Shown here piece after piece: positions 1 through 64,000 of a stretch of 64,000 nucleotides of DNA (position 1 is its first letter; each line of letters opens with the position of its first letter). The notes below the pieces were generated by a model, which saw only the letters and a list, made by a program, of their open reading frames with translations, was not told the origin of the DNA and ran no database searches. The translations under genes and the position numbers were made by a program. Location of the stretch: assembly GCA_948099385.1 (NCBI GenBank), contig CANUEZ040000168.1, positions 2,481,501-2,545,500 of the forward strand, in the 5' to 3' direction. The DNA comes from Fasciola hepatica. Lineage: Eukaryota > Platyhelminthes > Trematoda > Plagiorchiida > Fasciolidae.

Positions 1-2590
1 AGGGTGGCACTCCGGGAGGCATTCCAGCTGAGGGCTAGTGTAAGTGAGATAACAGACAGAAACTCGGAAGTTGAAAGGGAGGGGTCACGACGGGCTTAGC
101 GACATTGCTGAGAGCTACATAACTGAACTCTGCGGGAGTGAGGGGGTAAAGTGGAGTAGGAGTCTGCCCCAGCCTGAGGGGTCGCTTAAATGACGGAGTT
201 TGGAGTAAGTTTCTTAGTGGTCTGCTGTATGTTTCATCCTGGACATTTTGCATCCGTGTTGGTACACGCTGAAGGCGTTTGCACTACTAGACCCATCTGG
301 AGAGTAATAGCTCGGCGGGACCTCAACAGACCTAATGTTTGGGGTTAATAAAGCGGTAAGGATCCACTGGGAATTTCGGGGGATAACGGCCAGACGGAGA
401 AGAAACCTGCAAGCATTAATATCCCTGGTGGCAAGTTTACACAATTAATCTGGAAGATATGTGCACTTTCAGCAGCGGGGTTTTGGCGGTTTCAATGCTG
501 CACGTTGGTGATGGTTTTTGCCCACGGAAGGTTGATATTAGTTTGAGTTGTATACTAGAGTGTGGGTTGGATGCTAGAACATATAAAAAGCAACTTTTCA
601 CGAAAAAAGAGGAAAGATAGATGAGAGTCAATGGGAAATACAAACAATTTTCCCTAGGTGTTTTTACTCCCTGGGCCATATTGAGACTGACGTTAGTCAC
701 CTGACTTTTTGATATGCTGCCCGCAGCAGTGTAATCAGCGTCAAGGCTACGGTAGAGATTGTAGCCGAAGCTAGTACACATTTCAGGCTTGCTTGAGAAG
801 GGTACGACCTGGGTGGAACTCACAGCGGGAGGTGGATAAGCGTGTGTAGAAGGTCCAGCGGGCTACCACCCCAGTCAGCCTCGTGCGTAAAAGCTGAAAG
901 CTTTTCGAGCAAGCAAGGGCGGCATGGTGCTTCCCCAATGCGGGATGAAGTCTGAGTTCGTGGGAGACATACCCACAACTGGAGATTGTCCTTCTCCCCT
1001 GGACCCCGATTTCAGTGGTATTTATAGGCTGAATTGATCCCGGTGAGTCCTTTTATTACTTTTTTCCTAACACAGGAATCGTTGAGCCCATAAAGAAACT
1101 TACCATGTCCCCTCCGTCCGGCCGTAATTTTCCCCTCATTTGACCTCTCTTGAAACTGCTTGGGGTGCGCTGCTTTCCCTCACCTCCGGAAGAAGCCGCG
1201 TCTTGGGTTCCGTCGATATCAGGGGCTTTTGCTAGCATTTGGCGGAAAATGCAGAGTGGGGCTGAGCGAACGTACGGGGTAGGACGACGAATGTTGCAAG
1301 GCAAAGACCAGCAAATATGGGTTAGTCTTGGACAACACCGGGTCGTGCTTAAGACCATCAGGGGCCATACAGGGTCAGGTGGTATGAGGGGGGTTAGCTG
1401 CATTTACGGGAGGTGACTTGGTACAGACAGAAAGCAAGATATTATTAGTAGGCAGGGCTGGTAGGTTCAGAAGCAAGGGCGACACAGGCTAATAGTCTTG
1501 CGAGAAGATTTGAGACCCTAAAATGGGGCCAGCTGGTGGCTAGTGGAAGGTAGATATTTGGGATGAGAACATTTGGAGTGAGTTAGTTGAGAAAGGCCAC
1601 TTTGAGGGCGGGGACGATAGCCGTGGGAAGTGGAAGTCAGGTTAAATGGGAAAGGAGTGAAAAAGTCAAGAAGTAAAATGGCCGACGGCGGAACCCGATG
1701 TCCCGGGATTCAGAAACACCTATTGTTCTGTGCTGGAGGGAAATGTTAGTGAATAAAAACATTGGTCTGGAGGAAAGTTGTTTGTGTATTTAATTTATTT
1801 CATTATATGATGGAGGAGGCAACTGTCCGGTTCTGGTCGTAAAGACCGATTGGTGGGTTAAGTTAGGCACAGCCATGTGAGGACTGGCTGACGGCAGATA
1901 AGTTCGGGACACTGTGGTGTATTGCAGGGCGGATCTCGTTCAAGTGCTTTGTAAGCAAAAGCGGTCCCGGCATGCTGCTTTGAGTAACATCACAGGTAAC
2001 AGAGGGGTAAGTGGTCACCAACAGACAACTTAACTGTGGTCTCAAAGGTATGGAAAAAAGCAGTTGAGATTCGAGGCTTCCGATCGAGATGCTTGGAGTA
2101 CATCCAGAAGCTGCTAGTTAGAGACACGGTGGGATGCCTTAGTCATTCCAAGGCGACAATTAGAAGCTTCCCGTTGCTCGTGACTTAAGTGACCTGGATA
2201 AAGAGGCCGAGTTGACAGTTACAAGACTCAGCATTAAGAGCTCTCTGTTGTCCCTTTTGCAATAGGTCATAAGGGTATTAGGTGCTCGGACAGAAGCTTT
2301 TACGCCGGGCGTTAAAGTAGTCCGAGGGTGACGGATGTGTTGTTAATGGGGCAAAAATGTAAGCTGTCGCGTGGAGGGTCCCTTTTTTGGCTGGTGATAA
2401 TGCTGGATGTTTTCCTTTTAGGCGAAAAAATTTCGCTTTCCTGATATAAGTTGAAGATATTCAAAACTAAGACTGCAATATCAGACCCTCTAAGTCAAAG
2501 CAGTGCAGGCCGGATTCAGTCGAGACTGAGGCGGGATAAGTGCTTCAGGCTAGGAAAAGTTAGACACTTCAATGATCGTAAATTCCATGT
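1..2590. other. purine-rich decayed repeat DNA, otherwise unassigned
   Basis: Apart from the ORF1-like stretch at 1056-1403, I see no recognisable domain here. The plus strand is conspicuously rich in A and G. In this window that marks LINE relics lying on the minus strand, since recognised LINEs have a pyrimidine-rich coding strand. The block is therefore probably LINE debris. Confidence 0.3.
1056..1403 (-). pseudogene. LINE ORF1-like fragment (tentative)
   Basis: An open stretch of about 115 codons whose C-terminal half carries PD-x-x-G followed by SSGG, then a basic stretch and a closing P-x-LGK. The same order of motifs (PDVNG, SSG, PLGK) occurs in a second stretch at 9475-9708 on the other strand. 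About 60 bases around these motifs also match at the nucleotide level, by eye near 70 percent. Two dispersed copies mean this is repeat-derived rather than a host gene. Assignment to the first ORF of a CR1/jockey-like LINE is inference, because no zinc finger or esterase motif is visible. Confidence 0.35.
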
Positions 2591-2599
2591 CGGTCAACG

Positions 2600-4070
2600 T
2601 GAATTCAGTAAAAGAAGCCGGTGAGATGTAAGTGGTCCCGGAATCGGTAGACAGAATGAGAAGAAACCGGGTTGAAGGGTTCAGCAAACTCAGCGTTAGT
2701 GTGGGCAGGCGCCGTCTGGTAACTTCGAGTAAGAAACGTTAGGAAGAAGGTGAGTATTCCAGTCCTGATCATTCGTGATACCCGAAGTAACCTATCCGGT
2801 CGGCTAAAGGCAGAAGCTTCCCGTTTTATGCAGCTTTTCTGCGGCAATGCGAATGCTATTTGAGAGCCTCTATTGGAAGATAAGTAAGTAGAAGTCATGA
2901 GGGTTATTGCATGACTTGCGAACCCATTTTACTTCAGTTGTAAAGACTTGAGGGCACCAGATCGACTGTAGATATTCGGCAAGTCGTGGTCTGACTTAAA
3001 CCGATGTAAAAGCATGAGTAATCTGGTTGAAAGCCCACCACTAGAGAGCCCCTGACAGCACTTGGAAGGGGGAGATCGTTAGGGGTCAACTCAAATCAGT
3101 TCAGTTCAGTTTTTACAGGGCCAGTATAGACTGAGGCCCACCGAGGGTCCGATGTCTTTCGGGGGCATGCGCCTGAGTCAGTGTCCACAACTGCGAATTT
3201 GGTAATTTCTACCTCTTTGTTCAGTTTGGTAGAAGCTTTCACTGATTTAGTTTCGCTAAAATGATTGCAATCAAGATGCGTCTAATATAGATCAAGGGTC
3301 CACCACCTCCGCGGCGCCCATTTTTACTAAACATGTGACAGCCCATTAGGGGTATTAGGGTAAGAGGGGTGGGAAGGGCCTAGCCAGTTCTCCGTGATGA
3401 GAACAACATGAAGGTCGGACAAGAGTGAAAAGACTCTGTAGTGAATCGAAATGCTTTATAAGAAGGCAGCACTTCGTGAGAAGAGAAAGTCTAGAAGGTT
3501 TGCCCCTAGTCAGGGAGAGGCGGCAGTGCGAGTTGCAGTCTGGGTCGCCCAGGGTGGAGCTCGATGTTGAGTGGGCACACTGAGGACCGAGAAGGATGGA
3601 AACGAGGGCGGTGGTCAAGGAATTTCCAACCGATGGAAGAGCAAGAACTAACCCCGAACAGGCACTGGGGGATGCGGGCGGAAATATGAAGGGCGAGGGT
3701 GCAAAAACAGGCCACCCGAAAATTTTAGATTTGGGGAAATTGTTTCAGTAACTAGCGGCATACGGAATGAAAAAAGCCCGGGGTGAAGGGGATTTGTCAG
3801 CAAAAGGCTTGTAGACCTGATAGGTGACGGGTGAGGGGGAACGGGTGGGATCGGAAATAGCGTGGGAAGTGGGAAGTTTTGGCAATCGGCTTCGATCAAT
3901 GGGGCTAATGGCAGAGAGCTGAAGTAGTTAGTGCTCACCTTGTGTGCCTTTTCCAATAATCCTAGGTGCATACGTCGTGGGTTGTAGGGCGGCACCGCTG
4001 GACGACCATCGGTGTAGGGAAAGCGCTGGCAAAATGTCTTGGGATGGCGCAAATTGTGGGAGCACAATTA
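2600..4070 (-). pseudogene. LINE endonuclease fragment, decayed
   Basis: On the minus strand around 3480-3355 the translation contains a degraded match to the start of an apurinic-like LINE endonuclease: the run LLIKHFDSLQSL, then VRPS and a broken ITETW-like segment. Known CR1/jockey endonucleases read N-x-RSL-x-NK-x-DSL-x-SL followed by ITETWL. Upstream (3650-4067) lies a proline- and serine-rich stretch like the region before the endonuclease in related elements. Downstream to about 2600 only scattered resemblance remains, in several frames. No RT is visible. Confidence 0.35.
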
Positions 4071-5385
4071 GCAAATTCGTTCACGGTGCCTGGCATGCTA
4101 TTCAGCTTTGTCTGCTGAAATTCTTGCGGGTGAGTTAACTGTTATAGTGTGCTGCATTTTGATGAAGTCTCGTCGTAAGACTGATGTAGGAGTGAACAAC
4201 GGTTGCTTTGAGTTCTTCTGCAAAAATGCACGCTACTGCTTGTTTCCGCCTCCGTGCCACCAGCTTTCAGTGTGGTACGGCTTACTGCGTGTAGAAAGAT
4301 CAGGTGGGGGATGGCAAACACAAAATACTGCCGGCTTTTTTTATTCCTTTGAGCCTCCAGGAGGGATATCATCTATAAATATACCGGAGGTGGTTAGACC
4401 GTTTTCACTGGTCGTCAACTCACTACCAGTTGACATTATGATGTACTGCTTTCCTCGTAGCAGGTTTTTGTATCCAAAATGACTTCATTTGCACAAACTC
4501 ACCAGAAAGACATGGGCACTGTTTGTCCACAAGTGAAATGGCGCCAACAAAAAGCTAACGGCAACAGCTGAGACAGCAAGGTGGCACCAGACCGTCTCTT
4601 AATGCCCCCCTTGGTGACACTGACGTAAGTGTTTCCGGAATGAAGTTCAACTTACCTCCGGGGTGTGAGAACGGATGTTATTGTAGCCTAACTAACAGAC
4701 AAATTGCATTAATTTGTAGCAGTAGCCATTGGTGGGGTCCCCGGCCGTACCGCTGAGTGGTCTCCAAATAGTACACCCAGGGGACGGTCCGCGATGAACT
4801 GTGAAAGACGAGCAGTTATATTAGTATTCAGGCGAAATGAAACCTTCCTTCATACGGAACCCAGAACTGCTTAGCAAAGCTAGTCGTTAAACCACAGATA
4901 TCCCATAGGATCCTGCGGCCCAAGTTCATATCTGTGGCGTGGTATCGGAGCACGCACCAGGGCTAGCCTGAAAAGATTTCTGTCAGAGGATATCCTACGC
5001 CACATACACTGGAGAGGTGAAAAAAGTGAATACCTCCTGTGTAACAAAACGCTGTCCCAGCTGATGATTAGTAAGCCCTGCATCACCTGCATTAATCTCC
5101 AGGTGCTGTTGGAAAACACCTTTATCTAGATCCTACTACTCATGCAATTTCCGGGTACATACTACGTTGGACGCAGGGGATCCGACGGAAGTCGGCCACC
5201 AATAATTGCACCAGCCGCTGGTATCTACTAGATAGTTCCAGTAAAGTTACAGTCAACAAAGGCTTAAACTTGTAAGGTTCATGTTCATTATCACTGGATT
5301 AAATTACCTTTACATTCAATATCGTACAACCTTGATGGATAACGTTATTGAGGGTGCGCCTCGATAACATTAGTAATGGTATCAA
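4071..5385. other. no recognisable feature
   Basis: Short open stretches occur on both strands (for example 4108-4482 plus and 4880-5119 minus), but none has a recognisable motif, repeat or composition signal. It is left unassigned between the LINE debris and the LTR at 5386. Confidence 0.3.
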
Positions 5386-5832
5386 TGTGAAGTCCAGCCA
5401 ATGGAAAGTTCGAGTGAGGCTTAGCAACCAATTTCGACACAATCCAAAACAGAGAAGATTAAAAACAGCTACAATCTTACGTACAACAAATTAAGCCATT
5501 TTACAAGAATGAGGCCTTAGTGGTGTCCCTTCTGGGCACTAACACCCCAAACTGGACAACAAACGAACAACTGCAGCTAAATTAAAGTAATAGGTAAGAA
5601 ACAGAATACGAGATTACCGAAAGCAGTCGCAACAAAGTTCAAGCTGAGTGACTCCCGCCCGAGGCACCGGCAGGGGTCCGATTTGTAACAAAAACGTAGA
5701 GCCATAAGACGATTAGCCGGAACTTCAGTACAAATAGTTCATACAAACGAAGCAGTGTTGTTTAAAACATGGATGTCGAAAGATGGAGCAGGGTTTTCTA
5801 AACTTATCTATATCGGCCCCGAAAATCCTACA
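5386..5832 (-). repeat. BEL-1 3' LTR
   Basis: About 447 bp, starting TGTGAAGTCCAGCC and ending CCTACA on the plus strand. It aligns along nearly its whole length with 28774-29211, sharing the opening GTCCAGCCAATGGAAAGTTC, the central GAGTGACTCCCGCCCGAGGC and the late ATAGTTCATAC. By eye the identity is near 75-80 percent. The neighbouring minus-strand integrase ends just beside it (near 5900), which makes this the 3' LTR of a minus-strand BEL/Pao element. No target duplication could be matched. Confidence 0.62.
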
Positions 5833-7520
5833 CCGACTAATCTCTTGCTCGACTAGGTGCGGTCGGCCTCCAGCTTCGGCTCCCCTGTGATCCCCTAACA
5901 CATAAAACTAATGGCCGTCAATGGCGGATTCCATTTGGGCAAGTGGATCAACTCTTTGTGGTCCCTTCCGGTTCGGCAGGTCCAAAGACATACCTCCAAT
6001 TTGAGGAGAGTTGGGTGTTAAACTTACGCCACGAGTGTCGGGCTCACCTTCAGTAAGACAATTTTTCCAATTTCGAGCATCACTAACCTTCACTAGTTTG
6101 CACTGTTGCCGTTCGTACCAAGCCATCGTCCGAAGTTGACATGCTTTTGATAGCTCCGATTGGCCACCAGCCACACGGTAGGGACTTTGAAACTAGTAGC
6201 ACGGCATCACCCGATCTGCGGTTGCTTTCTCGAGCTATCCATTTCTGCCGCTGTTGTAGTAGTGAAAGATATTCCCAGTTCCATATCTTCCAAAAGACGG
6301 AAGTAAAATAGTTCGCCTGCCTCCACCGGCGAATCATTTTACCTCTCAACGAATTCGTCGGAATGCCCCGTGACTTTGCCCTCAGGATAAGTAGGTCATT
6401 GGGCATGAGCGCTGGCAGATCGCGGAAGTCCGAAGTCAAGGGCACCAGCGGTCGTCCGTTTACTATCCATTCACTTTCGGTAAGAAATGCCAATAATATT
6501 TTGTCAGTCATCGACCGTTCGTCACAAAGTGAAAGAAGTATTCTCCTAACCAAAGGTACCGTGATCTCCCATATGCGACCAAGGCGACCAGCATGGGGGA
6601 TGAAGTGCCACTGCAACCCCGCCGTAACATTCCATCAGCACTCTTATCGCTGGGCCATATTCCTATCGGGTTCTTCTAATCCGTCCGAGTCCCCACAAAG
6701 TTTCTACTATTATCACTAGAAATCTTGGATGGTGGCCCTCTCCCTGACATGGAACGCGTCAGTGTAAGAATGAGTGAAGCCGTGCTCAGAGAATAAGAAA
6801 CTTCAATGTGTACTGCACGCATCTGGAGGGAGGTGAAGATGCATCCATATCGTTTCTCTATGCTGCGACCATGATCAACTGAAAAGGGTCCGAAATAATC
6901 CATTCCAAAATACGTGAAGAGAAACAAACCTTGTTGGACTCTAATGGCCGGTACAAAAGCCATCATTTGTTTGCCTACGATTGCCAAATAATTTCGACAT
7001 TCCCAACATCCTCCGAGTGCACTCCTAACGGTAGCCCCACTTTGTACAATCAAAAGTATCTTGCGACGCTTCGCGAGTAACTGAGATGGTTCTGCGTGTC
7101 CTTCTATTGCGTGATTCTATGTGATTATCGAATCCGTCATCGGGTGAGCCCTGGGCAGCATCACCGGATGTTTCAGGCCCCGAAGCTGATTGGAGTAGCT
7201 CATTCGTTCACCAACACAAATCAGTCCATTTGATAAAACTGGATTAAGTTTTAACAGTGTCTTGTCCATCGGAGACCCTGAAGCCTAAAGATTATCTTTT
7301 TTCCCGTAAAGTGATTAAGATCTTCGCCGTGAGCCCTAGGTTGCGTAATGACAGGAACACTTTTTCGCTTTGGCCATGTCGCATAACTTCAATGGCCCAG
7401 TTGTTAATTCTAGATTTGTGCGACCGCCTCTCATGACTGCAATATATGTTTTAGAACAGATTAACCACACTACCAATACATGACCAGTCAAACCACAGCC
7501 CCGTCGACCATACTTCAACT
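5833..7520 (-). pseudogene. BEL-1 pol, integrase half (relic)
   Basis: This is the 3' part of a BEL/Pao pol gene on the minus strand. From 7520 downward it shows the tail of the RNase H/connection region (GLTGHVLVVW, VMRGG), then the integrase zinc-binding part near 7130-7000 with H residues and C-W-E-C. The catalytic core follows at 7053-6676, with MDYFGPF (first Asp) and SSDNSRNFVGT (second Asp, worn). After that come the third-motif region and the C-terminal domain (6616-5908; NGRPL-x-PL, then RRWRQANYF, FWK-x-W). The parts lie in at least three frames with stops, so it cannot be functional. Integrase would insert the cDNA in the nucleus. It begins at the point in pol where the BEL half at 25.0-28.8 kb ends. 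Confidence 0.8.
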
Positions 7521-7524
7521 GTTT

Positions 7525-8760
7525 CTAGGTTGATGGAACGCCTCATCAGACAGCTGACCTCTGAGTTCCTATCTCATAACATCAGCCACGATCGGCAGAA
7601 TGGCTTCTTAAAATTTCGTTCATGCACCGCTTGCCAGTGTGACTATTTCGGTTTCAAAAATGCAGCATCCGAAAACAGTAAATCTGTCAGTATTATGCAC
7701 CTTAGTATGACCAACGCATTTGGTCGTGTTCCGCACTCTTTATCACTAGCCAAACTCAAAGCCTTTAGGTTTTCTGGTCCCCTTTTTCGTGGCAAACAGC
7801 ATACCTATCCAACAGCCCACAGGTAATTTCCATTGAAGGATGCCTCTCACAACCTACTCCAGTTCCCCGTTGGGTCGTACAAGGTAGTCTACTAGGTCCC
7901 TTGCTTCTTCTCATCCACAGAAATTATATGTTTCCCATTCTGCGCCTATGTGCCCCTTTTCTTTTCGCTGGTTACACTGAGATCGTCTGCGAGTTTCCTC
8001 GTCAAAACCTCAACTTCTCACTGGAAGTAATTTTTGGTGATCTAAAGAGACTCGGAGGCTGCTGTTTTTCTTGGAGTATGAACCTGGCAACATCTGAGAG
8101 TTGCCACACAGTCTTCAGAGGTCAAGTGGCCCTCTAATCCCGGCTTATCCAAGACCTACGCATTTTTGCAGCCCGTCAGTTTGTGATCCTGGTCTTCATT
8201 ACCCCTGTATCTTCAGGTTTTCTGAGTGTGCTTCACTCCAAATTTCCAAGAAGAGAAGAACCACTGGCCCCATCTCGAGAATTCTTCAATTAAACGATTG
8301 CGAACAGCTCACCCACAAGTCTCACGCCAGGCCCCTTCTTGAATGCCGTCCCATTATCTTCGTCAACTTGACGGAATTTGATCAAGTTTCTCTGGAGTTG
8401 GTGCAGCTCCAACTCAATAAACAACTAATGCGATTCTCCCCCACTTTGCTTCAAAAGGACCGGTGCATCCTACTCAGTCTTGACCCCCCACGTCTGCGTC
8501 TCATGAAGCTAAATTTATGCTTTCGGTTTAAACTATGCTGCTGCGTGGCCTCCTCATGTACTGAAAACGTTCGCCTCACTCCCTCCACGAATTATACCCT
8601 AAGCCGTAGCTGACTGCAGCTTCCTGTTCCTTAATCAAAATCAGAACTGAGAACTGACTTCATCCCATAAACTACTCAAAGTTATGGAATAAACTCCCGG
8701 TAAACATCCGCGAGTATCTCTATCTCTCAGCACAGAAGCTCACTGGATCACCTCTTGATT
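7525..8760 (+). pseudogene. CR1/jockey-like LINE reverse transcriptase relic (LINE-D)
   Basis: A 5'-truncated non-LTR retrotransposon. It opens with MERLIRQLTSEFL and QNGFLKFRSC-x-CQ (the family's QHGF-x-RSC-x-QL). It continues with MTNAFGRVPHSLSLAKL (worn D-x-SKAFDRVPH), then QGSLLGP-like and LFAGY-like segments in other frames (the family's QGSVLGPLLF and LFADD). The thumb and C-terminal part follow at 8101-8613, with LLECRPIIF, VQLQLNKQLM, DRCILLSLDPPRLRLMKLNL. Frameshifts separate the parts, and FADD is not preserved. It sits directly against the broken end of the BEL-1 integrase half, as expected for an insertion into that element. Confidence 0.75.
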
Positions 8761-11690
8761 GTTACTAATGTGATATTTCTTATCGGCAAGAGTGTCACCA
8801 AAGAGCTGGCTTACGGATACGGGTTGGATTACTGGGATTATAGCATCATATCCTGGAAATTTCATTACTCGCCCGATGACAAACCTCAGGTTGACTATTT
8901 TCTATTACAATATGTTGCACGCGGTCTACACAACGATAGCTTCAGTTAGTTGCCTTTGGTAACTACACCTAGAACAGTGCTTGCTGGTTCTTGGAATTCT
9001 AGACAATATTCATGTTCTCCCGTTGCCAAGTAGCCCAAGGATTTTAGCCTTTGACTTCGCTCCAGCATCGAACAAATATGTGGCTTCGGATCCTAGGACA
9101 GAGAGTTCCGCCGTCCACAAAGTTGCTTGATCTTTTTCCTCCTTTCTCTTTCATTTTGGCCGCCAACACCCACCCGGGTTTTACGTTTGGCCTCATTTCG
9201 CTTTCCTCAGTTATTCCATACCAGAATCTCAAACCCCAAAAGCCTGCCTTCTAATAGCTAATTGCCGCCTGTTCCCTCTTTTCACCTCTAAATCTATCAC
9301 CACTAACGACTACTATGTTCTCCTTTAAGCTTCATATCATATTCTATCAGTACAACCAAATTCATTCACACCAGTTAACTTGAAATGGTCTCTGATAGTT
9401 TCAAGCATGGTCTGGAGTCGTGAGACTGATACACATTTGCTGACCTGTGCTTTGCAACATCCCTTTCTTACTCTGTGTGTTTGTTTAGTCGCACTTTATA
9501 TTTTTTAGTACAAGCTGGCGAAACCCCCGATGTCAATGGCGCCCATACCACGACTTCGTCCGGAAGGTGGGAAACAGGGCCCCCAGTGGTTGCGAAAAAG
9601 ACAAAGAGGCCTAAGTTTGAGGTCGGGCGTAGGGGCTATGGAAAAATCCTGTCTGGACTCAACCACCCTCCTCTCGGGAAACAGAATCAACTGAAGGAGA
9701 AAAAATAGAAAAACAAAAAGGACCCAGTGGGATCACTTTGATCTCCAAATGCCACTGATATCGGGCCGCGAAGGAAATGGGCAAACTTCGCATAGATGGT
9801 GTTGGAACTGCCTCAGGTACTCCAAGTAGCTCTGCTTGCTGTTAATATTAAAGTTTCCACCAAGGTATCTTGGGCAATAAGCTACAAATAGTCTCTGAAG
9901 ATATTCCTATAACCCAGAATAAATCAGGTTTTTGGAAGAACAAAACCTGAGGTTGGCAACCTCTACCGGAATTCTTTGTCATATCATGCCTAAATTGGCT
10001 GACGGCATTCAACCTAGAAGCACCAAATGCCCCGGACTTTCTACGTCTTCCGCACCTTGCTCAGTGCCACTGGCCCATGTATACAGCAAAGCCCGTAACA
10101 AATATAATGCGCTTCCGCGAAAATAATTGGCCTTAGATTGGCAGTTTTGTTCCATTGACGATGCTCTGCCCGTGTTGTTGGTAATCGTAAAGGTCATGAT
10201 TTATTTCTGGCAAATGGATGAGAAGCATGCAGTAAGCATGATCAGTTTACGGGTCATGCAAATATACAGAACTGGACAGAACTGTATCGATTGTGCACAA
10301 GACAGATTAAAATGAAAGGTCAAATTAGACATGCCACTAGTTGAGGTAAATTCCGAGCGGTTTACCCGGCAAAAATGAGACTCAATTTCATCGAAGAAAA
10401 ATGCATCGGGTAGGAGTCCGCTGACCGGGACGTGGGATAATGCGAAAACTTACCATGGAAAACGTTAGAAATGATAGGGGTGCCAAAAATCCGCAATCAT
10501 AAAGTGATTTCAGGATCACTGCAGTCAAAAGCCTAACAAGTTCAAAACTGGTAAGAGATCTTATACAATGAGACGAGTTTATTGTTCTCCACTCGCAGGA
10601 TTACGGATTATTGTTCTGCGGAATGTGCCTTGGAATGACCATTGCGAAAAGTCAAGCCGGGCTTTGTGGAGGGATTCAGGGGAAATCCTGTTAGATTCTG
10701 TGGAGCTGAACTAAGGATTAGGTGCTGCAACGCTTATAGGTGATCACCACGGCGAAAGGTGCCAATGAACAACATCTCATGTATCTCAAAAAATGCGTGC
10801 CATTATACGTCAGCGGAACGACAGTAAAAAAGTTCATTTGCCTGGTTTTTGCACAGCATGTTCGCCATCGAATTGTTTATAGAGTGAAACGCCAATGGGC
10901 ACAAGTTAAGTGGAGTTTGGGGGATGGTGGAGAGGGTATCAGTGGTGCGTCCCGATGTCGAAGCCATATTAGGCACCATGCAGGGGTTCCTAATCAGATA
11001 ACGAACGGTCCATATTCGGTGGTTCCCTCTTCCTTCCCATGACGGAAAAGTGAAGCAAACCCATGCCAATCCTCACCTAACACGCCCAACACAGAAACAG
11101 AAAGGCCGTAGGAGGGTCAACAAATATTTGTCGTTTAAGCAGCGTAATATCGCCCATTGCAAAGATTTCCACTCATCTATTTTGCTTTATTTGTCCCTCA
11201 AGGACACAATATTCCGCTAGCTGATTTTTCCCCCTTGGACATTCGTTCTTCTTCTACTAGCTATGAATTCCAGACCTCAGGTGGTACTTACCATTTACAA
11301 AAATTATCTTACCCTTTCGGCGGTTACTAATCTTTTGCGTACCCACGAATCTACGAGAATTGGCATTCATCCACGCACCTTCACGAAATTCTAACCTGTC
11401 TCCTTGCTCCATCACCAGTTACCTTTTTAAATGAACTTGAGTGTGCATCGCTGACCGATTTCGTGCGCCGTTCGTGTAAACATTGCACTTTCTGGCTCTT
11501 AAGACAAGGCCTGTTTTAGGTCCAGCCGATTCTTTACCGTTGCCTCAGCTGACTAGAAATTTAACCGTAGTTGCCGTGTATTCCGTATCATTTTACCTCA
11601 TTTAAAATCTCCCCCCGTCCTCATTTTTTGTTTCTCTGATGTGGGACTCACTCTTTAAAAATTGTGAATTTTTCATCTACTTGAGTGATA
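8761..11690 (+). other. pyrimidine-leaning decayed DNA with one LINE ORF1-like trace
   Basis: The only recognisable item is 9475-9708 on the plus strand, where TPDVNG, SSG and PLGKQ repeat the motif order of the minus-strand stretch at 1056-1403. It may be the ORF1 remnant of the plus-strand LINE whose RT lies at 12.3-17.7 kb. The segment 10300-10740 is purine-rich and unassigned. No other domain was found. Confidence 0.3.
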
Positions 11691-11775
11691 CTGTAAAATA
11701 TGATCGTGCTCTCATGCTTGCATCTCGATCACAGTTGAGAAATATACCAATAACATTATTATTATTATTGATTCG
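11690..11775 (+). repeat. LINE 3'-tail-like segment with ATT microsatellite
   Basis: The phrase TTGAGAAATATACCAATAA followed by a run of ATT repeats resembles 23030-23060, which reads GTCGAGAAATATACCACTATTATTAG and is also preceded by a similar CTCG/GATC-containing stretch. Two copies ending in ATT repeats suggest the 3' end of a LINE family whose tail is a short microsatellite. Ancestry is inferred. Confidence 0.4.
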
Positions 11776-12239
11776 GGGCTAAAGCAAGGTGGCCGTTTGT
11801 GGGGTCCTTCTATAGCTAACCAGTTTTCGCTGTTATATTTTCCCAGATTTCAGTAATTTGGTAAAAACCAATCAAGAGAGATAGAAATACCGTTGCAGCC
11901 TATGGAGCGACTACTTGCATACGTATATATCGTCGATCACTCAGAACATCCGAACACTGAAAATCTACCATCGGCTAGCCGATCCCTGGAATCGTTTTCT
12001 CCCGAGGTCCATTGAAGGATAAAAAATTCCAGAAACGCTGTGCGTTTCAATGTTCCAGACCCTTTACCCCCACGGTATATCACTCCACTATGTGTCGTTT
12101 CGCGCCCTAAGCCAAGCAATTCCCTCTGTCCCTTTAAGAGCGCAAGCTGGCTGCGCTCAAATTTAAACTTTCTAGATCATGGGACTTCAAGGTTCTTCTG
12201 TTTGTCAACCAGTTGCAACTGAAGCTGTGTCTTATGAAC

Positions 12240-12999
12240 AGATAGCATCTAAGAAGACAAGTGGTTGCCGCCCTGGCGCACCCCAACAAAACTGGCTACC
12301 AGTCTAACCTGCTCAGTAAAAGTTTCAACCGCATCATTCTTGCCCCGTCCAAATTCCTACAGTGCTGCTCATCCACCGCTAATATAACAGCATCTATTTA
12401 TGTGGCCTTCAGTGGTTACTTCTCATCCTCTCTTACCGCCTGCCCTGAAACTCTTCCTCCTCTCATCCACTCCAGCACCACGGCCACCTTTTCATCGATT
12501 CCCTCCACCTATCTGAAAGTTGATAAGTTAGTTTCCTCTGCCAATCTCTCCCCACAACCTGGCCCGGACGGCCTCCCATCGGGCTCTTTCCGTTTTGGCG
12601 GACCCGATCTTCCTTTGGTGTTACCTTACCTATACGCAGCGCTCATGATTCGCAGCTTCTTCTGCTCCCAAAAGAAAATCTCTTACATCACTTCGAGCTT
12701 CAAAAAGGCGTACATCGAGGCCCGAATAACTATCAGTCCTCAACCACACCCCAGTATCCTGAGGAACCGTGGAAGGAACTATCAAAATGACATTGTTCGT
12801 TACCTCTTTTCTAACAACCTGCTGCACGCTGGTCAGCATGGTTTTCTGCACTCCAGCTTTTGCCCCCTCCTGTCAGCTGGAATTCTTTGATGTCCTATCG
12901 CCTGCAACTGACGCCTGCTATTCGGTAATAGTCCTGTATCTTTACGGCGTTTCCTATATGCACCTGATAGCCAAATCCGATCTCTTGATATGACGAATC
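12240..12999 (+). pseudogene. LINE-F reverse transcriptase, 5' part (interrupted)
   Basis: Plus-strand non-LTR RT. Visible in order are PGPDGLPSGSFRF (the GPDG-lP motif opening the RT), a worn palm stretch (KKISYIT, SSFKKAYIE), ILRN-x-GR, QNDIVRYLFSNNLLHAGQHGFLHS (the QHGF motif) and QLEFFDVLS. The last is followed by VIVLYLYGVS, a worn VLYLD-x-SKAFDRVP. The frame shifts several times. At 13000 it is cut by BEL-2 and resumes at 17108-17113 with SYPSQRSKAVF-x-NGH, in a compatible reading frame. The family normally encodes endonuclease and RT for target-primed insertion. Confidence 0.78.
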
Positions 13000-13004
13000 C
13001 CCTC
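13000..13004. repeat. BEL-2 target-site duplication, left copy (CCCTC)
   Basis: The five bases CCCTC immediately before the left LTR are repeated exactly at 17108-17112, after the right LTR. Five bases is the usual size for BEL/Pao integrase. Confidence 0.9.
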
Positions 13005-13363
13005 TGTAAGTCAAATCTCGCAAATCGAGCAACGCGTAGCCAATTCAAATGAATCCCAAAACCAGAACAAGATTGATTCGTAGCTTCTACGGTACTAAAT
13101 TGAAATGCACAAAGGATACAAATGTATACGAACCTCAAGTATGCGGCCAAATAGGCTTCACAGTAAAACCCAAAGTTCCAAAGCCCCGTGGCTCAAGCAC
13201 GACAGTCAGAAACGGTTCAGGGCCAAATTCAAATGTCTCACATGGATAAACAAACGTGAAAATGTGTGGTGTATGAGCGGGCTTTCCAAGATAATGTTAA
13301 ATATAGTCAAATTTACAAAGCACGTGGAACATTTAGAAGGATTTTCAGTATTCGTTCTTTACA
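13005..13363 (-). repeat. BEL-2 3' LTR
   Basis: Plus-strand text starts TGTAAGTCAAATC and ends GTTCTTTACA. It has the same length as 16749-17107, with four differences by eye (near 13051 and three in 13315-13335). On the minus strand it is preceded by the purine-rich GGAAGGATTTTGGCCGGCGG, a likely polypurine tract ending directly at the TGTA of the LTR. Confidence 0.92.
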
Positions 13364-14170
13364 CCGCCGGCCAAAATCCTTCCGCGAAAATGGTTGTCTA
13401 AGGTTCAGGAAGGGGTCATGATTCTCACCCTGTCTACCTTTAACTTATTGTTAGTGCCTGTGGTTACTAACTTCCTGTGTTATCTGAACGTTAAACAGGT
13501 TTTCGCCGTAGTCATCGTCGCACAATCCATAAAAAATCAATTCCAAATCCCGCTGCACAACTTGAGATTGACATTTTCATCAGGAGACCGGCGCATACAG
13601 TCAGACGCATGATGAAGATGAAGGACTCTCAGAGTAAAGTGTTTCGCCGCACGAAATGAGTCTAAGCATCACAAGCGTTAACACATTGCAGCAACTGGTT
13701 AGACTAATTTTGTTTACAAGCATGAGCGCAGAAGTTGAACGCAGGTGCAACGCCTAATGAGATATCGCCTAAAATTGACAGGTCACGAACCAGTGGAATA
13801 ACTTAAAATTAACGCACCAAATCTTCTGAAAGAAATGAAAACCGGTTTCTGATTATGAATAAATTTCGAAAACAAGTGTACGGCGGACAGTATCGAAATA
13901 CACATGAACACGGAGATTGATCGAATACTGGCATCTATCAGAGTATTTCAAAGTTTTTCTGTGCACAAAATATGTGGCAATCAATATTGTATAAAATGTA
14001 AATAAATGTTCTTCTTTAAAGATAATAATAGTTTCACAATGTGCTCACAGCTAGTGTGCCTCACCTGAACTATTCAAGTGAAATACTGCTGAATTTCTCC
14101 TCCTCGCCTATGTGCACGCTAGATAGAAAGTGGAACTAAGTAAATTTGCAACCTTTCAGAAAAAAATGGG
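13364..14170 (-). other. BEL-2 3' internal region without recognisable coding
   Basis: About 800 bp where related elements would carry integrase. Minus-strand translation is full of stops and no HHCC or D-D-E motif is visible. Only the likely polypurine tract at 13364-13383, next to the LTR, can be named. Confidence 0.5.
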
Positions 14171-14179
14171 TCCAGTTGA

Positions 14180-14602
14180 TTAGTTGTAGAGCATGAAATG
14201 GAATAAAACGCCGAGTGACTCGGAGCGAGGCGATCTGCGAGCTACTTTGTCTTTTGTATGTGGTTTCGAGCTCGAATCATAAACATTTACCTCGCTGTTT
14301 CTTGCTACGAGTGGATTAACTCTCTGATGTCTCGAACACGTTCTTCTTTTCTTCCGTTTCCTGTCATGTAACACAACTGTAGGATCTGTCCAATAGGCAA
14401 GGCTCAGTTCGGCGGTGGTGCAGTTCTCTTTTAGCATTCGTGCTACCTTAAAACCCAATACCAGTGCAGTCGTTTTGAGCTCGTTTAGGGATACTGACCT
14501 CAGCTCAGCAATTTTTGTTTTGGCAAAGGGTACTTTGTTTCGCCGCCGGCCATGCGGTTCCACCCAGGTACCGTACACTGTCACTGGGTCGGTAAATTTC
14601 AA
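14180..14602 (-). pseudogene. BEL-2 RNase H-like fragment
   Basis: Minus-strand stretch with AKTKIAELRSVSLNELKTTA, matching the BEL/Pao RNase H signature AK-x-R-x-PL-x-x-x-S(L/I)PRLEL-x-AA-x-L. It is followed by KVARMLKENC and YWTDPTVVLHD, the second acidic motif (W-TDS-x-VL), with S changed to P. The upstream half, including the first RNase H Asp region, is degraded. The stretch loses similarity near 14250. It lies in a different frame from the linker before it; the junction near 14600 is where the RT palm has been lost. Confidence 0.72.
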
Positions 14603-15087
14603 GCTGCTTTGGGTGACCTGCTGGTGTCCTTTTTGAGATATTTCAAAAGCCTCCGGGCAACTTCTCCTTTTCTCGATAGGTGACTTGACAGTGGTCTCTT
14701 GGGTATAGCAACTTCATGTTGCCCACTGTGAAGTCCCGTCTTTGAATTCGCCATCGAAAGCACCGACTGATCCTTTGAGTGAACTTCGCTTTCCTGAGAT
14801 GGACCGTTGGATTCAATATCAAAAGGCTGATTGTGTTCTACAGAGGCACTTCTTTCAGCAACATTTGAGCAATTTATTGATGCCGATTGTTGAAGTTCGC
14901 TCGTCAGGGGTCCGAGAAGTGTCCAGCCTAGTACCGTTCGCGTAGCGAATGGTTCTTTTCGATTGCTTATGCTCTGTTCAAGCACCCAGTGAGCCTCTGG
15001 TACATTGCATCCAGTTAGTATGTCGACGTGGGGGCTAGACACTTCTTCGAACTCTATGTCCCTGAGATGAGACCATCTCTTGGCGAT
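14599..15087 (-). pseudogene. BEL-2 protease-RT linker and RT N-terminus
   Basis: It contains HVDILTGCNVPEAHWVLEQ and ATRTVLGWTLLGPL, the conserved BEL/Pao segment between protease and RT (normally DLLIG, then T-x-LGW-x-GP). After it comes the RT N-terminal stretch GQHEVAIPKRPLSSHL and ARRLLKYLKK. It then runs straight into RNase H sequence, so the fingers and palm with the catalytic aspartates are deleted. An in-frame stop at 15088-15090 separates it from the protease. Confidence 0.75.
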
Positions 15088-15522
15088 CTATCTAACAGAG
15101 TCGACTGGTCTCATTGGCAAGCTGTCTATTGCAAAAGCTTCCGGAATTTCTACGGTCCCCTCATCAGATAAAGACGCTAACTGCAAGGTCAGCCTCTTAG
15201 AATTGCTAACATGACCCCCTGCAATCGTGCTGATAGTGAGCGAGGTAGGCTCGCCTACTAGTTCACAGCTTTCTACAAGCTCGCGAGTAATCAGCGAGGT
15301 ATCCGACCCCGTGTCCCAAAATGCATTGACCCTCCTCAGTCCTTTAGGTGTCACGATACCGACAGGTACGATACCTAATCTTGCCGGTTTGAAATCATTA
15401 TGTCCCGTTGAACAGACAATTTTGGGTTCATCCGGCTGAATAGGTCTATTGTTGAGAAGGCCATGCAGTAACGAGTGATGATTACCCAAGCATCCGTCTT
15501 GGTTGCATTTCACTCTTAAGCT
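15088..15522 (-). pseudogene. BEL-2 second zinc motif and aspartic protease
   Basis: It opens with CNQDGCLGNHHSLLH (CX4CX3HX4H, the second zinc motif of BEL/Pao Gag). The protease follows with FWDTGSDTSLITREL, where DTG is the catalytic triad of retroviral-type aspartic proteases and is intact. It is in the same frame as the gag core upstream, cut from it only by a TGA at 15523-15525 and from the linker by a TAG at 15088-15090. Confidence 0.82.
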
Positions 15523-16776
15523 TCATTCAGAGGCTCGATGAGAGTTGTTCAAACACATAAAGCTTGAGCCAATCCTTCTTACTGCCCACCACCGATCGGG
15601 TACACTCATCCCATGAAAGGTCGGACAATCTGGTAACCGATGTAGGGAGTTGCATAGCTTGCATTCAGCTGACCTCTCGGGTTCTTGACTAATCATGTGC
15701 ATGTTAGCCAAAGACTGGGTTTGGTTACAGTCCTTCTCCACAATTTGAGATGTTGGTTCCCTTCGCGCCAGTCTGCAACTTTCGCGTACGATTTGTCCAA
15801 ATCGACTGTTGGCGATACGGGATTGACGACCTATGAACTCCGTCAAATCGTTGAACGTAGATTCTCGCTCAAGCATATTTATTTTTTCAGCTTTCTCTGC
15901 CCATCGGCTCTGTAAATCAATAGATAGACATCGGACAATGCATTCCTGTGTGTGCAATGCATTCAAATCAGACTGGTATCCTAAGTGCTCCAGTGCTATA
16001 CTGCAATTCTGCATTTTTATCACCAAACTCTACAGTGATTCAGCCTTGCCCTCAGTCCTGTTCGCCTCCAATAAAACGCTATCAATTAGGCTTCTAGCCA
16101 ACTTGAATGGTTGTCCAAACAAATCTTCCAGGATTCTGCGCGCCCTGATGTACCCCATCGGTGGATCAAGCATCGCGCAGCCTTCGATAGCACTTTTGGC
16201 TCTCCCACGCCAGTAATGTAATAAATACAAAAACCTTTGACCAGGATCTGCAACTTTGCACTCAACAAAATTTTCGAACTGTTTCATGAATATACAGTAT
16301 TGGTCGGGGTGCCCGTCGAAGTGGGACAGCTCCACTCTCGGCAGGTCAAGAGCCAAAACCTCGGTAGTTTCAGGCTGTCTCAAGGGTTTATAATCGTCGA
16401 TCACAGTGCCTTTTCGATGTTGACATTGTGAACTACGTGGACTCTTTGCTGGCTCTCTGAGACCAGTTCCTTGTGTAAGGGGCTCTGCTTCCTTTCTGGC
16501 TAACCGCAGCTCGTTTTCTAATTCTATTACTCTCATTCTATAAGCACTAATATCGTCAAACGCATCGCGGTTAGAGATATATGACCTGGCACTGACAGAG
16601 CTAGTAAACTTAGCGTTATCTAGAGAATCAATAACACCCGAACCATCCCCAGAGACTTGCCGAGTTACTTCCTGTTGTCTCAAAAGGTCCTTGCTTCCTC
16701 GTCTGGGCATTTCCAATGAGTTTTCTTGCCCAGGTTCCACTTGAGTACTGTAAGTCAAATCTCGCAAATCGAGCAA
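15523..16776 (-). pseudogene. BEL-2 Gag (one internal amber stop)
   Basis: Gag reads from near the 5' LTR. A basic N-terminus (MPRRGSKDLLRQQ) is followed by a predicted coiled coil (YRMRVIELENELRLARKEAE) and the BEL/Pao gag core: LPRVELSHFDGHPDQYCIFM, FLYLLHYWRGRAKSAIEGC, ILEDLFGQPFKLARSLI, VIKMQNCSIALEHLGY. The zinc knuckle CKLCNSLHRLPDC (CX2CX3HX4C) comes next. A TAG at 16030-16032 interrupts it without a frame change. Gag would form the cytoplasmic particle that packages element RNA. It parallels BEL-3 Gag at 58.0-59.6 kb domain for domain. Confidence 0.85.
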
Positions 16777-17107
16777 CGCGTAGCCAATTCAAACGAATCC
16801 CAAAACCAGAACAAGATTGATTCGTAGCTTCTACGGTACTAAATTGAAATGCACAAAGGATACAAATGTATACGAACCTCAAGTATGCGGCCAAATAGGC
16901 TTCACAGTAAAACCCAAAGTTCCAAAGCCCCGTGGCTCAAGCACGACAGTCAGAAACGGTTCAGGGCCAAATTCAAATGTCTCACATGGATAAACAAACG
17001 TGAAAATGTGTGGTGTATGAGCGGGCTTTCCAAGATAATGTTAAATATAGTCAAATTCACAAAGCACGTTGAACACTTAGAAGGATTTTCAGTATTCGTT
17101 CTTTACA
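16749..17107 (-). repeat. BEL-2 5' LTR
   Basis: A 359-bp near-copy of 13005-13363, read on the minus strand upstream of gag, so the element promoter should lie here. Just inside it (16748 downward, minus) comes a GTACTCAAG stretch, then TGGAACCTGGGCAAG, a candidate primer-binding site because it begins TGG. The primer tRNA was not identified. Confidence 0.92.
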
Positions 17108-17112
17108 CCCTC
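17108..17112. repeat. BEL-2 target-site duplication, right copy (CCCTC)
   Basis: Exact match to 13000-13004. LINE-F sequence resumes directly after it. Confidence 0.9.
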
Positions 17113-17740
17113 CGATCCTAATTGTCCTCGTATCCCTCTCAAAGATCAAAAGCTGTGTTTGGTAATGGCCACCTACTTACCAAACCCACTACTAGCGGCG
17201 TCATCCCAGGCCGTCTTAGGACCATCACTCTCCCCAATTTGTATGAACGACGTTTTCTCTTCTGTTTGCCACGACGCCTAATCCTTCATTGCCGATGGTA
17301 TAAAAATAATTTACTCCTTTCGCGTTAATGACCTATCCGCGACCCTGCGCAACATATTTTGGACTTGTCCTCTCGCCAAACTTGGTGCACCTCGTGATTA
17401 ATGATCCCCGATGAAATTATCTCTCTCCTGCTCTCGGTGCAACATCTACTCCTGACCCACATTCGTCTGTGTATTCATCTTGATCCCATTCTTCTCTTTC
17501 TGCCTTGTGGTATTAAGTTGACCGTATCACAGTTCCTCACTGCCTTTGCCTATGCTAATACATTCACACCTCTTACTATTTCCAAACTAGACCTAGGGAC
17601 CCACTGCATCAATGAGCCCTTGTTTCGCTTTTTTACTTTCGTTACTCTCTTTTCGCTCCGGCAACCGTTGATCCTTAGCTGCGGCATACCCAGACTGTGT
17701 TTTTCTATTTCATTTCCCTTTTCAGTGGTCCCCAACGACG
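17113..17740 (+). pseudogene. LINE-F reverse transcriptase, 3' part
   Basis: Directly after BEL-2 the LINE RT continues with SYPSQRSKAVFGNGHLLTK and PTTSGVIPG (family: L-SYLS-R-Q-V, then SGV-QGSVLGP). In shifting frames there follow a worn FADD segment (HCRWYKNNLL, read in another frame as FADGIKI) and a WCTSWLM-like stretch of the thumb. After about 17400 similarity becomes patchy. It is the continuation of 12240-12999. Confidence 0.7.
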
Positions 17741-17929
17741 GTCAACTGCTTCGGGCACTGTGCTGCTCACTCCCCTGTTGCATGCACCTGGATAATAATG
17801 CTATATGGTCAACTACCAATCACTGTTCCCGCTGGCTCTGCTGTTCAACGTCTCTCACAAACTGGCCAATCGATCCCGGATCCTACGCCATTATCGTGGC
17901 AACCCTGCCCACCTGAATACCAATCGATG

Positions 17930-18140
17930 ACCAACTGTGCCAATCCCAACAATGCAGGGCGCGGTCAGATCCCCCACCTTGGTCGGCGCACATCGGGCTT
18001 GCAGGTCGTCCGCAACGATGAGAGGGAGCAACTAGTTTGGCGGATTGCAGCCCTGTCACGAAAATCTGTTTCATAGGTTGGATGTCCAGCAGACGGCTAG
18101 TCCCACCCACTAGCACGGAGTACGAATTACGGAACATCAT
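17930..18140 (-). repeat. dispersed repeat R2, copy 1
   Basis: Read on the minus strand, about 120-200 bp match 39220-39400 on the plus strand. Shared blocks include CGTTGC, the GCCCGATGTGC block, GGATCTGACCGC and CCCTRCAYTG. The translations also correspond (PMC followed by GGSDR-x-LH in both). No terminal repeats or tRNA-like promoter boxes are evident, so the class is unknown. It may be a SINE or a piece of a larger element. Confidence 0.5.
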
Positions 18141-18929
18141 TTTTGAGCCCGTGTTGTTGCTGCTAAAATGAAATTTGCTCTGTGTTTTCCAACGACTGTC
18201 TTTCTTTTGTCGAGCTCGCTCTCAATATTGCTGCTGTAGCTTACATTTTCATGCTGGGCGAGGTTCACCATTCCATTAGTGCACTAAATAGCGTGTAGCT
18301 CTCATCCCCACCCACTAATCTCTCTTTTCCTTAGCACACCCTGATTGCCTATGAAAATACTAATTGACCTTGGCGAGTACCCTATTGCATACGCTCCATG
18401 CGTTCCACTCCTGATCACTCTCCTGTCCCTTTTGTAGACTTGCTAGTTAGCTACGTCAGAACTCGCTGCTACCACTTATTTGCTGGCACATTCATTGTCA
18501 CTGTTCGTTTTCTCACCACAATCACTAAACGATGTTTTTTGATGAAATATATTCCGCAGTCCTCTAGCAGTCAGCAGTGCGAATTGTGGCTACTTGCTCT
18601 CTCCGTCAGTCAAACTAATCGTCCACACAGTGTCCTTTCATTCGAGCGAGGAAATCTACCTTTGGCACTTAGTAAAATCACGGTTGGAATGCATCAGGTT
18701 TCGTCTGGTGCGACCTCTGGAAAACGGAATTTTCACCGAACAAAAGAAGTTATCTTGCACTTAACTGCAATATTCTTCATAGTACTTTTAAGACTGATGA
18801 CGTCTTGCCTCAATACTCCCCAGCAATACGTGACCTTTGACTACAATACTCTCACACATTCAATTTCCCTGAACACACTGCCCACATAGCTGCATGGACA
18901 AATGAGTCCCCTGGCTTGTGGCAGGGAAG

Positions 18930-19440
18930 CTTGCTCGAGAAGAGGTAGGTTAAATTTATATGAAACTCATATTCGCCCAACCGTATAGTTCTATACAGTT
19001 GCATTCTCAAATATGCTCAAACTTATTATCACCGATACTGAAAATATACAGCGTCGATTCATCGAAAAATGTTTGAGACTTCTTTGAACCTTGGCTACAG
19101 GGAATGCCGAAAACTCCCGGAGCCTGACCCTCTGTGGCTTGGGAAAATAAAATCCAACCTTGGATTCCTGCTTAGTTCGCTCCACAGGCAAGCTCAGTCC
19201 TCCAGCCAGGTACGTTTTAGTATAAACTCAACACATTAGCCGCTCAATAAAGAATGCCGTACTAAGATCTCTGAATTTCGGAAATCCGCAAGACGAAACT
19301 TCTCCCTCCCCAAATATGCAACTTTTTGAGGCAAACTCCCGGCCGGCACCCCTTCCACAGATTCCTTAACCATACTCTAGTTTAGACTACGAGCAGCGCC
19401 AGACATCCGAAAACTGGCCACTTAAATCCGTGCGATTGTC
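18930..19440 (+). pseudogene. LINE RT C-terminal fragment
   Basis: Plus-strand translation in shifting frames gives LYETHIRPTV-x-FYTVAFSN (family: LYK-HVRP-LEY), ENIQRRFIEKCLRLL (VQRRFTKRL) and SLTLCGLGKIKSNLGFLLSSLHRQAQSS (L-PLWLRRLK-NL-FLY-LLH). These are the hallmark C-terminal motifs of CR1/jockey-like ORF2. It could be the end of LINE-F pushed downstream by repeat R2 and other debris, or an independent copy. Confidence 0.55.
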
Positions 19441-21555
19441 AATAGATCCTAAAAGGAAAAAGATGGACACTGACCCGAACCCTCAGCAACCTCTAGGTTG
19501 TGTTTTACCTTTCGTCATCGCTGTCCCCACCTTAGCGTGAACCTACCAGGTTACGATGTTCAAACTTGGCTACTTTTATGACTGAGGCCACTGCCCCTGA
19601 ATTCGTATTTTATTCCAAGTAATACCACTAGTTACATGGACGATAATCCTTAAGCATTCCCGGAACTACTTTTTGGTTGGTCTCCCCCTCTGTCTCTAAT
19701 CCGAGATGCAGCACCCGTCTTAATCCTCAACTTCCATCTAGTGGTCACCGTTAATCAGACCATCAGAATTTCATGGCCCAACTTCCCTCCCTATCATAAG
19801 ACTCTGGCATCATGTCTGGCCACAACAAAATCTGATACTCAGTAAACAATACTGCAAACAATCCGTGGGTTTTCCCGACTTATCATCACTGTTCGAGCTA
19901 GCAACACCCGGCTCACATATAAACTGAAAGCGGTCGGGTTCTGGCCTTTTCAGAAGCGAGTGGTCAAGTATGCATTCCTCGAGCGTTGGAAGCATTCCGT
20001 GTCTGTTTTCCGCTTTCCCCTATTCCATAAATTAAAGCCCTGACACCACCGAATGGCAAGTGGCACAACTTCTTTGGTCATCTTACAATGAGGGTATAAA
20101 TGCCAAGCCTGGCAGTGGCGGACCTCTTGGGTCAAGCGTAAAGAACAGCTGGCGGAAGAAAAACGGAAAGTATTCTCCAAGGCGAAAGTATGCACTCCCG
20201 CTCCTCCGAAATAAAAAACAAGGTACCAAATCAACCTCTGGCTCTGGTGTTGTATTCATGGCCCAAGCCCCTCCAGTAACCGATGTATTCCGCGTTACAG
20301 CCACCAGCCCACCCTGCATGTGAGATGCCCCGAAGAAAATAATCAAATAAAGAGCGTAAGTGCCAAGTTGCCAGTATTTCTGCCTAACCCTTACCTGGTT
20401 GATAAGCGTGCCGAATGAGCTATCTACATATAAACCGACCTCTCCTTTATCAATTTAAGCCCTCCCCGGTTCCTTGTTCCAGCTCCGACTGGCTCACTGG
20501 TGCCAAGCTCCGCTCTCCATAAAAGACTTCCAAAGTTTATCCATGTAAAGGCCACCATGTTCAAAATCTTCCTTGCCAATACATGGACCGTTCATTACCC
20601 GCACTTGTTAAAGCTGAAGAATAATATGAAAACTGAATCTTTCTGGCGCCAAACCTGGAAGCCTACTCGGAAGATGCTAATGGCCCAATAGCAGTTGCGA
20701 CATACCTGGGTTTCCATGATAATACTTTGTTTTCCCAGAGCAAGTGAAGTGTGCTCACGAGCTTCCCGTGCGGTAGCCTCAGACTTCGAACTGCAAACAT
20801 AATTTCGCAATTGTTAAAAATCATCTTCAACTTATACCTCAGAAATATGAACCATCCCGCCAATGACTCTAGCAGCTGGTTACCGCAGCAAAGCCAAACT
20901 TTTATCCACCGCCCAAACATAAAAGAAAGCAGGTGTCCCGTAGCCGCAATGCCCAACGCATTCCTCTTGAGACCCTGTATGAATTCATATGTTGGCCAAG
21001 CAGTCGTCCCCACCAACAATATGTCATCTCCAATACGTACTTCACGTTCCATCGCTTTATTAGCATCTCCATAACGCAACGCTCGACATCCGACAGATGC
21101 CCGCAATCAGTTGTCGAACTAAGACCGGACGGTAACCAAGATCTGGAGAAATATCTTCTATTTCTCCGTCGTCCAAAGTTCACATCATAAATTATCACCC
21201 GCCTCCAGCTGTAACAAACCCTATCAAGCATAAAGCGCTCGACTCAACCGTTGCTTTCTGAGCTTTCAGCCTTTTATGCATTGCATAAACTTTAGCTTAC
21301 CCCGACAATGCACTCCCTTCAAGCCTCTGATGTTGAAACTTATAACTTCAAATTCCCGCTCGTGGCATAGAGCACGTGTCACAGACTGCTAAGACGGAGC
21401 ATCAACCCTGCTGCACTCATACGACCACAACGGGCTCATCATATGTTGCCTCCGTTTGCCACCACAACCCACAGCTAGAGCCACTTTCAGGTTGCCGATC
21501 TCTCCACTCATTCTAGACCTTGATTACTACCCAGGAATTGCGATCGTTGGATTTC
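19441..21555. other. decayed pyrimidine-rich DNA, nothing assigned
   Basis: Open stretches at 20060-20323 plus and 20663-21106 minus have no recognisable motif. The plus strand is pyrimidine-rich, as in the recognised plus-strand LINE relics around it, so decayed LINE sequence is the likely content. Confidence 0.3.
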
Positions 21556-21930
21556 TAGCGATACGGCTCTCATAACCCCCAGCTGGAACATCCTCCAGAC
21601 TGCCACGTCTCCGGTATCCTCTCAAGTCATGCCGGTTACTTGGTAGTCGTCGGCCCACCAGGTGCTGACCTCGGGTTACCGTACGGACTGAATGAATCTG
21701 ACTGATCGGACCGGACCACTTTCCACGCTGGACGGCCAGGGTTTAAACTCGTACTCACACCGATGCCATATGGAACCTCTTACACTGCATGCCACCGCGA
21801 CCATAATGGTGTCCCCCGGATTGCAGGCTTCCATAGTAGTTTCACCGGACCACACGGCGGATTCCCAACACCAAACCACACCGCGCACAGCCCTAACAAA
21901 GACTTCTCGTATACTCTCCAATCGGTCGTT
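21556..21930 (+). repeat. dispersed repeat R1, copy 1
   Basis: It aligns by eye with 60200-60540 in the same orientation. Shared blocks in order are CATAACCCC, a CTGCCAC/TTGCCAC block, TTTCC-x-CTGGAC, GGYTTAAACYYGTACTC, CCGAYGC-x-ATGGAR and GCCACYGYGAC. No LTR or terminal inverted repeat is seen and no coding domain is recognised. Confidence 0.5.
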
Positions 21931-22900
21931 CATACTGCGTCATAGTAGTCGAATCATGGCCGAAGCCCTACTATCTCCGTCGCACTTTCAACCTGCTATC
22001 CCCCATTTCACCAACCAAAGCCGTCTTGGTCCATTTTTGCCTGCTATCCAGGTCGTTTTCCTCGTGAACTTTCAGTGGCGCCTGGTGAGCCGGCCCACGC
22101 TTGGGCCTCAATTCTTGACCTGCCGTCGGTGGCAAACATGAACTTCATGGTATGCGGTACCAGTTATTAGCTGTTGGCCGAAACTTGTTTCTATATTCTT
22201 CTACTGTATACACAGAAACGCTTGTCCTTGCATCTATTCAATATCCGTTGTTGCTTCGGGTCTGGTCATCTGCAAGCCATTGCCACTGGGCTTGCGTACC
22301 CACAGTTTATCTCTCCATATCATCTCCTAATCTTTGACTTATTGCATCCGCTTCTTATCCTCGTTCCAGTTGACTGCTTCCCCAGTAGCCTCATTTTAAA
22401 TCCCTGGCTAAGCTTCCAACCACCATCGTGCTGCTTTGATACCACACCATATTCCTTGTGAGGTACTTCTCCTCCTTCCCAATTTCAAATGGAAACCCGT
22501 TCTTTCCACGTTGAGATGGAGCTACCTAAAAGAAGAAAACCAAAATAAACTTATCTGACCTCCCAGGATTTCTCCTTCATTGGGTCTTCTAGACCACTGT
22601 GCTCTGGTTATGTGATTCGTCCAAATGACATCAGTGTAAGCAAACTGCTCAGCAGTCTTTTGATTTTATTGATTGCTAATTTGATTTTCGTATTGCCCTC
22701 TACAGTACCTGGATATGGATCATCCAAGTCTACAACCGGTGAGTCCACATGTTCTTTCGTATACGCCACAGATTTTTTTCTTCACGCTTTCATGAAGCAC
22801 TACACAACAGTTTTGCGTCTGGAAATCTCTCCGCGACACCATGCTCCCTAAGTTGAAACCGCTCCACATTTTCCGCGTTACCAGTTTTCGCTTTAGCTGA
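21931..22900. other. unassigned pyrimidine-rich DNA
   Basis: No motif was recognised. 22152-22461 has hydrophobic open stretches in two plus-strand frames, but pyrimidine-rich DNA yields such Leu/Phe/Ser-rich translations by chance. Confidence 0.3.
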
Positions 22901-23070
22901 TTTAAACAATGCCTAGCCCTATAATACTGTTACTGAAACGCGCACATTCAACCTTTGAATTTTGTGAAGGCTTTTTACTGCTGTGTAACGCCTTGCTTCG
23001 TGATCATGTCTCGTTCAAGTGTTTTGATCCCAGTCGAGAAATATACCACTATTATTAGTGTTTCTCCCAT
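22901..23070 (+). repeat. LINE 3' end with ATT tail
   Basis: The stretch ends GTCGAGAAATATACCACTATTATTAG, matching the tail-like segment at 11725-11770. The preceding translation (NFVKAFYCC, FVIMSRSSVL) is compatible with the end of a LINE ORF2. Support comes from the second copy, not from a strong motif. Confidence 0.4.
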
Positions 23071-24990
23071 CAGCTCAGACCTGACCCTGCGGGATGAGAA
23101 ACCCCAAATCTCCCTTGGTCGCTTGACAAGCATTTGATTTTTACACGCCAGACTGACTGGGGTGATAGCGCACTGGACTCTCTACATACTCCTATCCACT
23201 CCCCCCCCACCCCAAGTTTCACCCCCCCCTCATACCCTCAGAAGGCACACCTAGCACATGCGTTGACTTCAAATACAATCGCCACCATAGCCTTGAATTT
23301 TAACTCATTGGTCCATAGAGCAGTTCGATGCACTTGACGACAAAATCCAGCATCGGTGAAGCAAAAATGATAAAATACCATAAGGAATACCGTTCATCTT
23401 TTCCATTCCTACCTAAATATCTTTCCTCAGTTTCGTAAAAAGGCAACGTTTCACTTGCCCTAGCTCTTACCCACTCTGGAGGCTACGGCTCAAATTATTA
23501 CCAATACCAGACACCGGCCAGTAGCCTGTGACTCCACGGCTGTGCCCTCGGTTCGCCATTTATGCCATGGGTTCCTCCGTTCGTGTCCAATCCGGGTGAC
23601 AGCGTACCGCCTTTCTACATACTCATGCCAATCAGGCCTTTTCCTCTATATTATCATATCCCACCCGTGCTAAACAACTGTCAAAACATTTCTCACAATT
23701 CCCGGCTGGAACGTCTTTCAGGCTTTCACGCGCTCTCTCTACCTCTCCGCTTATCACAGACCCTTGTTGATGCTGTTGTATCTATCACAACTCGCGGATA
23801 TAAGCCGCCAGTGGCAGCATGAGCTCACGTGCTGGCCGATCCTACCATGTCGTTCTTCCAACCTAACCGTCAAGGTGTACAGTCTGACTCGTTTCGGCCA
23901 AGCCTTTACTGGAGAACTTCATCTACTGGCTAACTTGGTAGAAATCTAATCGAAAAGCATAAAACTATTCAAATTGGACTCACTGAAGTCTCTGATAGAT
24001 CGCCTCCCATTGATGTCTCAGTCCGAGCCTATGCAAGGTCAGACCATACACCAGCTACCACCACGCTAGCTACCAAATTCGATCGTTTTCAACCGACCTG
24101 GCTTGCCGGATTGCGCTGTTTAATTCGCTTAAAGGCTGATAATCCTTTTGCCCTGACAACACAACTTTAACGCTGACAGGAGTAACACTCATAAGGTGAT
24201 GTGCCTTACCTGTGGTCGTCACTTGCGGATATATTATGCCTGACCGAGACCCCACCCTGCCAACTTTGAGTAACCAACAACTATGCAAGCGGAACCTATC
24301 CCAATAAACAGCGCTCTCAAAATACTGAAGGCCATTTTCATTCTTCGTGCTCAGTTAGGATGCAGAAACGACCGGGGAGACCGGATAAAATAATATATAC
24401 CTATTGCTTTAAGCTTGGTCAGGCCCGGCACGGGAGAACACTTTTACCGTCCCCTTTGTTTCTATATTCGTTCCTCCCTGAATGGCATTCCAATCTGCAA
24501 CTCATTCCCAATATCTTGAGACTCCACCCTTCTCCCGCCTGCCGCAGATTCACATCACTGGAAGATACCCAATATCCCTGACGCTCGTCTCACCTTGTTT
24601 ACGGTATTCTGGCTCTTTTGATTTTAGTAAATGTTCTCTAGAGCATCTTTTTGCAGTTTTCCCCCGTTTACTTTGTCCAATGAACCTAAAGAGCACCCTT
24701 CATCATCTCTGCATTATCACCCGCATATCTTCTGCATCATGAGACAAAGCCCGTTTCAACGATTACATATCCGATTCTGTACTATTGCCGATGACCAAGT
24801 CGAAACTGTCTTGTATTCACCACGTAAGCAGTGGTCACCATAGTTCATTTAAACTCTGCCTTGTTTTATTCCTTTGATTGCAGTAGTGGCCGACTCCTCT
24901 TAAAATCTGCAGTTTTCCGTTTCACTGGCTGACACTATACATCTTAATCTCACTCTAAAGTGGGCCTCTAGGCTGCGGTCGAAAAATACA
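23071..24990. other. unassigned pyrimidine-rich DNA
   Basis: No domain was recognised on either strand. The composition resembles the plus-strand LINE relics. The block ends near 24.9-25.0 kb, where minus-strand BEL pol sequence begins. Confidence 0.3.
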
Positions 24991-25600
24991 CTGTAAATAA
25001 CAATATTGGGTGAAACTAAATGGAGTACCTGGCCAGAAGTGAGTCCGTACACGTATCCTGCAATAATGTGAGAATAGTACTCAAAGGCTGCTTCAAATGA
25101 ACGTTTATGGTGTTGCACTGCCCTCGGGACTGGTCGGCCATAGGGTCTTATCGTTCATCAAGAAGTTAGGATTTTTGGACCAGCAGCTAATATCACTTGG
25201 TGACGTTGTGCCCTTGGTGCCAAATATGCAAGGTTGGTTTTGATTTGACATGGCGTCACGGCAAGAGTTCAGTCAACTGGTGGGTTTCAGTCGAATGATT
25301 CTCATCGTACGCACTAAATCTCGTTTAAGTGTTATTTATGAGGGGTAAAACTATGGCAGAGACCGTCCAGTAGTTGGTCCTATCGAACGTGAATCGAGTT
25401 TATTCTAAAAGAATCGAGGGACCATAACGGCCAGTCTTGCTGCGGCTAACATCAACCTGGGAACTCTCACGGTCCCCAGATGAACTGTCCTTGGTTCGGA
25501 GAAAGGTGGAATTAAATAAGGGGTTATGTCCCTTAAAACCATTCTGGAATACGCCACCTTTCCATGGCCAACTTTATAAGCGTCATAAAACACATGAAGG
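24990..25600 (-). pseudogene. BEL-1 RNase H region (relic)
   Basis: Minus-strand translation in changing frames shows VTVPRLMLAAARLAVMVPRFF (the SIPRLEL-x-AA-x-LAV signature). Then come a worn WTDS-type segment and, near 25140-25260, SDISCWSKNPNFLM and LWPT (family: the L-x-GP-FL and W-P end of the RNase H region). Resemblance fades at about 25000, within the segment with which the BEL half at 7520 begins. Multiple stops are present. Confidence 0.62.
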
Positions 25601-26640
25601 GATCGTATCCAACTGGCTTGTCAAAACCGGGCTTCAAACGACACAGTGATTGCAACAACACTTCGCCTGGCAGAAAGAAAGGTGCAACTAACTCCGGTGG
25701 TTTGCAATACGACGACATTATAGACGAAAAGCCACGCTTTGTTTGAGGTTTTCTGCTTGTTGTAAATGAAAACTGGAACATGTCTTTTATGGCGTTCCAC
25801 TCCAATCCCAAAGTCCTCTTCGGCGCTGGCGCGCAATCGTCGATTCCCGAGGTAGGATGAGTCCGCTCAGATTTCGACAAACTTTACAGCACCTCCTAAC
25901 GATTGCACATCCACGAATAAAACCGGAATCCATCGCGTGATGGTAATCCGCCCATCTGAATTGTAAAGTCTCTTGTAGTCTCCAGCGTAGGCAAAGGCAC
26001 AAGGCAGTCAGCAACACAGAATTTATCATACACGGCCCTGGCGAAGTTATCCTAACAATGTCCCTTCCCCAGTAGTCCGCCGTGCGACGAAACGCAAAAT
26101 TCGTACAAAATGGGGAGGAGGCGGAAGTGCACCAAATGAGTGAACATCCATTTGATATCCAACCAAATAACCACTTAGTTGACCATCTCCCCACAAAAGC
26201 AACCTCATTTCTCTTCTGTCTCTTGCCGGCGCTCGAACCTACATGAATGCTTCTCCATTGTCCGCAGCCAATGCGTCGGTTTTTCTTCGAAAGTGAGGCA
26301 ACACTCCAACTAGACTTGCTATCGTGTCCGGTCCGTGTAGCAGGTTATCATTCAAGGAGAGTCCCTGGAATGCAGCCGTACAGTCAAGCACCACCGTCAT
26401 ATTTCCAGGCCTCTCGGGGCTCGTTACTGGGCAACGTGGCAAGTATCACTGAGGCCAAAAATCCATTGGCGACCGTATATCGGACACTAACCGGGCGTGG
26501 CCCTTGCGCAAATGCCCCTCTAATATTGTAGCGTATTTGCTAAGTAATTCACGGTCAAGCGTAAACGTTTTTCTCAGGCCATTCAATCTCTCTTTGGCCA
26601 GGATATAATTATTTGGAAGTCCAACCTCAGGGTTCTTTCA
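25533..26640 (-). pseudogene. BEL-1 reverse transcriptase (relic)
   Basis: Minus-strand BEL/Pao RT. VVLDCTAAFQGLSLNDNLLHGPD and LVGVLPHFRRK-x-DALAADN-x-EAFM at 26442-26239 match family VFD-A-F-G-SLND-LL-GPDL, then FR--ALAADI-x-MF. FCTNFAFRRTADY at 26100 follows (family SPF-A-YAL--TA). At 25880-25533 KRTLGLEWN-x-KD-x-FQFSF and VAPFFLPGEVLLQSLCRL (family TLGI-W, then LGFV-P--L-GK-LLQ-L). The YVDD region is unrecognisable and several frames are used. Confidence 0.75.
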
Positions 26641-27179
26641 TAGGAGTGCAACTTCATATTGTCCTCCCAGCAAGGTAAAGGCACTGGCAACTACATCAAC
26701 AGCCCGTTTGACTTTTACCGAAAGAAAGTTTCTCGGTGCACCCCCATCACAGAAATCGGCTTTGCACATTCAATTGACCTGTACCGCTGGGGATCGGTTT
26801 CCACCTCATCGTGGTTTTACCACCTCACAAAAATTGGCTCCTTGTTTGTCGGACCAAGAACAATCCATCTTAAAACCGTCCGCACGGCATAGGTTTGTTT
26901 TAACTTACTGTATCCTTACTCTAATGCCCAGTGTGCTTCTGAAACGTCAACAACTATCAGGATTTGCGCCACCAAATGTTTCAGATTCCGCCCTTGGAAT
27001 CAGTGTAGGTGGTTCCAGGGCAAAACGTCCGCATCCGGGCAGTATTGGACTGTTTCCCAACAAGAAGTTCAGTCACAGCTCCGTTATTCTCGAACCCCAG
27101 GTGGTGGCTCTACTTTCGGTTGAAGCCGAAAGTGAGGAAGGGGGAGTCGTCAGGCCCGCCAGCTTCATAAGGTTTTTGT

Positions 27180-27640
27180 TTTCAGGTTACATCGAACCCG
27201 CTGTTCAGCAGAGCGTAGGCCTCTATAGAGGCCCCCGGCCCGTCGACTCTTACCGGCAGTACACATAAGCTGACACGACATTCTGGCCTGGAAGTAGCCG
27301 CAAAACTATTGGTCCACTGCCCAGGCTTTTCTGCACCTTCCGTACTCGGCTTAACCAGCTGCAGCCCTGGTGTTGAAACGTGCATGACCCGATCGCCAAA
27401 TTGCATCTAAGCACCATGCAGTAGAGGGTGGTGCCGCTTCTGGCAATCTGATGTTGAACATGGTTTGGAAACAGGGCAGCTGCTAGACAGGCGTCCACAT
27501 CGAGGCACGAAAAACAAGCCTTGATTTCTTTAACAAATGTCCAATGACCGGGTTCATCACGAGACACGAAAAGCTGATTTTCCTCAGATGAGATTATTGC
27601 ACAAAATACGAAGAATCTATCAGCTGCGACCAACACCGGA
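27180..27640 (-). pseudogene. BEL-1 zinc motif and aspartic protease (catalytic Asp lost)
   Basis: Minus strand. At 27636-27440 a worn zinc motif (VKEIKACFSCLD, then HHQ/HQIA and YCM in place of LLH). At 27406-27182 the protease context VLPVRVDGPGASIEAYALLNSGFDVT, where the catalytic D(S/T)G is NSG, so the nucleophilic Asp is replaced by Asn. The two parts are in different frames. Confidence 0.62.
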
Positions 27641-28840
27641 CTACTCCGTTTTGGCGCGAACAGTGCCGCTTCTGGGTGCGGTTTTATACTTAATTCCCCC
27701 GGCTGGATGACCGCAAATGCCCCTTAGCTTTGCTATCCGCAGCCAATTTGCCGAACCTACTTCAAGCAATCCGGGCCTCACGGGGCACCAAGTACTGCAG
27801 GTCTTGGAGTCTGGGTTCGTCCCTCTTCTCAAGAAATCACCAACGGTCCTGGTCCACAACACCTGGAGACGCGTAGGCGGCGCTCCAGTGACCCGCTCCA
27901 TAGTCTTCAGTGAGTTAAGGTCGGGCATTCAATTCATCCGCGAAAGCGCAACTGCGCAGTTGAGCACTTCCAATGATAACTCAGTCAGAACATTCAAATT
28001 CTCCACCAGAGACTTCAAACCTTGCAGTGAGCCGCCAATCAGTGAACGAGACACCACGTGATCTTTTACATATAAATCCTTTGAGATTTCTCGACCCCTA
28101 TTATATGCCAGTCCTGGGGGCAATATAACGCATTCGGAAGTCGCACCCCTTATTTTTCCCTTACAGTAGTACATCAGGTAAAGTAAGCGCTGGCCACCGT
28201 CTTGAGCTTCAACTTCGAAGGAATCCTCAAACTGTTTCGCAAGTCTCTCATACGTAGACGAACAGCCCGAAAATGACTACAGTTCCACTCTGGATAAATC
28301 TAAACGATGATCCACTGCAGGTTCTGCCACTGGAGTCACCGGTGTTGCTTTTGACCCATCGTTCTGTACATGGCTATCACCCAGACGGCGAAGCAGACGT
28401 ACACTGATCATTAGTCCACCCTTGACTTCATCTCTGATGACCAGGCTTTCTTCTGCCCCGGAGATTGCCAAACGTAATTTCGCCGTTTACCTCTCATTCC
28501 CCACCTCGAGCAACTTACGTCGTTTATCTAACTCTAATTTTTCTGCTACCTGTTTTTCCTTCAACTCAGCTAAAACTAGATTAGCTCTGGCTTCATGGGA
28601 AACTAAACTCACCCTAGCGCAGCCCGATATACCAGAATTTGAGCAACAAACATGACCAACACCTAGGGCAAAATGGTTTTGTTCCTGTGGGAGGTATTTT
28701 CCTTTGCTCCTGAACGATCCGCCCAGTGGCTGCTTAATTTCATTTGTTAGCAGTTGCCAGGTATAATGAGTGCTGTAAGGTCCAGCCAATGGAAAGTTCG
28801 AGTGAGGAGCAGCAACCAATTTCGACATAATCCAAAACAA
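27641..28840 (-). pseudogene. BEL-1 Gag (relic)
   Basis: Minus strand, read from the 5' LTR. The N-terminal coiled coil (EARANLVLAELKEKQVAEKL) lies at 28640-28487. Next come AVDHRLDLSRVEL (family LPRVEL-x-FDG) at 28300, RLLYLMYYCKGKIRGATSEC at 28190-28120 (family LLYLLHYC-GRA--AIEGC) and MPDLNSLKTMERVTG at 27928 (family DL--L-TLE-I). The order matches BEL-2 and BEL-3 Gag, with several frame changes and stops. Confidence 0.7.
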
Positions 28841-29211
28841 AGTGGATTACAAACATCTACGGTACTATACAGAACAAATTAGACAATTTTATGATAGTGT
28901 GTGATAGTGTTCCTTCTGGGCACTTAAGCCCCAGCAAATCAACGACCGTAGCCAAATTACAATTAGGGATCAGAAGCAGAATGAGATTACCGAGAGCAGT
29001 CGAAACAAAGTTCATTCTGAGTGACTCCCGCCCGAGGCGCCTGGGGGGAGGCCCGATTTGTAACAAATGTTTAGAGCAATAAAAAGAACAATCGAAATTC
29101 CGGTAGAGATAGTTCATACTGAGGAAATAGTGTTGCTTGCAACTCGGATGTCGAATAATGCAGCGGGGTTTCGTGAACTTCTTTACTATCGGTGTGATGG
29201 TTATTATCACA
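28774..29211 (-). repeat. BEL-1-type 5' LTR
   Basis: Starts TGTAAGGTCCAGCC and ends near TTATCACA (right edge uncertain by a few bases). It matches 5386-5832 along its length and lies just upstream of the minus-strand gag. It is therefore the 5' LTR of this half. Flanking bases do not match those at 5381-5385. Confidence 0.6.
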
Positions 29212-30190
29212 GTGGCTCTGAAAGACGTTACCTTTATACCAGCGTTAATGTAATTTGTTTTTTTTATCTCAGATGAAAGCGAAAGAAAGCCGCCGGATAT
29301 TCCTTGTGGTGAGGATACGTAGGCATATGTGGCCAATAAGATTGCTCTATGTGTACATACGTTTCGCATTCTTCAGTTATGCTACTTATTAGCTTACGTC
29401 TGGGAAAATATGCCCAATATTGGCAACGCCCCGCTGGCAAGGCTTCATAGGAAATCACTGGGCTGAGACCTACACGTAAATCCTCGCGCCACAGCATTAG
29501 CGGGTATATTTCTATTGAAGTAACGATGCCGGACCGTTGAATGGCAATATTGTTATCATCAATAAGTAACTGATGATGTAACTAGAATATGGTCTACAGG
29601 AGTTGAGCGGGTGCCTTGCTGGCTATCTTCTGAGCATCCCTCTCCTTGTTGCACTGGAGCTCACTCAGCAGAACAGTCAAAGAAGCGCCTAGGGGGGGGG
29701 GGGGTTCAGGTGACGGTCAATGTGACACTCTTGCTGCAAGGGTGTTGTTTCTGTTAGCTGGTACCCGACAGCAGTCAAACACACGAATGACTCCCACTCC
29801 AAAGTTCACACGCATGTGATTGGTTCGGGTTAGGGTGAGCAACTAGTTAACCTTAGTTTAATGGCCGAAACAGATGTGGCCTGCCGCATCCACACCTCAT
29901 GTACTGCGGAATATTGTGACGAAAAAACCAAACTAGTGGATGTGTACACCGGGCAAGAACACCAGCGGGGCGGTTGAAATAGGCAGTACTGTATCCCTGG
30001 AAAATCACATTATACAATCTTCTGCTAAATTTAATATCAATACTCGTTATCGTACTAGCCCGAGGGTCACCAATGCTGAATTAGAAGTGCACGTTTACGA
30101 AACCTCTACTCGTTTTCACACACAACAGTTATTTTGCGAGTTACGGAAACAACGTTAGGAAAGGTTTCTAGTGGATTACAGAAAAACGAG
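29212..30190. other. unassigned spacer with a G13 run
   Basis: No coding motif was recognised. A homopolymer of 13 G lies at 29692-29704. The 3' part (29940-30158) has an open plus-strand stretch that may belong to the 5' region of LINE-G, but nothing identifies it. Confidence 0.3.
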
Positions 30191-31334
30191 TTTGGGGGAA
30201 TGAGGTAACTCTGTGCAGACTTGCTAGATGATCTCCAACAGGGCAATGCTAGAAAAACCCAGATTCCCGTGATCTTAGCAAGGAATATCCTTTTTCTATT
30301 GGGAAAATCCGGGGAGATGTGGGCAAACATACAGAAGGAACATAAAAACGCAGAAATTATGGTGTTTCCGGAAACCTGCTCGCACAAGAATGCACCTGAT
30401 AAATTTATACTATCGAATGATTCCATTTCGTACCGAGCCGACCGCCCTACTGTTGATCATAGTTGTGGTGGTGTCGTCACTTGCGTTAGCGGAAATTGAA
30501 GCAAGCTACTGAGCCTGGTCATTACCTACTCGAACAAAAAGATTAAAAGTAACTTCGTATACGGCGCTTCACAGTTTCTGGGTTGAGTCGGCTTGATACT
30601 CACTGGAATCGTTTACTTTGGACACAGCACATCAATTTCCGAGTGAAACATTTTCTGATCTTCTGTCCTTCTCAGAAACTGCATGAATAAATGGATCATC
30701 CTGCATATTTGTGGGCGGTTACAACTGGAGTGACTTTATTTCTCTCGTCCAGCTTAGGTTGGCATACTTGGTACGTTTTCATACCAGACTTGATGAGCAA
30801 CTAAACTTGGTTTTCACAAAAGGGGCACAATTTTTCGACGTTCAAAAGGGTGCTTTTCTAAACAACTCTGACCATTGCATCTTAAATTTACATCCACCAG
30901 TGTACAGTAAGACCAGCCGGTAAACTATGTCTCGAAGAATGCCCGAGAAAATGCAGTGGAGGAATAGTTCACCCAAAGACCTAACTAGGTTAAGGATCCT
31001 GGTTACGTCAACCGATTCTTCCGTGTTTTCAAACCCTAACCATTCTTCCTGCTGTGACTACGTCACTGACTGCACTTATTTTTGCTTTATTCATCGTTGC
31101 CTTTTTAAAACTGTCAAATTTCAAACCTGCAGATATTCTCATCCAGTACTTGAGTAAATACTAAGAAATAATGGGCCGGCGTACAAACAAGGACAGAGCA
31201 AACAAGTCGAAAATTTTACCAGCTTGATCGAACCTGAATCTGGAAGCCTGGATAAGTTGTACACAGATCCCATCCAAGGAAATGGAAGTTCTCGTGGTAT
31301 GTGGGCAGCCATAAAGCATCTACGTGGCAGCACC
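30190..31334 (+). pseudogene. LINE-G endonuclease and linker (relic)
   Basis: Plus-strand endonuclease of a non-LTR element. GKSGEMWANIQKEHKNAEIMVFPETCSH (family: K--EL---I---PDI--ITETWL) is followed by NDSISYRADRPTVDHSCGGVV (Y-YRRDR---GGGV). FVGGYNWSD at 30705 stands where the family has GDFN, so the catalytic Asp is Gly. NNSDHCILNL at 30860 is the C-terminal SDH motif. After it comes the pre-RT linker (FTSLIEPESGSLDKLYTDPI, MWAAIKHLRGS). At 31335 it is cut by a solo LTR and continues at 31712. Confidence 0.75.
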
Positions 31335-31711
31335 TGTAACACACGTTGGAGCAGTGCGTGGCCAAATTCACAGCAGATCCCGAAATCAAAAGGCGATTAT
31401 CCATGATATTCTACGACACTAAATTATCCAATGAGCAATGACACCAGAAAGATACAAACCTCAATTATGAGATCACAAGGACTCAACAAACGAGAAACCG
31501 AATTGCGGCGCGCGAGCAAGGAGCACGTGTGTCACGTGAGCCCAGAACAAGGACATGACAAAGTAGCGCTCTGGGCTCGCACAAACAAAAATTGGTCCAT
31601 AAAAACGAACAGTTCGTTAGGACACGTCAATAGTGTAAGCAAGTGCGTGATGTTAAGAAAAACACTGAACCGCGAAGGTTTTAGGGGTATTTTCCACGAC
31701 CGGTCGTTACA
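31335..31711 (-). repeat. BEL-3-family solo LTR inserted in LINE-G
   Basis: 377 bp, TGTAACACACGTTGG to GGTCGTTACA on the plus strand; sense is minus by comparison with the BEL-3 5' LTR. It has the same length as 52962-53338 and differs at only about half a dozen positions. No internal sequence or second LTR adjoins it, and LINE-G coding continues on both sides, so it is a solo LTR left by recombination. Flanks GCACC and GTACG match at three of five bases. An apparent open reading frame across it is fortuitous. Confidence 0.85.
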
Positions 31712-33480
31712 GTACGTGAAGGGGCAAAAAGAGGACGACGGTTTTGAAAAACCCAACCCTTATTTCCGCTCAGTATTGCAGTCCACTTCCGTGCCTGCCC
31801 TCAGCAACTCATCTAGGCCACAAACCATCGAACTCCCGATGATCTTCCCTCAGCGGTGCAAAGTGAAGCTAAACACAGCTCTTGGTTCGGATAGGCTATC
31901 ACCTATCTTACTCGAGGAGTGTGCTGGCGCACCTTCGGTTTCACTAGTCGGTATTTTTTAATAACTCCCAAGAAGGTGGAGAACCTCTGACATTCGGAGA
32001 CTAGCCAAGATAAAACCCGCCCCCGAGAAGGAAACCGAGAAATACCGCCCCGTCATCTGCGCTTCTATGAAGTGCATACGTTTTGAGAGGCTTCCACTAC
32101 TTTGGGTTAACTTCTGGTCTAGCGAAGAAGATACAATCTAGTTTGATTATAAGCCTTCGCACCCCACACAAGAAACCTTAGCTCACATAGTTCTCTCAAC
32201 CTTTTCGATATTAGGCAGGAAAAGTAAGGCTGTCAAAATGGAGTTCCCAGATGGAACCCGGCATTTGGTTGCCTTAGCTGATGAGCATCGCTCAGCATGC
32301 TTCCCGATATTGGTGTTGGCCCAAAAGTCCGCAGGTGGATTTCGGACTACTTTACTGACCGAGGACGTTTCATTTGTTTCGAAGGCCAAAAGTTCTTTTC
32401 CTCTCCAGTTAACTCCAGTGTAGCTCAGGTTGCATCTTCCTTTTTCTTCACATTGTATTTTGAACAATTCGCATTATATAGACATTCGCTGGCTGCAAAT
32501 AAGCCGGTGATGTAGTATCTGAATGTGCATAACCGACACGGGAAGAAGCTTTACAAATTCAGGTGCAACTTGAAGAAGCTCTCCAGTGGTACTCATACCG
32601 CTCCCTTGAACTGGATGCTTTAAAATCCAGGGATGTTTCTCTTCCTACTTTTTCACGAACAACACAGAGCCCCGATTGGCAGAATTCCTCTCCCATCTGC
32701 GAGCAAATAACCCACGTCAACACAGCCGATGGCTAACTATCTCGGGGCTACACTATCCAGCAATCTGTTACGATCCATAAGCGCACAGCGGACTCTTTGT
32801 TGAGTTACAGAATGGTAACCTTTCTCTCCGTCTAGGGCCACATCTGGTTTTATGTCAGTTGACTTTTAAATTTGTGATTGCGCTTCTCCCCCAAGAGTGG
32901 TTTAACTGCCCTCCAGTTATTTTTTCGGCCTATCGAGGGAAGATTTTAACTCGACACGAAAGTCTATAGAGTTTTTCTCTTAGTGCGGTGGCATATCCAG
33001 AAATGCACCTGTTGATGCTACCACCGATGAACACATCGGTGCTTGCGGCTAGATTGCTTCCAAAGTGCGTTCAGAGATGAGGAACCCTGCAGGACACTAA
33101 ATTTTTATAGCCAAGTCTGCAACATATGCGCTTTCAAAGTTGAAACTCCTTTTAGCTCCTACTTCTGCACATTGTAACTCTGTTTTGGAGTGTCATGTTT
33201 GTCTGCTTCCTGGTCAGCTGAAGGCCACCAAAGGCCCATGAAACGGCTCAACTGGCTGAAAATTACCGCCATTTATACTTTTCTCCTATTCAGCACTTCT
33301 ATATCCACAGATAAGATGCGCTTGCTGAAAATCCTTCCGATCGGGTGCACAGGGCTACTACCGATTTAACTGGGCTTCCTGACTGCCCTTAGTTGGGCCA
33401 AAACCCAGCCTACAGCCATTGTTCCATAACTACGCGCACCAGGAAGAAAACTTAAATTAGCTCTCACTGCTGAGAAAACT
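31712..33480 (+). pseudogene. LINE-G reverse transcriptase (relic)
   Basis: Continuation of LINE-G. SDRLSPILLEECAGAPS (family GPD-LSPILLKECA) is followed by KIKPAPEKETEKYRPVICASMKC (ITPV-KK-----YRPISL-S---K) and a thumb-side run across frames: LPDIGVGPKVRRWISDYFTDR, then GQKFFSSPVNSSVAQ (SGVPQGSVLGP) and LYFEQF. After 32500 traces of the C-terminal part persist (ALSKLKLLL, NSVLECHVCL near 33130-33200). The YADD box is not intact and there are many frameshifts. Confidence 0.7.
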
Positions 33481-34500
33481 CAACATATTCCCGTTCGAAA
33501 GCCAAGCTTAAAACAAACAGCAACCGTAGGGATTATTGTCCACGACCACTGCATTTCAGAGCTCCCAACCATTACAATGTGATTGATGATTAGAATCCGC
33601 CAATAGGGCACCACCAAACCTAGAGTGAGGCTTACTACCTGAAAAGAGAACAAAGAATACATTTAACTAGTTGGCCGCCATGAACCAGTTGGTACCCACC
33701 GTGATTAACAGGATGCCCCTTCACCTGATCATCTTTGTTCAAAAACGCTGCTTTGGAACGTATAGTACTTATAGATACGAAATTTTGGCCAAGAGAACGG
33801 CTGCAAAAGAATCCCATCTATTCACACCCTAAGCTCGGGCGTGTCATGGAAGGAGTCATTCAAACTAAAATCTTGCCTTTTCTCTTGGTGGGTAAGACAA
33901 AAAATTCCCAAGTAAAGCCCTTTCCATCCAACAGGAAAGCCATCTGAATGCTTTAGACACCGGTTTGCAAACCAGTAGGCCGCCCCATCGTGATCCAGCT
34001 TGACGAAGACATCGCATTCCAAATCCAGGTACGTGAAACCCTAAGAGAGGGATCCCGGTAACCAAGCAACCTACCTCGACGATTGGTTGCCTTTCCTGCG
34101 GCAGTAAACACAACAGCAAGTCGCGTATTCGTACCGGGAGCCGCCAACACATTGAGTGCTTTCACCCTTTGTCCCAGCACGCGTCGGATAATTAAATATA
34201 TGTAGAAAGGAGGACAGGTTGCCTGCTACGCTTGTTCCATAAATGGCTCTAGTGTTACTTTTCGAAATTCACTGGAATTCCTTTGAAATGAGCCTCATTC
34301 CGGTACGCGGATCGCATCAAAAACCAACAAATAGCAGTATCTTCAACAGGTACAAACTCTGTCTTGCCAGCTGTTTGCCAGCAGACACACGGCCAAGTGA
34401 CACAAACCAGCTGTGAGCTTGCACTATGAATCATTTGGAAACCAATCACATTCAGATGAATCAACCGGTAAAGAACAAGGCACTCCACTACCGTGAATAA
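33481..34500 (-). other. unassigned region, possible exon-like open stretches
   Basis: The minus strand holds adjoining open stretches at 34488-34255, 34180-33953 and 34022-33822. The last reads ECDVFVKLDHDGAAYWFANRCLKH and ends in PVGW, distantly reminiscent of an MBT repeat, but spacing between its Trp and PVGW is wrong for that family. A 34-base GT...AG segment lies at about 34042-34075. Neither is enough for a gene call. It could equally be a decayed transposon. Confidence 0.25.
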
Positions 34501-34559
34501 TTAGATGTACGTTACCAAATATGTATCACCAGCAAAATCACATAAAAATGTTACACCCC

Positions 34560-35600
34560 ATAGCACACATACATCAGGAGCCCCCGCCAAAGAAATGGAT
34601 AGCACAGGAAAGGCACAACTACGGCTGCAGTACGCTACCTATGAACTCCATCAAATCATCAAACTTAGATCCTCGCATAAACAGTTATTCTTTCAGATTC
34701 CTCTGCCATCAGGCCTGTAAATCAGCACGCAGGCTCCGGACAGTGTGTCCCAGACTACGCAATCCATTTGGATTGGACTGACATGCTATACCCCAAGTCT
34801 ACATTATTGTCACCAAGTTGGACAATAATTCGGTGTTGTTGTTGGCCCTTTTTGCCTACGATAAAGCAGTATCGATCAGACTTCGGGCTACCTCAAATGG
34901 CTGTATAAACAAGCCTTTGATAATTCTCATGCTCCAAATGATAATGATAATGATGATAATGATGATGATAATGATAATGGTATATTTCTCGGCCATGGTC
35001 GAGACGCACGCGCTAGCGCATGATCATGAATATTCGCGCACCAAATGGCTGCATCTCTAGACATCCCATGGCAACACTTCAACAAATACAAGATTTCTTG
35101 CCCGAGATCAGCCATTTTGCGCTGAATAAGAGTTTGGAATAGTCTCTTGAATTTACAGTGTCACTTAAGGTGCCAATCGAAAGGGTTCATCTCTAACTTT
35201 GGCAGGCAAAATGCTGAAATACTTGTGGTTCCCGGCAGCCTCGATGGTTTATACCCATCGCCAATGTTGCCGTTTGAATTTTGCTGCTGTGAGCTACATT
35301 ATTTCCTCGACGGCCCCCTGAACTGAGCCCCCCGTTTAAAACGCCACGTCTTTTCTCCAGCTGACGGTAACTGATTCTGCGGCCGTCCCTCTATAAATAT
35401 CGACATCTTTAAACCGATTATGCCAACAAATTCATGAATTGGCACTGACAGAACTGGTGATTCTTTCATTACATGGAGAATCAATAGCATCCAAACCATC
35501 CCCGGGGGCTTGCCGAGTTTGGCCCTATCATTTCGCAAGTCCCTTGTTTTCCCTTCCGGATGTTCTTAATGATGTTCTTGTCAAGGTTTTACTTAAATAC
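34560..35600 (-). pseudogene. BEL-4 Gag fragment, interrupted by a small insert
   Basis: Nucleotide-level match on the minus strand to BEL-2 gag. 34640-34720 aligns with BEL-2 15830-15915 (CTATGAACTCC-TCAAATC-T-AA, then CTGTAAATCA). 34850-34925 matches 16060-16130. After an insert, 35060-35150 corresponds to 16200-16290 and 35440-35520 to 16590-16670 (ATTGGCACTGACAGA, then CCATCCCC-G-GCTTGCCGAGT). No frame is open throughout. Gag only; pol is absent. Confidence 0.68.
34935..35045. repeat. microsatellite-bearing insert within BEL-4 gag
   Basis: A run of GATAAT/GATGAT units (34938-34980) is followed by a CpG-rich stretch with self-complementary pieces (GCGCTAGCGC, CATGATCATG). It has no counterpart in BEL-2 gag, which is continuous across this point. 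Confidence 0.55.
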
Positions 35601-35990
35601 CGTAAGCGACAAGAACCATAAGTCGGCCTCAGCACAAACAACTCACAAAAATTTCGAAACCGGAAAAAGATCGATTCGTGGTTGTTACACTCTAAGGGGA
35701 AGGAAATAAAAGGTACAATTATGCACAAACCCTAAGTAACGAGATGACAAAAATGATACGTAAATTTCTCGAATACGGTTCAGAAGCACATACGAAAGCA
35801 TGATCATACTGCATTCCATTGGTAAAAAAAGATGAAACAGAGGAGTCGCAATTATCCGTATCCTACAGTAAAGCTGAACTGAGTTTGAATTAAATAAAAT
35901 GACGTGGGCTTACGCGGCAAACATGAGTCATATCGGATTCATAGGCGAACAACGTTAGGGATGTGGCTTTTCGCAAACATGGTGAACGGG
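35601..35990 (-). repeat. LTR-like sequence upstream of BEL-4 gag
   Basis: It lies where the 5' LTR of BEL-4 should be and shows patchy similarity to the BEL-2 LTR (CGAAACC-GAA-AAGATCGATTCGTGG beside CCAGAACAAGATTGATTCGTAG; ATGCACAAA). Edges and identity could not be fixed by eye. Confidence 0.4.
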
Positions 35991-38900
35991 GAGAGTTAAA
36001 GCATTCTAGGACAAAACAAACGATATTCGAATGATGGTTACTCGCGTTCATTATAGAGAACAGTCAACGTAGACAAAAGATCGATAAACAAACAGTCAAA
36101 TGCTATCACATTCTGGAGAGGAAGGTGTGGTGTATCGGAAAAATTGCCCTGAGGAAATAAACGGATATGACTGTGTTGAAAGTCACCGGATTATTAACAA
36201 AATAGCTACGAATGAATAAAAATCGAACAAGGCAGCTGCAGCCACGGGAATTGCAGTTTTCAGTGTTTACATTTTTAGGAATTGGAGAAAAAGCACGAAA
36301 TTTTCCGATAAAAAAGTCACAGACTGGGCATATGGTTTGCTATTATACTTTATACTGATGTAGAAATGTTAGGCTTGGTGAGGTAGGACTTTCACACGTG
36401 TTGATATATGCGATGATATCAGGGTCAGTGACTTGCGCAGTGTGGGAACCACCTAGGGTGACGCTAGGTTTGTCTTGTGAGGGTTTTACGTCGTAGGTAG
36501 CTGCTGCGGTATGGTTTTGGGCCCAAATGTGCCGAATAAGTTGTGAAATTCCGTTGTGGAGGTGGTTAACATGTAGGATGTTCGGTGATAAAATAGGCTG
36601 GGGGGCACGGTGAGATGTAGCGCCAGTCGAGGTCCACCCTAGTTGATTTCTAAAGACTGGAGTCAACACTGTTGAATTTATCCAAGTATCAACTCGAGAT
36701 GGGCCAGTCCGAGCTCTCAGTTGTAGGGTTCGACCAATCAGCCTAATGGGCGGTGGCGAAAAGTTAAGGACCTAGAATAAATGCAGAGGTTTGCAGTCCG
36801 GACGGGGTTCCGGAAGTGAGTTATGACAACGAATGATGACAATGCATGGCAAACCGTTTAGGTTTACGTAAGTGCATCAGGAGCTAAACTTTATCTCCAT
36901 GGTCAGCTGTACATTTCTTGGTTTACCAATCAGAATTACGATTCACAAGTCTCATAACCAGAAGCTTGGAGAGAGAATTACCGACGGAGATTGAACTACA
37001 CTGCTGCTAGCTGGCGAATTCGCGGACACCTGTTAGTTGTTGTGTAGGCTTTAAAAGATATTTGATTTGGGCTCCGGCCGTAATGGGAGAGTGCAGTACC
37101 CGGCACGGAGCGGCTTTTTATGCGTGTCAGGGTTATTTACGGTGCTAGGTAGGTTAGGGGTAAAAGATCGAGTTACTGTGTCATAGAGTAGGCGCCACTG
37201 ACGCATGTGAGAGCTTTCTGTAGATCTTAGTGGCAGATAGCCGTATTTAGTTGGTGACCCATGGGTTCTTGCCAGGTAGAAATCACCACACTACAGGGTA
37301 AGTTTGAAATATGAAACGGTACCAGCCGTGCGGAGAGGCCTTCCGTCGGCAACGGTGGGAACTCCAGAGAGGGCACTGATGGTTTCCAGCCACTAATGTA
37401 CGAGGTGGAATAGGACAGACGAGGCAGCTCCTGTCTGGAAGCTATCCTAGCTCGAATTAACCTCAGCATGGCGGTGCTTGGATAATAAAACCCCCGAGGC
37501 TTTGTGGTCATGAAGAATCGAGAAAGGCAACATCCAAAACAGTTTACTTATTCAGAGTAGAGACTAGCCTCAGACAGTAGGTTAGGTTTGGTCGGGTAGT
37601 TCACCCGTGAATGAGACTGGTTACAGGCTGACATAACACTATATTCGCTACCAGCTCTTCTGGCGCAGTGACCTCCTAACACCTGAGGAAGTTTGATGAG
37701 TATTAGATTAAAATTGTAGGAAAAACCACTAAGGGTATCGTTGGTGGTGCTTTAGAGAAAACTGGACCCACGCAGGGAAACACAGAAGTGGGATGGACCG
37801 TGATGTAACTCGATGGCGTCGGTATACTGAGACTAGGCTTGACTATGAGCAAGGTACCAATAATAAAAATGAATAAATAAGTAAGAGGTTATTACAGATA
37901 ACCCCGAGGCCTGCTGCAAAGCAAGATCAAACGGTGCAGTTGAAAGCTGAGTCAGAGTTTCAAGAGGATTATGTAATTATGCGCACGCCATTGAATGTAA
38001 GAGAAGGCATTTAGGTCAATATCTGTGGAAGCACCCGGCAAATTTTAGCTCAAGATCAGGCTGTCGATCCAACCGAATCCAGGTAGAGTGGATTGGGAAT
38101 GGTAAAGATACACACAAATCCCACGGAAGGAAGACCGTCCTACCGGAGGATCAGACTGGATTGAAGTGAACTTGGTTATTGTGAAAAATAAAAATTCCCT
38201 AGAGAGATGTAATGAAGCAATAGCGTTTTGCGGTGTACGAGAGGGGTGAGGATGTAAAATAAGACGATGAAAAAAGGTGGTCTTTGGGATACATAGCAAG
38301 AAAAATCAGTCCAGGATTACAGTTGTGCCGTTAAGCGACGGTGTATCAGCTGAGTCATTTATATGACAGACGGAACACACACCTGGACTATGGTTGCCAA
38401 GGTGATGGTGAAAGAATTGGTTGGATAGAAGCAGCTAGACTTTGAGCGGATTGTTTGCTTTCAGAGGAAGGGAATATGTTGCACCAACATGAAAGTGGGA
38501 ACTGGCGATAAATCAGTGTATGGAGCGTAACTACAACAGTGGCGAAACACGGAGCTGGCAAAAGTGATAAAGTGACAGGAGGGAGACTATCAATTTATGT
38601 TCTGTATAAATAGTAGACCGCTTGATGGCGACAAAACAGAACTTTGAGGTACAAATGCTTATCAGAAGAGCATATTTGGTACATGATACCCTGCAAGATG
38701 AGGATATTGCAAAGCAACAGCCCTAAGTGAACAAACAGCGGGACTGACAGAGACGGCAAACAACCACAGAATCATCCAGTACTGGGAACCTCTATAGATA
38801 TATTTCGCTGTGATATGTACTGTTTGAAGATTGTGGCACGGAAATAAATGGCAAAGGCAAATGCGTCGGTTTTCGAATATATCAGTAAAAGTAGAAAAGA

Positions 38901-39190
38901 GGTTGAATTTCACCTTACAGAATGTTTAAGTTTACTAATGGGAATGATGAACAGCTTAGTATGAAACCAAGGGAAAAGGGGGCGTGAACAGAGAGCCAAA
39001 AAGGTTTATGGGTCTTTAAGTATGCGAAAATTATGCACCAAGGAAAGTAAATTTTCCCGAGCGTAAAAGCGGTAAGTCGTGATGGCGAATCGGGAAGCAA
39101 GCACGGTGGAAATTCGATGATAGCTGGAGCAGACAGCAGCATATCTACAGCATTTCGAGTATATGAACGGTGCTTCTGTTTGCTTGTCTG
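35991..39190. other. purine-rich decayed DNA, nothing assigned
   Basis: Several open minus-strand stretches (36343-36669, 37227-37511, 38045-38299, 38662-38913, 38915-39238) lack any recognisable motif. The strong A+G bias of the plus strand matches regions antisense to LINEs in this window, so decayed minus-strand LINE sequence is my best guess. Confidence 0.3.
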
Positions 39191-39199
39191 TTTTTTAAA

Positions 39200-39400
39200 C
39201 CTGCAACCAGTGCACTGGACACTCAACCAGGAAGCCACTACTGGAGGCAGGAGGCGCGATCCAGCAACCTAGATGCTCCCACACGTCGTTGCAGAGGTCT
39301 TGCACGCCCGATGTGCACCCGCAAAAGCGGTGGATCTGACCGCACCCTACACTGGCGGGATTTCTACAGGTGATGTTGGCGAGGTCACGCAACCGTAGAG
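39200..39400 (+). repeat. dispersed repeat R2, copy 2
   Basis: Plus-strand counterpart of 17930-18140, with the shared blocks CGTTGCAGA, GCCCGATGTGCACC and GGATCTGACCGCACC. No coding role is assigned. Confidence 0.5.
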
Positions 39401-39989
39401 ATGGAGTGGTCTAGGAAATTGCTGCTAGAGGTGAAGGATCCTGGGGAAGGTGGTCTATGAGGGAGCGAGGGAATGACAGGCGGGTATCAAATTTTCAGCC
39501 GGAAGTGAAGGCCAGACAGTTCTCCGATATAATCTCCGGATCATTCCAGGACATCAAAATGGAGATACGCCCCGGTCAGTGTCTTGAAACAAAAATAGAG
39601 GCGCAGCCTGGGATGTCCCCAGCTGAGGATCAGCGGTCATAGGTGAAAAGAAAAATCTAGTGGTTTAAACACAGAATACTTTGGGAAGAATGGGGCTGAG
39701 AGCTATTGTCAGTGAACGGGAGTACAAAAATAATGATGATCACTAGGAATATGGATGGTGATTTAGAGGTGAATCGTGGTAGCCGGAATTGGATTTAGGG
39801 TTGAAATGACAGAGAAAAATAAAGAAGGGGCATTGGGTCAGTCTGGATCAAGTGAAGCGAATTAAGTGTGATGGAGAGACGTCAGAGCGCGTGAATTGGG
39901 GAGAACCTAACGAGAGTAGTGTCAGTGATGTAAAATCGTCACACGGGATACTAATATGCTGGCGATGAAGAAGGTATATGTGGTAGGTG
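39401..39989. other. no recognisable feature
   Basis: Purine-rich sequence with no motif between repeat R2 and the worn LTR. Confidence 0.3.
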
Positions 39990-40372
39990 ATTTTAAAACG
40001 TCTTCCGGCAATACTTAGCCCAATTTGAAAAGGATCTCGAAATCAGAACGCGGGTATCACTTAGTTCTACGATACTAAATTATTAAATGAACGATGAAAT
40101 TAAAAAATGAGAACCTCAACTAGGCGATAAAAGGGACTCAGAAAACGAGAATAAAATTGGTGCCTGCGGGAGGGGAGCAAGAGCGTCATGCAGGTCCAAA
40201 GTAGGATATGACAAAGTGGCTCTTTGGACGTGAACAAACGGAGGATGAATCATGAAAACGTGCAGCGCATAAAGACACGCAAATGGTGTATATCAGCGAG
40301 TGATGTCAGGGAAACTTGAAATTGTAGTCTCTCTGAGGGGATTTTCCACAACCGGTTGCCACAGTGAGGCCG
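39990..40372 (-). repeat. worn solo LTR of the BEL-3 family
   Basis: It follows the order of the BEL-3-family LTRs: GGATCTCGAAATCA, TCTACGATACTAAATTAT, GGACTCAGAAAACGAGAA, GGATATGACAAAGT, then GGGGATTTTCCACAACCGG and TTGCCACA at the right end. It is much more diverged than the 31335 and 52962 copies. No internal element adjoins it. The left edge is uncertain by about 10 bases. Confidence 0.7.
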
Positions 40373-40479
40373 GCCTTTCAAAAGACGTTACCGGGGTCAG
40401 GCCTTCTTTATCCGTTCAAAATTCCAGGCTACCCTGATAAGCTCGTTCCAGAGCGGTGCATGTACGGGTTAACTGTATT

Positions 40480-42100
40480 ACTTTGGCAATATCTAAATAA
40501 TTTGTAAGGACAATTTTAACGGGTTTATTGTCTGGCAGGCTCGAACGTCCTTAGGGAGCCCGTTCCACATACGGAAATAGACTGTACTGTCCTTAAGTGT
40601 GGTGTATGCATCCTGAGCGAAACACAGATGACTATTGGATGTATGCGCCCTAGAATGTAGGAGGTTGAATAAAACATATAGATTGACTTTCATACGTCGT
40701 AGCCACAAGGGTCCAAGTTTTGGTAGCTCACATCTCTCTCTGTAACTCAAGGGGGACGGTGAGCCAAGTAATTCCTAGGTGAAGGTTAGCAGAACTCTTT
40801 CGATCGCGAGCCTATCAGACTTGCGCATGTGAGTGTACACCAGAGGGCAGTACTCGGGCCGCCGTCCTGGTTGGGATTTGAAGATCATAAGCTGGTTGCC
40901 GAGCTTTCCAAAAGTTTTGCTAATGGAAGCTATGGGTCTCAGTCTTAACCACCTGGCACTCGGCCTGTTCTTGAAAGGCAAACGTGCAGGAATGCCGTAA
41001 GCCGAGACCTTGTGCTGGCGGAGGAATGGGAACGTATGAGCAGCCTAAGGCGAGGGATCCAGGGAGAATGTGACCTTTGTACGTAACAATAGCACTATAG
41101 CAGCAAAGAAACTCGTTTTCCAAGTGTGGCGCCATATGTCAGGGGATTTCAGGTCGTCAGCTATCTCGATAAGGGTATAGGTCAAAGTGGGGGGATCAAA
41201 GGAATAGACCGTTTTGATATCATCAGCGAATAGAAACGCGGAGCCGTAGAGTGTTACTGTGAATACGCCGCTGATGTGGAGAAGAAATAAAAATGGGCCT
41301 ACCACGCTGCCTTGATAAACACCAGTTGTGACTGGCTGAGGTGTTGAGGGGTAAACCCTAATGTTTGCTGCTTGCAGTCTCATGCTAAAATGTGATGACA
41401 ACCAAAAAACGTGTGGGCCCGTCATGTTGTAAGATTTAGCCTTGGTTAGCAGCTGAGCAGGAGGCACGCGATCAAATGCTTTTGTCATATAAAGAAGGAC
41501 AATGACAGATGCCTTCCCAGAGTCAGCCGATGTTGTGATTAGATTAACGAAATCAAGCTGGCCGGTTACGCACGACCTGGGCTCTGAGAAACCGTGTTGT
41601 TTGTTATTTAATAACCCATGGGGGCGGATGAAATGGGCAATGTTATCTTTAACTACTCTTTCCTTTATCCTAGATATGATGGGAGGGTGATTTATGGAGC
41701 TGTAGTTAGCAGGGTAATGTAACACAGCCCTCTCATGAAGGGAAATGATAACGGACGCTGTCCCCTGGGATGGGACATTGCTTTGTGAGCTGAAAAGGTT
41801 GAATAAGCTCAGCAAAAACATCAATGTGTTCGGGCCGCCAAGAATAAAAACACAGCTGGAAAGATGCCACCGGGTCCAGGGTGGGCCAAAGGCCAGGTTG
41901 TACTTGACAGCTGTCTGACTTCGTTGGTTGAGAACACTACGGTCGACGAGGCATCGGAAGCCAAGGAGGTGAGGTCCTGGGTTGGACAGTTGCGGCTTGT
42001 TATGAAGGTAGAAGGGAATGAATTATTGGATGCCTCGCAGAGTAACGGCGGTGAGCTAATATAAGTGTCTTCTGAGCGCAGCAGGTATGGCATTTTGGTT
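40480..42100 (-). pseudogene. LINE-E reverse transcriptase (relic)
   Basis: Minus-strand CR1/jockey-like RT. GPGGIFPAVFL (GPDGIP) lies at 41880, and INHPPIISRIKERVV with NNKQHGFSEPRSC at 41690-41570. Next come VIVLLYMTKAFDRVPPAQLLTKA (VLYLD-SKAFDRV) and YQGSVVGPFLFLLHI (QGSVLGPLLFLLYI). FLFADDIKTVYSF at 41240 has the catalytic ADD intact. The C-terminal part is at 40981-40493 (RPEYCPLVYTH, ERCELPKLGPLWLRRMKVNL). Frame changes occur at about 41050 and 40760-40780. It is the best preserved LINE RT here. Confidence 0.85.
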
Positions 42101-42479
42101 TTAGAGTGGGCGGTGTCGTTTATTATCAGAGCCAGAGAGGTGGGCTATTTTATTCCGCCGGTTGAGAGCCTACAGTTATTGTTTTCCAGCTTGTTCTTCT
42201 TTTCACTCAGTAGCTGGCGTGGGAGGTGGCTGAGGCCCAGAAAGACAGAGAGGTCATTAGTCCTTTCGTAGGCAAGTTGCAGTTTCTGAAATTCACTTTG
42301 CATTTTTTTGTCGCCGAGATGCCTTTCTCACACTGACCCTGATTATCTCGGGAGAAATGATGTTTAGAGAGCAGAATAAGTTATAGCACACTACTTCCGG
42401 CGCCACCTGAGGGTTAGGTGTTAGGAAGAGTTCATCCTAGGTCTGGTTAGGTAGGTTAACGGGTAGAAATTCCTTATTT

Positions 42480-43260
42480 GCACCTAGGAAAGATTTCCGA
42501 CTTTGAGGACTTACTTGATGACGCGGTTGTTAGGAGAATCCAAATGCTCTGACCTTATGATCCCAACTAGAGAAGTGGCTAAGGACATTTGCGTTTATTT
42601 CCCGGAGGCCAACGGTAAAGATTAGACCAAGAATAAAGTTCCCTCTGGTTGGTGATGCTACTTGTTGCGTCCCTCCTCCTGCACGGGCACGTGAGATAGG
42701 ATTACATAGTTTCGGAAAGGATTTCAGGGTTGTTCAACAAATGCCAGGGAGGTTGAAGTCCCTCGCTATAGTTTTAGCAGCATGCGGGATTTCAGCTACG
42801 TGACACAAAGCATCGGTGGTTGCATCTATATCACCCGTGTTATGGCCCGACGGACAGTATACACCACCAATGGTGAGCCATCCCTGAAGCGGTGGTATAG
42901 AGATCCAAACGGAGTCTTGGAACTTATCAAGGACAAGAAGTTGGAGTAAGTGTGTTCCAAGACCTTTCTTACTGTGAGCAAGACATCCACCACCAAGTCT
43001 TTCAGATGTGTTCGTAGCGAATATATTATAACCTGGTATGGAGTTGTGTTAGAGGGCAGTTTCATCAATAGGACAAGTTTCAGTTACGGGGGTCACATCC
43101 GGGTGAGATTGCAGTGCAAAGGAGCGGATGGAGGTAGGTTTGCTCACAAGGGAGCGAGCGTTTGAAAGTGCAACTGCAAAACTGTCGTTATCATGGCCAC
43201 AACGTATATTGAATGTGTGGCTCCTTAAGTTGGCTGTCAGGTCTGGAAACATTTTAGCCA
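42480..43260 (-). pseudogene. LINE-E endonuclease (relic)
   Basis: Directly upstream of the LINE-E RT on the minus strand. SNARSLVSKPTSIRSFALQSHPDVTPVTETC (family NARSL-NK---L-------PD---ITETWL) is at 43200-43080. GGGCLAHSKKGLG follows in a shifted frame at about 42960, then VWISIPPLQGWLTIGGVYCP, ARDFNLPGIC near 42740 (family AGDFNLP) and a WDHKV stretch near 42560 (family SDHK). This is the apurinic/apyrimidinic-type nuclease that nicks target DNA. The domain is interrupted by frameshifts. Confidence 0.75.
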
Positions 43261-43969
43261 CTGGTGGATCGTAGGATGGCGTGCGAGAAAGATATGTTAT
43301 GGAAGGAGGCGGCACATTTAGAGGAAATGGAAAAATCGGCAGATTTCGATGGTGTGGCGTGGAGTCCGAAAGCTCACGACTATTTGGAAGTGGAGAGCAA
43401 GATGCATGGTGCTGTTAAGTGGCCCGTAAGTAAACAACCGGAACTGCATTTGGATAAGGCACTGAAATAACGACCTGAGCAGACTTGCCGAGACTTTCTT
43501 TTTCGTTTTGGGGTTAATTGTTGTTATGTGTCATTGTACGTGGGGGCGAAAGACTGATTGGGATCGGAAAGAGCGGCCCGGGCCATCGAGGTGAGATGAC
43601 TGATTTGACCGAATAAGTCACTCTATTTATCTTTGAATTCGTTACGGATGCCGGCGCAAATATACTTAGTCCTGCGCCCTTCTGAGGTTTGCGAGGAATG
43701 GCCAGTTCTGTCATCGACAGTTGAGAGATTACCGATTTGACGTTAGGTACTGGGCTGTTTTCTCCAACCGGTTTTGGACTTCAGACCCCTACGAGGGTCG
43801 GAATTCTTTTTCGAACTATTTCCCGTGTGCGTAGTTTGTAAGTTCGACCAGGCACTCCTTGAGCTAGTCAAGGGAATCGTTTCACCCGGGTTTTCTTATG
43901 ATAATTTGTCACTAGTTTCGGAGTCAGGGGACTTTTATCAGTTCTGTGGACTTCGGGGAGCACCTTAAG
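43261..43969. other. spacer between LINE-E ORF1 and endonuclease, no motif
   Basis: Short open stretches on both strands with no recognisable motif. By position this is the ORF1-ORF2 junction of LINE-E. Confidence 0.3.
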
Positions 43970-45200
43970 TTAGACAGCTTTGTTGAGGCTATTTTCAGGG
44001 TTTTGAAGCCTTCGAAGCGGCTCAGATGAATTGGAGACTGACGAACTATCTAGGTCGACAGCTATTCTGCCACCAACTACAGAAGAGATCCTTGTACGAT
44101 GGCCGACGCTTGGCAAATTGACCACCAGAGAGGGCCCACTGGCTAAATGTCCACCAGGGTTAAGGTTTTTGGTATGGCTTTTGTGAAGCACTCTTTGTAG
44201 AGAACTTTTATCGGGAAGTATCCTTGTTTGCTCGAATCCTGTACTTGCAACACCAAAAGACTGCCGGCCGATAAACTCCTTGACAGAAGCTTCAGTAATA
44301 AACTGAAACATGAGCGGACATGTATTTCGCTGTGAAGTTTTGCGGAGACTGGTACAATAGCATGGTTGCGAATCCAAGTTGCAAGCATTTAGGATGAAAT
44401 TCTTAGCAGTTGAGAGGGACAATCTACCTGGAATGATGAATGCTATTGCACTGTCGGCTTTTTTGATGAGCCTAAAGATTTCAGAGGCAACGGTATCGAT
44501 GAATCTCGCGGCCGAGATTAAGTTGGCCCGAGTGTGATGTGCAGATGGGTTGAGAAGAAACGCTAATGGACTCAACTGGGGGATGGTTTGGTCGAAAGCT
44601 TCAAGCCGAGAGTATGTGTTGATTGCACGGCTAGCATAAACTTTCACTGTCACTAGCACACTTCAGAGCAGGGCAACCTCAATGTGAAAAAAAGTTCCGG
44701 AAAAGATGGCTGGTTGCAATATGATAGGGCCGAATTTCTGTTGGAGGAGTGAATTCTAAAGGTTTAAACTCAGTGCCCATAGCAGACCATACCAGGGCTA
44801 GCTTCCGATGAGGGGGTATCGATATAAACATCAATTAGCATCCTGCAAGCGGTGCACTTAGGATGATTCACAAGTTTGCTAATTTTTCTACTTCTTATGG
44901 TTTCATCACAGTCAGATATCTGGCCACGAGAGAAGACGGAGCTGCTTTGGTGAGTGGTCGAATCTCCGACGTCCCGGCTGAAATGTGGGTTACATGTGAC
45001 AAGCGGCAGCGGAAAAAGGTCAGCCATGTTGGTCTTTTGCTGGCAACACTGCTGCCCAGAGATAAAGGGCGCATGTTACAGGGCAGGTGAGCTTGGAAAG
45101 CAAAACTGCAGGTTCTTTTCCTTAGCCGTTGTGCCAATCTTCGAACTTTCACCTTAATGTTGTCTCTTTGGTGATCAGCTCCGTAGACGGGGGCAGTCAA
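43970..45200 (-). pseudogene. LINE-E ORF1 (relic)
   Basis: Minus strand, upstream of the endonuclease. The long open part at 44659-43970 (229 codons) contains a serine/leucine-rich stretch with ADSAIAFIIPGRLS, NACNLDSQPCYCTSL and KSSLQRVLHKSHT. The upstream part (45200-44770, two frames) shows HPKCTACRMLIDVY, which could be half of a Cys/His finger, as CR1-like ORF1 proteins often carry. Function (RNA binding) is inferred from position. The match to a named ORF1 family is weak. Confidence 0.5.
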
Positions 45201-46835
45201 AGCCAGGTATTGTCATAAATTTGCCGCAGGAAACATCTGCCACTTCCGTGAAGTCGTGAGAATCAGGGAGGTTTACATGAGAAGCAAAATGCAGAGGCAG
45301 GTGGGGAGCATTGTAGCCCGAGATCATTCAAAACGTTTGACGCTCACCGAAACAGTTCTCCATAGGACGAACAGCTACATGCGGAGCGTAAGCAGCTAGA
45401 GTTGAGCGACGGACCGCCTGTACGTGGAGCTCTTGATAGAGGGTATTCAGTTCGGTTGGATAGAAAGCCGAGGAGTGCAGCCTTTAGTGTCTAAGGGCTT
45501 GGAGCTAAATATAAGATGGACTACTGTGCATATGTGTTTCAAACAGAATACCAATTCGTGAAGAATTTGGACTGCATTTTGGTCCTTCATCGTGGAAATG
45601 AAACTACTGAGTTTCTGTCATATACTGAGCCCAGTGATTGCCGTCGGGAAAAGGCAAACTGTACGCGAGCATTATTTAGACCAAGACATTTAAATTAAAA
45701 ATTTTGTCGTATCAGCACTCCAGTCTCACCTCAAAAACTCAAGGCCTTGAAATATAACAGATTAACATCATGGTCAGTTTGTTCTCCTTTAGGACTGTGT
45801 TTATTTAGTGTTCGAAAGCAGCGGAGGGTTGTGATTACGCCTGCATATGCTACGGTTACTCTTTCCACAATGAAGATTACTCGCTGATGAAGAAACCTGA
45901 TCTCGGTTCAAGCATAGGTTAACGGAGAAAAAATCAAAACTTGCTGTCGTGTAAGGAATAACTAGGAGTTCTCGCCTGCGTTGCTGAACTGCATGATCTG
46001 TTTTTAAGACACTGTGAAAGGAAAGGAGGTTAATTCTCGGGCAACTAAATCACAGAAGATCAATTTTCGGCGTATCACTGGGCTCCTTTTAACTGGAGGA
46101 AGAGAACCTGGGAGCTGTCTGTTGATAGCACGTTGTGAACTCTCAAATGCTATTCGGTGTCTCTTTCGCATGCTTGAAAAAAGATCAAATTCTGTACGTG
46201 AGGTCAATAAGACTTTCATTAGGAAAATAGGAAAATATGAAAGATCGAAGTGTGAGGAAGAGGTGGGTCAAGTCGAGCTGGAGTGGTAATGGCGCCCAGC
46301 GGAATTAAAATCCAGGCTCAGGAGGTGGATTCAGCCACAACGACTACAGATGACTTAAAGTTCGAAATATAAATATGAAATAGAAGACGTTAGACGGCGC
46401 CAGTGGGGGTCAAATAGGAAAAACGAAAATTTTCTGACAGCCGGTGTTTGCTGCGGAATGTTAAAAATCAATAATAAGCCTCACAGAAACAGCTGGATGT
46501 GGTTGGCAATCGGCCGAGGAACAGGGACAACGAATCGGCAGTAAAACAAAAAAGTTGATCAAAAAACCAACTGGTAATGATTGGTGAACGGTGACTAAAA
46601 AGTACACTTCATCCGAAAATGGTTACATGCCAAGAGGGAAACGGTAAATCTAGCAAAAATGAAGTGCTTCCTGAAAGACAGTAATTTGGAGCAATGGGTG
46701 TTATTGGGGTGACGATGGTTAGTAAGAACAAGCATGGTCAAATGACTTGGTGGGTGTGTAGTGGCATTGAAAAATACTCGAAACTTTCATTTTATTACTT
46801 ATGTCAGTTTTGCGAGATTGGTTCCCCCCTTGTAG
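45201..46835. other. no recognisable feature
   Basis: No domain, repeat partner or RNA gene was recognised. Small open stretches such as 45516-45698 and 46014-46289 on the plus strand are left uncalled. Confidence 0.3.
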
Positions 46836-46839
46836 CCTA

Positions 46840-47700
46840 GTCTACCGTTCATTCTAGGCGGCTCCTTAGAAAAGATGTTGTAACAGGAACCCGGGGCCTT
46901 TGGGCTTAGTCCTAGCACTCGACTTTAGGACTTTCGAGGCTGAAAGTTAGCGGCAGCCGTTTTCATCCACAAGAAGGAGATACGGTCAGAATAACGAAAC
47001 TACCTTACGGTACTCCCTTCATGCAGTATCTGTAAGTGCTTGGAGAAATTGGTAAAAAGTAGAGGTCAGCTTTTAATGAACAACAAGTTACTATATGCGA
47101 TGGCAGGGGCTGTAGAAATGCAAAAACCGCCTCTCGAGCCTTGTAATATTCCTAGATGAAGTCACCGTGCACCTTCATGAGTGCTCTCTTTTAGCTACGT
47201 TATTAATGGACCAGAAGATTCTTCTCCATCACGTTTCATTTTCGCAGAAGACGGATAATTTGCAGAATCCGGGGATCGAGATAATTCTGCACGAAACCTC
47301 AAGCGGTTAGATCAATGGGCAAACGAATGGAATATGCCCTTAAACAAAGGAAAGTCACCCACGACCACAGCTCAAGAGTGCTTGGCGGCTGCGGGAACTA
47401 ATGGGCCCTTCTTAGTTGATGCGACACAGTCAACGAGGGACTTGAGCGTTGAAATGGCTTCAGAGTTAAGTTGGACAGTGTGAAATGGCTGTCTATACGG
47501 CAAGCAGAGAGTATTATCCGCAGAGATTAGCTTCTCATTGAGGTAAAGCAGAAGTTTTGTACCCGAACATAAGGCGGTTACGAGGCAGCATATAGATTTT
47601 ACCCGTGAAATTTAGTGGGACTAACGGGGGGGGACTAGCAGAATCCCGAAAGCTTCAGTGGCAGAAAACGAGATTTTCCGATGATAAGGTACCGTTAAAT
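46840..47700 (+). pseudogene. LINE reverse transcriptase fragment (LINE-I)
   Basis: Plus strand. SPSRFIFAEDG at 47230-47260 is a worn FADD box. It is followed by RNLKRLDQWANEWNMPLNKGKS at 47300-47360 (family DL-RL--W---W-MPLN--KC), the palm-thumb junction of LINE RTs. Upstream, from 47000, shifted frames hold traces of the preceding palm (LPYGTPFMQYL, LLATLLMDQ). It is heavily frameshifted, with no 5' or 3' boundary found. The W-MPLN-K pattern differs from LINE-D/E/F, so it is another clade. Confidence 0.55.
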
Positions 47701-48257
47701 AAGTCACGATCAAGTGCTACATATACCAGTCTTAAATTGTGGGGTGTCCGGGAGCAATTGCATACACAGTCAAGGCAAGATCGATAAGATTATGCGTCCT
47801 CTAGTGAATAACTAAGAAAAGCCATTACGTACTAAATAGGGGTGTTAGATAGAGTTTGGCTGCGTCCAAAGTGTACTGAGCAGCATTTGGTTGTATCAGA
47901 ATAGCCAGCGAACCAGGTCACCGGGGGTCAACAAATAGAAATGGCCAGAAGTTAGCACGTCAAGCTTGCGCATGGGCGGGGGTTGCAGTGGTTCTTCCTC
48001 CGAAGAACAGGAAAGAACCAATCAGACGAAGGAATTTGGGGTGCACACAAAAACGAATGGGACCGCGAAAGGTATTCGTGGACAGACAGGCAAGCTGTGT
48101 GTGTGGTATCAACGAGTGTTCAATAAGTCTACCACGTGAGAACGGCATTTCGGGTCACACCAAAGACAGCTTGTATTACGTCATTGGTGCGAACGCCAGC
48201 AGCTTTGAAACCCGACCGGTAAGGAAATGAACGGGGACTAGTCACCAGGTCCTGATA
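47701..48257. other. no recognisable feature
   Basis: Flanking DNA left of the gag-only LTR element; no motif seen. Confidence 0.3.
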
Positions 48258-48261
48258 CTAG
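48258..48261. repeat. TSD of the gag-only element, left copy (CTAG)
   Basis: CTAG directly before the left LTR is repeated at 50219-50222, directly after the right LTR. Four bases fits a Ty3/gypsy-type integrase. Confidence 0.8.
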
Positions 48262-48553
48262 TGTTATAATCCAGAAGGCGTGCCTTGGTCGATAGGTTGT
48301 TTATTGACATCAACGTGTTCGGACATTGACAAAACAACACAAACGTTACAAACATCCTCATTTGCCAAGTGGCTGTCCTGTTCACTTGAAAACAGCCATC
48401 GTCCAACGGAGGAGCGGTCAGGTGGTTTGCAGATCGTCGCTTGCCTTATTGCGCCTGGATTGCTGAACTTAGCTGTGTTCGTTAATCCACAATTGTCCAT
48501 AGTTCTGTCTTCAGCAATCAACTACTTAATAAGTAGTATACACACTCACAACA
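48262..48553 (-). repeat. 3' LTR of the gag-only element
   Basis: 292 bp. It matches 49927-50218 except, by eye, at AACAACAC versus AACAGCAC and GCTTGCC versus GCTTACC. It contains the near-palindromic TACTTAATAAGTAGTA close to the plus-strand right end, which could be a promoter- or terminator-proximal structure. Confidence 0.93.
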
Positions 48554-48567
48554 CTCCTCCCCCCTGA
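48554..48567 (-). promoter_or_regulatory. polypurine tract (plus-strand DNA primer site)
   Basis: Read on the minus strand the sequence is TCAGGGGGGAGGAG, ending immediately before the TGTTGTGAG of the 3' LTR, as expected for the RNase H-resistant primer of second-strand synthesis. Confidence 0.85.
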
Positions 48568-48987
48568 CAAAAAAAAGATACTCCATATCCAGAGGACTGC
48601 CTTCAAGTCTTTCTCCATTCCGAGGTTCATACCTCCAACCCCGGTTCGTGGCGGTGTTGTCATCAACCCCACAACTCCTCCGGAGGTGTGCTTCTTCAGG
48701 TGAATAATCGGCATAGGATGAAACCTTGTGCTGAGGCGACTTCCACGATCAGTACCCACCTTTAGCGTGCCCCAGGCTGCTTGGCTGTCGTGGGAGATTA
48801 CCACGAAATAGTGCAAAGCTGCTTCCTTTCCCAGTGGGACCGCGCGTTGTGTCATTTGAACGTCATCCAGAACCGAGTGTTTAACTGTCTTGATTTGAAC
48901 GGCATCATATTCGGCTTCCTCCTTCGGCAGATTCTCTGGAGCACAAGCAACTTCTCTTGCAGTCTTCGGGCTAAACTCATTTTGGTC
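48568..48987 (-). other. non-coding 3' interior of the gag-only element
   Basis: About 420 bp between the gag stop and the polypurine tract. Minus-strand open stretches here (48526-48855 and 48852-49265) share no motif with Pol. The sequence may be the remnant of a deleted pol or a captured fragment. Confidence 0.5.
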
Positions 48988-49908
48988 TTAAATTTCGACT
49001 TCAGTCTGAGTTTCCTCATAGCTTGCAGCTTCAGTGACTGCGATATTAGACGACATATCTTCGGTTTCCTCGTCACAATGTTCATGTTCAAGGCAACCTG
49101 GGTAGCGATCTTCCGCATTTTCACAACGGATTTGGTTCGATTTTTCACAGTTCGCCAACTCATCGGTAATGGTTGAATTCTCGAGCAGTGATACTTCTGG
49201 TACAACTTTTTCGATGTTCTGCTGAAGATCAGGATATTCGTCCAAAACAGACTCCACATTTCCACAGCAGAAACACCCGGCTTCTTCCAACTGTCTGGCT
49301 TCCACTGTTCTGTCCTCCGTGTTCAAAATTTCTGGACCGTACGCCTTCTCCACACGGTCCCTGTTCCTCCATGGATCTCCAACATGGGCCGAATTGACCA
49401 CAGGCACGTCAAGCATGGCCAGTTCTCGAGCCACATCCGCGAGCTGGACCAGATTCAAGGAACGGCCGACACGGGCGACGCGTACCATCCCACGCAGGGG
49501 CTCCGGCAGACTATCCACGAATCGGTCTGCCAACAGGTCTGCCCGTGACGCCTCATCCAGCGTCGGCAACGCACGTTCCAGGAGTGAGCGGAGCGCGACG
49601 GCGTGCACCAGCGGGTCCGTACCAACCCCCAGCTGGGCAGCCTTGAACCGCCACATAGCGTCTTGACGGTCGGCCGGGGTGTCCAGTCCTGCAATCAGGG
49701 CGTCCTTTGCGGCGGCCCACTTCAGCTCCTTCGGGCCCCTTCGCGCCGCATCCAGCGCCGCCCGCGGCCTGCCCTTGAGAAGCGCTCGAAGGGCCGTCAA
49801 CTTACCCCGGTCCGACTGGATCCCCGAGAGTTCCGCCAGTTCCTCGAAATCCTCCAGGAAGATCCGTATGTCGCCATCCTCAAACGGCTCCGGCCATGGT
49901 AGATCCAT
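48988..49908 (-). CDS. Gag-like protein of the non-autonomous LTR element, 306 aa
   Basis: Intact minus-strand ORF starting at ATG 49908-49906, 19 bases inside the 5' LTR edge and overlapping the primer-binding site. A GTG nine bases upstream is less likely as a start. The first 200 residues look like a Ty3/gypsy Gag capsid: PWPEPFEDGDIRIFLEDFEE, GKLTALRALLKGRPRAALDA, DRQDAMWRFKAAQLG and SLPEPLRGMVRVAR. Near residue 220 CFCCGN looks like the first half of a CX2C zinc knuckle, but the His and last Cys are missing. The sequence then passes into an acidic, Glu-rich tail of about 85 residues (EETEDMSS, EETQTEVEI). Such a Gag could assemble and be packaged with a helper. Codon use is GC-rich in the capsid part and AT-richer in the tail, suggesting a fusion at a deletion point. 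Confidence 0.85.
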   Translation of the reverse strand: MDLPWPEPFEDGDIRIFLEDFEELAELSGIQSDRGKLTALRALLKGRPRAALDAARRGPKELKWAAAKDALIAGLDTPADRQDAMWRFKAAQLGVGTDPLVHAVALRSLLERALPTLDEASRADLLADRFVDSLPEPLRGMVRVARVGRSLNLVQLADVARELAMLDVPVVNSAHVGDPWRNRDRVEKAYGPEILNTEDRTVEARQLEEAGCFCCGNVESVLDEYPDLQQNIEKVVPEVSLLENSTITDELANCEKSNQIRCENAEDRYPGCLEHEHCDEETEDMSSNIAVTEAASYEETQTEVEI

Positions 49909-49924
49909 CCTGGTCACGGCACCA
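49907..49924 (-). promoter_or_regulatory. primer-binding site
   Basis: On the minus strand TGGTGCCGTGACCAGGAT starts two bases after the 5' LTR end. It begins with TGG, complementary to the universal CCA end of tRNA, at the usual place for minus-strand priming. The tRNA species was not identified. The site runs into the gag start codon. Confidence 0.75.
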
Positions 49925-49926
49925 AA

Positions 49927-50218
49927 TGTTATAATCCAGAAGGCGTGCCTTGGTCGATAGGTTGTTTATTGACATCAACGTGTTCGGACATTGACAAAAC
50001 AGCACAAACGTTACAAACATCCTCATTTGCCAAGTGGCTGTCCTGTTCACTTGAAAACAGCCATCGTCCAACGGAGGAGCGGTCAGGTGGTTTGCAGATC
50101 GTCGCTTACCTTATTGCGCCTGGATTGCTGAACTTAGCTGTGTTCGTTAATCCACAATTGTCCATAGTTCTGTCTTCAGCAATCAACTACTTAATAAGTA
50201 GTATACACACTCACAACA
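49927..50218 (-). repeat. 5' LTR of the gag-only element
   Basis: 292 bp, sense on the minus strand, directly upstream of gag, so it should hold the promoter. Near-identical to 48262-48553. Confidence 0.93.
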
Positions 50219-50239
50219 CTAGTAAAATAAGCGATGCTA

Positions 50240-50620
50240 TAAGGCTAAAGGTACGGCACTAAACATTTCAAAAAACATTGGCGGAGAGAGAAACCCACAA
50301 GCCGGAACAAGTGGCCCAAGTGCTCCGTGGGCAAGTCAGAAACAATCAAGAGCAATTCACATTCAGTCGTGTTAGATTCTCAAAAGAATTTAACACCGCA
50401 CTTGGATGATTGCGACCAGGCTTGGGCACCATTTTAGAAAAGGATACCTAGAGAAGTTTCAGCTATCAGCCAATCGGCCGAAGGACAACAAGGCAAACCA
50501 TACGGATGCAGACTGCAGAAAATGAGCCACATCATTCTTGGATGCAGAAGACTCAAAAGATGTCTTACTGAAGCGTTTCAAGCACTGGAAGTTCATTACG
50601 CATAAGAGCTGAGGATGATC
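50240..50620 (+). pseudogene. possible LINE C-terminal fragment
   Basis: Plus-strand translation near 50500-50600 contains MSHIILGCRRLKRCLTEAFQALEVHY, resembling the C-terminal zinc-like segment (C--C---E---HI---C) of some LINE ORF2 proteins. Only the HI-x-GC half is convincing and no RT adjoins it. Confidence 0.3.
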
Positions 50621-51650
50621 CGACAAGGAGAGAAACCAGCATAACAGTGCGGAAGCCACCATCTGGGATAGTGAGTCACAGAGCCCCTATAGCAGTATAA
50701 CTGTGGGGATGCGGAATGGGTTAACTAAAATCTGGTTAGCTCTTTTGACTGTCCGGGCGGCTTCCACCGTTTTCCATGCTCTTCATTGTCCCTTGGTTCA
50801 ACACATTTTTGTTGCGCCAACGTTTTGATTTGAAAACAAGCACACATCTTTGCGAGCACCTTCGCCAAGCAATACAAAATGGCTGCCAATAAATCTCCAT
50901 TTCTGTCGCAGTCTCGCTCTCTGACTTGAAGTGTCCTGGAATTAGATCAGCTAAGTCTAACTATGGAGAGAAAAAAACACTAGAAGTTTCAACGGCGTCG
51001 CTTGGTACTTGTCTCACCACCATTTTGGTTGATTCGACGGATGGTTGGCAAACTGAACTGAACCAAACATGTTAACAGAAACTGGTTCTCTGGTGCTCAG
51101 GTCCTAATTACAAGAACTGTGGACACTTGTGAGTATGTGTCAGACTTACTTGTTTCTTTTTTATTTTTGTTGTACATACTCTTTTGCCCTTTTATCTTAA
51201 CAGTCTCCCACGCCCTTCCTAGTTTTCTGGAGTCGTCTTGGATAATGTTGACAATGACCTAGAGCACTATGTTGACTGATTAATACCCCACACACGCAAG
51301 CTGTTAGACATTTCAAAGGAATTCTGGTTGCTGCGGGGAACGAGGTATTCGTAGACGCATAATACTGAGGACCATTGGGAAAAGTGCATCGTGCTCAAAG
51401 CAAGCCGGTTATTGTGGTTTACTAACTACTCTATAAGTTAACTAAGCCAGTGTCGAAAGCATCTTAAATGGCATTAGTAAGCTGCTACTGGCGAAGCGGA
51501 GTGCCCAAACGAAAAGACAAACAGGCTTGTGCAACGGAAACAAAAGTGGTGGAAGTGGCAAGGATCAAACCCGCAGTTGTCCACCGTCTTGGCACTTGGA
51601 AAGTGAATACCGAGAACCAGTGGGTGTCCCTCCTGGTACTTTCGTGAAAG
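50621..51650. other. no recognisable feature
   Basis: No coding motif, repeat partner or RNA gene was recognised. Confidence 0.3.
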
Positions 51651-51659
51651 TGCTTGCCG

Positions 51660-52640
51660 CAGTTTGGCTATCTTGCTTCAAGCCTTCCCCAGTCTTTGCA
51701 AGGAGGTACTGAACGGGGTTGGACAAAAGGCCGCCGCGGCTGCTGCGGCTGCTGTTGCTGGTCAACCTCAAATTCCAGATGCGAGCGCCTCAACTCCAGC
51801 AGCAAGCGGCTCGGGCGCCTCCAATATCAACCTTAAATTAAGCAACTTCACAACAAGTACCAACACAGCTGATAATCCCACTTCTCTGGCTGGTCAAAGT
51901 CGGTCCATTGCGGATGCAAACAATCCATCCAGTCCTCATTCCTCCACGGAACCGACCAACTCTTCGTTTCCTTGAATGCGAACAACTCAGCGCCGAATTC
52001 CATCAAACCACTCACAGCTCAAGCAGCCACCGGCGGCATGAAGGAGCTTGCTATAGATAGCAACTATCATTTGAGACATTTATATCACAGCTCAGTTCAG
52101 TTCAGTTCAGTCTGCACAGGACAGGTAATGGCCACGGCCAATCGAGCGTCCAGAATTCCTTCGATGGTATGCACACCAGTTATGCACCCACCACTTCCGA
52201 GTACAGCTGTTCAGACCATCTGGGGTACGGGCGCGCCACAGTGAATCTCCCTACAGCGAAAGTCTCGATAATCCTGATGTTGAAATTTGCTCGCCAGGTG
52301 GGCGAAAAGAGTACAAAGTGGTTTCGCCTAAGTCAACTGGTCTCGTCTGGGCTCCCGAAAGTTGTCAGCCTCGGCCGCAAAGGCCGGGCACACATTTGTT
52401 CACGTGCGCCAGCCAACTGCTTTGCCTCGCTGCCGAAGACGTCGTCGCAAAAGTGCGTATCTGTTCACTCCAAGCTCTACAGCTCATTTGGTGGTTGATA
52501 AAACGTTCATTCAAAAAGAAGTTGTACCCATGTTGAAGATTTTGGAGAGTGACTGGGGCGCAAATGTGCACTTCCAAGCTCTTGAAGGAGAGAACTGCTA
52601 TCACATAATGTTGGCTGTGTTCAAATTAACTTCGTGATAC
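51660..52640 (+). pseudogene. possible host-derived pseudogene: Ala/Ser-rich stretch then HEAT-like segment
   Basis: Plus strand, three consecutive open stretches in different frames. 51664-51975 has an alanine run (KAAAAAAAAVAG) followed by Ser/Thr/Asn-rich disorder. 51972-52244 continues with similar low-complexity sequence. At 52400-52600 come LLCLAAEDVVAKVRICSLQ and, after a frameshift near 52495, VDKTFIQKEVVPMLKILESD. The last two resemble a HEAT repeat (paired helices with D-V--VR------L--I) as in the scaffold subunits of PP2A or PP4. No introns are evident and the frame is broken, so a processed or transduced pseudogene is likely. The parent gene is uncertain. Composition is unlike the transposons around it. 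Confidence 0.42.
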
Positions 52641-52956
52641 TGATCACATTTCGGATTAAATGAACTTAGCCTCGGACCGAAATTTTCAGGCCGAATTCAT
52701 TACTGAACCATCACCATCTACTTATGCAGGATCAAGAGGGAGACAGTGTGCATGATCTGCTTTCGATCCCGCCCGCGCTTACTTGAGGGGATAGAGTATC
52801 GAGCTCCCTATCTTTAGTTGCTGGCCCAATTTTGGCCACTCTAAAACTGCCCATTCCCATTTTTCCGCATCATCTTCACTGGTAGATGACCCCCCAATCT
52901 TAATGAGAATGTTCTTTTATGTTCCCATCCGCACCTATTTCCGGTCCACAAGTGCC
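52641..52956. other. no recognisable feature
   Basis: About 300 bases left of BEL-3, ending in a C-rich stretch; nothing assigned. Confidence 0.3.
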
Positions 52957-52961
52957 CCCCC

Positions 52962-53338
52962 TGTAACACACGCTGGAGCAGTGCGTGGCCAAATTCACAG
53001 CAGATCCCGAAATCAAAAGGCGATTATCCATGATATTCTACGACACTAAATTATCCAATGAGCAATGACACCAGAAAGATACAAACCTCAATTATGAGAT
53101 CACAAGGACTCAACAAACGAGAAACCGAATTGCGGCGCGCGAGCAAGGAGCACGTGTGTCACGTGGGCCCAGAACAAGGACATGACAAAGTAGCGCTCTG
53201 GGCTCGCATAAACAAAAATTGGTCCATAAAAACGAACAGTTCGTTAGGACACGTCAATAGTGTAAGCAAGTGCGTGATGTTAAGAAAAACACTGAACCGC
53301 GAAGGTTTTAGGGGTATTTTTCACGACCGGCTGTTACA
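52962..53338 (-). repeat. 3' LTR of BEL-3 (different subfamily from its 5' LTR)
   Basis: 377 bp, TGTAACACACGCTGG to GGCTGTTACA on the plus strand. It is almost identical to the solo LTR at 31335-31711 but only about 78 percent like the BEL-3 5' LTR (by eye). On the minus strand it is preceded by GGGAGGAATTTGGTAAGCGG, closely resembling the tract before the BEL-2 3' LTR. Confidence 0.8.
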
Positions 53339-53997
53339 CCGCTTACCAAATTCCTCCCGAATCCTTAGCAGAGTCAAAGGTTTGGTATAAAGGTACTGGT
53401 TTTTCCTACCTACCTAGGCCCTTCTGTCAGTGCGCGCGCCTAATGCTTGTCGTCAACTTTCTACTCATGGTTGCACCTAATCCGATGGCCACGCCGACGC
53501 GAGGCTATTCTACATCTTCCACGATAACAACTGACCGACGGCGGGCGTGAAGGGGAAACATAGATGCTATCCTTGGAAGGATCGTCATGCACTGGCTGTA
53601 TGTGCTTGCCTGAGTGTGTTTGTGAATGGTGTAACCGCCGCTACTGCCGCATATGCAAAAGACCTTCAGTAACGTCAACAAAAACAAACGGCAAACACCG
53701 TCACATGTTCGACAGGGGTTACTAGGTGTAGTTTGCATCGGGTATGTTCGTATGTGTCTGGATGTACAGTAGGATGGCATTTACCACCAAATATCAAAAA
53801 AGGACTTTCTGTAACGTCAGCGAAAGACTGCAAGCACCGTAACCTGTTTGACGGAGAACATGTGATACAAACGAGTATAATGTAGGTGTGTGTGTGTGTG
53901 TCGGGGTGTGTGAAGGTTCGACACGTCAGTGTGTCGTGAATGTTCCCATATATGGGGGTTTCTTGACCCACCTCCAAGAAGAATGCGAAATAGTCTA
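53339..53997 (-). other. BEL-3 3' non-coding region with a diverged tandem duplication
   Basis: Between the integrase stop and the 3' LTR. About 75 bases at 53657-53730 (plus text AAAAGACCTTCAGTAACGTC, then CACCGTCACATGTTCGACAG) recur at 53797-53872 as AAAAAGGACTTTCTGTAACG and CACCGTAACCTGTTTGACGG. These make two units of about 140 bases. A GT run lies at 53888-53902. No coding motif or env is present. Confidence 0.6.
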
Positions 53998-54604
53998 CTA
54001 GGCCTCAGCGTTATCAGCTTCTCCGCCTTCACTCTCGAGTAGGCTAATACTGCGTATGTCACGAATGAGCACTCCGTTAGCTGTCTTCAACTTCACCGTT
54101 CTTATCATTCCGTCAATGCTTTCGATGGTTTCCGTAAATACTCCCAAAGACCAGGTGCTGAAATGTGCACTTTCGTCGGCGATCATAACTACATCCCCAA
54201 CCTTGAATGGCCTTGTTTTCACCAGCCACTTCTGTCGAGTCTGCAGAGCCGGTAGGTACTCCCGCAGCCATCGCCTCCAGAAAACCTTGGCAACATAGTT
54301 TGTCTGCTTCCATCCGCGGAGGTAGCTCCCGCGAAGGTTTACCGGCCCTTGGAAACCCTCGTTCGACCTTAACGCCAATTGGTCGTTCGGAGTAAGCGCC
54401 AGGTGGGTGGGGTCGCCGTTCATTACTGGAGCCAGGGGGCGGTTGTTCGGGATTCTCTCCACTTCAGTCATGACGGTGTTCAGCGTCTCGTTGTCGGGCG
54501 GCTGCTGCTCCATGGTCGAACGCAATATCCGCCTGGCGGGCCGGATCATGCTTTCCCATACGCCACCACAGTGGCTGGCATGTGGAGGATTGAAATGCCA
54601 TCGT
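53998..54604 (-). pseudogene. BEL-3 integrase, C-terminal part
   Basis: Minus strand. It begins with the third catalytic region: WHFNPPHA-type residues, HCGGVWES (Glu of D,D-E) and RRILRS. It continues with IPNNRPLAPVMNGDPTHLALTPNDQL, RGWKQTNYVAKVFWRRWLREYLPALQ and RQKWLVKTRPFKVGDVVMIADE, typical of the BEL/Pao integrase C-terminus. It ends with RTVKLKTANGVLIRDIRSI and a stop at 53998. It is open throughout and is separated from the core only by the solo LTR. Confidence 0.9.
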
Positions 54605-54610
54605 ATGCCA

Positions 54611-54987
54611 TGTAACAGCCGGTCGTGGAAAATCCCCCTTTTGCCCTCGCGATTCAGTGTTTTTCCTCACATCACTCATTTGCCTACACTATTGACTTGT
54701 CTTTACGAATTGGTTGTTTCTATGGACCAATTGTTGTTTGTTCGAGCCCGGAGCGCTACTTTGTCATATCCTTATTCTGGACCTGCGTGACGCACATGCT
54801 GTTTGCTCACATGCTGCTATTCGGTTTCTCGTTTGTTGAGTCCTTGTGATCGTATTATTGAGGTTTGTATATTTTTGATGCCATTGTTTATGTGATAATC
54901 TAATAACGCATAATATCGCGGATAAACATCTTTTGATTTCGGGATCCATTGCGAATTTGACTACGCATTGCTCAAACTTTCGTTGCA
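54611..54987 (+). repeat. antisense solo LTR inside BEL-3 integrase
   Basis: 377 bp, TGTAACAGCCGGTCG to CGTTGCA on the plus strand, opposite in orientation to BEL-3. It is closely similar (about 93-95 percent by eye) to the inverse of the BEL-3 5' LTR at 59608-59985. Flanks TGCCA (54606-54610) and TGCCG (54988-54992) are a 5-bp target duplication with one change. Without the insertion and one copy, the integrase reading frame is continuous. Apparent open frames inside are fortuitous. Confidence 0.92.
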
Positions 54988-54991
54988 TGCC

Positions 54992-55700
54992 GTAGGCTAC
55001 GGCTCGATACTGCAGTTCGTCCCCGTTTACGTTCTTCTGCCAACGCTGCAATTCCCGGTGAGCGCCCACAAAGTTCGATCCATTATCAGCATATATCGGC
55101 CGGTACGCCTCTTCGGTTGATAAATCTCTGCAAGGCCCGTGGAAACGAATCGGTCGTCATCGAATGTGCGACTTCTAGGAGTACCGCGCGTGACTTCATG
55201 CACGTCATGATACATCCATATCGCTTTTCTAATCTCTTCCGGCACTTGATCCACAAGAGCCCGAAATAGTCCAACCCGGTGTCGCTGAACGGCCACTAGC
55301 TCGCAGTCACCCTGCATTCTGGTAGCGGGGCCATATGTTGTTTACCCGCCGTGGCATTGCGTCTCCTACATTGCACACACCGTCGGATTACGCGTTTTAT
55401 AGTCTCTCGTCCTCTCAGCAACAAAAGACGCTTTCGGATGACGCTCGTCACGTGACTTTCCCTGGCATGTCCCTCCACAGCATGGAAGTGTTGGCTCATT
55501 AGCTCTGCCACAGTTTGCCGAGCCGGCAGCAGTATAGGGTACTTTGTGTCGAAGGTGGGCATTGGTCAGCCTACCATCCACTCGCAGCGGTCCATCGATG
55601 AGTTTGGGGCTTAAACGCTTCAATTCGCCTCTTGGAGATGATATTTCTTCGTTGATTGGTCTCACTTCTTCCACTCTCTCGAGTTCTCGCACGAAAGCCT
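54992..55700 (-). pseudogene. BEL-3 integrase, zinc domain and catalytic core
   Basis: Minus strand. LRVDGRLTNAHL and KYPILLPARQTV come before the zinc-binding HFHAVEGH and CVQC (HHCC, intact) at 55500-55370. The core opens with MDYFGLLWI (first Asp) at 55274, then KRYGCIMTCMKSRAVLLEVAHSM and the second-Asp region just before 55080, where the frame is disturbed. RELQRWQKNVNGDELQY leads to the solo LTR at 54987. At least three frameshifts lie between the parts. Integrase would join cDNA ends to the chromosome, making 5-bp duplications. Confidence 0.85.
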
Positions 55701-55842
55701 TTTGTTATATCATTCTGAAAATATTGTATTCTGCCGCTTGTAGCTCATCGGGACTTATCGGACCGGCCCGTATCCGGTCTGAGGGCCGTAGCCCTTTCAT
55801 GACCAGTAAGTTTCTTTTGAATCTGGTTAACCAAACTAACGC

Positions 55843-56919
55843 TCAGAGTGTCTTCATCCAGGAAGAAAACCTGACCAGTCGCGATAGAATGGATGTCGCT
55901 TCAACGACGTTGGCCGCTATCACTACGCCTTTAATCTCCTGTTCTACTTCCGTAGGGGTTTTTAATTCGAACACGGGCCAGTCCTGTTTGGGCAAGTGCA
56001 GGAAGTTTGGCCCTCTCGTCCGCGTGTCTAGTTGCCTGAAGTTGGTCGCACCTCGGGAGCGCAGATCGGCTGGACTATCGCCAGACCTGACATGCTTCCA
56101 CTGGTTCATGGCTGATTCATCGTGGATAATCGTGAGTCGGTTAGCAACGAAAGTACCAAGCCGGCTCCGGGCGTTGTTAATGTAGTAAAGTACTATCATC
56201 GAGTCCGTTCAAAAGCTAGCCGACCAAATGTAGAGGTCGAAACATCTCTTCACAGCTTGTCCCTGCCCGACTGCTAACACGGCTGCGCTGAGTTCAAAGC
56301 GTGGGATCGAGACCGACTTCAGTGGAGCAACGCGGGATTTAGCGAACAGGATCCTCGTGGTATATTGTCCATCTCCTGTGCACCATCGTCCTTGCAGCAC
56401 AGCCCCAAAACCGACTTCGGGTGCATCGGAAAACGCATGTAGTTCTCCTGTCCATGTTGCATGACCAGTGGCCAAACATCGTGGAATCCGTATGTCCCCT
56501 AATTTCTTCAAGGTGTTCAAAACTTCTTCCCAATCCAACCGGTCCCCTCGGTCCAGTGACTGGTCCCAATCAACTTTCTTACGGCACAGCCGCTGCAGCA
56601 AGATCTTCCCGGGTAGCAGCCATGGTGAGACGAAACCGAGCGGGTCGAACAAACTTGAGACAGCCGATAGCATGCCACGACGGGTTACAGACAACTCGGG
56701 AAAGTTTAGCTGTAAAACGAAGTCTGTTTCCGCATCCCATCGTATTCCTAAAGTGCCTTCGGTAGGGAGTGTAGAGCCATCCAAATCTCCTACCCTTTCG
56801 GCCTTTTCGTGATACGAGATTACCTTCAGCACTTCTGAAGCGTTCGACATCCATTTAGTTAGATGGAAGCCGCTCTCTTCTAGCGATCTCGCCAGGCCTC
56901 TGAACTGCTCTAGAGCTGA
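55843..56919 (-). pseudogene. BEL-3 RT thumb/connection and RNase H
   Basis: In frame with the RT before it. KWMSNASEVL, GTLGIRWDAETDFVLQLNF, LFDPLGFVSPWLLPGKILLQ (connection) are followed by HAFSDAPEVGFGAVL (first RNase H Asp), LFAKSRVAPLKSVSIPRFEL and the WTDS position. There the Trp codon reads TGA (56209-56211), and it is followed by TDSMIVLYYINN. NRLTIIH and QWKHVRSGDSPADLRSRG give the final acidic and His region. A second TGA at 55843-55845 replaces what is probably an Arg codon before ALVWLTRF. RNase H would remove template RNA and make the polypurine primer. Confidence 0.88.
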
Positions 56920-57591
56920 TTACACATCATCGAATGACCCAAGGTAGTCGTCGACGTAGAAGTTCCTGCTGACGCTATCTACCGCCGACCGGTGGACCAA
57001 GTCTCCGTGTTTGTTTGCAGTTTCCCAAAGGGCGTAGTTCGCACAAAATGGTGACGACATGGCTCCGAAGGGGTGGACGGTTATCCTATAATTTACCAAT
57101 GCGTTGTCACGGTCGTTCTCTTCCCACCACAGGAAGCGCACTGCATCTCGTTCTCCTACCGGTATTTTCACCTGGTGGAACACTTCCCTGATATCGGCGG
57201 ACAAGGCCACTCCACCCACTCTGAAACTGCGCAAAACTTCGATTAGTGGTGTGGTCCAGCCAGGCCCTTGTAGTAGGCGATCGTTTAACGACTTGCCCTG
57301 GAACTTGGCTGCACAGCCGAGACCCACTCGCAGCTTCCTGGGTTTCTTGGGGTTGAAAACCTGGTGGTGAGGTGGATACCAGATACTCTTTCGGCCGTCG
57401 GTGTTGGCAGGCACCTTTTCAGCGTAGCCGAGAGCTTCGTCTCGCTTCACTAATTCTGCGTATGGTTCCCACACATTCTGGTCTCGAATGAAGCGTTCTT
57501 TTGGTCGTAGTAATCGTTGGAAAACATACTTTCTGTTGTCAGTCCACGGGTCGACAGATGTGCGCCATGGGAGGGGAACCTCTAACTGCTT
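56920..57591 (-). pseudogene. BEL-3 reverse transcriptase
   Basis: Minus strand, open for 220 codons. KQLEVPLPWRT and KYVFQRLLRPKE (N-terminus) come first, then IWYPPHHQVFNPKKPRKLRV and SLNDRLLQGPGWTTPLIEVL. VALSADIREVFHQVKI holds the first catalytic Asp, followed by FLWWEEND and HPFGAMSSPFCANYAL. NFYVDDYLGSF carries the catalytic YVDD, intact. A TAA at 56920-56922 ends it without a frame change, and the same frame continues. This is the only RT in the window with a complete palm. The frame differs from the linker upstream, so an indel lies at about 57600. Confidence 0.92.
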
Positions 57592-58049
57592 TTGAGGCCT
57601 CTATTGCCTTGCCGCACAGTTTGTAGAGCGAAGTGATCCTCTTGGGACAACGTCAGTCTTTCGTTTCTCGTGTCGTGAAACTCCTTTTTATACAGCCGCT
57701 GCAGATGGTACTCTATGAGGTCCGTTCCGGCTGATAAATAGTTCATGGAACCACGTCCTTTTACTGGATTATATAACATTCATCCCAGAGCCGTGCGTAC
57801 GGCATAAGGTGCCTGGCGGTCGCCCACTCTCTGGCCCAGTACCCAATACGCCTCTCGCACGTCGCAGCTGATGAGGAGATCCACTTCATCGTCTTCCCAG
57901 TCTACAACGGTTACATCCTGCAGGTGGGGCCACCTAGTCAAGATTGCGTTCACTGACCTTGGTGCTCGCATGGGGAGACCAGCTAATGTGAATGCTTCTG
58001 TTGGCTCAATTCGCTCGTTAGTCTCTAAGGAGATGAGTTGCAGTCTCAA
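57592..58049 (-). pseudogene. BEL-3 protease C-terminus and protease-RT linker
   Basis: Minus strand. LRLQLISLETNERIEP continues the protease after a frameshift at 58046-58049. Then comes VNAILTRWPHLQDVTV, VDLLISCDVREAYWVLGQ (family DLLIG-D---YW) and VRTALG followed by TGA at 57780-57782, where relatives have Trp (LGW). After it MLYNPVKG, HLQRLYKKEFHD and LTLSQEDHFALQ are in the same frame. Confidence 0.8.
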
Positions 58050-59203
58050 CCGGCCGCAGTCATTACTTGTGTTCCTCCCACCGTGCTCACTGCTAACGAC
58101 GTCGTACTTTTAGCGAGCCGGTGTTTTTCGACAAACCGCTCTTTCACTAGAGTAGTGTCAGATCCACTGTCGACGAAAGCCAACGCTTCCACCACCCCAG
58201 TTGGGATCACCAACCTCACGGTAACTACTCCCAAAGGTACTGGTTTACTGGCAGACCGCGAGGTTGAACAAATCACATTGGGCTTTGCGCTCGCCTCGGG
58301 TAAGATTACTCTCGCCTGATGCAGCAGCCGATGGTGTCTGCCCGTGCAGCCCTCGTGACCACATCTGTTCCTCGTTCTACAAGCTTCCGCCCGGCGCGTG
58401 GCGTTGCGACAAATAGAACACGCTCCTGCAATCCTCGCCATTCCCCATCGTTCGTCTATTGTGGCGTTGCCGAACTTGGGGCATTCTGGTAGGCCATGGC
58501 TAGCATCACAGGACCTGCAGCTTGTTTGGGCTATGGCATCGCGTGAAATGGCGTGTGCATTGGTCCAAGGCTGATATTCCGGATGTTCTCGTGCAGGGGG
58601 TTGGGATTGGCTAGTACTGGGCTTGTTTGCCCGGTTGCTGTCCCGAATGAGTCGGCCGAACCTGCTGTCAGCTATCTTGGTTTGCCTCTCCAAGTATTCG
58701 GTCAGGTCCTCGAAGTTAGCTTCCCTGTCGCTTCGGATTATCCGTTCCGCTTCTTCCGCCCACCGACCCTGTAGTTCGGGAGAGAGGTGACGGACTATGT
58801 TTTCCAAAGTGTGCATGGCATCTAGGTCAGCCCTGTAACCTAAATGGTCGAGGGCTATTGAGCAGTTCTGCATGTTGATCACCAGGTCGGCCATTTTATA
58901 GGCGTCGCCCTTGGTTCTCTTTGCCTCTACCATCACGCCCTCTATTAGGTTATGGGCTACTTTGAACGGTTGGCCAAACAAGTCCCTTAGAATCTTCCCT
59001 GCTCGGGTAAAGCCTTGTTCCGGGTCGAGCATGTTACACCCATCGATAGAATCCCTTTCTCGGCCTTGACAGTAGTGAATCAGATTGAGGAGCATTTGCC
59101 CGGGGTCGGTTACCTTACTTTCAACAAACGTCTCGAACTGCTTGACAAACTTGCAGTAGTGTTCAGATCGCCCGTCAAAAGCCGTTAGTTCCACTCTAGG
59201 CAA
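58046..59203 (-). pseudogene. BEL-3 Gag core, zinc motifs and aspartic protease
   Basis: A single open frame of 385 codons on the minus strand. The Gag core has LPRVELTAFDGRSEHYCKFVKQFE, LLNLIHYCQGRERDSIDGC, LRDLFGQPFKVAHNLI and LVINMQNCSIALDHLGY, followed by ETQ-like helices. The zinc knuckle CRSCDASHGLPEC (CX2CX3HX4C) and second motif CGHEGCTGRHHRLLH (CX4CX3HX4H) follow. The protease has FVDSGSDTTLVKERF, with catalytic Asp at about residue 345 (DSG intact). Its flap-side part is cut by a frameshift after VGGTQVMTAAG. The layout equals BEL-2 15088-16330. Confidence 0.92.
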
Positions 59204-59245
59204 ATCGATCGATGGTGGTTTGTAGCATTCGACCGGCGTGGAGTT

Positions 59246-59590
59246 TCATATTTTATTTTGCCCTGATCTATCGGAAGTGTCAAAGCCGCTGGTCTCATGC
59301 TCTCGCTCTTTCTGTGTACACTTCTTTTCTGCTTCCTGTGCCTGTAGTCTAGCCGATAGTAACTGTTGTTCTAGGTCTAGTATTCTCAGCTTATATAAAT
59401 CAACATCCTTACGGTCCATATTGCTCCCAATAACACATGAACAACCACTGATTGGACTAGGCGATCCAAAGTTAACTAAAGAATCAACTGTACCCAAAAC
59501 CTCCCCAGAAACTTGCCGTGTTACTTTCTGTCCGGAGTCCAGTGTTTTCGTTTCTTTTCTTGGCACTTTGCGTGTTTTTCCTCGTTCCAA
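59246..59590 (-). pseudogene. BEL-3 Gag N-terminus
   Basis: 115 codons in the same frame as the Gag core, separated by a TGA at 59246-59248 and 14 codons. Basic start (MERGKTRKVPRKETK), then VTRQVSGEV-x-GTVDSL, which parallels BEL-2 VTRQVSGDG-x-GVIDSL. A coiled coil follows (LYKLRILDLEQQLLSARLQAQEAEKK). The ATG lies close inside the 5' LTR. Confidence 0.85.
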
Positions 59591-59607
59591 ATTGATCTAT
59601 TGAGTAT

Positions 59608-59985
59608 TGTAACGAACGTTTCAGTAATGCGTAGTCAAATTCGCAATGGATCCCGAAATCAAAAGATGTTTATCCGCGATATTATGCGTTATTAGATTAT
59701 TACATAAACAATGACATCAAAAATATACAAACCTCAATAATACGATCACAAGGACTCAACAAACGAGAAACCGAATAGCAGCGTGTGAGCAAACAGCATG
59801 TGCGTCACGCAGGTCCAGAATAAGGATATGACAAAGTAGCGCTCCGGGCTCGAACAAACAACAATTGGTCTATAGAAACAACCAATTCGTAAAGACAAGT
59901 CAGTAGTGTAGGCAAATGAGTTATGTTAAGAAAAAATATGGAACTGCATTGGTTTTTGGGGTATTTTCCACGGCCGACCGGTACA
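59608..59985 (-). repeat. BEL-3 5' LTR
   Basis: 378 bp, TGTAACGAACG to CGACCGGTACA on the plus strand; sense is minus, directly upstream of gag. It is closely related to the inverted solo LTR at 54611-54987 and more distantly to 52962-53338, 31335-31711 and 39990-40372. Confidence 0.9.
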
Positions 59986-59990
59986 CCCTC

Positions 59991-60199
59991 TTCTCATTAA
60001 CCACCCACCAACTAAATTACTTTTCGTTCCAGCTAAGCCTCCGCCTAATGGCACCTCCCATAAAACTCCGTCATCATCCGGCCACCCAAAAACACTGCCA
60101 CACTCTCTCCGTTCGGTAATCCCGCATAAACCCTTTCACTGACATTGAGTTAGCAAAACTCGTTAACAAAGATGTCATCGTCTGATTTCCATTGAAAAG
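59991..60199. other. flanking DNA, no feature
   Basis: Short pyrimidine-rich stretch right of BEL-3 with no motif. Confidence 0.3.
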
Positions 60200-60540
60200 C
60201 TGATCATAACCCCTGGCTGAGGCCTCCTCTAAATTGCCACACTATTGATCTCTTTCCGGTTTGGTGGATCCCCTGGGTAGACTTCAGCCGGTGGTGAGTA
60301 CCTCCGGATTAGCTTACGGATTTACGGATTTGGTCGGTCGGTTTAGGCTAGTCTCCACTGTGGACAGCAAAGGCTTAAACCTGTACTCGCGCTGGCCGAC
60401 GCTACATGGAGTACCTTACATGGCTGGCCACTGTGACTACTAGTCCACTATCCGGGTTACAACCCAGTACAATAGTCCCGCGGGATTGCGCGGCGGACTG
60501 TAGACGTCAATCAACACCCCACATGTTCTCATCATCTGCC
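60200..60540 (+). repeat. dispersed repeat R1, copy 2
   Basis: Same orientation and block order as 21556-21930, including CATAACCCC, AAAGGCTTAAACCTGTACTC and CTACATGGAGTACCTTACAT. No coding domain; class unknown. Confidence 0.5.
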
Positions 60541-61029
60541 TCCGTGTTTTGTTCCGTTCAGACAACCATTAACCATGCACTAGGTATGGCGGCCTTGGTT
60601 GCCATCTCCTAGCAGCAAATACAAACGGCAATAAAGAAGGAGAAAGGAGTATGAAAGGAGTAAGTGGAGAACCACATTATTGTAATTAAGTCTATGAAGA
60701 AAGTTTATGGATGCAAGAGAGTCACTGATCGGGGCATCTGGCCATATCCCCAACGTATCCAACCATTGAGTGGGAGGGCCTCTTAGACGCCACCTAGAAA
60801 ATCTTACACCTCCTACATGGCCAAGTCCACTAATTTGGCTTTTCATACCTTTCTTTCATATTATGGACTGACCACCCTTGTTCATCTTCCAACGGGTATT
60901 CCGTCAGCAAACACAGCACGCCGAGGAATCCCGTCAGAGTACACAAGTAACACACGTCCCAACCATCTTTGCCTGCTGAGCCTGTGTTTCATTTGCTGAC
61001 TTCATCCTTCAACCCTAAGACTTTTGCCG
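60541..61029. other. no recognisable feature
   Basis: Mixed composition with no motif between repeat R1 and the RTE-like LINE. Confidence 0.3.
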
Positions 61030-62520
61030 AACCTCAGCATTGCTCACACGATGTTCCCACCAGATTCAAGCAATACCACGAAGACACTGGAGTTCAAGTA
61101 CGGACAGTCTTCGTAAGTCCTCCACCAGCAGCGGCCATGTCTCCGAACCATACGTAAGCACGGGCCTGACTTCTGCGGAGTACACTCGACCCTTGATAGG
61201 TGAACGGATGCCATGTAGAAGCCACAGATGACTTGGGTTAGCAAATGCCAAGCGAGCCTTCTGTATGCTCAGAGACACTTCATCAGATATCTAACATCCG
61301 GGTGGAATGCAGCTCTCCAAGTAACAGAACTTAGCTATCTGGTCTGCGCTCTCCCCAGACACTGAAAGATTTGGTGTTGTATCAACCCAGTCCTGCAACA
61401 GCATCGTGCACTTTAAGGGTGAAAACATGCCGAACATTGCCACGCAATCCGACAGGCTATCTAGAAAAGCTTGCAGCTTGCCTGGATCTTCATTTGGAAG
61501 AACTAGGTTATCAGCGCACTCAAGGTCTGAGACGTTTCCGACCGGGAAAAGTTCAGCGCCGCTATCCTCACCAGACAAAAGTGCGGCCTCTAGGACCAAA
61601 TTAACCACAAAGTTGAAAAGGATGGGGGAAAGGGGGAAACCCTGATAGGCACCTTTTCTCGTGAGGAACCCGGGTGAAAAACCATCGCAAGCCCGAACTC
61701 GGCCCCGGCCATTATTGTTAAGGGACTTTACGATGCAAACGAATTTCTTTGGTACACCCTTCAGCAAGAGGTTGCGCCAGAGAACTGTGCAGTTGACTGA
61801 GTCGAGGGCCACCTAAATTTCGAAACAAAGGGAGATATTGGGTCGAATTAAGTTGTGTCTATGTTCTAAAAATTGTCGAAGAGTGAAGATGTGATCCATA
61901 CGACCGCGACCAGGTCCAAACCCAGCTTGAACCTCCTGCGAGTGCTGTTTGTTGTGTTCGGCCTGAACAAGCATGTGCTCAGACAGACGATCCTGCACGC
62001 ACAAACACGCACGTACACAGCTGACGTTCGCCGTGCTTCGTCCCGTACGGCGTTGACCAATCAGAGTGTATCACGTGTTGCGCGACCTTGCACGACGTGG
62101 TCCGATTGTACCGTTGTCTTACGTTTCCGATTACGTGCACGACTGACTCACGCACTAGCAGACTCGGCTGCGTTTTCACGTACTTGCTTGTACTTGTGCC
62201 TGCCGTACGTTTGTACCAAAAATACGTTTACCTCTACAATCGTGCTTTTCTCCTGCCTACTGAATTCGGAACACAACACTGTTCTTTGGCTTTAGGTGCG
62301 CGATGGAGAGTAATACCAGCGAGTAGTTTGGATGAAATGCCTAATAGACTTAGTTACCTGCGGATTTCATAGGAAGACCTGTCGCCTTTCCCATAAATCT
62401 GTACGATCATGGATTCAAACCAACTCCTTGGAACTTGCTCCTTCTCCCATATCAAGCAGAGGAGCTTTGTCAACTCCAATAAAATTGCTGGGCCACCGTC
62501 TTTGAAGATAGACGGAGGCA
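61030..62520 (-). pseudogene. RTE-like LINE reverse transcriptase (LINE-J), with an insert
   Basis: Minus strand. LPPSIFKDGGPAILLELTKLLCLIWEKEQVPRSW at 62520-62430 is RT motif 0-1. After a foreign insert come EVQAGFGPGRGRMDHIFTLRQFLE (family QAGFRPGRS--DQIFTLRQ), VALDSVNCTVLWRNLLLKGVP (AFDSVDR--LW), KGAYQGFPLSPILFNFVV (GVRQGCPLSPFLFN) and ECADNLVL. In the last the catalytic YADD reads CADN, so it is dead. The C-terminus IQKARLAFANPSHLW, IKGRVYSAEVRPVLTYGSETWPL (family VY-A-VRSVLLYG-ETWPL) follows. This resembles the RTE/Perere-like clade of flatworms, unlike LINE-D/E/F. Confidence 0.82.
61995..62325. mobile_element. CpG-rich insert within LINE-J, unclassified
   Basis: A segment dense in CG and ACGT/GTACG-type words interrupts LINE-J coding between the EQVPRSW block and QAGFGPGRG. 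Family spacing between these motifs leaves no room for it, so it is foreign or a local expansion. Exact ends, target duplication and coding potential could not be established. Confidence 0.4.
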
Positions 62521-64000
62521 ACCCGTCCAGTCCAGCAGCATTATTTCGTTAAAGATAGATTATCTCACGAAGAACGTCCGCTTCTGACGTGGAACTGGTA
62601 TCTACAACAAGAGCTGCATCCATTGCTCTAGTGATCAAACCTGATGAGGACAAAGGCCAACTTAACTGCTTCTAGAAATGTTCCGCCCTGTGGATTACAC
62701 GACGCTTCTGAGTTCCAGTCAGTAAACCGCTCATATCTTTGATCGATTCGCCAACGCCTGCTTTACGAGCACCCGTTTTTCCGGAGAGAAGGTTTCTTGT
62801 TAATCGCCGCAGCTTCTTCCATCTCCCTACACTTCGCAATCAAACAATGCTCACAATGGCTTCTCAGGCCCTGAATCAGTTGGCTGTAAAGGCATCTCCC
62901 TACCTCGCCGTATCTGGAATCCGGAGGAATGTATATGTGACGTCTAACGTTGTAACCGACGACGCAGATAACCGTCGTTTTTGTGCACCTAGATTTTGGA
63001 CCTTGAATGGCGTCATCAGCAACAAAAAGAGCCTATTTGATCTCTACCCATTGCTCCCCTGGATCCTGGGCTACTGGCTCTATCAATAACCTGGTGGACA
63101 AATCTGTTCGGAAAGCAGATCTTTGAATATCGCCCAGTGGCTGCTGCAGAGAAGGTTCTCCATGGCGTTGTTTCGGCCACCGACTAGGCGCAAGCCGAAT
63201 CACGCGCCAGCTTCTCTTACTCCATCTAATGGGCTCAGTTCATTCTGCTTCGCAATACTGAAATCAGTGACCGGAATCCGGCCCTGGCCGTTGCATTCTC
63301 AGTATACCTTCCCCATTTCGTAACCCGGAGCCGGTCTAGCATCTCTCTGCCTGCTGCCACAATCACTCGCAGCCTGACTTCGGTTACGACGAAGAACATT
63401 AGGAAACGAAGTACTAACCACCTGTGGCAGTCAAAACCTGGTTGTTTATTATTTTATCACCTACATGAAAGCGCTTGTTCTCAGACCCGTCTACCTTCCA
63501 TTCTCAATTCGGACCTAACCTTCCCCAAATCACTCCCGTTTTCCCCCTTATCATCATCTTCGCATATCTGCTTGGTCGCATCTGTAGTATCTTCTGCCTC
63601 AAAACACAGTTTCCTCAACGACTCCTCTTTGAAATTCTCTACTCTGTGTCCATTTACCGCCAATGTTCTTCAGCGGCACATAGCATTCCTGGCAAAGATC
63701 TTATCTTCATGTCCACCTTCACTTGAATCCCCATGTCTGACCGAAGTCACCTATACAAAACAGGTCAATAGTACCATTTCCGAATAATTTGCATTCACTT
63801 CACGGGCTTCCTTTACTATCAGTAATTCAATGTCAGTGGTAATCTAGTTGTACCCCGAGCATCATTGTTTGCTCTCCGATATTCCCTTGTTGGCTTCATT
63901 TTCAACGGCCTCTTGTGGCGGTCAATTTACTCCCGGTTTCTCGATACTGGTCCTTCAGATATCCAGTCGGTGCACCATCGACTCTCTTTCTACGAGTAAC
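62521..64000. other. no recognisable feature
   Basis: Open stretches such as 62739-63089 and 63475-63726 on the plus strand show no motif. The first part may still be upstream LINE-J sequence. The rest is pyrimidine-rich and unassigned. Confidence 0.3.

What the first reader, a model, noticed from the sequence alone, without database searches (positions are those of the whole stretch)
48258..50222. Minimal gag-only LTR retrotransposon that looks recently mobile
Seen: matching 292-bp LTRs with about two differences, CTAG target duplications, a TGG primer site at the 5' LTR, a G-rich polypurine tract at the 3' LTR, and only one sizeable frame, an undamaged 306-aa Gag. Known: gag-only LTR elements (TR-GAG) were described in plants; I am not aware of a well-documented flatworm equivalent. 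Inference: it keeps Gag under selection or lost pol very recently, and borrows protease, RT and integrase from a full-length relative.
Basis: partly seen in the sequence, partly recalled or inferred. Interest (0 to 1): 0.75.

Follow-up and report, generated by a model that had tools for sequence, protein, structure and literature searches.

The report
Gag-only retrotransposon family in a fluke
This is one copy of a large family of small fluke retrotransposons that encode only a Gag-type coat protein and share almost identical ends with a rarer, fully equipped relative whose enzymes they most likely use.

Summary
The element is real: 292-nt LTRs (2 differences), CTAG duplication, tRNA-His primer site, polypurine tract. 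It is not a private deletion. The host assembly (1.5 Gb, unnamed, Fasciola-like) gave 41 full-length DNA matches at 96-100% and 129 scored gag places (both lower bounds). Of 34 loci inspected, 33 keep a 4-bp duplication around a TA-CTAG-TA palindrome, and all have an interior too short for pol. The "undamaged 306-aa Gag" is wrong: 34 of 41 copies have one 453-465-aa frame filling the interior; the window copy has a premature stop. Variants shared between copies show purifying selection on the Gag core; private variants look neutral. A likely autonomous partner exists: 1286-aa frame, CCHC knuckle, protease, RT/RNase H, identical LTR pair, 4-bp duplication. Its LTRs are identical to those of one gag-only copy (L016), yet Gag dS is about 0.7, rising from 0.3 at the start to over 1.4. 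So pol was not lost recently: the gag-only line is old, keeps its own Gag, and its ends were exchanged or homogenised with the partner. Its Gag has lost the zinc knuckle and carries an orphan, largely acidic module. The kind is known from plants (TR-GAG, Sabrina/WHAM); my searches listed no animal case.

The parts
48258..48261 (.). target-site duplication CTAG, 3' side of the element
   Evidence: sequence; 33 of 34 loci have matching 4-bp duplications
48262..48553 (-). 3' LTR, 292 nt
   Evidence: repeat pair; multi-copy
48554..48565 (-). polypurine tract AGGGGGGAGGAG
   Evidence: variants across 41 copies; same tract in the partner
48554..48649 (-). 3' end shared with the partner's last pol codons, 3' UTR and PPT (97% over this stretch plus the 3' LTR), read in another frame by the gag-only ORF
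   Evidence: blastn of W and L011 against L063; alignment of L016
48566..48987 (-). remainder of the family ORF, cut off in this copy by the stop at 48988-48990
   Evidence: open in 34 of 41 copies; no stop in the Gag frame against 8-15 in the other two
48988..49908 (-). 306-aa truncated Gag ORF (stop TAA at codon 307)
   Evidence: the changed base is C in 39 of 41 copies, (alignment column 1230)
49261..49275 (-). half zinc knuckle (C-F-C-C-G, residues 212-216); homology to the partner's Gag ends near this point
   Evidence: CX2CX4HX4C in 0 of 41 copies, half knuckle in 37 of 41; partner CFYCGKVGHFWRQC; DNA alignment of L011 ends at nt 977 (codon 222)
48991..49260 (-). start of the orphan module (net charge -22 over residues 216-330 in copy L011)
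   Evidence: relatives of the long-form module only in F. hepatica P0004 besides the query P0001
49909..49924 (-). primer-binding site TGGTGCCGTGACCAGG
   Evidence: 15 of 16 nt complementary to the 3' end plus CCA of a tRNA-His(GTG) gene of the same genome
49927..50218 (-). 5' LTR, 292 nt, with AATAAA at LTR position 249
50219..50222 (.). target-site duplication CTAG, 5' side of the element

Best explanation
The window holds one copy, damaged by a stop, of a semi-autonomous Gypsy-type LTR retrotransposon family whose working members encode a single protein: a Gag core followed by an orphan module, acidic at first and basic at its end, that stands where the nucleocapsid zinc knuckle should be. 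RNA is most likely made from the 5' LTR, translated into this Gag, packaged in particles with the Gag-Pol of a low-copy autonomous relative, primed by tRNA-His, reverse-transcribed by the relative's RT and inserted by its integrase with a 4-bp duplication. Shown: anatomy, copy number, target-site consensus, selection on the Gag core among shared variants, an intact-looking partner with near-identical LTR, PBS and PPT, and an old split between the two Gags. Inferred: co-packaging, supply of enzymes in trans, template switching as the means by which the ends stay alike, and the role of the orphan module.
For: Copies: 41 of 43 DNA matches full length at 96-100%; 129 scored gag places of 2334 candidates. 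33 of 34 loci with a 4-bp duplication; LTR pairs differ at 0-7 of 292 sites, median 1.5, 7 of 34 with none. Target over 33 sites T30 A24 [C23 T21 A25 G23] T25 A30; without the 7 sites in TAG/CTA microsatellites, T23 A17 [C19 T14 A18 G20] T20 A23 of 26. Two partner copies, C67 and C43, have the same kind of 5' flank, TA-CTAG and TA-CTAC (3' side not read). Selection: singletons N:S:stop 184:75:6 against a neutral 67.8:28.5:3.7%; variants shared by two or more copies 43:50:1; Gag core shared 14N:29S, P = 3e-6 against neutrality. Partner C102:6480049: LTR pair identical, duplication GCGT, CCHC, DTG, RT_RNaseH at 1.6e-38 and RVT_1 at 6e-9, 1286-aa frame. Its LTRs show 0 differences from L016's, while Gag codons 1-178 have dS 0.65-0.85 in 29 copies and dN/dS 0.25-0.29 in the four copies for which it was printed. 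PBS matches tRNA-His. Autonomous copies are few: 7 places at 98-100% and 3 at 91% over LTR plus gag.
Against: No expression, particle or new-insertion data. The partner was read only in unjoined pieces (about 2.6 of 4.5 kb); its full frame rests on the tool's open-frame count, and its integrase core was not read. The C102 site (CA-GCGT-GA) does not fit the gag-only target consensus well. Pfam zf-CCHC scores 19.2 bits on the partner, just under the cut-off of 20.8. Some duplications lie in microsatellites, where a 4-bp match is cheap (7 of 33). Selection is not significant for codons 176-306. A structure model of the Gag was poor (pLDDT 42) and its fold search not significant. Genome searches score only top candidates, so a rare full-length element with a gag-only-type Gag is not excluded; nor is another helper family.
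Confidence: 0.85

Rival explanations
1. Recent internal deletion: the element is a recently pol-deleted copy of a full-length family that keeps its gag only by descent.
For: Shares 5' LTR, PBS, last pol codons, 3' UTR, PPT and 3' LTR with the autonomous element at 96-100%, as a deletion derivative would.
Against: Gag differs from the partner's at dS 0.65-0.85 (29 copies) while 5' LTRs differ at 0-12 of 292 sites (41 copies). Homology stops at the zinc knuckle and is followed by a module that matched none of the partner pieces seen. A long subtype resembles a Fasciola hepatica protein (P0001; L049 464 of 503 aligned residues identical). Shared variants show purifying selection.
Confidence: 0.07
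2. Passive passenger: Gag is not used; open frames persist only because the copies are young.
For: Private variants are neutral, so single copies are not maintained. The C-terminal module evolves fast (dN/dS about 0.6) and the shift in codons 176-306 alone is not significant (P = 0.37).
Against: Shared variants in the Gag core are depleted in replacements (14N:29S, P = 3e-6; against singletons P = 0.001). 34 of 41 copies are open over about 460 codons. Partner against gag-only Gag has dN/dS 0.25-0.29 at dS 0.68-0.80 in four copies.
Confidence: 0.06
3. The Gag is an interfering or decoy protein: gag-only elements poison or reshape the partner's particles, in the manner of truncated Gag inhibitors (recalled), rather than supplying useful capsid.
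For: Knuckle lost, acidic segment where a basic nucleocapsid would be; gag-only places far outnumber close partner copies.
Against: No functional data; selection on one's own Gag is expected under either role; interference was not tested.
Confidence: 0.2
4. Dispersal is mainly by DNA-level tandem duplication, not retrotransposition.
For: 64 of 129 scored gag places lie in 11 arrays, mostly with 1.65-2.1-kb steps; the C80 array unit repeats flanking sequence and a microsatellite.
Against: 65 of 129 are single; 33 of 34 inspected loci have 4-bp duplications at a palindromic target, and the three arrays among them keep the duplication at their outer edges.
Confidence: 0.05

Closest known systems
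TR-GAG elements of plants (PMC8704663, passages read)
   Same: LTR retrotransposon with a single ORF for Gag; one transposed in the Arabidopsis ddm1 mutant and has a highly similar potentially autonomous relative
   Different: plants; this one is Gypsy-like in a fluke, its Gag lacks the knuckle and carries an orphan module, and its Gag is long diverged from its partner's while LTRs are nearly the same
Wheat semi-autonomous RLG_Sabrina_SA / RLG_WHAM with RLG_Wilma (PMC9744471, passages read)
   Same: families without RT and integrase that keep Gag and are thought to co-evolve with an autonomous family; Sabrina variants replace the coding segment modularly
   Different: those keep Gag plus protease and Sabrina is 6.6-8.3 kb; this is 1.96 kb without protease
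ta-TRIM and its candidate helper lennie in taeniid tapeworms (PMC4558846, passages read)
   Same: flatworm non-autonomous LTR element with a pol-bearing candidate helper sharing PBS and mostly 4-bp duplications; some tandem copies
   Different: ta-TRIM lacks coding sequence and its PBS is for tRNA-Leu
CsRn1/PwRn1 Gypsy clade of flukes (PMC2582038, passages read)
   Same: fluke Gypsy elements with 4-bp duplications; PwRn1 has one gag-pol frame
   Different: CsRn1-like elements use tRNA-Trp and a CHCC Gag motif; the partner here has tRNA-His and CCHC
Non-autonomous pararetroviruses with concerted non-coding regions (PMC5491270, abstract and outline read)
   Same: non-autonomous and autonomous partners keep the same non-coding control regions through recombination
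   Different: plant pararetroviruses, not LTR retrotransposons

Membership tests
LTR retrotransposon | paired direct LTRs with TG...CA ends, PBS, PPT, fixed-length target duplication | tested here: met
TR-GAG / semi-autonomous gag-only element | multi-copy element whose only long ORF is Gag, no protease, RT or integrase | tested here: met
   34 of 34 first-inspected loci are 1954-1959-nt elements or LTR-sharing arrays of such units; no Pfam pol domain in the three window ORFs scanned; Gag by homology to the CCHC-PR-RT partner
TR-GAG / semi-autonomous gag-only element | Gag frame preserved by selection across copies | tested here: met
   clear for the core (codons 1-175), not for 176-306, weak for 307-440
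TR-GAG / semi-autonomous gag-only element | mobilised by enzymes supplied in trans | not testable with these tools
   only indirect: same LTRs, PBS and PPT as an intact-looking partner
Canonical retrotransposon Gag | CCHC zinc knuckle CX2CX4HX4C | tested here: not met
   0 of 41 copies; half knuckle in 37 of 41; partner has it
Canonical retrotransposon Gag | capsid fold | tested here: inconclusive
   model pLDDT 42, fold search without significant match
Ty3/Gypsy superfamily (partner) | protease, RT, RNase H, integrase in that order downstream of Gag | tested here: inconclusive
   CCHC and DTG in L062, RVT_1 and RT_RNaseH in L064, 1286-aa frame; integrase seen only as a GPY-like tail in L063 (motif recalled), its core was not read
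CsRn1 clade | tRNA-Trp primer site and CHCC Gag motif | tested here: not met
   PBS pairs 15 of 16 with tRNA-His; partner knuckle is CCHC
Retrozyme / ribozyme-bearing LTR element | hammerhead ribozyme in the LTR | tested here: not met
   no Rfam match up to E = 1 in 48200-50300

The most novel reading that the evidence does not exclude
The gag-only line is an old, independently evolving 'capsid parasite or donor' of an animal Gypsy element: it swapped the RNA-binding nucleocapsid for an orphan acidic module that gives its Gag a new role (choosing its own RNA or reshaping the partner's particle), and it stays compatible by repeatedly taking over the partner's LTR, PBS, PPT and even the start of gag through template switching.
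Probability: 0.4. Interest if true: 0.8.

Novelty: new variant of a known kind. Interest (0 to 1): 0.62.

Why it matters
It brings the plant concept of semi-autonomous gag-only retrotransposons into an animal, with a candidate partner in hand. The contrast of identical ends and long-diverged Gags makes a general question testable: how non-autonomous elements stay recognisable to a changing helper while keeping a protein of their own, and what a Gag without its nucleocapsid knuckle is for. The family also forms many tandem arrays in this genome.

Tried and rejected
Chance repeat: excluded by the size of the repeat and the copy number. Ribozyme-bearing retrozyme: no Rfam match. Pfam on the Gag: no family at E <= 1; PDB sequence search: none. 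A truncated lineage (W plus L025) that spread despite the stop: the stop is the only variant these two alone share, and the tree pairs them elsewhere with modest support, so recurrence is likelier. Public gag-pol proteins with this Gag: none among the 7993 best candidates scored. Fold prediction with 5 sequences was poor and all PDB matches had E >= 1; Arc (E 4.4) and Ty3 capsid (E 9.2) chains appeared, which I do not count. Diverged relic at L051/L061: truncated, no helper. L042, an LTR-like tandem array beside copy L039, gave no gag match. Agreement of LTR and interior distances is weak (Mantel r 0.21, P 0.04), which fits exchange of ends but does not prove it.

Counting choices: in the selection test one copy per array was used (34 of 41); changes with no observed single-step codon partner were dropped; the neutral expectation uses the singleton spectrum of the whole element. 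The dS range uses 29 of 34 loci; the 5 in which ATG is not at the expected offset were dropped. Arrays are places less than 12 kb apart.

Full report
Observation. The window element spans 48258-50222 with its duplication and reads on the minus strand. The two 292-nt LTRs lie in a 294-nt direct repeat with 2 differences. CTAG flanks both sides, TGGTGCCGTGACCAGG follows the 5' LTR after two bases, AGGGGGGAGGAG precedes the 3' LTR, and an ATG directly after the PBS opens a 306-aa frame.

Family. A DNA search returned 43 matches from 34 scored candidates out of 1971; 41 are full length at 96-100%. I fetched 33 loci and analysed them with the window copy: 34 loci, 41 element copies. 33 of 34 loci have a perfect 4-bp duplication (L020 has none). 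LTR pairs differ at 0-7 of 292 sites (median 1.5; 7 of 34 at 0). Single copies are 1954-1959 nt long. Two copies at different sites, L027 and L034, differ by about 0.1% on the tree and each has an identical LTR pair. Over 33 duplicated sites the target is a palindrome, TA-CTAG-TA, as expected of an integrase; it remains after removing the 7 sites that lie in TAG/CTA microsatellites.

The ORF. In 34 of 41 copies one frame of 453-465 aa runs from the ATG through the entire interior into the 3' LTR. The window copy and L025 have a stop at codon 307; L026, L028 unit 2, L036 and L041 have other stops, and L035 unit 3 a deletion. The last codons vary with the length of a T run before the PPT.

Selection. 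With one copy per locus (34), variants seen once are N:S:stop 184:75:6, matching the neutral 67.8:28.5:3.7%. Variants shared by two or more copies are 43:50:1, the one being the stop at codon 307. In the Gag core (codons 1-175) they are 14N:29S against 69N:40S for singletons (P = 0.001; against neutrality 3e-6). Codons 176-306 show no significant shift (16N:9S, P = 0.37) and 307-440 a weak one (13N:12S, P = 0.04). The lineages that transpose thus keep Gag, and single copies then decay.

Copy number and arrays. A protein search scored 129 of 2334 candidates, all 92-100% identical; the longest open frame was 557 aa. 65 are single and 64 lie in 11 tandem arrays. In the array pieces read, neighbouring units share an LTR. 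The three arrays in the first set (3, 4 and 3 units) keep the duplication at the outer edges, and one array (C80) repeats flanking DNA too; unequal exchange after insertion fits best, as was proposed for ta-TRIMs (PMC4558846, passages).

Subtypes. 8 of 15 further loci carry a longer interior: the first 963 nt match at 96-97%, followed by a different 3' module about 62% alike to positions 707-1373 of the short form (L052 without a second LTR in the piece read). This long form gives a 538-aa ORF in L049 that is identical to the F. hepatica protein P0001 at 464 of 503 aligned residues. L050 has a long-form interior with a 97% gag but LTRs only 74-75% alike, a direct case of exchanged ends. The C-terminal modules of the two forms differ at dS 0.87 with dN/dS 0.61 over 188 codons; both are open in the Gag frame and have 8-15 stops in the others, and 0 of 2000 shuffles of the short module were open. 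They are coding but loosely constrained.

Partner. The Echinostoma protein P0003 (found) led to places with open frames of 1282-1334 aa (4 of 125 rows) and one of 996. At C102 the LTR, PBS and first codons were read (L062), then an inner and a 3' piece (L064, L063). The LTRs are identical to each other, with GCGT duplicated. The frame starts with a Gag 59% identical over 231 aa, has CFYCGKVGHFWRQC, then DTG, and RVT_1 and RT_RNaseH domains. L016's LTRs are identical to it in all 584 positions; the window copy differs at 8 of 292 in each LTR. The 5' LTRs of two other partner copies, C67 and C43, are 9 and 8 substitutions (C43 also 2 gap positions) from C102's; on the LTR tree partner and gag-only LTRs do not form separate groups, though support is poor. 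The 5' flanks of C67 and C43 are TA-CTAG and TA-CTAC, as in the gag-only copies; C102's is not. Yet Gag codons 1-178 have dS 0.65-0.85 in 29 copies. dS rises along gag: 0.26-0.31 in codons 1-60, 0.66-0.94 in 61-115, 1.42-1.83 in 116-178 in four copies. That gradient away from the shared LTR and PBS fits exchange tracts of varying length reaching into gag, though uneven constraint could contribute.

With the partner's Gag-protease piece as query, 126 of 2768 candidates were scored: 8 rows are at least 96% identical from residue 1 to 313 or 314, and a ninth (C63) 97% from residue 32. Four of these have unbroken frames of 1282-1334 aa (C102, C43, C179, C67). The gag-only rows, at about 58-62%, end near residues 218-230, at the knuckle; an array at C190 (66%) ends at 193. 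Over LTR plus gag, 7 places are 98-100% and 3 are 91%. The close autonomous family is thus much rarer than the gag-only one.

Module in place of the knuckle. Homology to the partner stops at nt 977 of copy L011, just after C-F-R-C-G, and resumes near nt 1570 at the partner's pol end. Between lie a segment with net charge -22 over 115 residues and a basic tail. A search with the long-form module (P0001 residues 205-503) found, besides P0001 itself, only F. hepatica P0004 among 1456 candidates; the short-form module was not searched separately. No copy of 41 has the complete knuckle.

Primer. A pattern recalled from tRNA-His found 58 places in the genome, each with 2 mismatches. One fetched gene is called tRNA-His(GTG), and its 3' end plus CCA pairs with 15 of 16 PBS bases. 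That copy has an acceptor-stem mismatch, so other copies may pair fully; I did not read them.

Mechanism. The likeliest cycle: transcription from the LTR (AATAAA in 34 and TATATA in 36 of 41 5' LTRs), Gag made by the element, particles shared with the partner's Gag-Pol, tRNA-His priming, integration by the partner's integrase. Because both LTRs of a new copy are regenerated from one template (established knowledge), identity of both LTRs between L016 and C102 is hard to explain by gene conversion of single LTRs and fits recombination during reverse transcription. This is inference.

Literature. A plant TR-GAG element transposed in Arabidopsis (PMC8704663, passages). Wheat Sabrina and WHAM keep Gag and protease and are thought to co-evolve with autonomous Wilma (PMC9744471, passages). 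Non-autonomous pararetroviruses keep control regions like their partner's by recombination (PMC5491270, abstract). My searches for gag-only elements in trematodes, flukes and animals listed no such case; most subscription papers are not in that library, I read only listings and passages, and repeat collections could not be searched.

Verdict. A real, recently active, semi-autonomous gag-only family: a new variant of a known kind, unusual for its animal host, its old separate Gag, its lost knuckle and its shared ends.

Noticed in passing
L042 (G000:C105:2606400-2616300): Tandem array of about 1.5-kb units (7 LTR-like stretches, about 75% like this element's LTR; 6 tRNA-Gly genes called; the one unit printed ends in a TAG microsatellite), without gag match; recalls the small-RNA-gene-bearing non-autonomous LTR elements of PMC10886601.
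   Followed up: partly
G000:C116:7873992-7957031: 52 matches to a tRNA-His-like 5' sequence, mostly at 1.5-kb spacing, probably a tRNA-bearing tandem array.
   Followed up: no
window 13004-17109: BEL/Pao-like element with 362-nt LTRs 98.9% identical and a coding region broken by stops.
   Followed up: no
window 54001-59935: BEL/Pao coding remains (Peptidase_A17, DUF5641) with a 328-nt repeat (96%) at both sides in inverted orientation, odd for an LTR element.
   Followed up: no
window 31333-31711 and 52960-53338: 379-nt direct repeats, 98.4% identical, 21.6 kb apart, related at about 80-82% to the inverted repeats near 54.8 and 59.8 kb; perhaps solo LTRs.
   Followed up: no
L047 (G000:C80:1819000-1828900): Array unit carries a full LTR, a TAG microsatellite, some flanking DNA and a second partial LTR end before the PBS, so the array copies a composite locus.
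   Followed up: partly
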